From Nitrospira sp. (lineage in GTDB: Bacteria > Nitrospirota > Nitrospiria > Nitrospirales > Nitrospiraceae): 38,806 nt of DNA. This document shows, one piece after another, positions 1 to 38,806 of this stretch. The notes below the pieces were generated by a model. That model did not search any database and was not told the DNA's origin. It saw only the letters and a program-made list of their open reading frames with translations. The stretch is from positions 335,186 through 373,991 of the forward strand of contig JABMDK010000017.1 in NCBI GenBank assembly GCA_015903995.1. The letters run 5' to 3'. The position numbers were made by a program, and so were the translations under genes. Position 1 is the stretch's first letter; every line of letters begins with the position of its first letter.

Positions 1-83
1 TGCACCTGATGGATGGATTCTGCACAGGCAGATAGCAGCAGTACTCCACCAACCAGGGGAACGAGCACAGTCATGCGCAACAT
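1..83 (-). CDS. Lipoprotein, N-terminal part only (runs off the window)
   Basis: The minus strand from 83 opens with ATG and reads MLRMTVLVPLVGG, a hydrophobic stretch, then a lipobox LSAC followed by AES. This is a typical signal peptidase II signal, so the mature protein should be a lipid-anchored envelope protein. A good ribosome site (AGGAGAGGAG) lies 6 bases upstream of the start. The rest of the gene is outside the window, so the function cannot be given. It lies directly downstream of the outer-membrane barrel gene on the same strand, 15 bases away, and is probably co-transcribed with it. Confidence 0.6.
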   Translation of the reverse strand, partial: MLRMTVLVPLVGGVLLLSACAESIHQV

Positions 84-98
84 GGTCGTTCTCCTCTC

Positions 99-791
99 CT
101 AGAAGTGATACGACAGCCCGCCAAGGACGTGCTGCGCTCTATAGTTGCCTGAAAAACCACCATCGGGACCGAAGGCTTCATCGAATCGTAGTGTGGCGCC
201 GGTGTACTTATACTCCGTAAAGACAGCGATGTGTGGGGTGAGAAATGCTCGCAGGCCGACCAGCACATTCCACGCGGTGGCCAGATCGCTGTCACTTCGT
301 ATAGGAAGGATGCTCCCAGGTACAGCGGTAGTATCCTGGATGTGTGCGATTGCTGCTCCTACACCAGCTCCTACGTACGGTTGAAATGAGCGACCTGGAT
401 ACCGTGCAATAAAATTGACACCGACCGTGGTCAGTCGAAAATGGGTGCCGGGAACTGGGTCAAAACCTGTGGTTCTCGGATCATCGTTGAAACTCTTAAT
501 GTGCGGGGTGGTATGTAACGCTTCGGCTTCAATTCCGTACCAACTGTGTCCGGGGAAATATCCGACCTTGGCTCCATAGGTAATCGAGTTTTGGAGGTCA
601 AAGTCCTGGAAAGAACCTGGCTCTCCAGCGAGCGGACCCGTTCCTGCAATGCTGTTGATACGATCCGCGAAGTTCACCCCCGCCTGTCCTGCCACGTACA
701 TTTCTGCACAAACGAGACTGGGTGTACCAAAAGAGATGAACCAGCATCCTGCTATCACCAGGGTTGTGATGAATGAAGCGGTTTTTTTCAT
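99..791 (-). CDS. Outer-membrane beta-barrel protein (OmpA/opacity-like small porin family)
   Basis: A 230-residue protein with a Sec signal peptide (MKK start, hydrophobic core, cleavage near VCA-EMY at about residue 30). The mature part alternates hydrophobic and polar residues in the way of an eight-stranded barrel. Visible strand pieces include YVAGQAGVNFAD, YGAKVGYF, YGIEAEALH, FIARYPG, YVGAGVGAAIAH and VLVGLRAFL. It ends in LGGLSYHF; a terminal aromatic residue is the usual outer-membrane insertion signal. Such proteins sit in the outer membrane and often have no known substrate. The start is supported by GGAG 7 bases upstream. A lipoprotein gene follows on the same strand. The specific role is unknown. 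Confidence 0.8.
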   Translation of the reverse strand: MKKTASFITTLVIAGCWFISFGTPSLVCAEMYVAGQAGVNFADRINSIAGTGPLAGEPGSFQDFDLQNSITYGAKVGYFPGHSWYGIEAEALHTTPHIKSFNDDPRTTGFDPVPGTHFRLTTVGVNFIARYPGRSFQPYVGAGVGAAIAHIQDTTAVPGSILPIRSDSDLATAWNVLVGLRAFLTPHIAVFTEYKYTGATLRFDEAFGPDGGFSGNYRAQHVLGGLSYHF

Positions 792-1059
792 TGAGCGTTC
801 TCCAATTCAGATCATCATAACAAAAAAAAGTCTGTTGCATAGCCTCTCAAAACTGTCAGGTTGCCAGGTGCGAAGACCATCCATGCGAAATTATACTTAA
901 TCATATGTATTCCAAAATGATTGCTACGATTGGCAGGAGAACTCCGTACGTGTCCATTGGATTGTGGCCCATGTCTGTGGTACACACTCCGCTGTGGCAG
1001 CGATCGGAGAGATCTTTCCGTTGAAAACTTCTTATTATACTCAAGGAAGGAGCTGACCC

Positions 1060-1470
1060 ATGGGACTCATGGATCAATTGGGGCACATGGTGGGTGGTAT
1101 GCTGGGTGGACAGGAAGGACAAAATCCTCTTCTGCAGGCGGTCGCGGGATTGCTCGGAAAGGACAGCAGTATCGGTGGATTGGCTGGCCTCGTCCAGGCG
1201 TTTCAGAAAAATGGTTTGGGTGAAATCGTGAACTCCTGGGTGAGCACAGGCCAGAATTTGCCCGTCACCCCGAATCAGATCGAGCAAGGGTTAGGCGGTG
1301 ACCTGCTGACCCAATTGGCCAGTAAAGCGGGGCTCTCAGCTGGTGCGGTGAGTTCACAGCTGGCCGGCCTTCTGCCTGATCTGATCGACAAGCTGACGCC
1401 GAACGGCAAGGTTGAAGCCGGTGGGCTCGATCAGCTCATGAAACTGGTGCAAGGGAAACTAGGGGCCTGA
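1060..1470 (+). CDS. YidB-family (DUF937) protein
   Basis: A 136-residue protein rich in Gly, Leu and Gln. It has no signal peptide and no membrane segment. It shows the layout of the DUF937/YidB family: an N-terminal helical part, a central GLGEIVNSWVSTGQN segment, then QIEQGLGGDLLTQLASKAGLS and a C-terminal GLLPDLIDKLTPNGKVE stretch. The WVSTGQN and LTPNGK pieces are characteristic. The family has no firmly established biochemical activity. The ATG follows a strong site (AAGGAAGGAG) about 7 bases upstream. The gene stands alone, with a hairpin about 50 bases after its stop. Confidence 0.85.
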   Translation: MGLMDQLGHMVGGMLGGQEGQNPLLQAVAGLLGKDSSIGGLAGLVQAFQKNGLGEIVNSWVSTGQNLPVTPNQIEQGLGGDLLTQLASKAGLSAGAVSSQLAGLLPDLIDKLTPNGKVEAGGLDQLMKLVQGKLGA

Positions 1471-1523
1471 TGAAGTGAAGGACCGACATGGTCTGCTCGG
1501 TGGCCTGATACGCTCGTAAGGGC

Positions 1524-1564
1524 CATCTGCCATCATCGGGATTACTCCTGAGTGATGGCAGATG
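1524..1564 (+). terminator. Perfect 12-bp hairpin after the YidB-family gene
   Basis: CATCTGCCATCA at 1524-1535 is exactly complementary to TGATGGCAGATG at 1553-1564, with a 17-base loop. It begins 53 bases after the stop codon. Only a short T run (TTTT) follows about ten bases later, so it may be a weak terminator or a 3'-end stabilising structure. Confidence 0.5.
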
Positions 1565-1676
1565 TGTCCGGCTTTTGCTGACTTCGGGGTAAGAATGTGT
1601 CAGACCGGATCCTGAACGAGAGTTTCTTCCTTTCCTTCATTCTGAAGGTCTCCAGAGCAGGCGAGCAGGGTGCTCA

Positions 1677-2216
1677 TTGAGCAATGGCCATCATTCCTCT
1701 CAGGTTCCATCATCCGACCCGAACACCGGTACACGCACTCGGGACAGCATTGCAGTGTGGATTGCCATTGGTCTGGTCCTGGTGTCCATTGTGTGGGCGC
1801 TTCGTACCTCCCGAGTCTCCAGCCCGACACCAACCCAGTCTATGAATCCTGTAGTCACACCGGAAACGATTTCCCTGGTGACGGGCGATGAACCGCTTGT
1901 CGAGCTGTTGACCAAGCCCGGCTGTCCGGTCTGCCATATCATTCCCGGAATACCCGGTGCGACTGGCCAAGTTGGACCGCCGTTGGTTCTGGGCACGACC
2001 GGGCCCCAACGAATCAACGATCCTGGTTACCGTGGGCAGGCGAAGACGGTGCATGAATATATCGTCGAATCGGTGTTGGAGCCGCAGCGATTTGTGGTGC
2101 AGGGGTATCCAGAGAAGACAATGCCGACGTGGTATGGGTCCAAATTGAGTGCGCTGGCCCTTGAGAAAATAGCGTCGTATCTTGAGCGCCAGACTGAAGG
2201 GAGTTCAGCTCCCTGA
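1677..2216 (+). CDS. Membrane-anchored monohaem c-type cytochrome
   Basis: A 179-residue protein. A short cytoplasmic N-terminus is followed by one membrane helix (about residues 25-43, VWIAIGLVLVSIVW) and a Pro/Thr linker. A class I cytochrome c domain follows, with haem motif CPVCH at residues 83-87 and a likely distal Met ligand in EKTMPTW at about residue 149, then a last helix LALEKIASYLERQ. It should face the periplasm and carry single electrons; the partner is unknown. Small anchored cytochromes of this kind are common in nitrite oxidisers. The start appears to be TTG, with only a weak site (CAGGG) upstream. No in-frame ATG precedes the membrane helix. Confidence 0.8.
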   Translation: MSNGHHSSQVPSSDPNTGTRTRDSIAVWIAIGLVLVSIVWALRTSRVSSPTPTQSMNPVVTPETISLVTGDEPLVELLTKPGCPVCHIIPGIPGATGQVGPPLVLGTTGPQRINDPGYRGQAKTVHEYIVESVLEPQRFVVQGYPEKTMPTWYGSKLSALALEKIASYLERQTEGSSAP

Positions 2217-2247
2217 GGGTGGGGCTGTGTGACTAGTGTAGTGCGTC

Positions 2248-2610
2248 CTAAATAGATTGACAATTGGTATCCCGCTCCGGTATCCGTGGTCGTGTGCATC
2301 TCGCCCCATCGATTGTTCTGTCCCCCACGGAGCGCTCGACGTTGACCGCATGGGCTCGTGCGAAGAGTCTGCCGGCGATGTCTCCAAGCTCGAAGGAAAA
2401 GTCACATTCTCGCTTTTCCTCAAACGTCTTTCGTTGAGAGTCGCTCATCATGTCGTAGATGAGGGCGTGTGTCTCGTCGGGAGTCAGGGGAGGGTGGTCG
2501 AGTTTCTTAAGATCGCCGTGAATACGGATCATGGGAGGTTCACCGGCACTGATGTGACAGTCGGAAGCGCCTTCTTTGACCGAGAATGTCAGTAGTTTGG
2601 AAATGTCCAT
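2248..2610 (-). pseudogene. pilT: pilT remnant: N-terminal fragment of a pilus retraction ATPase
   Basis: The first 78 or so residues (MDISKLLTFSVKEGASDCHI through ECDFSFELGDIA) match the N-terminal PAS-like domain of PilT/PilU retraction ATPases. After GDIA the similarity stops: the expected RFRVN segment and the whole RecA-like ATPase core (Walker A, Asp and His boxes) are missing. The tail down to 2248 is unrelated sequence. The gene kept its start and an upstream GAGG, so a short product could be made but cannot be an ATPase. The end of the tail, near 2230-2265, reads like the tip of an insertion sequence (TGTCAATCTATTTAGGACGC on the minus strand), which may explain the break. Confidence 0.75.
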
Positions 2611-2728
2611 TGCCCGTGATCCTCAGCGTTATGGGTTGATCGGGAGGTAAAAAGCTCCTGTGATCATGCCATAGGCAGCCATGAAAGCAAGGAAATAGCC
2701 CGAAGGTGCAGGCCGATGAGGAGGCTGA

Positions 2729-3889
2729 TTACAGGAGTCCGGTTTCACGACCAGCGAGGTCTAGTGCGTGAAGCGCTTCGTCGATCTGCTCAGTCGTGTG
2801 CTCCGACGTCACCGTGACGCGTATGCGGCTGGTTCCGTCCGGAACGGTCGGCGGCCGGATCGCGGACGCATAGATCCCATGTGTGAGCAGCCGTTCGGCG
2901 AATGCCGATGCCGTGGCCGCGTCGCCCACCAGGATCGGTAAAATTGGACTGACAGTCTGAGTCATCTGAAAGCCGAGCGTCTGTATTCCAGTGAACAGTC
3001 GTTGCCGATTCGACCAGAGCCTCATCCGGCGTTCGGGTTCACGTTGAATGACCGCGACCGCCGCCGAAGCTGCCGCCGCGATCGCGGGTGGCAGCGCGGT
3101 AGTGAAAATGAACGGACGGGTTACGTTGATCAAATACTGAATCACATCGTTGGGCCCAACGATGTAGGCTCCATGGCTCCCGAGTGCTTTACTGAGTGTC
3201 CCCATATGAAAGGGGATTTGCTGTTCTAAGCCGAAGTGCTCGATCGTTCCCCGACCGGTCGGTCCCATGATGCCGGTCCCATGGGCGTCATCGACATACA
3301 ATGTCGCCTCATATCGCTCGGCCAGCGAGGCCAAATCCGACAACGGAGCGAGATCGCCGTCCATACTGAACAGTCCCTCCGTGATGATGAGCGTGGGACG
3401 ATTCGATCTTCGTCGTCGAAGCAGCAACTCCAGATGGGCGCAGTCTCGATGCCGGAAGATCCGAAAATCAGCGCGGCTCAAGCGACATCCGTCGATGAGA
3501 CTGGCATGACACAATCGATCCGCCAAAATCAGACCGCCTTCTCCGATGAGGTTCGGAATGGTGCCGATATTGGCAAGGTACCCGGCTCCAAACAGAAGGG
3601 CGGCTTCCGTCCCTTTGAACGTCGCAAGGGAGGTTTCAAGGTGCGTATGGGGAGGAAGGGTTCCACTGACCAGGCGAGAAGCTCCGGACCCCACCCCATA
3701 CTGTTCGGTGGCCTGTATCGCGGCACGTATGATTTCCGGATGGGTTGCAAGCCCTAGGTAATCATTAGAGGACAGCAAGATGACCCGGCGCCCTGCATGG
3801 TGAATCGTCGGCCCCGTGCCTGATTCCAATGGGGAGAGTCGGCGTAGGAGCGATCGGTCGGCGAGTTCTGTGAGTCTGCGTCGAAACAT
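2729..3889 (-). CDS. bioF: 8-amino-7-oxononanoate synthase (biotin biosynthesis)
   Basis: A 386-residue PLP enzyme of the alpha-oxoamine synthase family. It condenses pimeloyl-ACP or pimeloyl-CoA with L-alanine in the first step of biotin ring assembly. Visible motifs are SNDYLGLA (residues 41-48), GSGASRLVSG (67-76), DDAHGTGI (200-207) and the PLP lysine in GTLSKALGSHG (Lys234; the usual form is TFSKALG). Length is normal. ATG at 3889 is the first start after an in-frame stop. The other bio genes are not in the window. The related enzymes KBL and ALAS share the fold, but the overall sequence fits BioF best. Confidence 0.85.
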   Translation of the reverse strand: MFRRRLTELADRSLLRRLSPLESGTGPTIHHAGRRVILLSSNDYLGLATHPEIIRAAIQATEQYGVGSGASRLVSGTLPPHTHLETSLATFKGTEAALLFGAGYLANIGTIPNLIGEGGLILADRLCHASLIDGCRLSRADFRIFRHRDCAHLELLLRRRRSNRPTLIITEGLFSMDGDLAPLSDLASLAERYEATLYVDDAHGTGIMGPTGRGTIEHFGLEQQIPFHMGTLSKALGSHGAYIVGPNDVIQYLINVTRPFIFTTALPPAIAAAASAAVAVIQREPERRMRLWSNRQRLFTGIQTLGFQMTQTVSPILPILVGDAATASAFAERLLTHGIYASAIRPPTVPDGTSRIRVTVTSEHTTEQIDEALHALDLAGRETGLL

Positions 3890-3954
3890 GCCGGTTCGAA
3901 ATCTCTTTCAGCACTGCGGCAGGGTCGTGATTCAATGAGTCCGTTCCGATTGCA

Positions 3955-3984
3955 TTGACAACGGGAATTCATCCTTAGTATAAA
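3955..3984 (+). promoter_or_regulatory. Strong sigma70-type promoter for the TPR gene
   Basis: TTGACA (3955-3960) and TATAAA (3979-3984) are separated by 18 bases, a near-consensus housekeeping promoter. Transcription would begin near 3991, giving a leader of about 47 bases before the ATG at 4038. It lies in the divergent region between bioF and the TPR gene. Confidence 0.75.
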
Positions 3985-4037
3985 GCAACGGTTCTGGCGC
4001 AGAAAGTCTGGTCTCAACCGTTAGGTGATGATTACTC

Positions 4038-4820
4038 ATGTCATACCGAATTAAAGTGCCGCCTCGGACGTTACCGGTGGACGAAGCTCACCTTGTGAGC
4101 GGGCTTGAACACTGGGTGCATGGATTGGCGACCTATCGCTGGTCGATTATCGTTGGGTTCGTGCTTCTCCTGTTGACGGGGGGAGGGGTCTGGGGCGTCT
4201 TCTGGTATGACGCAGAAAATGCCAGTAAGGCGCAGGAGCTGGAACGAGAAGCGACCGTCCATCTTTTTACGCGTACGGCCAGTGATCCGCAGAAGACGGC
4301 AGCCAACCTGAAAGAAGCCATCGCGCTGTATCAGCGAGTGGTCGGTGAGTATCCTCGAACTCCGACGGCCCCGCTCGCACAATTCAGTCTGGGCAATGCC
4401 TATGTTCAGTCCAACGATCTCGCGTCGGCGATCGAGGCCTATAACCGGTTTATCTCGACCTATGGGGCTCATGTATCGCTTCTCGGGCTTGTATATCAAA
4501 AGCTAGGCTATGCCTATCAGCTTAAGGGAGATCTTGATCAAGCGGCCAAAGCCTACTCGGCGATCTTGGAGATTCCCGGTGCGATGAATAAGGATCATGC
4601 ACTCTTTGAAGTTGCCAGATTGGAAGAGAATCGTTCGAAGCCCGAAGAAGCCTTGAAGCATTATCAGGAACTGACGAAGACCTATCCAACCTCTCCTCTG
4701 ACGAGCGAAGCCGCCATGCGGGTGAAGGTGATCGAAGCGAAGAAAACTCCTGAGCCTGCACCAGCCGCTGCTGCTCCCACACCCACGCCTTCAGCATCCA
4801 CCAAGCCATCCAAACCATAG
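4038..4820 (+). CDS. Membrane-anchored TPR protein (YfgM/YbgF-like)
   Basis: A 260-residue protein. About 34 cytoplasmic residues precede a single membrane helix (about residues 36-54, WSIIVGFVLLLLTGGGVWGV). A periplasmic part follows with three or four TPR-type helix pairs: AIALYQRVVGEYP, AQFSLGNAYVQSNDLASAIE, YQKLGYAYQLKGDLDQAAKAY and ALKHYQELTKTYPTSP. The tail is a low-complexity Ala/Pro/Thr stretch. The layout resembles YfgM, a periplasmic TPR partner of the Sec translocon and chaperones, but also generic TolA/YbgF-type proteins. The partner cannot be decided from sequence alone. The gene has its own strong promoter and no obvious operon partner. Confidence 0.75.
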   Translation: MSYRIKVPPRTLPVDEAHLVSGLEHWVHGLATYRWSIIVGFVLLLLTGGGVWGVFWYDAENASKAQELEREATVHLFTRTASDPQKTAANLKEAIALYQRVVGEYPRTPTAPLAQFSLGNAYVQSNDLASAIEAYNRFISTYGAHVSLLGLVYQKLGYAYQLKGDLDQAAKAYSAILEIPGAMNKDHALFEVARLEENRSKPEEALKHYQELTKTYPTSPLTSEAAMRVKVIEAKKTPEPAPAAAAPTPTPSASTKPSKP

Positions 4821-4877
4821 GCCATCTATCCGCTGACGAGCTGCAGGTGCGGCAATCTTCTCTGGGGGTGCCGACTG

Positions 4878-6191
4878 CTACCGCCTGATGTTCAGCAGGT
4901 CACCGGTTTTAAGAACAGGACCGGAAAGGTTGTTGCGGGCCTTGAGGGTCTTGAGGGGAATACCGAATCTTCGAGAGATCTTTTCAAGTGTGTCGCCCCC
5001 TCGGACTCGGTACCAGTGAGCAGAACCGGTTTTGGCCTGCCGAACCTCTCGATCCCGAACGATCGGCAGAGGGGGGAATTTGTGTGTGGGAACTCGTTCG
5101 ATCAAGTCTAAGACTTTCGCACTCATCCCAACCGGAATCTTCAGATGGTAGGCCGTATCGCCTGGAGGTGTCGCATCTCGCCGAAGTTCCGGATTCAATA
5201 ACCGAAGTTCGTTGTACGGGATGCCGGTGACGTTCGAAATGGCCCGAAAATGCAACGGGCGGGTGACGACGACCTCCTCGAATTCATGCAGAGGCGCGGG
5301 GTCTTGCTTGAACCCGTATTGATCGGGGTTCTTCGCAATGATCGTCGCAGCCATAATCCGAGGAACGTATTGCTTGGTTTCGCCCCGAATGAGCTTTGTT
5401 CGTGAGATCTCCGAGAAGGATTCGGCCTGTGCCTTGTGAAGGGCCCGGAGCACCTTCCCTTCACCCGCATTGTATGCCGCCATGGCCAAAGGCCAGGCAC
5501 CGAATAGATCGTAGAGATCTCGCAGATACCGCGCTGCAGCCACGGTGGATTTGATCGGGTCGCGTCGCTCGTCCACGTAATGATCGATCCGCAGCCCATA
5601 GAGTAATCCGGTCCCCTTCATGAACTGCCATGGACCCGTGGCTTTTGCCCGTGAATAGGCGTACGGGTTGAAGCCGCTCTCCACCAGAGAAAGATTCACA
5701 AGGTCGCTCGGAAGATTAAACTCGGCGAAAATGTTTTCGACCAGCGGGCGATAGCGGCTGAAGCGCAGGAGCCATTGTTCAAACCGATTTCGAATGGAGG
5801 TATTAAAAAAATGAACATGGTTTTGTACGGTCTGATCGATGACGACGGGAATGTTGTAGACAGTCGTCTGATTGTCCGTAGGTGTGGTGCCTTGAGGCCC
5901 TTGAGCGGGTGACTCTCCGAGCGGTTCGGGCTTGTTCTCGGCGGAGGATAAATCGGGAGGGGACAGCGTCAGCTCAGGCTCCAACGGGACGAGGTTCGGA
6001 TCGACGTCGTCATCCTCTTGCTGGGATTCCAGGTCGGGATTTGAAAGAATATTTGAAGGGATCCCAGGGGGAATGCCGTCAGCCCAACTCCAGCATGGGT
6101 ATATCAAGGCACTTGTACCGATGAACCACAAGGCAATGACCGTTGCCTTAGTGATCGATGGTGGGGATAAGTGAGAGATCATGCGAAGCAT
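4878..6191 (-). CDS. Membrane-bound lytic murein transglycosylase with LysM domains (MltD-like)
   Basis: This enzyme cleaves the MurNAc-GlcNAc bond of peptidoglycan in the periplasm. After an N-terminal hydrophobic signal and an acidic, Pro-rich linker comes an SLT domain. It contains NLSLVESGFNP, whose Glu is catalytic, and then AKATGPWQFM and WPLAMAAYNAGEGKV. A first LysM-like module follows (AISNVTGIPYNELRLLNPEL), then a clear C-terminal LysM (YRVRGGDTLEKISRRFGIP). This order is that of MltD. The reading frame extends to a TTG at 6230, but that TTG lies in a promoter-like TTGACA, so one of the ATGs at 6191 or 6182 is more likely. No strong ribosome site precedes either. Confidence 0.85.
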   Translation of the reverse strand: MLRMISHLSPPSITKATVIALWFIGTSALIYPCWSWADGIPPGIPSNILSNPDLESQQEDDDVDPNLVPLEPELTLSPPDLSSAENKPEPLGESPAQGPQGTTPTDNQTTVYNIPVVIDQTVQNHVHFFNTSIRNRFEQWLLRFSRYRPLVENIFAEFNLPSDLVNLSLVESGFNPYAYSRAKATGPWQFMKGTGLLYGLRIDHYVDERRDPIKSTVAAARYLRDLYDLFGAWPLAMAAYNAGEGKVLRALHKAQAESFSEISRTKLIRGETKQYVPRIMAATIIAKNPDQYGFKQDPAPLHEFEEVVVTRPLHFRAISNVTGIPYNELRLLNPELRRDATPPGDTAYHLKIPVGMSAKVLDLIERVPTHKFPPLPIVRDREVRQAKTGSAHWYRVRGGDTLEKISRRFGIPLKTLKARNNLSGPVLKTGDLLNIRR

Positions 6192-6201
6192 CTGTGAAGT
6201 G

Positions 6202-6230
6202 AGCCTATCGACCCATCGCAGACTTGTCAA
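6202..6230 (-). promoter_or_regulatory. Candidate promoter for the lytic transglycosylase gene
   Basis: On the minus strand a perfect TTGACA (6230-6225) is followed after 17 bases by TAGGCT (6207-6202). The -10 box is weak. Transcription would start around 6195, just before the ATGs at 6191 and 6182. Confidence 0.35.
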
Positions 6231-6374
6231 GAAGTTGAGGAGTCAGGTGCTGGGATCGGTGTGCCCTGTCGTGTCCAGAGAAGACGGTGATGAGGGAGCG
6301 TCCGAACGATGTTCCATCGACCTATTGCGAGAGGAAAATTCCTGATGTGGGCTTCGTTTGCGCCGGTCGATTTC

Positions 6375-6402
6375 TTGACAGCCTCCCAGCGCAAATGATA
6401 GC
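6375..6402 (+). promoter_or_regulatory. Candidate promoter for the aminotransferase-serA-hisZ-dnaB run
   Basis: TTGACA at 6375-6380 is followed after 16 bases by GATAGC at 6397-6402, a poor -10 box. It is the best promoter-like pair upstream of the co-directional genes starting at 6460. Confidence 0.35.
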
Positions 6403-6459
6403 GTACCGCCTCTCCTAGTGGGACCCCACCAGAATGGCATTTGTAAGGAGGATCGATCA

Positions 6460-7602
6460 ATGTTGAAGCGGTATCTCTTGGCTCCAGGCCCGACGCCCGT
6501 TCCCCCGGAGGTGTTGCTGGCGATGGCTCGTCCGATGATCCATCATCGCGCACCGGAGTTTGATCCAATCTTCGCGGAAGTTCGCGAAGGACTGAAGTGG
6601 CTGTTTCAAACACGGAACGATGTCTTGATGTTGGCGGCGTCCGGTACGGGGGGCATGGAAGGGGCCGTATCGAATTTTTTGTCTCCCGGCGACAAGGCTC
6701 TGTATGTCAACGGAGGCAAGTTTGGGGAGCGCTGGGGAAAAATCTGTAAAACCTTCGGAGTCCAAGCGAGCGAGATCAAGGTCGAGTGGGGACAGGCCGT
6801 CAATCCGCAACAGGTGGCCGATGCCCTGAAGAAAGATCCTTCGATCAAGGCAGTGTATGTCCAGGCCAGCGAAACGTCGACGGGGGTGTCTCATGACGTC
6901 AAAGCATTGGGCGAGCTCATCAAAGGCTATGACAATACCATTTTGGTCGTCGATGCCATTACGGCGCTCGGCGTCTTTGACATCAAGACCGACGCCTGGG
7001 GCTTGGATGTCGTCATCACAGGCTCTCAGAAGGCCCTGATGCTCCCTCCCGGCATGGCGTTTGTCAGCGTCAGCGACAAGGCCTGGGCTCTGGCCGACAA
7101 GGCCAAGAATGCCGCCTTCTATTTCAACTTCAAGAAGGAACGTGAGAATCAGGTGAAGAACCAAACACTCTTTACCCCAACGGTGTCGTTGATTATCGGC
7201 CTGCAGGAAGTGTTCAAGATCATGAGGGCGGAAGGGTTGGAGAAAATGTTCGCACGGCAGGGGCGGTTGGCTCTGGCGATGCGAGAGGGCGTGAAGGCTG
7301 CAGGGATGGCGCTGTTCCCAAAGGAGTCGCCGAGCGATGCCTTGACGGCGGTCTGTGCGCCGGATGGAGTCGATGGACAAGCGATTTATAAGAATCTCCG
7401 TGTGCAATACGGCATGACGGCTGCCGGCGGACAGGATCACTTAAAGGGAAAGATCTTTAGAGTATCTCATATGGGGTATGCGGATTCGTTCGACGTGATT
7501 ACCGCATTGGCCGCCACCGAAATGGTCCTGAAAGGACTCGGTCATTCTGTAAAGTTGGGAAGTGGTGTCGGAAAAGCGCAAGAAATCTTAATGGCAAAGT
7601 AA
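6460..7602 (+). CDS. Class V aminotransferase (alanine/serine-glyoxylate aminotransferase family), possible phosphoserine aminotransferase
   Basis: A 380-residue PLP aminotransferase of the AGXT/SgaA group. Motifs include LLAPGPTPVPPEV at the N-terminus, SGTGGMEGAVSN (residues 61-72), VVDAITALG with the PLP-contacting Asp165, and GSQKALMLPPG with the PLP lysine Lys191. The start is the ATG at 6460, preceded by AAGGAGGATCGATCA; an earlier in-frame start at 6418 has no ribosome site. serA begins 17 bases after the stop. That pairing suggests it converts 3-phosphohydroxypyruvate, the SerA product, to phosphoserine in place of SerC, as reported for some class V enzymes in other lineages. This is inference; glyoxylate transamination is the alternative. 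Confidence 0.85.
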   Translation: MLKRYLLAPGPTPVPPEVLLAMARPMIHHRAPEFDPIFAEVREGLKWLFQTRNDVLMLAASGTGGMEGAVSNFLSPGDKALYVNGGKFGERWGKICKTFGVQASEIKVEWGQAVNPQQVADALKKDPSIKAVYVQASETSTGVSHDVKALGELIKGYDNTILVVDAITALGVFDIKTDAWGLDVVITGSQKALMLPPGMAFVSVSDKAWALADKAKNAAFYFNFKKERENQVKNQTLFTPTVSLIIGLQEVFKIMRAEGLEKMFARQGRLALAMREGVKAAGMALFPKESPSDALTAVCAPDGVDGQAIYKNLRVQYGMTAAGGQDHLKGKIFRVSHMGYADSFDVITALAATEMVLKGLGHSVKLGSGVGKAQEILMAK

Positions 7603-7619
7603 TCACGGCGAGGATGCAT

Positions 7620-9218
7620 ATGGCCGCAGCGGGCATGAAGATTCTGATCAGTGACAGCCTGTCGAAACAGGGCGTCGAAGCGCTTGAGAAGGCAGGATTC
7701 ACCGTAGTGGTGAAGTCCAAAATGCCGAAGGATGAGCTGTTCAAAGAGATTAAAGATGCCGACGGGCTCATCGTGCGATCCGGCACCAAGGTGACGGCGG
7801 AACTGATCGCAGCGGCAGAGAAACTCAAGGTCGTCGGAAGGGCCGGGTCCGGCCTGGATAATGTCGACACGCCTGCGGCGACCCGTCGCGGCATCGTCGT
7901 CATGAACACGCCGGGAGGCAACACCGTCACCACGGCCGAACATACGATGTCGATGATCTGTGCGATGAGTCGGCGCATTCCCCAAGCCACCGCGTCGGTG
8001 AAGGCCGGCAAATGGGAAAAAGATAAATTCATGGGCGTCGAGCTCTACGGTAAGGTGCTCGGCATCATCGGCGCCGGACAGATCGGCAGTCACCTGACCA
8101 AGATGGCCCAGGGAATCGGCATGAGCGTTGTCGCGTTTGACCCGTACCTGGCGCCCGAGCGGGCCGAGCGAATGGGCGTGACGATGATGGATCTTGATGA
8201 ACTATTCCGTCGGGCGGACATTATTTCGGTCCATACGCCGCTCACGCCGGAGACACGCGGGATCATCAACACACAGACCATCGCCAAGATGAAACCAGGC
8301 GTGCTGATTGTGAATTGTGCCCGAGGCGGGATCATCAACGAACAGGATTTATGCGAAGCCTTGAAGACCAAGCGCGTGGCTGCCGCTGCCTTCGATGTGT
8401 TTGAAGAGGAACCGGTCAAGCCGGACAATCCGCTCCTCGCGTTGGATAACTTCATCTGCACCCCACATATCGGAGCTCAAACGATCGAGGCTCAGGAAAA
8501 CGTCGCGATCGGAATTGCGGAGCAGATTGTCGACTACTTTACCAAGGGAGTGGCGAAAGGGGCCGTCAATATTCCGTCGGTTGCTCCGGAGTTGTTGCCT
8601 CGGTTGCAACCATTTCTAACATTGGCCGAAAAGCTCGGCACACTTCAAACTCAACTGGTTCAAGGGGGAATCGAACGAGTCACGGTGGAATACAGCGGGG
8701 AGGTCACCACGCTCTCCATCGCGCCCTTGACCATTGCCGTCTTGAAGGGCCTGCTCACTCCGATCATGGAACATCCGGTGAACTATGTGAATGCCCCGAT
8801 TGTGGCGAAAGAACGGGGTATTGAAGTCAAAGAAATCAAGAGCACGGATGCCGGGGATTTCACGAGCCTGATTCGGGTTCGGGTCGAGGCAGGCAAGGTC
8901 TCACACCAAGTTGCGGGGACGCTGTATCACAAGAAAGATGCCCGCGTGACGGAAATCGAACAATTTAAAGTAGAAGTTGTGCCTGAAGGGCATATGCTGT
9001 TGATTCATAACGTCGATCGTCCAGGGGTTATCGGCATGGTCGGAAAGGTCCTGGGGGATCAGGGCATCAATATCTTACGGATGCAATGTGCCTTGGAGAA
9101 GCGAGGGGGAGATGCGTTGCTGATCATCGGTTCCGATACGGAATTCCCCTCTGCGGTTCTGGATCAGATCCGTTCCAGTTCGAATATTCTGTCCGTCAAG
9201 GTCGCTAACCTTTCATAA
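7620..9218 (+). CDS. serA: D-3-phosphoglycerate dehydrogenase
   Basis: About 532 residues, the long (type 1) form. It oxidises 3-phosphoglycerate to 3-phosphohydroxypyruvate with NAD, the first step of serine synthesis. Order: substrate domain, NAD domain with GIIGAGQIGSHL, catalytic Arg in NCARGGIINEQDL, Glu in FEEEPVKP, His in CTPHIGAQT. An intervening ASB domain follows, then a C-terminal ACT domain (LLIHNVDRPGVIGMVGKVLG), which normally binds serine for feedback control. GAGG at 7610-7613 is too close to the ATG at 7614 and best spaced for the ATG at 7620; a third start at 7635 (MKILISD) is also possible. It follows the aminotransferase in one transcription unit. Confidence 0.93.
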   Translation: MAAAGMKILISDSLSKQGVEALEKAGFTVVVKSKMPKDELFKEIKDADGLIVRSGTKVTAELIAAAEKLKVVGRAGSGLDNVDTPAATRRGIVVMNTPGGNTVTTAEHTMSMICAMSRRIPQATASVKAGKWEKDKFMGVELYGKVLGIIGAGQIGSHLTKMAQGIGMSVVAFDPYLAPERAERMGVTMMDLDELFRRADIISVHTPLTPETRGIINTQTIAKMKPGVLIVNCARGGIINEQDLCEALKTKRVAAAAFDVFEEEPVKPDNPLLALDNFICTPHIGAQTIEAQENVAIGIAEQIVDYFTKGVAKGAVNIPSVAPELLPRLQPFLTLAEKLGTLQTQLVQGGIERVTVEYSGEVTTLSIAPLTIAVLKGLLTPIMEHPVNYVNAPIVAKERGIEVKEIKSTDAGDFTSLIRVRVEAGKVSHQVAGTLYHKKDARVTEIEQFKVEVVPEGHMLLIHNVDRPGVIGMVGKVLGDQGINILRMQCALEKRGGDALLIIGSDTEFPSAVLDQIRSSSNILSVKVANLS

Positions 9219-9240
9219 CGGTTTTCGCGACCAGGTACTT

Positions 9241-10635
9241 ATGGCCTCTGCTCCTTCGGTGCGTAGGACTTCTTCGGGGCAGCTCCCTTCTTTGCGCGAG
9301 CAGTCATTGGTTCCGGTCGGGATGACCACCATCCTTCCGGAGGCAGCCCGCCAGGTTCGGCACCTGGAAGCCGGGTTACTGGCATACTGTCATCGTTTTG
9401 GGTACGACGAGATCATCCTTCCGACGTTCGAGTATCTCGATGTGCTGGCGCCGGGCCTCGAACCGACGCTCTTAGAGAACTCCTATAAGATCGTCGACCG
9501 GACGACCGGTCGTATTCTGTTGTTGCGGCCTGATGTCACGGCGCAGATTGCCCGTTCGGTGGCGATGGGGATGGTGGGCGCGAACTTTCCGTTGCGTCTG
9601 TCGTATCGGGCGACCGTCTTTCGGTATGAACCGGAACATGCCGGGCGAGATCGGGAAATCTTTCAGGTCGGTGCCGAGCTAATCGGGGCTGATGATGTGT
9701 CCGCCGATTGTGAAATCATTATCCTGTTGATCGAGTGCCTCCGGCAGGTTGGATTGCAGTCGTTCAAGATTTCACTGGGGCATGTCGGATTTTTCAAAGG
9801 ATTTCTTATCCATGCAGGACTTTCGCCGGAAGGGCAGAAGCGGGCCGAACAAGCGGCAGCAAGAAAAGATTTGCCGAGGCTGGAAGAGATTCTCTCACAA
9901 GAGCGGGTGACCAAACGATCGGCGCACAGGGTTTTGGATGTGCTGGAGTTGTGCGGACATGGTGAGGTGCTCTCGAAAGGGCGCGCATTGGCCAAGGGTG
10001 ATCGGCTGCTGGTCCAAGCATTGGACCGGCTGGCAAACGTCTACCAAGTGCTCTGCGAAACCGGATTTCAAGAGACCATCTTGCTGGATCTTGGAGAATT
10101 CAGAGGGTTCGACTACTATGACGGGATCGTCTTTGATGTCTTTACCGATGGGATCGGGGTGGAGTTAGGCGGCGGCGGGCGCTACGACCACCTCATCGGA
10201 CGATTCGGTCGGAATCTTCCGTCGACCGGTTTCGCCCTCAATGTGGACCGGCTGTTCCGAGGGCTGACCCTTTCAGACAGGACAAAATCTGTGGAACCGG
10301 AGGTCTTGGTCGTTGCGCCGTTCGGGTTGTCGACGAGACTGGTTTCGGTCGCGCAACAGCTTCGCCGGGAGGGAATACGAACGGTTCAGCGAGCCGTAGA
10401 TCCATCGGGCCGAGATGTCGTTGATGCCGCAGTCAAGGCCGGTCTTGAGGCGAACATCGGTACCATTATCGTCGTCGGGGCGGACCGTTCTAAACCAGAT
10501 CAGGTCCTGGTACTCCATCCGGGCGACCGCCGGGGAGTTGAGGAATCATCAGGTCGCGCTCATCCGCGTAAGCGAACAGTGTCGATCCCAGGTCTCATCG
10601 CAAGCCTGCGGTCGGACATCGAAAGGACCGTATGA
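9241..10635 (+). CDS. hisZ: ATP phosphoribosyltransferase regulatory subunit, HisRS-like
   Basis: A 464-residue paralogue of histidyl-tRNA synthetase. HisZ binds short-form HisG and makes it sensitive to histidine. Class II synthetase-core motifs are visible: LLRPDVTAQIAR, the HisZ form of motif 2 surroundings, then FRYEPEHAGRDREIFQVGAELIG and the motif 3 region YYDGIVFDVF with GVELGGGGRYDHLIGRFG. The C-terminus keeps an anticodon-binding-like domain (EVLVVAPFGLSTRLVSVAQQ to about residue 430), which many HisZ proteins lack, so it is longer than usual. A true HisS is less likely because the LRPD(V/M)T form is typical of HisZ. The stop overlaps the dnaB start (ATGA). Confidence 0.75.
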   Translation: MASAPSVRRTSSGQLPSLREQSLVPVGMTTILPEAARQVRHLEAGLLAYCHRFGYDEIILPTFEYLDVLAPGLEPTLLENSYKIVDRTTGRILLLRPDVTAQIARSVAMGMVGANFPLRLSYRATVFRYEPEHAGRDREIFQVGAELIGADDVSADCEIIILLIECLRQVGLQSFKISLGHVGFFKGFLIHAGLSPEGQKRAEQAAARKDLPRLEEILSQERVTKRSAHRVLDVLELCGHGEVLSKGRALAKGDRLLVQALDRLANVYQVLCETGFQETILLDLGEFRGFDYYDGIVFDVFTDGIGVELGGGGRYDHLIGRFGRNLPSTGFALNVDRLFRGLTLSDRTKSVEPEVLVVAPFGLSTRLVSVAQQLRREGIRTVQRAVDPSGRDVVDAAVKAGLEANIGTIIVVGADRSKPDQVLVLHPGDRRGVEESSGRAHPRKRTVSIPGLIASLRSDIERTV

Positions 10636-11984
10636 AATCCGCCGGGATGGTGGATCTCTCTCAGCCCAAACTTCCTCCGCAGAACTTGGAGGCGGAGCAG
10701 TCGGTACTCGGCGCCATCCTGCTCGATAATGCCGCCATGCCGAAGGCGATGGAACTGCTGGTGGAGGAAGACTTCTATCGGACAGCCCACAAGAAAGTCT
10801 ACCAAGCCATGCTTGAGCTGTCCGACACCGGCGAAGTAATCGATCAGATTACGCTGACCGAGCGATTGAAAGCCCGCGGTGAATTGGAAGCAATCGGAGG
10901 CGCCGCCTATCTCGCAGAGCTTGTTCAGATCGTTCCCAGTTCCGCCAATATTCGGTATCACTGCAAGATCGTCCGGGATAAGGCAGTGGCCCGTCAGCTG
11001 ATCAGCACCTCGACCGAAGTATTGACCAGAGGCTATGAAGGCACGGTGTCGATCGATGATCTGCTCGACTTTGCAGAGCGATCGGTCTTCAGCATTGCGC
11101 AGGGTAAATTGGAACGGTCCTTCAGCCCGATCAGTCAGGTCATCAAGGAAAGTCTGGATGTCATCGATAAACTCTCGAAGCGAAAAGAACACGTTACGGG
11201 AGTTCCCACGGGGTACTACGATCTTGACGATATTACAGCAGGGCTTCAGGCCTCGGACTTGGTGGTCGTCGCGGGGCGACCGAGTATGGGCAAGACAAGC
11301 CTTGCGCTAGGGTTTGCCACCCATGCCGCCATTCACGCCAATACGGTGGTCGGCATTTTCAGCTTGGAAATGTCCAAGCCGCAAATCGTCCTGCGCATGC
11401 TCGCATCGGAAGCACGGGTCGATTCGCATGCGTTGAGGACGGGCAAGCTTCAAAAGGAAGACTGGTGGCGGTTGGCAGAGGCAGCCGGCCGATTGGAGCT
11501 TGCGCCGATTTATATCGATGACACAGGCGGCATCACCGTCCAGCAGATGCGCGGCAAAGCCCGCCGGCTCAAAGCCGAGAAAGGGCTCGATCTCCTTATC
11601 GTGGATTATCTCCAGCTGATGCAAGGACGAAGCGATTCGGAGTCTCGTCAGCAAGAGATCTCCGACATTTCTCGCTCCTTAAAGGCCTTGGCGAAGGAAC
11701 TGAATGTGCCGGTGGTAGCCCTCTCCCAGTTGAGCCGTGCGGTAGAGGCCCGGAAGCCGCCCATCCCCATGCTGGCCGACCTGCGTGAGAGCGGAGCGAT
11801 CGAGCAAGATGCCGATGTGGTCATGTTCATTTACCGGGAAGATGTGTACGACCAGAATTCGGAGCGCAAAGGGATCGCCGACATCATCGTCAGTAAACAT
11901 CGCAATGGACCCATTGGGAAAAAAGAGCTGTTTTTCCAAGACCGATTCGCCAAATTCGAAAGCCTCGATCTTCGCGAAGCTTAG
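10632..11984 (+). CDS. dnaB: Replicative DNA helicase
   Basis: A 450-residue hexameric helicase that unwinds DNA at the replication fork. The N-terminal domain begins at PPQNLEAEQSVLGAIL. A linker follows, then the RecA-type motor with Walker A GRPSMGKTS (residues 215-223) and Walker B LLIVDYLQLM. Further motifs are VVALSQLSRAVEARK, ADLRESGAIEQDADVV and the arginine-finger region IVSKHRNGPIG. Length is standard and no intein interrupts it. The ATG overlaps the hisZ stop by 4 bases, so translation is probably coupled. The gene ends the run that starts at 6460, and a palindromic repeat follows 27 bases after the stop. Confidence 0.95.
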   Translation: MKSAGMVDLSQPKLPPQNLEAEQSVLGAILLDNAAMPKAMELLVEEDFYRTAHKKVYQAMLELSDTGEVIDQITLTERLKARGELEAIGGAAYLAELVQIVPSSANIRYHCKIVRDKAVARQLISTSTEVLTRGYEGTVSIDDLLDFAERSVFSIAQGKLERSFSPISQVIKESLDVIDKLSKRKEHVTGVPTGYYDLDDITAGLQASDLVVVAGRPSMGKTSLALGFATHAAIHANTVVGIFSLEMSKPQIVLRMLASEARVDSHALRTGKLQKEDWWRLAEAAGRLELAPIYIDDTGGITVQQMRGKARRLKAEKGLDLLIVDYLQLMQGRSDSESRQQEISDISRSLKALAKELNVPVVALSQLSRAVEARKPPIPMLADLRESGAIEQDADVVMFIYREDVYDQNSERKGIADIIVSKHRNGPIGKKELFFQDRFAKFESLDLREA

Positions 11985-12010
11985 CATGGTGCTGATACCA
12001 GAATAACTTC

Positions 12011-12130
12011 AGGATGCTCAAAAAGGCTTCCCAGCAAGGCCGCAGCGAGCGAAGAGGCGAGGCGTACGCTTCGGTACATTGAGGCTCTGAGCGACGTGAG
12101 AACGCCGCGGGGAGACTTTTTCAGCATCTT
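12011..12130 (+). repeat. 120-bp palindromic interspersed repeat (REP/MITE-like), copy 1
   Basis: Begins AGGATGCTCAAAAAGGC and ends GACTTTTTCAGCATCTT, so the ends are imperfect inverted repeats. The interior also folds back. The same element occurs at 32577-32703, with shared blocks such as CCAGCAAGGCCGCAGCGAGC. It has no transposase and resembles a non-autonomous element. It sits between dnaB and the promoter of the TPR lipoprotein. Confidence 0.75.
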
Positions 12131-12141
12131 GGGAGCGTCGT

Positions 12142-12170
12142 TTGCGCATCACTCGGACACTCGGTATAAT
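12142..12170 (+). promoter_or_regulatory. Sigma70-type promoter for the TPR lipoprotein
   Basis: TTGCGC (12142-12147), 17 bases, then a perfect TATAAT (12165-12170). Transcription would start near 12177, about 50 bases before the preferred ATG. It lies just outside the palindromic repeat. Confidence 0.7.
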
Positions 12171-12227
12171 CATTTCACATGCCTGCCTTGCGCGTGTCCT
12201 AACGTAAGAGAGATGTGGAACAGACGA

Positions 12228-14060
12228 ATGGTTTTAGACAGTCGGTCGCTCAGACAGTCTGGTAGGCCCTTGTTGGGGGCGATGCTGTTCTTTCTGGTTC
12301 TTTCCGGCGGCATGGTCGCCTGTGCAGCCTCGCCTCAGTCGCAGGCCGCGCGTCCTTCACCTGCTCCCACGGTACCACTTCCGCCACCGGCGCCGGAGTC
12401 CGACGCGACGTACCATTTTATGATGGGACATCAAGCGGAACTCGCGCAGGACCTCGACGGTGCGTTGAAGGAATATCATGCCGCCTTGAAAGTTGATCCC
12501 ACGTCTTGCGAGGTCAAGTCTCGTTTGGCCGCCCTGTATTTCGCGTTGGGTGATATGACTCACGCGGTGCAGTATGCGGATGAAGTCGGTGAAGGAACGG
12601 GGCAGGAACCGCAACTGTTGACCCACATGGCCGGCATTTTAGCGAGTGCGGGGAAGCCGGAGCGTGCCCTGGAATTATTGGACAAGGCCATCGCAAGCGA
12701 TCCGGAACGAGGAGAATCCTACTTCCCCAAGGGACTCATTCTCTTGAACCAGAAACGCATGGCCGAGGCGGAACAGGTCGTCAAAAAAGGGTTGCAATAT
12801 ACTGCGGATTCTCCGATCGGCTATTACTATTTGGGTCGCATTTCGATTGAGGCGGGAAACAGCGAGCAGGCTGTGGCGAGCTTCGATCGGGCCATGGCCA
12901 TCAATCAGGCGTTTGAGCCCGCGTATCTAGCCCAAGCGTCGGTCTACGAATCACGCCAAGAGAAGGATAAAGCGATCGCGGTACTCAAGAAGTATCTCCA
13001 GCAGGTGAATCCTCGAAACCGGGACGTTCGCCAACACCTCATCCAGTTGTATGTTACGACGAAAGATTATGCCGGAGGCCTGGCCGAGTTGGAAAAACTG
13101 TTGGAAGACAATCCCGGCGATCTCGATGCCCAGTTACGCATGGCGCTCATCTACGGAGAGAAGAAGGAATTTACCAAGGCCATCAGCCAACTGACCGAGA
13201 TCTTGAAAGCCAAGCCGGCTGAACTGAAGGTGAGAGATTACCTCGGGTACTTGTACGAAGAGACCAAGGACGTCTCCAAGGCGATGGAGACCTATCGCTA
13301 TAATATTCATCTGGATCCGAAGTTTGCCGACAGTCATGTGCATCTGGGCGTGCTCCTCTATCGGCTCAAGCAATTTCCTGAGGCGGTGACGCACCTCGAT
13401 GAAGCCGTCCGTCTCACGCCGAAACAACCCGAACCGCATATCGTCCTCGGGTTGGCCCATTTTCAGAGCGAGCAATTTGAAAAAGCCTCACAGGCGTTCG
13501 AGGAGGGGATTCGGCACAATCCGAAGAACGCCGATCTCCATTTCAACCTCGGCACGGCCTACGACAAGCTGAATCGGTTCGACGAGGTGGAGCGTGCCAT
13601 GGAAACGGCGCTCTCGCTCGACCCCCATCATGCCGATGCCTTGAACTATCTCGGGTACAGTTATGCGGAGCGAGGCATCAAGATCGAGCAAGCCTTGTCC
13701 CTGACGAAACAGGCGGTTGCGCTCAAGCCGGAGAACGGCTACTACGTCGACAGTCTGGGATGGGCTTTATACAAATCAGGCCTGTTGGGCGAGGCGCTGA
13801 CGGAGATCAAGAAAGCCGTGGCGCTGGTCGGAGATGACCCCGTCATCTACGAGCATTTGGGAGAAATTTACTTGAAGCAGCAGAAGGTGTCCGATGCGCG
13901 CGAGGCCTGGCTCCATTCACTGGAGATCGATCCCTCCAATAACAAGCTGCTCCAACGCTTCCGCGAACAGGGTCTGGCCAATCCAGCTAATGAAGACCGC
14001 ATCCAGCAAGCCAAGCGCCGTGTCGCAGAGAAGGCGCCCAGTCCGGTCGCGACCCCATAA
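12228..14060 (+). CDS. Large TPR-repeat lipoprotein
   Basis: About 610 residues. The N-terminus carries a lipoprotein-type signal (LLGAMLFFLVLSGGMVAC-AAS; the cysteine follows MVA, a slightly unusual lipobox). A Pro-rich spacer follows, then some 12-14 consecutive TPR units covering nearly the whole protein, e.g. AEQVVKKGLQYTADSPIGYYY, AVTHLDEAVRLTPKQPEPH and ALNYLGYSYAERGIKIEQAL. Such proteins are scaffolds at the envelope, but the partner is not evident. The frame is open from 12096, but the promoter at 12142-12170 rules out that start. ATG at 12213 or 12228 remains, and GGA at a suitable distance favours 12228. The gene is monocistronic. Confidence 0.8.
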   Translation: MVLDSRSLRQSGRPLLGAMLFFLVLSGGMVACAASPQSQAARPSPAPTVPLPPPAPESDATYHFMMGHQAELAQDLDGALKEYHAALKVDPTSCEVKSRLAALYFALGDMTHAVQYADEVGEGTGQEPQLLTHMAGILASAGKPERALELLDKAIASDPERGESYFPKGLILLNQKRMAEAEQVVKKGLQYTADSPIGYYYLGRISIEAGNSEQAVASFDRAMAINQAFEPAYLAQASVYESRQEKDKAIAVLKKYLQQVNPRNRDVRQHLIQLYVTTKDYAGGLAELEKLLEDNPGDLDAQLRMALIYGEKKEFTKAISQLTEILKAKPAELKVRDYLGYLYEETKDVSKAMETYRYNIHLDPKFADSHVHLGVLLYRLKQFPEAVTHLDEAVRLTPKQPEPHIVLGLAHFQSEQFEKASQAFEEGIRHNPKNADLHFNLGTAYDKLNRFDEVERAMETALSLDPHHADALNYLGYSYAERGIKIEQALSLTKQAVALKPENGYYVDSLGWALYKSGLLGEALTEIKKAVALVGDDPVIYEHLGEIYLKQQKVSDAREAWLHSLEIDPSNNKLLQRFREQGLANPANEDRIQQAKRRVAEKAPSPVATP

Positions 14061-14150
14061 GTCCTTCATAAAACTCCATCGCCAAGTTTCTTCGTACTGG
14101 TAGGGGACGGACGTCCTTTATCACGGTGCCTGTCCCTGTCGTTCAAAGGG

Positions 14151-15135
14151 TGTCAGCGCCGATGCTATAAGTCCTCAAATCACCGAACTGAGAAGTCCTC
14201 TACACACCGAGTCACAATGGCTCTTCACCGCTCATCACGACGGAGGAGGGACGGATGCTGCGAAAGGAGGACTTCATGATGATTCAAGCATTGGCCCAAC
14301 GCGGGCTCTCTCTCTGTGACATGGCCAAGCAGGTGGGTGTGCATCCCCGGACGGTGCGTCGCGCGCTGGCACGGGGCGGGGCTCCGGCTCCGCGATCAAG
14401 TCGGCGAGGCAGCCGATTGGATCCGTACCGGGCCGACATCGATCGGCTGGTAGCCGAGGACGTCTGGAACGCCGTGGTGATCTTTCGGGAGTTGCAGGCC
14501 AAGGGCTATACAGGAAGGCTGTCCATTTTGCGCGACGATATCCGGCCCAAGCGCGCACTGCGCGTGAAGCGGGCGACGGTGCGGTTTGAAACGGGCCCGG
14601 GCCACCAGCTGCAAAGCGATTGGGCCGAACACCGGACGCAGATTGCCGGGACCGAGACCACCGGTCACGTCGTCGTCAATACCCTGGGCTTCTCACGACG
14701 GTTCCACTTTTGGTGCACGGACTGTGAGGATGCCGAGCACACCTATGCGGGACTCATCCGCAGCGTCGAATGGGTTGGCGGCGTCCCTGCCGAGGTGCTC
14801 GTGGATACTCAAAAGGCGGCCGTCCTTGCACCTCCTCAGGGCGGCCCCGCCCGGTTCCATCCGCGATTTGTGGATCTGGCCGGTCACTATGGGTTTGTGC
14901 CGCGCGCCTGCCGACCCGCCCGGGCGCAAACCAAGGGCAAAGACGAGCGCATGGTCGGGTACATCAAGCACCACTTCGTTGTCCGCTACCGCACCTTCGA
15001 CAGTTGGGCGCATCTCAATCAGCTGGCTGAGCAGTGGTTGCGGGACGAGGCCCATCGTCGATGCCATGGGACGGTGCAGGAGATCGTGGCGGAGCAATTC
15101 GCCCGCGAGGCACCGACCCGAACAAAATCAACCAC
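14151..15135 (+). mobile_element. Truncated IS21-family element (left end and istA only)
   Basis: A likely left end starts TGTCAGCGCC at 14151. It is followed by two copies of AAGTCCTC (14169-14176 and 14193-14200, 24 bases apart), matching the multiple terminal repeats of IS21-type ends. The istA gene follows. The helper ATPase gene istB and the right end are absent. The element breaks off near 15115-15135, where AT-rich unrelated DNA begins. The exact right limit is uncertain. Confidence 0.65.
14255..15135 (+). pseudogene. istA: IS21-family transposase IstA, C-terminally truncated
   Basis: Residues 1-290 or so match the IS21 transposase. The N-terminal helix-turn-helix is seen in RGLSLCDMAKQVGVHPRTVRRAL. 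The DDE integrase core follows, with Asp in LQSDWAEH, Asp in EVLVDTQKAAV and Glu in KGKDERMVGYIKHHF. All three catalytic residues are intact. The match stops after VAEQFAREAPTR, and the last 70 or so residues of the open frame (to 15358) come from foreign AT-rich sequence. The usual C-terminal beta-barrel part is missing, so transposition is unlikely. The start is backed by GGAGGAGGG. No istB follows. Confidence 0.8.
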
Positions 15136-15219
15136 GCGCTTGCGCAAATCCAATGAACATCTCATACCTTTATTCTTACAGAGTTCAAACCATATGGCTA
15201 TCAGTGAATATGGGCTTGG

Positions 15220-15672
15220 CTATAAGTCTTGTGCTCTCGTACAGATTTTTGTAAGACTGCCTTGCAACAATTGTTCGTTTGAAAAGTCTTTCATACTCTC
15301 TTTCATGAACAACGAAATGATGCTCAAGCTGTTAGCCATAGACCGCTCATGCTCTTGATAGAAATATCCCACCTCCGGCGCATTGATCTTTGGAACTAAG
15401 TCTCTGGTCCATGGTTCTCCTCTCGCTTCGGCGAGGGTCCTTAGACATTTCGTTAACTTGTCAGTTGTTACCAGAGGCGAAATATTCTCAAGTGCCCATG
15501 CACGTGGGTTATATTCAACCCAATGTGTCCTAAAATGTTGCAACGTCCCTATCAATTCTTGCTCTTCAATCAGCCGGCCTGTCGCATGATCGAGACCGAT
15601 GTCAGCCCCATGGTGAGAGCCCGGGCTGGGCAGCTGCTCAGGGTGTTCGTGATCGGCTCCCTGATCGCTCAA
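15220..15672 (-). CDS. Hypothetical protein in an AT-rich island
   Basis: A 150-residue open frame opposite to its neighbours. The C-terminal 110 residues look protein-like (THWVEYNPRAWALENISPLV, EVGYFYQEHERSMANSLSI), with no signal peptide or membrane helix. The first 30 residues are His/Gly/Pro-rich and may not belong to the original protein. No family is recognised. The DNA of its downstream half is clearly richer in A+T than the flanks, and the gene abuts a broken IS21 element, which suggests imported DNA. It may itself be a fragment. Confidence 0.35.
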   Translation of the reverse strand: MSDQGADHEHPEQLPSPGSHHGADIGLDHATGRLIEEQELIGTLQHFRTHWVEYNPRAWALENISPLVTTDKLTKCLRTLAEARGEPWTRDLVPKINAPEVGYFYQEHERSMANSLSIISLFMKESMKDFSNEQLLQGSLTKICTRAQDL

Positions 15673-15795
15673 TTCTTGGCTCTCCGGAGCAGATTACGGA
15701 AGGGATGCTGCCTCCTTTCTGAGCGGTCACGCGCTGATTTCTCGTAAGTTGTTGCATCATCAGGGATTGATGGTACGCTAGGCCTTGTCATTGAT

Positions 15796-15811
15796 CGGCA
15801 CCAAACCTGCT
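15796..15811 (+). promoter_or_regulatory. Sigma54 (-24/-12) promoter candidate for pilA
   Basis: CGGCACCAAACCTGCT matches the sigma54 layout: GG, exactly ten bases, then GC, with GGCAC at -24 and TGCT at -12. Transcription would start about 80 bases before the pilA ATG. In many bacteria pilA is driven by sigma54 with the activator PilR, which supports the call. Confidence 0.55.
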
Positions 15812-15902
15812 AGAGCAACCGGTAGGCGGCAACAGAAGCGCCGCAGGTTATGACAGGGTAGAAAACGGGCCGTCAGTGAACCATCAACCAGGAGGCAGGA
15901 CG

Positions 15903-16535
15903 ATGTTGAAGGCAATGCGGAAACAAGAGGGGTTCACCCTCATTGAGTTGATGATCGTCGTGGCGATCATCGGGATCTTGGCGGCCATCGCCATTCCCAA
16001 CTTCATTCAGTACCAGATGCGGTCACGCACCTCGGAAGCCAAGACGAACCTGAGCGCAATCAAGACGGCGAACTTAGCGTTCCAAGCTGAGAATCGATGT
16101 TTCCTTTCCACTTTGGTACCAGCAGTAGCTACGCCAGCAGCCATTCCAAACAACGGTGCTTTGGTTGCATGGCCGGTTGCGGCTGCGGCTTCTTCTGGTG
16201 TGGTGCAATGTTTTACTCCAGCCGGTGTGGCTGCCCAGGCAACTGGTACGTTTGGTGATATTGGATTCGTGCCGGCCGGTTCGGTTCGGTATCAATATAG
16301 CTTGCAGGCTACTACAGCACTCACGGTAGCTCCTGGACCGGTAAAGGGTGGGGCTACGTGTGTTTCGCCTCTTCCAGGCGGCCCTGGTAACGCTCCGACC
16401 ACCGGGTTCCTTGCTTCTGCGGAAGGTGACTTGGATGGCAACGGTGGCGCTGCTGGTAACGCACAAAATGGTTTGTTCATGGTCTCGGACATCAGCAACG
16501 TGACCAATTGTTTGAATAACGACACAATATTCTAG
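15903..16535 (+). CDS. pilA: Type IV major pilin (PilA-like)
   Basis: A 210-residue class III-signal protein. The short leader [10 protein letters not shown] is cut by prepilin peptidase before [20 protein letters not shown], with the required Glu at mature position 5. The long N-terminal helix continues through [20 protein letters not shown], and a Gly/Ala-rich globular head follows. Head cysteines at [17 protein letters not shown] and TNCLN could form two disulfides. The start at 15903 is chosen over 15876 because AGGAGG lies just upstream and the leader is then of normal length. A sigma54-like promoter precedes it and a strong hairpin follows. The three downstream genes resemble pilGHI. 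Confidence 0.9.
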
Positions 16536-16551
16536 GAAACTCTAGTAGGGC

Positions 16552-16592
16552 ATATCCGGCCAGGGCTGTTAATCCAAGCCCTGGCCGGATGT
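16552..16592 (+). terminator. Strong hairpin after pilA
   Basis: ATCCGGCCAGGGCT (16554-16567) pairs perfectly with AGCCCTGGCCGGAT (16577-16590) around a 9-base loop, and the stem extends by two more pairs (one G-T). A short T-rich stretch (GTTTCTTG) follows. It would end most pilA transcripts and let lower amounts read through into the export genes. Confidence 0.75.
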
Positions 16593-16653
16593 CCGTTTCT
16601 TGTAGCGTCAGTGGCCGTCACCTAAGTATTCAGCAGTCTTGCCACATTGATAG

Positions 16654-17586
16654 ATGATCAAGAAAAAGTTCAAGTTTGTAGGCCATTTCCCAGCCATCAT
16701 TCTTTGTACAGGACTTCTCAGTTGTGCCATTCTTGCCCAATATCAATTGGAACAGCGCGATGGGGGACGAGCTGCGAAACTGGAGCAGCTTCGCCTACTA
16801 CCGCGAGGTGAAGTCCTCAAGCCGGCGCTCCTGGGATATCACCAGTTGGGCGCAGACTTGCTGTGGTTACGGATGGTGCAGGTACTGGGCGATCGTGTCG
16901 TTCGTGACCAAGACTATGAATGGCTCTATCACGCCCTTGATGTTATTACGACTCTCGACCCGCAATATCTCTACGCCTATGACGTGGGCGGCACGGTGTT
17001 GGCAGAGCTAGCCAGCCGATACGACCGCAGCAATCAACTTCTTGAGAAAGGGGTGAAGTCGCACCCCCACTCGTGGCGTTTGCCATTCTTGTTGGGATTC
17101 AATCATTTTTTTTATCTCGGTCAACCTCTCCAGGCGGCGGGATATATGGCCCGCGCGGCGAAAGCTCAAGGGTGGGGCCATGAAGGCGTTCCCCCATCTT
17201 ATGTGCCCAGGCTGGCTGCTCGACTCTATGCGCAGGGAAAGAGCCCCGATGTGGCGATTGAGTTTCTTGAAGCGATGCTTGTGCAGACGACTGAACCACT
17301 CATTCGTGAGCGGTTGCAGCACCGGATCCGTCGGGTTGGATTGGAGCGGGATCTGCAGATAATCGAACGAGCTGTTCAGCAGTACGAAGAGACGATGCGG
17401 AGAAAGCCTATGACGCTCAACGACCTTGTTTCCAGTGGCATGCTGAAGACGATCCCAGAGGAGCCCTACGGTGGGTCCTATGCCTTCGATCCCAAGACCG
17501 GTGAAGTCTCCAGCAGTACCCACAACGAACGAATGCGTGTGTATCGGGCGTCAGATTCGATGGTTAGGAAGGGAGATGTAGAGTAG
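16654..17586 (+). CDS. Membrane-anchored TPR-like protein, possible PilG counterpart
   Basis: A 310-residue protein. A basic start (MIKKKFKF) leads into one hydrophobic segment (about residues 11-29) that also contains LLSC, so it is a membrane anchor or a lipoprotein signal. The rest is helical with degenerate TPR units (YEWLYHALDVITTLDPQYLY, YLGQPLQAAGYMARAAKAQG, DVAIEFLEAMLVQTTEP). The C-terminus (RRKPMTLNDLVSSGMLKTIP then GGSYAFDPKTGEV) resembles a pilin-associated or secretin-type tail. The ABC ATPase gene starts 5 bases after the stop. The order pilA, TPR protein, ATPase, permease matches Myxococcus pilA-pilG-pilH-pilI. No good ribosome site was found at the ATG. Confidence 0.7.
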   Translation: MIKKKFKFVGHFPAIILCTGLLSCAILAQYQLEQRDGGRAAKLEQLRLLPRGEVLKPALLGYHQLGADLLWLRMVQVLGDRVVRDQDYEWLYHALDVITTLDPQYLYAYDVGGTVLAELASRYDRSNQLLEKGVKSHPHSWRLPFLLGFNHFFYLGQPLQAAGYMARAAKAQGWGHEGVPPSYVPRLAARLYAQGKSPDVAIEFLEAMLVQTTEPLIRERLQHRIRRVGLERDLQIIERAVQQYEETMRRKPMTLNDLVSSGMLKTIPEEPYGGSYAFDPKTGEVSSSTHNERMRVYRASDSMVRKGDVE

Positions 17587-17591
17587 GTGTT

Positions 17592-18557
17592 ATGTCTACG
17601 ATAGGTGACTCGATACTCAAGACCGAAGGGCTCAGCAAGACCTTCAAAGTCGGATTCTGGGGTAAGCAGGTGACGGCATTGGAAGGTCTTGACCTCGAGG
17701 TCAGACAGGGAGAGGTCTTTGGGTTTCTCGGACCCAATGGGGCCGGCAAGACGACGACGATCAAGATGCTGATGGGATTGATCTATCCCACGAGCGGACA
17801 GGCCTGGCTCTTTGGTCGACCCATCGGGGACCAGGAGTCGAAGGCCCGGCTTGGGTTTTTGCCGGAATCGCCGTACTTTTATGATTACCTCACCGGCCTT
17901 GAGTTTCTCCAATTCTATGGTCATCTCTTCGGCCTACGCGGGGTAGCATTAGAGAAGCGTATCGATGAGCTATTGAAGTTAGTCGGGATGGCCCATGCCA
18001 GAGATCTGCAGTTACGGAAGTTTTCTAAAGGAATGCTTCAACGTGTCGGCATCGCTCAGGCCCTCATCAACGACCCGGAATTGGTGGTGCTGGATGAGCC
18101 GATGTCGGGCCTGGATCCGATCGGGCGCAAAGAAATCAGAGATCTGATCCTGCGTCTGAAAGAATCCGGGAAGACGATTTTCTTCAGTTCCCATATCTTG
18201 CATGATGCGGAGCTTCTCTGTGACCGGGTTGCCATTATTCTCAAGGGACGGCAAGTAGCATGCGGGCGCGTCAGTGAACTGATTGATGAAGGTGCCGCGC
18301 ACACGGTGGAAGTCGTGGTGGAGGGGCTTGGGCCTGAGGGGTTGGCGCGTCTGCGTCAATTGGCTGATCGTGTCATCGTTCAAGGATCTCAGGTGTTGGC
18401 AGTGTTGTCAGGCCGTCAGCATGTGGGGCCAACTCTCGAGATTATTCGAAACGCCAGGGCGACACTGGTATCGCTGACTCCGCACAAGGGATCGCTGGAA
18501 GATCTCTTTATTCGGGAGGTCAAGAATAAACAGCCGGAGTTGAGGGAAGCCGTATGA
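17592..18557 (+). CDS. ABC-2 type transporter ATPase (PilH-like)
   Basis: A 321-residue ATPase. It has Walker A GPNGAGKTT (residues 47-55), a Q-loop region of LPESPYFYDYL type, signature KFSKGMLQRVGIAQ, Walker B LVVLDEPMSGLDP and the switch His in FFSSHILHDAE. An extra C-terminal domain of about 100 residues is typical of CcmA/NatA-like exporters. It should pair with the permease whose start overlaps its stop by 4 bases (ATGA). The substrate is unknown. The location after pilA and the TPR gene suggests a pilus-related role like M. xanthus PilH, which is needed for pilus formation; this is inference from gene order. Confidence 0.9.
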   Translation: MSTIGDSILKTEGLSKTFKVGFWGKQVTALEGLDLEVRQGEVFGFLGPNGAGKTTTIKMLMGLIYPTSGQAWLFGRPIGDQESKARLGFLPESPYFYDYLTGLEFLQFYGHLFGLRGVALEKRIDELLKLVGMAHARDLQLRKFSKGMLQRVGIAQALINDPELVVLDEPMSGLDPIGRKEIRDLILRLKESGKTIFFSSHILHDAELLCDRVAIILKGRQVACGRVSELIDEGAAHTVEVVVEGLGPEGLARLRQLADRVIVQGSQVLAVLSGRQHVGPTLEIIRNARATLVSLTPHKGSLEDLFIREVKNKQPELREAV

Positions 18558-19315
18558 AAATTCTCTCCATCGCCGCCAATACGTTCCGGGAAAACCTGCG
18601 CGAGAAGCTGCTGTACAATTTATTGTTTTTTGCCCTCCTCATGATCGGGAGTTCGATCCTTCTCTCAAGAATTACGCTGGGAGATTATCATCGATTGATT
18701 CTCGATCTTGGGTTGGCCAGCATCAATCTGTTCGGCGTGCTCATCGCGATTTTCGTCGGGATCGGGCTCGTGAGCAAGGAAGTCGATCGAAAGACGATCT
18801 ATACGATCGTGTCGAAGCCCATTCCTCGATATGTCTTCCTGGTGGGCAAGTATTGTGGGTTGGTCATGACGTTATTCGCGAATACCGTCGTGATGGTGGT
18901 TGGATTATTGATCGTGTTGCAGGTCATGGATGTGCCGATCACTGGCCTGGTGTTTAAATCCCTGGCCCTCATCTTTTTGGAACTGATGGTCATCACCGCC
19001 GTCGCCGTTCTCTTCTCGACATTTACGAGTGCGACGTTGAGCGCCATTTTTACCCTGGCCGTGTATGTGATCGGGCACTTGTCCGGTGACCTCAAGGAAT
19101 TTGCTAAGAAATTGGACGAAGTCAGCCAGATGGTTATCAACGCCGTTTACTATACGCTTCCGAATCTCGAGAGATTCAACCTCAAGGGGCATGTCATTCA
19201 CCATCTCGACTTCGGCCTAGCCGATATGGCTCTCACCTCGGCCTATGGGTTGATCTACGCGGCGTTTCTGCTCCTCCTGGCAAGCGTGATCTTCCAACGA
19301 CGGGATTTTCAGTAA
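18554..19315 (+). CDS. ABC-2 type transporter permease (PilI-like)
   Basis: A 253-residue membrane protein with about six hydrophobic helices. Examples are LLYNLLFFALLMIGSSILL, SINLFGVLIAIFVGIGLV, VVMVVGLLIVL, ALIFLELMVITAVAVLF and a last one ending LLLASVIFQRRDFQ. The motif SKEVDRKTIYTIVSKPIPRYVFLVGKY in the second cytoplasmic loop is typical of ABC-2 permeases. It forms a transporter with the preceding ATPase, its ATG overlapping that stop. A hairpin downstream ends the unit. The cargo is not evident from sequence. Confidence 0.88.
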   Translation: MKILSIAANTFRENLREKLLYNLLFFALLMIGSSILLSRITLGDYHRLILDLGLASINLFGVLIAIFVGIGLVSKEVDRKTIYTIVSKPIPRYVFLVGKYCGLVMTLFANTVVMVVGLLIVLQVMDVPITGLVFKSLALIFLELMVITAVAVLFSTFTSATLSAIFTLAVYVIGHLSGDLKEFAKKLDEVSQMVINAVYYTLPNLERFNLKGHVIHHLDFGLADMALTSAYGLIYAAFLLLLASVIFQRRDFQ

Positions 19316-19470
19316 TAGGTTGAAAGACCCTTTCTTATCGATTACGTGTATTACGGTGTGAGGATGGGTGTAGACTGCTTTCCGAATGTCAGATAGGGAT
19401 GGTTCAGGCAGGGCCTAGCTTATGATGGACTGGCTCCGTCGTTCACGACGGTTGCTGGCCCCGTTCGAAT

Positions 19471-19513
19471 GGGACTGACACCACGCGCAGACGCGCGGAA
19501 GGTTGTCAGTCCC
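19471..19513. terminator. Hairpin between the converging permease and ilvD genes
   Basis: GGGACTGACA (19471-19480) pairs perfectly with TGTCAGTCCC (19504-19513); the intervening bases contain a smaller CGCG-rich fold. It lies between two converging genes and could serve both. A second small palindrome (CCGTCGT/ACGACGG) is at 19436-19451. Confidence 0.55.
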
Positions 19514-19518
19514 TTGCT

Positions 19519-21210
19519 TCATGTCGTAATTGCGCCTTCCGAGGCGGACGAGACGTGCCTGGCATATTTCCCCATCACACCAGAGGTGTAACGTGGCACA
19601 GGCCGTTTGACCTTCTTCAGTCGCGTAGCAATTTCTTTCTGCGAGAGGGCCACATCCAACCGGCGTTTGGGAATATCGAAGGTAATCGTGTCGCCGTTCT
19701 TGACAGCGGCGATGGGCCCGCCCTTCGCCGCTTCAGGGGCGACGTGTCCGGCCATCAATCCATGGGTGGCGCCTGAGAACCGGCCATCGGTAAGCAGGGC
19801 TACGGAATCGCCGAGACCGGCACCTACGATCGCTGCGGTCACACCCAACATCTCCCGCATGCCCGGTCCTCCAGACGGACCTTCGTAGCGGATCACGACG
19901 ACATCACCAGGCTTGATCTGTCCCGCCTTGACTGCCACGAAGGCATCTTCCTCCCGCTCATAGACCTTCGCCCGTCCCTTGAACGTGGTCATCGAATGGC
20001 CGGCGACCTTCACGACACAGCCTTCCGGCGCCAGATTGCCTTTCAGAATCACAAGCCCGCCCGTTGGTTTGATGGGGGAGGCAAGCGGACGCAAGACTTG
20101 TTGCCCCGGCGTTTCGCGAGCGTTCGCGGCTTCTTCACCGATCGTTCGACCGGTGACGGTGGGCTGATTCGCATGGAGGAGTCCGGCCTGGATCAATCGG
20201 TTGGCCACCAGCGTTGTGCCGCCTGCCGCATAGAGATCGGCGGCCGCAAAGCGGCCCCCCGGCTTGAGGTCGGCCAGCAACGGGACCTTGCGATTGATCT
20301 TGTCGAAGTCATCGATGCTCAGCTTGATTCCGGACTCGCGGGCGATGGCGAGGAGATGCAGCACGGCGTTCGTCGAGCCTCCGGTCGTGGCAACGGCGGC
20401 GATGGCATTCTCCAACGATTTTCGGGTGATGATCTGGCGAGGGCGCAGATTCTGCTTCACGAGCTCCATCACCATCTTGCCGCATTCAAACGCGACATCG
20501 TCTTTCCGGCCGTCCATGGCGGGCACGCCATTGCGGCCCATCGGTGACATGCCGAGGAATTCGAACGCAATGGCCATGGTATTGGCCGTGAACTGGCCTC
20601 CACAGGCCCCAGGCCCAGGGCAGGCGTGATCTTCCAAATCCTTCAGCTCGGCGTCGGTCATCTTTCCCGATGCATGTTTACCGACGGCTTCAAAGACATC
20701 CTGAATGGTCACATCATGTCCCTGAAACTGTCCCGGCATGATCGAGCCGCCGTACAACATGAGCGACGGCAGGTTCAACCGGGCGAGCGCCATGACGGTG
20801 CCGGGAATGGTCTTGTCGCATCCGGACAGGGCGACGACGGCATCGAACAAGTGTCCGCGCGCGACGAGCTCGATCGAATCCGCGATGACTTCGCGGCTGA
20901 TCAGGGAGGCCTTCATTCCTTCGGTTCCCATCGAGATGCCGTCGGACACGGCAATGGTGTTGTACTCGATCGGAGTCCCGCCGGCCGCTCGGATTCCGGC
21001 TTTTACGCGCTCGGATAGCCGCCGCAAATGAAAATTGCACGGCATGACCTCGATCCAGGTATTGGCCACGCCGACGAGAGGTTTTGACAGGTCGTCGTCC
21101 GTAAAGCCCACGGCTTTTAACATGGCCCTCGCTGGTGCGCGACCGGCCCCGACCAGGAGATCATGACTCTGGAGTTTTACTTCTTTCTTCATCGGTGTTC
21201 GTGGTCCCAT
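19519..21210 (-). CDS. ilvD: Dihydroxy-acid dehydratase
   Basis: A 563-residue iron-sulfur enzyme. It dehydrates 2,3-dihydroxy-isovalerate and -methylvalerate in valine, leucine and isoleucine synthesis. Cluster cysteines lie in [19 protein letters not shown] and [15 protein letters not shown]. Other family blocks are [41 protein letters not shown] and [13 protein letters not shown]. Length is normal. The ATG at 21210 shares one base with the stop of the upstream periplasmic protein gene (TAATG), implying coupling. An internal ATG (MKKEVKLQ) is a possible alternative start. The other ilv genes are not in the window. Confidence 0.95.
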
Positions 21211-21869
21211 TACTGTACAGACATGTTGCTGGGTGGTGTCGGGGCTGCCTCGTGGGGATTGTTGCCGTGCGGAGTGCCGCCATGCGGGTTGGCTCCGTGA
21301 GGGGCGGCGCCATGGGGATTCGTGCTGTACGGCATTACGCCTCCATGGGGAGCGCCATGGCCCTTGGGCTGACTCATCATCTTGGTGTGCTCGGACTGTT
21401 CCTTCGCCCGTTGTTCCGGGGTCAGCAAGCCCATCACGTCGCGACGGGTCTTGATGGATGTCAGCCGCAGCCCGACTTGCAGATCTTCGCTTTGTCGCAG
21501 TTTGGCTTCAATCGCGGCGAGATCGGACTGTTCGTTGTCGGTCAGTGCCTTCAGCTCGCGTTCCGCAATTTGGATATCGGCTTCGGCCTTGATTCTGGCT
21601 GTGTCGAGGGCGAGCTGGATATCTCTCAGTTTGGCGACCTGATCGGCGGTGAGCCCGATATTTTTTTCGTGCTTCAAGAGATGTCGGATCAGATGGCCGG
21701 TTCCGCTGTGCATCATGCCCTTGCCGTAGCCATGGGCACTCCCGCCGCCGTGCCCCCCTCCGGCATGACCATAACTCGGATCATTCGCCCACAGACTTGG
21801 TGTATTCACCATGAACAGATATGCCGCTGCGACGACACAAGCCGCCGTCGTCTTCGTAAGAGACATCAT
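21210..21869 (-). CDS. Periplasmic Spy/CpxP-like protein with His-rich tail
   Basis: About 219 residues. A signal peptide ([19 protein letters not shown], cleavage near LWA-ND) is followed by a His/Gly-rich stretch ([18 protein letters not shown]). A helical core comes next, with [18 protein letters not shown] and the family-type LLTPEQRAK. Spy and CpxP relatives use LTxxQ helices as periplasmic chaperones or metal-stress proteins. The tail is a run of PHG units ([15 protein letters not shown]), which could bind Ni, Cu or Zn. The start at 21869 is chosen for AAGGAGG and the signal peptide; the frame is open further upstream. It lies between dnaJ and ilvD on the same strand. Confidence 0.7.
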
Positions 21870-21974
21870 GAATTCCTCCTTCGTGTGAGAGGCCCTGGAG
21901 CCGAAGATTGCCATAGCAGTCGGCGTAACGCAAGCGAGGCGCATGCCGTTGCCGAGGTCGATCACGTTTCAGAT

Positions 21975-23033
21975 TCAACGCCGTTGGGCGTGAGCGAGAA
22001 GGTCCATGCGCGGGTCCGGATGTCGTTGGGTGCTCAACCGTTCGTACAACACCCGGTCATCTTCGCTGATCCCGGACGGCAGGACAATTTGCAACGTCAG
22101 GAACAGATCGCCATGCCCGCCTGTGGCTGAGGGAAGCCCTTTCCCCTTGAGCCGCAGTTTCCCGTCGGCCTTGCTGCCCGGCGGAACTTTCACCTTCACC
22201 GGCTCCGCTAAGGTCGGCGCGGTCACCTCGGCTCCGAGCACGGCTTCCCACGGATAGACGGGCAGGGTGACATGCAAGTCCGAACCTTGTCGACGAAAAA
22301 GAGGATCAGAGGGAATGACCACATGCAGATACAGGTCCCCGCGTTTTCCGCCATGGGCTCCGGGTTGGCCCTTTCCGGCTACCCGGACCCGCGTGCCGTC
22401 CTGCACGCCGGCCGGAATCCGCACTTCAATGGTCTTGGATTCGGTCGTCATCCCGTTGCCTTGGCAGGTTGCGCAGGATCGGCCACGCACGGCCCCGCTG
22501 CCTTGACAGGTCGAGCAGGTCCGAGGCTCACGCAGATTCACGCGCCTGGTCACACCGGTGAGCACTTCACGTAACCCCAGTTGGACATCGGTCTCGATGT
22601 CTTCTCCCGGCATGCCGGCGCCACTGCGTCCGGCTCCGCCGCGACCGCGATTGCCAAAGAGGCTTTCGAAAAAATCGGAGAATTGCTCGCTCCCGGCTCC
22701 GCCGCTTCCTTGTCCGCTGTAGCCTCCCTCGGGGCCCCAGGGCCCGCCGAATCCTTGCCCCCCGGCCTGCCGGCTCGCTTTCTCGAAGGCTTGCGCTTGT
22801 TCCCAATCGGCCCCGTACTGGTCATATTTCTTCCTCTTCTCCGGGTCGGTCAGGACCTCCTGTGCCTCATTGAGCTCTTTAAATTTCTTCTCCATCTCGG
22901 CCTTCTTCGCCCCCGCATGGAGATCGGGGTGGTACTGGCGGGCGAGCCGACGATAGGCCTTTTTAATGTCGTCGGGCGAAGCCGAGCGCGGGAGGCCGAG
23001 CACCTGATAGTAGTCGCGTGGTGTGGTTGCCAT
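21975..23033 (-). CDS. dnaJ: DnaJ-family co-chaperone with a half-size zinc finger
   Basis: A 352-residue J protein that stimulates DnaK. The J domain is at residues 6-72 ([20 protein letters not shown], with HPD in [10 protein letters not shown]). A Gly/Phe-rich segment (about 85-135) follows. The zinc region holds only two CxxCxGxG repeats (CSTCQGSG and CATCQGNG), not the four of classical DnaJ. Two C-terminal substrate domains follow ([38 protein letters not shown]). It is therefore intermediate between DnaJ and CbpA. It heads a minus-strand group with the Spy-like gene and ilvD. The grpE and dnaK genes are not nearby. Confidence 0.9.
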
Positions 23034-23401
23034 TGGCTAGAACAATAACACGGTGTTCAGCAGAATCAAGGCATCATATCAGATCTTCACCGCCGGCGCG
23101 GAGGTATCGGTTGCACGCGGCAGGACTGAGCGCAGCTTACGGAGTCAAGACGATGTTTGCAAGTCAGGTGCAGGAGTTGGTTCCCGTGCAGGGGGAGGGC
23201 AGCTGTGCATCGAGTAGTGTCGGCCGGAGCCTGTCGGACTCCGGCCGACGGGAACGGTGGTCTTGCGAGACCGACACCGTCGAGTACTGAATACTTAAAG
23301 TAAAACATTAGTAAATGAAATAGTGTGATGTGATCGCTTCGGGACGGCGTTGGTCTGGGATCTGGTGTCGTTCATTGTTCCGATTCGTGCGAGCATATCC
23401 G
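23034..23401. other. Intergenic stretch without a confident gene
   Basis: About 370 bases upstream of the minus-strand dnaJ and of the plus-strand RCK_C genes. It holds a strong hairpin at 23219-23249 and a smaller fold around 23256-23280. An A+T-rich patch (about 23290-23325) could hold promoter elements, but no clear -35/-10 pair was found. Open frames here look like chance frames. Confidence 0.5.
23219..23249. terminator. Perfect 11-bp GC-rich hairpin
   Basis: GTCGGCCGGAG (23219-23229) and CTCCGGCCGAC (23239-23249) enclose a 9-base loop. A second fold around GGTCT-TGCG-AGACC follows directly. No T run follows, so a structural or regulatory RNA element is as likely as a terminator. Confidence 0.4.
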
Positions 23402-23632
23402 ATGTGCGTGTACCTGTACGCGGCATCGGAAAACCGGGAGGTTATTGAGGTCATTCTCTCGCCGGCGCATGATCTGCCACAGGGCTGCAGAACCGCAAAA
23501 ATCTCCTGTGCAATTGACCTCCGAACCGCGATCCGCTATGAAGTACGAACGACTGGCGTGAGAGAGGCGAACGGTAGACGGGTAACGGACGAAGAGTTGA
23601 AAGTTAACATAATATATCTTATCAGACTATGA
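23402..23632 (+). CDS. Small hypothetical protein (doubtful)
   Basis: A 76-residue frame starting MCVYLYAASENREVIEVILS. Its TGA overlaps the next ATG (ATGA), which suggests coupling. No family is recognised and no clear ribosome site is present. The frame continues upstream to a GTG at 23330. It may be chance. Confidence 0.22.
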   Translation: MCVYLYAASENREVIEVILSPAHDLPQGCRTAKISCAIDLRTAIRYEVRTTGVREANGRRVTDEELKVNIIYLIRL

Positions 23633-24285
23633 CATTCGAGTTGTTCGGCCGCGTCCATAAAGAACTTTCTATTACCGGACATGCGTTCTACGAAACGATT
23701 CTCGCTCTTTCCGAACTGGTCAATCGAAAGGTTCAGATTATTCGTCTCCATTGGCAGGCGTCCACATTGCTTCAGCAGATCGACGATGTTACCGCCACGG
23801 TCGGCCAACTCATTGTCGCGCAGGTCTCTGATCGACTTCAGGACCAGAGCCCCCCTGCTTCAGTCGTCGGTGTGATCGATCGGACGTTGGCCGATGCCAT
23901 CGTTCGTGTTCAGGAGTTAAAGCGATCCTTGATCGGGGTTGATGCTCAGATTCGCGAGCTCAAAGTCGAGACGGCCCATCAAGATCTGCTCTCTCTCCAA
24001 CGCGACTTAGCGCTTCGTTCGGGAGGGATTGAACGGCTGACTGTCGTGCGAGGCGCGGCTGCGGTCGGACAGCCGCTCAGCGCGCTTCCACAGAGCTCCT
24101 CGGCCTACGTGGCCATCGTTTTGCGCGGGCCTTTTCTGTTGCCTCCGACCAGCGATCTCCTGTTCCGACAGGGCGACATCGTGGTGTTGATCGGTGCGCA
24201 AGCGGAACTCGATCAACTCGTCTCATGGTTTACCGGCCGGCGGCCCCCTCACCACGTCGTTCGCAAGATCAGTGTTGGAGAGTAG
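23629..24285 (+). CDS. Protein with C-terminal RCK_C (TrkA-C) domain
   Basis: A 218-residue soluble protein. The first 130 residues are helical (LITGHAF-like start, then DRLQDQSPPASVVGVIDRTL and VRVQELKRSLIGVDAQIREL), probably a coiled coil. Residues about 140-205 form a TrkA-C/RCK_C domain (VVRGAAAVGQPLSALPQSSS, then RQGDIVVLIGAQAELDQLV). RCK_C domains bind small ligands and gate ion channels or transporters. Here there is neither a membrane part nor a Rossmann RCK_N domain, so it may regulate a partner encoded elsewhere. HtrA starts 33 bases later. The start is the first ATG and has only a weak ribosome site. Confidence 0.65.
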   Translation: MTFELFGRVHKELSITGHAFYETILALSELVNRKVQIIRLHWQASTLLQQIDDVTATVGQLIVAQVSDRLQDQSPPASVVGVIDRTLADAIVRVQELKRSLIGVDAQIRELKVETAHQDLLSLQRDLALRSGGIERLTVVRGAAAVGQPLSALPQSSSAYVAIVLRGPFLLPPTSDLLFRQGDIVVLIGAQAELDQLVSWFTGRRPPHHVVRKISVGE

Positions 24286-24311
24286 GCACATCGACAGAGA
24301 TCGGATACAAT
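24283..24311 (+). promoter_or_regulatory. Candidate promoter just before htrA
   Basis: TAGGCA (24283-24288), 17 bases, TACAAT (24306-24311). The -10 box ends only 7 bases before the htrA ATG, so transcription would start at or next to the start codon. Confidence 0.4.
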
Positions 24312-24318
24312 AAGTTCC

Positions 24319-25710
24319 ATGCTCACCCGCACATTCTCATTAGGACGTGTGTTGTGCTGCTGTGTCGCTGCGCTCCTGTCCCTTGTCATCGGACGCGGTC
24401 AGGCCGAGGCTGTATCGCCTGACTTGCCCGGCATTCGCCTGCTCGAAGAGATTCAAACCGTCATTACCGAGCTGGCTGAGCAGGCCAAGCCTTCCGTCGT
24501 CAATCTGTTTCCCCTTACCAACACAAATCGTCTTCGCGAAGGTTCCGGCGAGCGGACGCCGAATGCATCGGGCTCCGGTTCGGGCCTGATCGTCGACGCT
24601 GACGGTCATATCGTGACGAATAATCATGTGATCGGCGATGCCAATGAGATTGAAGTGCGGTTCTCCGATAAGACGAGGCTCATCGCTCATGTGGTCGGCA
24701 AAGATCCGGACACCGATTTAGCGCTGCTCAAAGTGACTACCGATCGCCCCCTGCCCAGTGCACGATTCGGCGATTCCGCCGGCGTCAAGGTCGGCCAATG
24801 GGTGCTGGCCGTCGGAAATCCATTCGGGCTGGACCGGACCGTGACGCTCGGCGTGGTCAGCGGCATCGGTCGAGAAAATATCAATCTTTCACGGTATGAA
24901 AACTTCATCCAGACCGATGCCTCGATCAACCCCGGAAATTCAGGAGGTCCGCTCTTCAACCTTCGAGGTGAGGTGATCGGGATCAATACGGCGATCATCA
25001 ATTTCGCCCAAGGCATCGGCTTCGCCATTCCCTCGAATATGGCCAAGCAGGTCATTGATCAGTTATCGGCCAAGGGCAAGGTCGTGCGGGGCTGGCTCGG
25101 CGTCGGAATTCAACCGGTGACGGCCGAGTTGGCGAAAAAATTCGGAGTCGCCGAAGGCGAAGGAGTACTGGTGAACGAAGTGTTCGACAAAGACCCCGCG
25201 GCTTTGGCCGGGATCAAGCCTGGCGATATCATCGTACGCATCGATGGGGCCGTCGTGGATTCACCGAATAAGCTGTCTCGTCTGATCGCGACGCTGACTC
25301 CCGGCGCGACCTCAAAGATTGAAGTCGTCCGGGATCTGAAGCGTTTGACGTTGGACGTCCCCCTTATCGAGCGGCGTGACGCCGCCGGCATCGCATCGCT
25401 TCCCCAACAGGAGGAGAAGTTGGACATCAAACTTGGTCTTGACGTCCAAGAGGTGACGGCTGCGCTGGCGGAGCGGTTCAAACTGCGTGACTCGAAAGGC
25501 GTGTTGATCGCCAGGGTCGAGCCCAACAGTCGTGCTCAGGCCGAAGGCCTGCGGGAAGGCGACCTCATCAAAGAGGTCAACCGTATGGAAGTCTCGTCCG
25601 TCGGCGAATTTACATCGGCTCTTGCTCGGTCCAGGCGCGGCGACACTCTGTTGCTCCGCGTGCTTCGGGAAGCCCGCGCATTTTATGTCGTGCTCAAATC
25701 CTCCGAGTGA
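24319..25710 (+). CDS. Periplasmic serine protease of the HtrA/DegP family
   Basis: A 463-residue protein with a signal peptide (VLCCCVAALLSLVIGRGQAEA). The trypsin-like domain has the complete triad: His103 in TNNHVIG, Asp133 in DTDLALLKV and Ser208 in GNSGGPL. Two PDZ domains follow (about 255-345, GWLGVGIQPV onward, and about 370-455, RVEPNSRAQAEGLREGDLIK). It degrades or refolds damaged envelope proteins. The Q-linker and the LA loop are short, closer to DegS/DegQ than DegP, although two PDZ domains exclude DegS. No Shine-Dalgarno site precedes the ATG. It converges with the EF-G-like gene, with only 5 bases between the stops. Confidence 0.93.
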   Translation: MLTRTFSLGRVLCCCVAALLSLVIGRGQAEAVSPDLPGIRLLEEIQTVITELAEQAKPSVVNLFPLTNTNRLREGSGERTPNASGSGSGLIVDADGHIVTNNHVIGDANEIEVRFSDKTRLIAHVVGKDPDTDLALLKVTTDRPLPSARFGDSAGVKVGQWVLAVGNPFGLDRTVTLGVVSGIGRENINLSRYENFIQTDASINPGNSGGPLFNLRGEVIGINTAIINFAQGIGFAIPSNMAKQVIDQLSAKGKVVRGWLGVGIQPVTAELAKKFGVAEGEGVLVNEVFDKDPAALAGIKPGDIIVRIDGAVVDSPNKLSRLIATLTPGATSKIEVVRDLKRLTLDVPLIERRDAAGIASLPQQEEKLDIKLGLDVQEVTAALAERFKLRDSKGVLIARVEPNSRAQAEGLREGDLIKEVNRMEVSSVGEFTSALARSRRGDTLLLRVLREARAFYVVLKSSE

Positions 25711-25715
25711 CGATC

Positions 25716-27818
25716 TCAGTGGGCTGTGGCGGCTTGTCCTTCCGCCTTCTGTCGTTCGATGACCTTTGCCGCCAACTCTCTCGGGACTTCGTCATACTGC
25801 GCGAAATCCATGACATAGCTGCCTCGTCCCCCGGTCATGGCGTTGAGGGACGTTGCATAGCGAAGCAGCTCAGCCAGCGGAACCAAGGCGGTGATCTGTT
25901 CGGCCTGGTCGTGCGCATTGACGGACAGGATTCGACCCCGTCGGGCGCTTAAGTCTCCCATGACCGCGCCGACCGCGTCGGTGGGTGTGTCGATTACAAC
26001 CGTCATGACAGGCTCCAGTAACACGGGATGCGCGGTCTCGACGGCTTTTTTGAATGCCATCGATCCTGCGATTTTGAACGACATCTCGGAGGAATCGACC
26101 ACATGATAGGATCCGTCATAGACGGCCACCTGCACATCGACGACGGGAAACCCGCTCAGCGGTCCTTCATGCATGGCTTCGAGGACGCCTTTTTCCACGG
26201 CGGGTATGAAGTTTCGAGGAATCACTCCTCCGACCACGCGATTTTCAAATCGGTACCCATTGCCGCGCGGAAGCGGCGCCACTTCAAGCCAGCAATCGCC
26301 GTATTGCCCATGACCGCCGGTTTGTTTCTTATACCTGCCCTGTGCCTGTGATTTCGTCTTGAGCGTTTCCCGGTACGGAATCTTCGGCGTGTGGAGGATG
26401 ACATCGGCTCCGAACTTTCGATGGAGTTTCTCGAGGGCCACATCAATGTGGAATTGCCCCATGCCGCTGAGCACCATCTCCTTGGTTTCCGCGTTGCGAG
26501 AGAAGGCCAGCGTGGGATCCTCCTCGATGAGTTTGTGAAGGCCAAGGCTGACCTTGTCGATGTCCGTCTTGGATTTGGCTTCAATCGCGAACGACAAGAT
26601 CGGCTTTGGCAGGTTCAGCATGGGGTAGTAAATGGGCGCACTTTCATGACACAGCGTGTCACCGGTCTGCGTGTCCTTGAGCTTCCCGATCGCCACGATT
26701 TCTCCCCCTCGTGCGGAGTCGACGGCGACATGACGCTTGCCCAAGACTCTGTAGAAATGGCCGAGCTTCTCCCTGACATGTTTGGCAGGATTCAGGACCG
26801 TGCTCTCGGCCTGGACTGTTCCCGACAGGACACGGCAATAGGACAACCGACCGACGAATGGGTCGATGATGGTCTTGAAGACATAGGCTGAAAACGGTTC
26901 CTGCAGACTCCCCTTCCGCTCATAGTCTTCGTGAGTCTCCGGATGGATGCCGTGCCAGGGATGAGTCACACCGCGCTCGGAGGGTGACGGCAATAAGGCG
27001 ACGATCGCATCCAGCAAGGACCAGACTCCGACATTCTGCAGGGCGGATCCGGCATAGACGGGAAGAAATTGATGTGTCTGGATGTCGCGTCGGAGTCCTT
27101 GCAACAGGTCTTCTTGGCTCAATGCTCCCTGGGTCAGGTAGCTCTCCAACAAGCTTTCCCCGCTCTCAGCAACTGCCTCCATGAGCTGCTTGCGCATTCC
27201 GCTGAGAATCTGCTCCAGCTCGTCTGACATCTGTGCGTGTTCGACTTTGGCGGAGCTCGGCCCGGATCGCACCAGCTTCTCATGTCGTACATCAAGGACA
27301 CCGTCCAAGTTCATGCCTTGATTCACCGGTACCGTCATCGGGATCGGAGTACAGCCGAGCTGTTTGCGGCAGGTCTCCAGCGCGTTTTCAAACGACGCGC
27401 CTTCCTTATCAAGTCCGTTGACGAACACCAGGCAGGGAAGGTCCAACTCTTTGATTCGTGTCCAGAGCCGTGCCAGCTCCGTCCGTACTCCCATGGTTCC
27501 GCTCAGAATGACGATAACCGCATCGGCGGCCTGTAGGGCGGCGAGCGGTTCGCCAAGAAGATCGAGCGCGCCGGGCGGGTCAATCAGGTTGATAGTGGTG
27601 TGATTCCACGTGAATTGCAGGAGGCTGGTACTGGTCGAATGGCGATGCCGAAGTTCTTCCGGCTCAAAATCAGAAACGGTAGTGCCCTGCGTCACGGAAC
27701 CGAGCATGGGGATCGCACCACCGACATACAGCATGGCCTCGCTGAGCGAGGTTTTTCCGGCACCGGCATTGGATAGGATGGCCACGTTTCTGATGGGTTC
27801 CAGACGGAGTGTGTCCAT
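25716..27818 (-). CDS. EF-G-like translational GTPase (EF-G2 type)
   Basis: About 700 residues with the full EF-G domain order. The G motifs are altered from true EF-G: P-loop SNAGAGKTS in place of AHIDAGKTT, switch II IDPPGALDLL in place of DTPGHVDF, and NGLDKEGA in place of NKMDRxGA. Domains II-V are recognisable (GTVQAESTVLNPAKHVREKL, SGMGQFHIDVALEKLHRKF, LSARRGRILSV). This group, such as T. thermophilus EF-G2, binds GTP and ribosomes but has no settled role. The start at 27818 is preferred because AAGGAGAG lies 7-8 bases upstream; the longer frame begins at 27839. radC lies 82 bases upstream on the same strand. Confidence 0.85.
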   Translation of the reverse strand: MDTLRLEPIRNVAILSNAGAGKTSLSEAMLYVGGAIPMLGSVTQGTTVSDFEPEELRHRHSTSTSLLQFTWNHTTINLIDPPGALDLLGEPLAALQAADAVIVILSGTMGVRTELARLWTRIKELDLPCLVFVNGLDKEGASFENALETCRKQLGCTPIPMTVPVNQGMNLDGVLDVRHEKLVRSGPSSAKVEHAQMSDELEQILSGMRKQLMEAVAESGESLLESYLTQGALSQEDLLQGLRRDIQTHQFLPVYAGSALQNVGVWSLLDAIVALLPSPSERGVTHPWHGIHPETHEDYERKGSLQEPFSAYVFKTIIDPFVGRLSYCRVLSGTVQAESTVLNPAKHVREKLGHFYRVLGKRHVAVDSARGGEIVAIGKLKDTQTGDTLCHESAPIYYPMLNLPKPILSFAIEAKSKTDIDKVSLGLHKLIEEDPTLAFSRNAETKEMVLSGMGQFHIDVALEKLHRKFGADVILHTPKIPYRETLKTKSQAQGRYKKQTGGHGQYGDCWLEVAPLPRGNGYRFENRVVGGVIPRNFIPAVEKGVLEAMHEGPLSGFPVVDVQVAVYDGSYHVVDSSEMSFKIAGSMAFKKAVETAHPVLLEPVMTVVIDTPTDAVGAVMGDLSARRGRILSVNAHDQAEQITALVPLAELLRYATSLNAMTGGRGSYVMDFAQYDEVPRELAAKVIERQKAEGQAATAH

Positions 27819-27900
27819 AGTTTGCTCTCCTTGTTGCATAGGTGGTTAGGCCATTCGCGTCCTCACGTTCTTTGGGCTGGTGTTTCGGTCGGCTCTCATC

Positions 27901-28626
27901 TCACAGACCTTCATCCTCATTCTGCTGTCCGGTCATCCAGCCCTCGTCGGCAAAACTCACATACCGACCGTCTCCGATGATCACGTGATCCAAGACACGG
28001 ATTCCCAGCAGTGCGCCGGCTGTGGCGAGTCGATCGGTTAATCGCCGGTCCTCCGGGCTTGGTGTGGGATCTCCGCTGGGATGGTTGTGCAGAAAAATGA
28101 CGGCGGCGGCCGCTTCACGTACGGCCAGCGCAAAGACTTCACGTGGATGGACGATGCTGAGCGTCAAGCTTCCCTCTGAGACCGTGGCCTCTTTGATCAC
28201 GATATTTTTTGCGTCGAGCAGCACGACCTTGAAGAGCTCGTGCTTCATATCACGGAGCGCAGGATGAAAATGTTTGAACAGATCCGAGCTTGAAGAAATA
28301 CGTGTGCCGGTGGACAGTGGAACGGCCAACGACCGTCTCCCTAAAGCCAACGCGGCTTTGAGTTGGGCGGCTTTGGCGGGACCGACGCCGGGGATGGTGC
28401 AGAGTTCTTCAATACCGCAGGCCGCCAATTCTCCCAGTCCACCGACTCGGTTGAGGAGCTCGATGGCCACTTGTACGGCTGATGAATCGCGGCGGCCGGT
28501 TCTCAGGAGGATGGCGAGAAGATGAGCGTCGGATAAGGCCTCTGGCCCCTTGGCAAGAAGACGCTCACGGGGGCGCTCGGCCTTTGGCCAGTACGCAATG
28601 CTCTTTCTCGGTCCCTTGCTTGCCAT
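27901..28626 (-). CDS. radC: RadC-family JAMM domain protein
   Basis: A 241-residue protein. The N-terminal helix-hairpin-helix region has LLAILLRTGRRDSSAVQVA and IPGVGPAKAAQLKAALALGRR. The C-terminal MPN/JAB domain has the metal motif HNHPSGDPTPSPED (His180, His182, Asp193) preceded by VFALAVREAAAAVIFLHN. The family was once linked to DNA repair, but its activity is not established. The start has GAGG at a good distance. It lies upstream of the EF-G-like gene in the same direction. Confidence 0.93.
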   Translation of the reverse strand: MASKGPRKSIAYWPKAERPRERLLAKGPEALSDAHLLAILLRTGRRDSSAVQVAIELLNRVGGLGELAACGIEELCTIPGVGPAKAAQLKAALALGRRSLAVPLSTGTRISSSSDLFKHFHPALRDMKHELFKVVLLDAKNIVIKEATVSEGSLTLSIVHPREVFALAVREAAAAVIFLHNHPSGDPTPSPEDRRLTDRLATAGALLGIRVLDHVIIGDGRYVSFADEGWMTGQQNEDEGL

Positions 28627-28750
28627 GAAGACCCTCAGGTGACAAAAAACTGACGGGCCGAACTCTTTTGTACCGCCAAATAAGTGGAAATTACCCGCCT
28701 TCGGGAAATACGTACCTCATAAGTCATTGAAATGATGACATATGACAAAT

Positions 28751-28766
28751 TGGTGCAGCTTTTGCT
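28751..28766 (+). promoter_or_regulatory. Sigma54 (-24/-12) promoter candidate
   Basis: TGGTGCAGCTTTTGCT has GG-N10-GC spacing, TGG at -24 and TTGCT at -12. It lies 46 bases before the ATG of the small zinc-ribbon gene, which fits a start of transcription near 28778. Confidence 0.5.
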
Positions 28767-28811
28767 TAAGTTTGCCACCAGCTGTGAACGTCGCCACCTT
28801 GGGAGGGGTCA

Positions 28812-28985
28812 ATGGAATGTCCGAAGTGCAAAGGGATGATGATGTTGGAGCGGTTCTCTGATTTCTTTCTTGTATTCTATGCATGGAAATGCATCAACTG
28901 TGGCGCCATTATCGACCGTACGATCTCGAACAATCGTCGAAAGAGTTTGGCTGCCAAGGATTCTCAGACCGTCGCGACTCGGTAG
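28812..28985 (+). CDS. 57-residue zinc-ribbon protein
   Basis: Begins MECPKCKGMMMLERFSDFF and continues VFYAWKCINCGAIIDRTISN, ending in a basic tail NRRKSLAAKDSQTVATR. Two CxxC pairs (Cys3/Cys6 and Cys27/Cys30) form a small zinc ribbon around an aromatic segment FLVFYAW. The ATG follows a strong site (GGGAGGGG) and a sigma54-like promoter. No partner gene is adjacent: radC diverges, and rsmD starts about 250 bases later. The function is unknown. Similar mini zinc ribbons act as nucleic-acid or protein adaptors. A weak hairpin (AGGACGA/TCGTCCT, 29041-29059) follows and may end the transcript. Confidence 0.7.
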   Translation: MECPKCKGMMMLERFSDFFLVFYAWKCINCGAIIDRTISNNRRKSLAAKDSQTVATR

Positions 28986-29183
28986 ACGTTAGCACTTCAT
29001 ACTCGGGTCTCTGGTCCGTCTGATGGCCTGCTTGAACTGCAGGACGAATATCTCGTCCTTGTCGTACCAAACAGAGCGACGATCGCATTATAATCTTCTC
29101 CAAGAAGACGGTCAAAAGAGTATTCGATGATCCTTCCAGGCTCAGGTGCGGATTAGTTGGCCTCCCCTTCCACTCAGCATTTC

Positions 29184-29213
29184 TTGACCCCTGCAAAAAC
29201 GCTATGTTAGATT
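29184..29213 (+). promoter_or_regulatory. Candidate promoter for rsmD-coaD
   Basis: TTGACC (29184-29189), 18 bases, TAGATT (29208-29213), 25 bases before the rsmD start codon. Confidence 0.4.
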
Positions 29214-29238
29214 CTCATGCTGGACGATGTTGTCTGGT

Positions 29239-29759
29239 ATGCGTGTGATCGCTGGTACTCACCGAGGTCGTCGACTCTACGGGCCGCGAACACTTGCTCT
29301 TCGCCCAACCTCTGACCGGGTTCGAGGGACCTCTACGCCGGGACTGGAGCCGTGGGGATCGAAGCCGTCAGTCGTGGCGTTGAACACGTGACCTCCGTCG
29401 AGTCGAACCGGGACGCGTTGAAACTGCTGCAGCAAAACATGGAGCTCTGTCACATCGGTGAGGAAATAACCGTGCGGGGTCGGACCGTTCAACAGTTTCT
29501 CAACCATCCCGATCAGTGGAACGGTCCCTATGATATCGTCTTTGCCGATCCACCCTATGCGGAGACGTCCGAACTGCCGTCATTGCTGGCAGAGGCTCAG
29601 ACGCATGATCTGTTTGCCCAGGACTCCTGGCTGGTCATCGAACATGCTGCGAAAACCGACTTGCCGATGTCGTTGGGCTGCACTCAGTTTTTACGTCGGT
29701 ATCGCTACGGTGATACCGCCTTATCCCTCTATTTCCGTTCTCCTGCTGTACCGGCATGA
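29239..29759 (+). pseudogene. rsmD: 16S rRNA (guanine-N2)-methyltransferase RsmD, internally deleted and out of frame
   Basis: The intact enzyme methylates G966 of 16S rRNA with SAM. From ATG 29239 the frame reads MRVIAGTHRGRRLYGP and reaches PTSDRVR, as expected. It then jumps at 29325-29328 to DLYAGTGAVGIEAVSRG (the SAM motif) in another frame. In the family about 16-20 residues (ESLFN... up to the SAM motif) stand between these blocks. So about 50-60 bases are missing and the frame is shifted. The downstream part is otherwise complete, with catalytic DIVFADPPYAETSE, and could be expressed only from an internal ATG at 29352. The stop overlaps coaD (ATGA). Either a true lesion or an assembly error. 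Confidence 0.75.
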
Positions 29760-30244
29760 AAATCGGCATCTATCCAGGCACCTTTGATCCCATTACGCAT
29801 GGCCACGCCGACATCATTACCCGAAGCCTCCGTGTCTTCGACAAGGTGGTCGTGGCCGTCGCGCCGAACCCATCGAAACATCCGCTTTTCAATTTGGCTG
29901 AACGCCTTGATATGGTACAGCTGGTGATGAAAGATGTCGGACAGGTTGAGGTCACACCGTTCGACGGGTTGCTCGTCGACTATGTCGAGCGGTCAGGCGC
30001 CCACGCGATCATCCGCGGCTTACGCGCCATTTCAGACTTTGAGCATGAGTTTCAAATGGCGCTCGTCAACCGAAAACTTGCGAAGACCGTGGAGACGGTG
30101 TTCTTGATGCCGAGTGAAGAATACTCATACTTGTCTTCGACGATCATCAAAGACGTGGCACAGCACGGGGGGAACTTGAGCGATTTTGTTCATCCTGAAG
30201 TCGCCCGACGCCTACAAGCTCGTATCCGGAGTCTCAAAACATGA
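29756..30244 (+). CDS. coaD: Phosphopantetheine adenylyltransferase
   Basis: A 162-residue enzyme that transfers AMP to 4'-phosphopantetheine, the penultimate step of coenzyme A synthesis. Family motifs are GIYPGTFDPITHGHADII at the N-terminus (nucleotide-binding TxxH signature), LLVDYVERSGAHAIIRGLRA, and EYSYLSSTIIKDVAQHGG at the end, which carries the ISSTxxR-like motif in slightly changed form. Length is normal. Its ATG overlaps the rsmD stop and its stop overlaps the aminotransferase start, both by 4 bases, so the three were one operon. The rsmD-coaD pair is common in bacteria. Confidence 0.95.
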   Translation: MKIGIYPGTFDPITHGHADIITRSLRVFDKVVVAVAPNPSKHPLFNLAERLDMVQLVMKDVGQVEVTPFDGLLVDYVERSGAHAIIRGLRAISDFEHEFQMALVNRKLAKTVETVFLMPSEEYSYLSSTIIKDVAQHGGNLSDFVHPEVARRLQARIRSLKT

Positions 30245-31438
30245 AATTGGCAGCACGTGTCGGCCGTATTGCGCCCTCTCCGACGTTGGCCATGGCTGCA
30301 ACGGCCAAGGCTATGGCGGCACAAGGACTCGATGTCATCGACTTTTCAGCCGGAGAACCGGATTTCGACACGCCGGAGCCGGTGAAGGCCGCGGCAGAAG
30401 CGGCCATACGCGAGGGATTTACCAAATACACGCCTTCATTCATCCGGGATCGATGAGTTGCGGAGCGCGATTGCCGACAAGTTCCAAGCCGAACTTGGGC
30501 TTCGGTATGAGAAGTCTCAAATCCTTGTCTCTTGCGGGGCAAAGCACTCGCTCTACAATTTGGCGGAGGCCTTGCTCGAAACGGGTGACGAGATCATCAT
30601 TCCGATCCCCTACTGGGTTTCTTATGCGGATCAGGCGCTTCTCAACGATGCGACGCCGGTTCTGTTACCGACCAAAGAGGAGGATGGGTACGCAATTCAT
30701 ACTCCAGAGTTGGAACGACTCATTACGCCGAGAACCAAGGCCATCATCGTGAACAGTCCGTGCAACCCGACCGGTGCAACCTATGATCGGGCGACGCTGG
30801 AACAGATTGCCTCAGCAGCGGTCCGGCACGACCTTCTGGTCATATCGGATGAGATTTATGAAAAGGTGCTCTACGATGGGGCGACGCACATCAGCATTGC
30901 CTCGTTGGGATCGGAGATCGCAGCACGCACGGTCATCATCAATGGCGTATCAAAGTCTTACGCCATGACAGGGTGGCGAATCGGATACGCGGCCGGTCCC
31001 AAGGATCTGCTGACCGCGATGGCCAATATCCAGAGTCAGAGTACCTCGAATCCCTGTTCCATCTCGCAGAAGGCGGCCGTCGCTGCGTTGCGTCTTGGGG
31101 AGCCCTTTACGCGCACAATGGTGGAAGAATTTTCCCGTCGCCGAACTGCTATCGTGGAAGGGTTGAACAAGATTCCCGGTGTGTCATGCCGAATGCCGAG
31201 TGGGGCCTTCTATGCGTTTCCTAATGTGAAAGGCTTGTTGGGGAGACGTGGACCTTCGGGAGTGCTGAAGACCCCGAATGACCTGGCGCAATATCTCCTG
31301 CATGAAGCCCAAATCGCGGTCGTTCCTGGTGAACCCTTTGGAAGCCAGGAGCATCTCCGGCTCTCCTATGCCACCAGCATGACGAATATCACCCGAGGAC
31401 TTGAGCGAATGGGGCAGGCGTTCGAGAGGTTAGCGTAA
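30241..31438 (+). pseudogene. aspC: Aspartate aminotransferase, copy A, broken by a 4-bp duplication
   Basis: A class I PLP aminotransferase. The first 65 or so residues (MKLAARVGRIAPSPTLAMAA to FTKYTPS) are followed by TTCATTCA at 30435-30442. Removing one TTCA restores KYTPSSGIDELRSAIADKFQ and a 397-residue protein of normal length. As written, translation ends after 71 residues. The downstream part is complete, with NSPCNPTGATYDRATLE, ISDEIYEKVLYDG, the PLP lysine in NGVSKSYAMTGWRIG, and the substrate-carboxylate Arg near HLRLSYATSM. Substrate preference within the family (Asp, or broader) is uncertain. A second copy lacking its 5' end is at 33310. Confidence 0.85.
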
Positions 31439-31478
31439 GGGAGTTGAGGTCGATGCAACGATAAGAGGGAGGAAAGCG

Positions 31479-31856
31479 GTGCCGATTTACGAATATCAGT
31501 GCGACGGCTGTTCGTATCGTTTTGAAGTAAAGCAGAGCATCAAGGATGATCCGCTCTCGACATGTGAACGGTGTGGGAAAGCGATCAGACGGCTGATTTC
31601 ATCGCCTGGAATCATGTTTAAGGGGAGCGGCTGGTACGTCACCGACTACTCCGATAAACTCAAACCTCCATCCAGCACGGGCGGTGAAACCGGTGGGACG
31701 AGTACCGGAGAAAAAAATGCTGGAGAAAAGAAGGAGCCGGCCGCGGCTGCTCCATCAAGCACTGCCCCTTCTTCTTCTACAGCGCCGTCGACTGCGGCGT
31801 CGGGCAGCTCGTCAGCGTCTACACCGAGTACGACGACGCCCTCCTCTTCACAGTAG
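31479..31856 (+). CDS. FmdB-type zinc-ribbon protein, copy A
   Basis: A 125-residue protein with a GTG start behind GAGGGAGG. The N-terminal 45 residues are the FmdB/CxxC_CxxC_SSSS zinc ribbon: MPIYEYQCDGCSYRFEVKQS, then CERCGKAIRRLISSPG. The segment IMFKGSGWYVTDYSDK is the usual FmdB continuation. The tail is low complexity (Ser, Thr, Ala, Pro, with GEK units). The family is named after a putative regulator in Methylophilus, but no activity is proven. It lies 40 bases after the aminotransferase and converges with the lipoprotein gene. A copy, 129 residues long, is at 34307. Confidence 0.85.
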   Translation: MPIYEYQCDGCSYRFEVKQSIKDDPLSTCERCGKAIRRLISSPGIMFKGSGWYVTDYSDKLKPPSSTGGETGGTSTGEKNAGEKKEPAAAAPSSTAPSSSTAPSTAASGSSSASTPSTTTPSSSQ

Positions 31857-31869
31857 GCACCTGGGCCGA

Positions 31870-32307
31870 TTATCGGATACCGACTGCTTTGGAACCCTGG
31901 TTTTTGCCTGCCGGCGTCTTAGGGGCGCTTTTGGAGGCTGGTCTGGTGGCGGCCCTTCCGGTTGGTTTCGCCGGTGTTTTATGAGGCAGTGCCTTCTGAC
32001 CCATCGCCTTCAATGCTCTCGCGCGGGTCGCATCCAGCTGGTTTTGGAGGCTGGTGATCATGCCGGTTTTTTCCCGGTTGATGCGGCTTAGTTCATCAAG
32101 CTGCCCCTGCAGCTCTTGTTTGGTCTGGGATAAGTCGGTGACCTGGGCCTGAAGCTGAGTCTTCTCTATGGCCAGGGTTTGGGCCTCCGACCGCAATTGT
32201 TCGATCTCAGCCTGTAAGGCTGGCGGCCAATAATCACATCCCACAAGGCCAAGTGCGAAGCCGAAACCAACGACCGTACTGAGTACCCGCATCGGATGGC
32301 GTGTCAT
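31870..32307 (-). CDS. Coiled-coil lipoprotein, copy A
   Basis: About 145 residues. The signal (VVGFGFALGLVGC-DYW) has a clear lipobox LVGC. The mature part is a long coiled coil (LQAEIEQLRSEAQTLAIEKT, then VTDLSQTKQELQGQLDEL), and a basic Lys/Ala/Pro tail follows. This recalls Lpp- or YbgF-like spacer proteins of the envelope, but no family can be named. GGGG lies 7 bases before the ATG at 32307; an ATG at 32313 is too close to it. Two earlier residues of the frame are probably not translated. The paralogue is at 34710-35117. Confidence 0.7.
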   Translation of the reverse strand: MTRHPMRVLSTVVGFGFALGLVGCDYWPPALQAEIEQLRSEAQTLAIEKTQLQAQVTDLSQTKQELQGQLDELSRINREKTGMITSLQNQLDATRARALKAMGQKALPHKTPAKPTGRAATRPASKSAPKTPAGKNQGSKAVGIR

Positions 32308-32790
32308 GGCCATTCCCCTTTCATCAGACATGATCCGTCTTTACCAGGTGCTAGTGTAGACATGCTCTGTCCTTCTTATGTTGTGCACTGACTATCGTGG
32401 GAAGATATCTTAACAGATCGCACCAATCGGCTCAGAAGAAGATTGGCCCAGGGTGTTCGGATCTACATCGACTTCGGGAGGTAGATCCAGGTAGCTCTAG
32501 CAGGTTCCGGAAAAACTCATTGTGACCTCTGTAGCCGTCGCAGAGATCGAGGTTGGGGACGACGCTGAACAGCCACGCAGGATGCGCAAAAAAACCGTCC
32601 AGCAAGGCCGCAGCGAGCGAAGAGGCGACGCGTACTCTGGGCCGTACGTTGAAGCCTCTGAGCGAGGCGAGAACGCCGCTGGCGGTCTTTTTCCGCATCC
32701 TGCTAGGTCGGCAGCGTCGATGAGTGCTCGTGGTGAGATCGACGTGATTGCTGGCTGGATGGGTCGTTCGAGGAGAGTGGCTGTCCCGGG
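32308..32790. other. Intergenic stretch containing a palindromic repeat
   Basis: About 480 bases between the copy A lipoprotein and the purD fragment. The first 200 bases match 35118-35320 of copy B. The piece about 32502-32720 has no partner there and contains the REP-like element. The last 70 bases again match copy B. A TGTTAAGAT extended -10 box on the minus strand (TGTTACAAT in copy B) may drive the lipoprotein. Open frames here are products of the palindrome. Confidence 0.6.
32577..32703 (+). repeat. Palindromic interspersed repeat (REP/MITE-like), copy 2
   Basis: Ends are exact inverted repeats, GCAGGATGCG (32577-32586) and CGCATCCTGC (32694-32703). Next to them lie AAAAAA-CCGTCCAGC and GCTGGCGGTCTTTTT, so the outer 25 bases pair almost fully. 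The core CCAGCAAGGCCGCAGCGAGC is shared with the element at 12011-12130. It is absent from the other copy of the duplicated block. Confidence 0.8.
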
Positions 32791-33310
32791 TTATGTCGTA
32801 AGGGCCCGCTGTGCGATGTCCGTCCGGAAGTGACAACCCTCAAAAGAGATCGTTCTCACGACTCGATAGGCCTCGCCTTGTGCCTCAAGTAACGTTTGGC
32901 CTCGACCGAGCACACCGAGGACGCGGCCTCCTGCGGTCACGATCTCATTCCCTTTCTGTGTGGTCCCCGCATGAAATACCACCGAGGAGTCCGACGAAAT
33001 GGTTGCCGGGGGGAGTCCAGAGAGTACCATCCCCTGCTGATAGGCACCGGGGTAGCCTCCAGATGCCATCACCACGCAGACCGTCGCGTCCGGATGCCAC
33101 TCAACGGGAAGTTGGTCAAGCCGATGTTCAATCACAGCTTCAAGGACATCAATTAAGTCATTCTTAAGCAAGGGCAACACAACTTGAGTTTCTGGATCGC
33201 CCATACGAGCGTTGAATTCGAGTACGTATGGTGTCCCATTCACCACCATCAGTCCTGCATACAACACACCTTGGAATGGCGAGCCGAGCCGTGCCATGGC
33301 GTCCACCATT
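32791..33310 (-). pseudogene. purD: purD, C-terminal fragment (copy A)
   Basis: Matches residues 253-424 of the complete PurD at 35390 (MVDAMARLGSPFQGVLYAGL through EGCHFRTDIA). It includes the ATP-grasp block VLEFNARMGDPETQVVLPLL and the C-terminal domain, but lacks the N-domain and most of the ATP-grasp fold. Upstream the sequence switches at 33310 into antisense aspC, so the open frame to 33375 has a meaningless N-terminus. It cannot be a functional GAR synthetase. Differences from the complete copy are mostly conservative or silent, showing it was functional until recently or comes from another strain. Confidence 0.85.
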
Positions 33311-34266
33311 TCCAAGCCGAACTTGGGCTTCGGTATGAGAAGTCTCAAATCCTTGTCTCTTGCGGAGCAAAGCACTCGCTCTACAATTTGGCAGAGGCCT
33401 TGCTCGAAGCGGGGGACGAGATCATCATTCCGATCCCCTACTGGGTTTCGTATGCGGATCAGGCGCTGCTCAACGATGCGACGCCGGTTCTGTTACCGAC
33501 TAAGGAGGAGGACGGGTACGCCGTCCATGCGTCAGAGTTGGAACGACTGATTACGCCGAGAACCAAAGCCATCATCGTGAACAGCCCGTGTAACCCAACC
33601 GGGGCCACGTATGATCGGGCGACGCTGGAACAGATTGCCGCCGCCGCGGTCCGGCACGACCTCCTGGTCATTTCGGATGAGATTTATGAAAAGGTGCTCT
33701 ATGATGGGGCGACGCACATCAGCATTGCTTCGTTGGGCTCGGAGATCGCGGCACGCACGGTCATCATCAACGGCGTGTCAAAGTCTTACGCGATGACCGG
33801 GTGGCGCATCGGGTACGCAGCCGGTCCCAAGGATCTGCTGACCGCGATGGCCAATATTCAGAGCCAGAGTACGTCGAATCCTTGTTCGATCTCGCAGAAG
33901 GCCGCTGTGGCGGCGTTGCGTCTTGGGGAGCCCTTCACTCGCGCCATGGTGGACGAGTTTTCCAGACGCCGGATCGCCATTGTGGACGGGTTGAACCAGA
34001 TTCCCGGTGTGTCATGCCGAATGCCGAGCGGGGCGTTCTATGCATTCCCGAACGTGAAAGGTTTGTTGGGGAAACGTGGACCTTCTGGCGTGCTGAAGAC
34101 CCCGAATGACGTGGCGCAATATCTCTTGCATGAGGCGCGAATTGCGGTCGTGCCAGGTGAACCGTTTGGAAGCCCAGAGCATCTTCGGCTTTCCTATGCC
34201 ACCAGTATGACCAATATCACCAGAGGGCTTGAGCGTATAGGGCATGCGTTCGCGAAGTTAGCGTAA
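33310..34266 (+). pseudogene. aspC: Aspartate aminotransferase, copy B, 5'-truncated
   Basis: Begins at residue 80 of the family (FQAELGLRYEKSQILVSCGA) and continues intact to the normal end, with the PLP lysine in NGVSKSYAMTGWRIG. The N-terminal arm and first part of the small domain are missing. The open frame starts at 33184 within antisense purD and would add about 42 unrelated residues; no ribosome site is seen. Its protein differs from copy A at about 20 of 318 positions, while DNA differs at roughly 9%. Confidence 0.85.
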
Positions 34267-34306
34267 GAGTGAGACGGTTGCTGCAACGATAAGAGGGAGG
34301 ACAACG

Positions 34307-34696
34307 GTGCCGATTTACGAATATCAGTGTGACGGCTGTTCGTATCGTTTCGAAGTGAAGCAGAGCATCAAAGATGATCCGCTCTCGACATGTGAACGGT
34401 GTGGGAAATCGATCAGACGGTTGATTTCATCGCCCGGGATCATGTTTAAAGGGAGTGGCTGGTATGTCACCGACTACTCCGACAAGCTCAAACCTCCCTC
34501 CGGCACGGGCAGCGAAACCAGCGGGACAAGTTCCGGAGAAAAGAGTTCCGGAGAGAAGAGTGCTGGAGAAAAGAAGGAGTCGGCTGCAGCTGCTCCATCA
34601 AGCACCGCCTCTTCCTCCCCTGCGTCGGCTGCGGCGTCGAGCAGCTCGGCGATGTCTACGCCGAGTACGACGACGCCGTCCTCTTCAACAAAATAG
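34307..34696 (+). CDS. FmdB-type zinc-ribbon protein, copy B
   Basis: A 129-residue paralogue of the protein at 31479 with the same GTG start and ribosome site. The zinc ribbon is identical apart from GKSIRR for GKAIRR. The tail differs by an added unit: SGEKSSGEKSAGEKK here against TGEKNAGEKK. At DNA level this is a 15-base tandem repeat (34529-34573, three units against two). It converges with the copy B lipoprotein, 13 bases between the stops. Confidence 0.85.
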   Translation: MPIYEYQCDGCSYRFEVKQSIKDDPLSTCERCGKSIRRLISSPGIMFKGSGWYVTDYSDKLKPPSGTGSETSGTSSGEKSSGEKSAGEKKESAAAAPSSTASSSPASAAASSSSAMSTPSTTTPSSSTK

Positions 34697-34709
34697 ACTC
34701 GTGGGCCGG

Positions 34710-35117
34710 TTATCGGACGCCGATTGCCTTGGGAGCGCTTTTAGCCGTCGGCCTCGTGGCGGCCTTCACGGTCGGTTTCGTCCGCATTTTATAAGGCGGT
34801 GCCTTCTGAGCCGTCGCCTTCATCGCTCTCGCCCTGGTCGCATCCAGCTGGTTTTGAAGGCTGGTGATCATGCCGGTTTTTTCCCGGTTCATGCGGCTCA
34901 GTTCATCAAGTTGCTCCTGTAGCTCCTGTTTGGTCTTGGTCAGATCGGTGACCTGAGCCTGAAGCTGAGACTTTTCAATCGCCAGGGTTTGAGTGTCAGA
35001 TTTCAATTGCTCGATCTCAGCCTGCAAGGCCGGCGGCCAATAATCACATCCCGCAAGGCTCAGTGCGAAGCCGAACCCAACGACTGTACGGAGTGCCTGC
35101 ATCGGACGGCGTGTCAT
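34710..35117 (-). CDS. Coiled-coil lipoprotein, copy B
   Basis: About 135 residues, paralogue of 31870-32307. The lipobox is LAGC (FALSLAGC-DYW), and the coiled coil (LQAEIEQLKSDTQTLAIEKS) is well conserved. The basic tail is shorter than in copy A, lacking the TPAGKNQGSK segment. The start is chosen at 35117 for the GGGG site 7 bases upstream. It lies downstream of purD on the same strand, 270 bases away. An extended -10 box (TGTTACAAT on the minus strand, about 35219-35227) may be its promoter. Confidence 0.7.
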   Translation of the reverse strand: MTRRPMQALRTVVGFGFALSLAGCDYWPPALQAEIEQLKSDTQTLAIEKSQLQAQVTDLTKTKQELQEQLDELSRMNREKTGMITSLQNQLDATRARAMKATAQKAPPYKMRTKPTVKAATRPTAKSAPKAIGVR

Positions 35118-35389
35118 GGCCATTCCCCTTTCATCAGAAATGATCTGTCTGTTCCAAATGCTGGTATAGACATGCTGTATCCCTTGTATGTTGTGCGCGG
35201 ACTATCGTGGGAAAATATTGTAACAGATCGCAGGAATCGGCTGAGAAGAAGATCGGCCCTGAGTAGCCAGATCTATATCTATTCAGGGAGATAGATCCAG
35301 GTGGCTCTGGCAGGTTGCGTAGATGAGTCTTTGGGGTGAGATTGATCTGCTCGCTGAATGGGTCGTTCGAGGAGCGTGACGGTTCCGGT

Positions 35390-36664
35390 TTATGTCTTCA
35401 GCGCCCGGTGTGCGATGTCTGTCCGGAAGTGACAACCCTCAAATGAGATCGTCTTCACGACTCGATAGGCCTCGCCTTGTGCCTCCAATAATGTTCGCCC
35501 TTGACCGAGTACGCCGAGGACACGGCCTCCGGATGTCACGATCTCATGCCCTCTCTGTGCTGTTCCTGCATGAAAGACCATCGAGGAGTCCGACAAGCCT
35601 GTTGCGGTGGGGAGTCCTGAGAGCGGTAGTCCCTGCTGGTAGGCACCAGGGTAACCTCCCGATGCCATGACTACGCAGACCGCTGAGTCCGAGTGCCATT
35701 CAACAGAAAGTTGGTCGAGCCGATGTTCAACGACTGCTTCAAGAACATCGACTAAATCAGTCTTCAGTAAGGGTAGCACGACTTGAGTTTCAGGATCGCC
35801 CATGCGCGCGTTGAACTCAAGCACGTAAGGCGTTCCATGCACTATCATCAGCCCGGCATACAGCACGCCTTGAAACGGCGAACCAAGTCGCGCCATGGCA
35901 TCCACCATCGGCTGCAAGACCTCACGACGGACTTGATCTTGGAGCTCGGTCGTGCCCAGCGGGGCCGGGCAATAGGCGCCCATCCCGCCGGTATTCAATC
36001 CGGTGTCTCCATCGCCCACCCGTTTATGATCCTGTGCCGGTGGCATCGGCACCACGGTCTTGCCATCGGTAAACGCCATAATCGTCAGTTCCTCGCCGTC
36101 AAGAAACTGTTCGATCAGCACCTGTTTGCCGGCTTGGCCGAATACGGCCTTCTCCATTGAATCGAGGATCGCCTGCGTGGCTTGGTCCTGAGTGGTGGCA
36201 ATGATGACGCCTTTCCCTTGCGCCAGCCCATCCGCTTTAATCACCACCGGTAATTCGTGCCGTTCGACATAGGCGAGCGCGTCCGCGATCTTTTCGAAAC
36301 TTCTGGAGTGAGCCGTCCGGATCTTGGCTTGTGCCATGACCTCCTTCGAGAAAATCTTGCTGGCTTCCAGCCGTGCGGCGCTCCTGGTTGGTCCGAACAC
36401 TCTGAGCCGAGCTTTTCGGAATTCATCGACGATACCCAACGCGAGCGGCACTTCTGGCCCGATCACCGTGAGATCAATCTTTTCTTTGATTGCGAATTTT
36501 TTTAGCCCGGCGACGTCGTCCGACTTAATCGGAATGCAGGTCGCCATTGATGCAATCCCCGCATTGCCGGGAGCGCAGTACAGGACCGGCTTGCGAGGAC
36601 TTTGCGCGAGCTTCCACACCATCGCATGCTCGCGCCCTCCGCTGCCGACAACGAGAATGTTCAT
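35390..36664 (-). CDS. purD: Phosphoribosylamine-glycine ligase (GAR synthetase)
   Basis: A 424-residue ATP-grasp enzyme, the second step of purine synthesis. N-domain: MNILVVGSGGREHAMVWKLA and APGNAGIA. ATP-grasp: LPVVIKADGLAQGKGVIIA, EQFLDGEELTIMAFTDG, PPAQDHKRVGDGDTGLNTGG and VLEFNARMGDPETQ. C-domain: CVVMASGGYPGAYQQG. Complete and of normal length. purH lies 119 bases upstream on the same strand, giving the common purHD order. The part from residue 253 is duplicated at 32791-33310. Confidence 0.95.
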   Translation of the reverse strand: MNILVVGSGGREHAMVWKLAQSPRKPVLYCAPGNAGIASMATCIPIKSDDVAGLKKFAIKEKIDLTVIGPEVPLALGIVDEFRKARLRVFGPTRSAARLEASKIFSKEVMAQAKIRTAHSRSFEKIADALAYVERHELPVVIKADGLAQGKGVIIATTQDQATQAILDSMEKAVFGQAGKQVLIEQFLDGEELTIMAFTDGKTVVPMPPAQDHKRVGDGDTGLNTGGMGAYCPAPLGTTELQDQVRREVLQPMVDAMARLGSPFQGVLYAGLMIVHGTPYVLEFNARMGDPETQVVLPLLKTDLVDVLEAVVEHRLDQLSVEWHSDSAVCVVMASGGYPGAYQQGLPLSGLPTATGLSDSSMVFHAGTAQRGHEIVTSGGRVLGVLGQGRTLLEAQGEAYRVVKTISFEGCHFRTDIAHRALKT

Positions 36665-36783
36665 GTTCAGGTCCTCAGTGACATGTGACGAGCGAGGAAG
36701 GAAGACGGTGCAGGTCGATCATCGTGACGACAAGCCTCGATGCAGCGACGCACCCATCACTGACCGCTCATCAGTGACCCTTC

Positions 36784-38337
36784 TCAATGTCTAAAATGCC
36801 GCATCCCGGTGAGAATCATCGTCATCCCATGTTCATCCGCGGCTTTGACGACTTCTGCATCTCGAATCGATCCGCCTGGTTGAATGACGGCCGTAATTCC
36901 GACTTCGGCTGCGGCATCGAGACCGTCGCGGAATGGAAAGAATGCGTCGGACGCCATGACACAGCCTTTGACCGGCATTTGCGCTTTCATGGCCGCCAAC
37001 TTCACGGAATCCACACGGCTCATCTGTCCTGCCCCGATGCCGACGGTTTGGCCTGGTTTGGCATAGATGATGGCGTTGGACTTGACATGCTTGCAGACTT
37101 TCCAGGCAAACGCACAGGCGGCATATTCTTCGTCCGTCGGCTTGCGGATGGTCGGTACGGCAAGCGCCCGAAGATCCGGCAGGACACCAAGATCGCGATC
37201 CTGGACAATGAGGCCGCCGACGAGTTTCTTCAGATCGAACCCTTCCTGCGTCACCTTCGTCAAGGGTCCCACATCCAATAAACGCAGATCCTTCTTCCTC
37301 TTCAATTCCGCCAATGCATCCCCGGTGAATCCAGGAGCAAGCACGACCTCGACAAACGTAGACGTGATTTCCTTGGCAGCCGCCAGATCCACCGGCCGGT
37401 TGAAGGCAATCACCCCGCCGAATGCCGACACGGGGTCCGTCTCTCTCGCCTTGACGTACGCCTCCACCGGCGTCTCACCGAGCGCCGCCCCACAGGGATT
37501 ATTGTGCTTGATGATCGCCACGGCTGTTTCCTCGTATTCCTTCACCAACTCAAGCGCGGAATTCGCATCGAGGAAGTTGTTGTAGGACATGGCCTTGCCA
37601 TGCAAGATTTTCCCGCGAGACACGGAGGGCTCCTTGCTGTTCAATTCACGATAGAACGCGCCTTGCTGATGAGGATTCTCTCCGTAGCGGAGAGACTCAG
37701 CCAACTCAAACTGAAGCGACAACACTTTTGGAAACTTAACCTCCCTCGCCTGCGCATGTTTCTCCAGGTAGCCGGCGATCAATCCGTCATAGCGCGAGGT
37801 ATGCTGGAACACCTTCATGGCCAGCTCACGGCGCAGCGCCGGGGTGACCGTATTGCCGTTCACCGCTTCCAGTACCCGCGCATAATCGGCTGGATCGACG
37901 AGGACCAACACATCGTCATGATTCTTGGCCGCCGAGCGCAACATGGACGGGCCGCCGATATCGATATTTTCAATGGCATCCTCGAAACGGCAGTCGGGTT
38001 TGGCGATCGTGGCCTCAAAGGGGTAGAGATTGACTACCACCACATCGATTGGGCCGATGCCATGTTGGGTCATCTGCTCGACATGCGCCGGAAGCGACCG
38101 GCGTCCCAACAGGCCGCCGTGAATTTTGGGGTGCAATGTTTTCACTCGACCATCAAGGATCTCCGGTGAGCCCGTATAGGCCGCCACATCCGTGACTGTG
38201 ACCCCGGCGTCGCGCAACGCTTTGGCCGTGCCTCCCGTGGACAAGATTTCCGCGCCAAGCGCGGTCAGCCCCTTCGCCATCTCGATGACTCCGGTCTTGT
38301 CTGAAACACTGATCAACGCCCGCTTGATGCCGGCCAT
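36784..38337 (-). CDS. purH: Bifunctional AICAR formyltransferase / IMP cyclohydrolase
   Basis: A 517-residue protein catalysing the last two steps of IMP synthesis. The N-terminal IMP cyclohydrolase (MGS-like) domain begins [20 protein letters not shown], with [12 protein letters not shown] and [15 protein letters not shown]. The AICAR transformylase domain has [14 protein letters not shown], the catalytic Lys-His in [14 protein letters not shown], and [13 protein letters not shown]. The frame is open to 38448, but AAGGAG sits 7-9 bases before ATG 38337, which also gives normal length. It is first gene of the minus-strand purH-purD pair, with a promoter at 38401-38429. Confidence 0.95.
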
Positions 38338-38400
38338 GTGAGCACTCCTTGGAATCCTGTGTGATGTGGACGAGATATGTCGACTACGAAAGGCGGGCGA

Positions 38401-38429
38401 AGAATAGCAAATGGGTGGGGTAAGTTCAA
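38401..38429 (-). promoter_or_regulatory. Sigma70-type promoter for purHD
   Basis: On the minus strand TTGAAC (38429-38424), 17 bases, TATTCT (38406-38401). Transcription would begin near 38394, about 57 bases before the purH ATG. Confidence 0.6.
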
Positions 38430-38623
38430 GGCGACGATTGTGCCCCATTCAACATCATACAGGTTGCCGACAGGGCTTCTGAATCCTTACAACACGAAAG
38501 TGCGTGGGCCAGTCCCGACGAAAGTGTCATTGACGTTGGTGCCACCATTCGAGTAATGTTTCCCCCTCAATAAAGGACCATGCATTTCCCTAACAGAAAC
38601 TCAATTCAATCTAGAGGTATGTT

Positions 38624-38806
38624 ATGCCAGCTAACCGATTGGTGAAGCTCATCGAGAAAAACTCTGAACAACTTGCTCGCGACCTGAGTGAGAAGGTGTG
38701 GAACTCACCCCGCTGCAGCGATCTACGCAAAGTCCCACCGGACGAGCTCCAAGCTCGCACCCGTGAGATCTACCAGAACTTGAATAACTGGCTGATGGAC
38801 TTGACC
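38624..38806 (+). CDS. N-terminal part of a protein resembling the RsbRD N-terminal domain
   Basis: Sixty-one codons are visible before the window ends, starting MPANRLVKLIEKNSEQLARD and ending YQNLNNWLMDLT. GAGG lies 7 bases before the ATG. The helical pattern (IEKNSEQLARDLSEKVWNSP, then ELQARTREIYQNLNNWL) resembles the RsbRD/sensor-globin-like N-terminal domains found on some bacterial regulators. It is cytoplasmic by appearance. The full product cannot be stated. It diverges from purH with 286 bases between start codons. Confidence 0.55.
   Translation, partial: MPANRLVKLIEKNSEQLARDLSEKVWNSPRCSDLRKVPPDELQARTREIYQNLNNWLMDLT

Follow-up and report, generated by a model that had tools for sequence, protein, structure and literature searches.

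A diverged tandem of aspC-to-purD inside a Nitrospira contig: a probable assembly chimera of co-occurring lineages

Chimeric contigs have been described in metagenome assemblies, including Salmonella/E. coli chimeras in the assembly of a mock community in the available portion of one report (PMC8172020), and they have been counted per genome by assembler in the accessible part of another (PMC11261854). Microhomology of 3-10 bp at illegitimate junctions is usual, though not invariable, according to the consulted section of a third (PMC3240628). A literature search, which was not aimed at the bin considered here, found no account of it among the papers listed. The locus presented below, a doubling of the genes from aspC to purD in a Nitrospira draft genome, is most likely a chimera created in assembly: DNA of another Nitrospira lineage from the same sample (copy A) would have been spliced gaplessly into a contig of the background lineage.

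The draft genome (G000) has 3.55 Mb in 145 contigs, a completeness of 90% and a contamination of 5.9%. The window, i.e., the whole stretch of 38,806 nucleotides that was analysed, is an entire gapless piece (335186-373991) of its scaffold C55, which consists of 21 pieces joined via 20 runs of 100 N; such runs were left by the scaffolder even where pieces overlap by 74-99 bases. Two short pieces of C55 are diverged second copies of their neighbours (88% and 92%). The contamination, these 88-92% copies and the unequal closeness of the copies at five loci described below indicate more than one closely related lineage; G000 is a mixed, scaffolded bin.

Self-BLAST of the window found only two head-to-tail blocks, of 2828 and 2599 bases, exactly the tandem that an earlier note on this DNA had reported (Table 1). 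The same note held that copy B aspC and copy A purD are both cut at the shared junction, and comparison with the G006 proteins bears this out: copy B aspC starts at about codon 79 of 397, with the 5' end missing, and copy A purD comprises residues 253-424 of 424, while the purD 3' part of copy B continues intact to 36664. The copies were said to differ by about 9%, nearly all silently. The differences are indeed mostly silent (76 synonymous and 19 non-synonymous in aspC, 65 and 28 in purD), but the figure of 9% fits aspC only (95 of 957 sites, 9.9%), the identity being 85% from aspC to the lipoprotein gene and 81% in the purD piece.

Table 1. Features of the doubled block and its left side (positions in the window)
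Feature	Position	Strand	Basis
Likely left switch from background to A-like lineage	29140..29272	.	Statistical change point; coincides with an intergenic/coding border
rsmD site without 49 bases that 12/12 aligned relatives have; frameshift	29326..29327	+	G006 proteins, alignment
4 extra bases in aspC, absent in 12/12 aligned relatives; frameshift	30438..30443	+	G006 proteins, alignment
Copy A: aspC 3' part, fmdB-like, lipoprotein-like (-), dispersed repeat, last 172 codons of purD (-)	30482..33309	+	Self-BLAST, G006 proteins, Pfam
56-base run in copy A, identical to 33310-33365	30482..30537	+	Sequence comparison
Dispersed repeat of about 210 bases, copy A only	32496..32706	+	Self-comparison, genome search
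Junction purD(A)/aspC(B): no N, no base common to either side	33309..33310	.	Sequence comparison
Copy B: 5'-truncated aspC, fmdB-like, lipoprotein-like (-), purD 3' part	33310..35908	+	Self-BLAST, G006 proteins, Pfam
56-base run opening copy B, identical to 30482-30537	33310..33365	+	Sequence comparison
Intact purD, 424 aa	35390..36664	-	G006 proteins, Pfam

In the relatives of the locus, mostly Nitrospira metagenome-assembled genomes, the block is single-copy: across 80 loci, a number of them truncated at contig ends, none of 13 segments occurred a second time within a locus. A second aspC match occurs in G047 (full-length) and G035 (partial), both 6% contaminated, on another contig and not in tandem; in G026 and G037, aspC is split in two pieces. 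The junction as a query matched 74 of 78 genus relatives, none of them running more than 8 bases across.

Microhomology at the junction amounts to 0 shared bases when copies A and B are taken in place of the parent ends, which are not seen. Divergence on the purD side reaches right up to the junction, save for 8 identical bases at the edge. On the aspC side, the 55-56 bases noted earlier as identical to copy A are a run of 56, starting at the junction itself, whose chance is about 10% at the local divergence of 4% (a rate that includes the run) and 0.2-0.3% at the gene-wide rate. Inside the run, A and B share two bases unlike all eight clade relatives, which some outgroup relatives have; this counts against a chimera. 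The length of the run had been read as a de Bruijn k-mer of 55, an argument that finds no support here. Exact contig-end matches in G000 cluster at 99 (24 of the 92 terminal matches of at least 31 bases), and none of the 92 is of 55 or 56. Unrelated bases are not joined in a de Bruijn graph without supporting k-mers, and a k-mer common to both aspC copies cannot alone join purD to aspC. An unpopped bubble at k=55 was likewise rejected, for it would make copy A match B exactly at either end, and at the purD end only the last 8 bases agree before divergence sets in.

The descent of the copies and flanks was followed in trees and by private substitutions, the latter counted against all eight clade relatives. 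The left flank, the purD 5' part, purH and copy B aspC and purD are placed between the relative L043 and the core clade on branches of 0.06-0.10 (0.098 for the left flank, 0.095 for the purD 5' part, 0.085 for copy B aspC), and the copy B lipoprotein gene just outside L043 on a branch of 0.155. In copy A the branches are short for aspC (0.029) and for the lipoprotein gene (0.020), whereas the purD piece, with a branch of 0.076, stands outside L043. Private substitutions in aspC were 13/798 in A vs 33/797 in B (p 0.003), and in fmdB-lipoprotein 11/626 vs 34/581 (p 0.0002); in the purD piece, 20/402 and 21/406 showed no difference, which counts against a chimera in that copy A is not uniform. 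By these sequence comparisons, copy B and the flanks are assigned to the bin's background lineage, and the aspC-fmdB-lipoprotein part of copy A to another. The lineage change at the join is accordingly seen for aspC, fmdB and the lipoprotein gene, the purD piece at the join differing in tree position only. Since copy A purD is unlike the rest of copy A, copy A may itself be patched, with the change across its dispersed repeat.

To the left, the statistical change point lies at 29173, outside the repeated block (interval 29140-29272), and the A-like signal apparently sets in at about 29.2 kb, which is not firm because the change point is also an intergenic/coding border; private substitutions in the segment 29201-30481 are at an intermediate level (26/1005). 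Two further ideas were rejected, a single crossover of a circle and a graph switch, each at the 56-base run: either would keep the left flank native to 30481, and a change at 29173 gives a fit better by 9.5 log units, though at the coding border and with the intermediate segment to its right. A short way to the left of the likely switch, at 28707-28985, there is another dispersed repeat, which G000 matches at four other places (80-83%).

The home of the second lineage was not revealed by the lipoprotein matches tried as markers: copy A matched the bin's own contig at 100% and the next at no more than 86% among the best 120 of 623 matches, and copy B at no more than 81% among the best 120 of 274. 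The dispersed repeat of copy A was not discriminating either, the nearest among the matches listed being G026 (93%), G017 (92%) and G000 (91%). It has matches in at least 72 of 79 genus genomes, G000 included, and a query of 30.4-36 kb gave at least 46 matches in G000, nearly all at this repeat.

Both clearly frameshifted genes of the window by comparison with G006 proteins, rsmD and aspC, lie in or beside the block. The rsmD frame, at 29227-29759, is broken through the 49-base loss. The other frame breaks are those to be expected in the duplicated genes, and one in a short ORF, probably not a gene, which overlaps an opposite-strand gene. When 74 G006 ORFs were screened over 99 kb of C55, this aspC and a single repetitive gene were flagged, by a rule that missed rsmD.

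Similar structures recur in the same assembly. Gapless direct repeats of at least 400 bases, with 75-98% identity and within 15 kb, were scanned for in 1,217,795 bases (1.22 Mb) of G000, giving 19 pairs, which after removal of three in one repetitive gene and joining of split pairs make about 14 loci; by the same rule, the four pairs detected in 800 kb of five relatives were without exception at that repetitive gene. The 80 named loci of the relatives represent a single locus and contribute little more than the 800 kb of the five genomes already does; the 38 repeat pairs in these loci, with spacings mostly in 303-base steps, were assigned to the neighbouring repetitive gene collectively, not one by one. 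The gene at C55:376695-382042 is internally repetitive, with a period of about 303 bases, and the relatives have it at the same place. A looser count of abutting repeats of at least 120 bases (9 in G000, 5 in the controls) is not discriminating and counts against a chimera.

Five of the 14 loci were compared copy by copy (this one, mtnA at C55:323.7-326.6 kb, C113:5515, C124:3205 and C13:46366), and there may be ordinary paralogues among the remaining nine. Only one match was present in each relative, and in 19 of 19 copy-pair-by-relative comparisons it was always the same member of a pair that came closer, by 1.1-12.6 points. At aspC-purD the closer one is copy A (4.5-5.5 points); elsewhere it is copy 2, by 7.0-12.6 points for mtnA, 8.7-10.0 for C13, 1.1-5.5 for C113 and merely 1.7-2.7 for C124, this last small gap counting against a chimera. 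The C13 pair closes with 99 identical bases, the commonest contig-end overlap, and at C113 and C124 the closer part reaches the end of the piece or nearly so, the next piece resuming the relatives' gene order. The two mtnA copies, outside the window at C55:323746-324863 and 325455-326571, are gapless with both frames intact; the right one, and on to about 329 kb, is 97% identical to G006, and the left one 85%.

An old in-place tandem duplication, whose copies diverged later within one genome, would explain the head-to-tail arrangement, and yet is hardly credible. Its copies should be each other's closest relatives and its cut genes should decay, and neither was found: none of the trees (aspC, lipoprotein, purD) places A and B as sisters, and dN/dS against the relative L042 is 0.045 for copy B aspC and 0.129 for copy A purD, beside 0.040 for aspC and 0.138 for purD between L042 and L043. 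Against L043 the ratio for copy A purD is higher, 0.205; those between A and B (0.064 in aspC, 0.096 in purD) are within the range between relatives. Judged by these ratios, both cut halves evolved under purifying selection, as working genes, and the earlier contention that an in-place duplication cannot yield selected halves of cut genes is thus upheld by dN/dS and the trees.

Real import from a related Nitrospira through one-sided (homology-facilitated illegitimate) recombination is also unlikely, although it has more in its favour. Homologous exchange near 29.2 kb, with the purD end of the incoming DNA joined illegitimately to native aspC at 33309/33310, would leave the partial tandem; one boundary does lie in homologous sequence near 29.2 kb, as far as a switch confounded with the coding border tells, and the other joins unrelated sequence, the flanks and copy B are of one lineage, the join is gapless, and such events are described for naturally competent bacteria in the available text of PMC3240628. 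However, the 3-10 bp microhomology given there as usual contrasts with none at this junction, two housekeeping genes in or beside the block are frameshifted, and the controls have no structure comparable to those at the roughly 14 loci in 1.22 Mb of G000, so that the import would have had to occur often within one contaminated bin. Among the best 120 of 7929 protein hits, none covers the fused ORF past its purD part, which makes up no more than 89% of the query; this is a weak negative, as the fused ORF of the bin itself is likewise unlisted. That all the joins are real, made by a Nitrospira population repeatedly integrating the DNA of related species one-sidedly, is slightly more doubtful still; it would mean fresh interspecies partial tandems of housekeeping genes at some ten loci per Mb, with aspC and rsmD broken at this locus.

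The joining of strain variants during assembly, as the earlier note suggested, is the best-supported reading, given that the bin is mixed and scaffolded, that the copies differ in lineage, that the pattern recurs in the same assembly, that relatives have a single copy and that two genes are frameshifted. We infer that the assembler or a step of gap closing, rather than an event in a cell, produced the join. The insert would probably be copy A, from about 29.2 kb to 33309, within a background of the left flank, copy B and the right flank. Contigs of the co-existing lineages, differing by some 8-19%, would be too different to merge, so that both would be kept and laid in series; the region common to them would then appear twice, cut at arbitrary points within genes, and such patching would have left further scars in rsmD (49 bases lost), in aspC (4 bases gained) and in the shift of relatedness across the dispersed repeat of copy A. 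Against the assembly chimera it counts that the junction shares no k-mer for de Bruijn joining, that the run is of 56 and not 99 bases, and that the join is gapless where the scaffolder leaves 100 N, so that another step must have made it. G000 has no other copy of rsmD-coaD-aspC 5' or of purD 5'-purH, hence neither parent contig is in the bin, which tells against certainty.

The doubling of aspC-to-purD is therefore probably not to be read as a real gene duplication, and the bin probably carries strain-chimeric joins inside gapless contigs; its duplications, gene losses (aspC, rsmD) and transfer events need checking against the reads. Scanning for diverged direct repeats that are single-copy in relatives offers a cheap test for such bins.

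With homology-facilitated illegitimate recombination, as set out in the consulted section of PMC3240628, the locus shares one homologous and one illegitimate boundary and an insertion coupled with loss of native DNA, and differs from it in the lack of junction microhomology, in the many loci of one contaminated bin and in the frameshifts in or beside the block. Like the chimeric contigs of metagenome assemblies, as far as the available portions of PMC8172020 and PMC11261854 describe them, it would join related genomes of one sample in a contig. Unlike those of PMC8172020, always at contig ends in the accessible text, the join here is inside a contig, and, unlike in the known chimeric contigs, the shared region is kept twice, in series and gapless.
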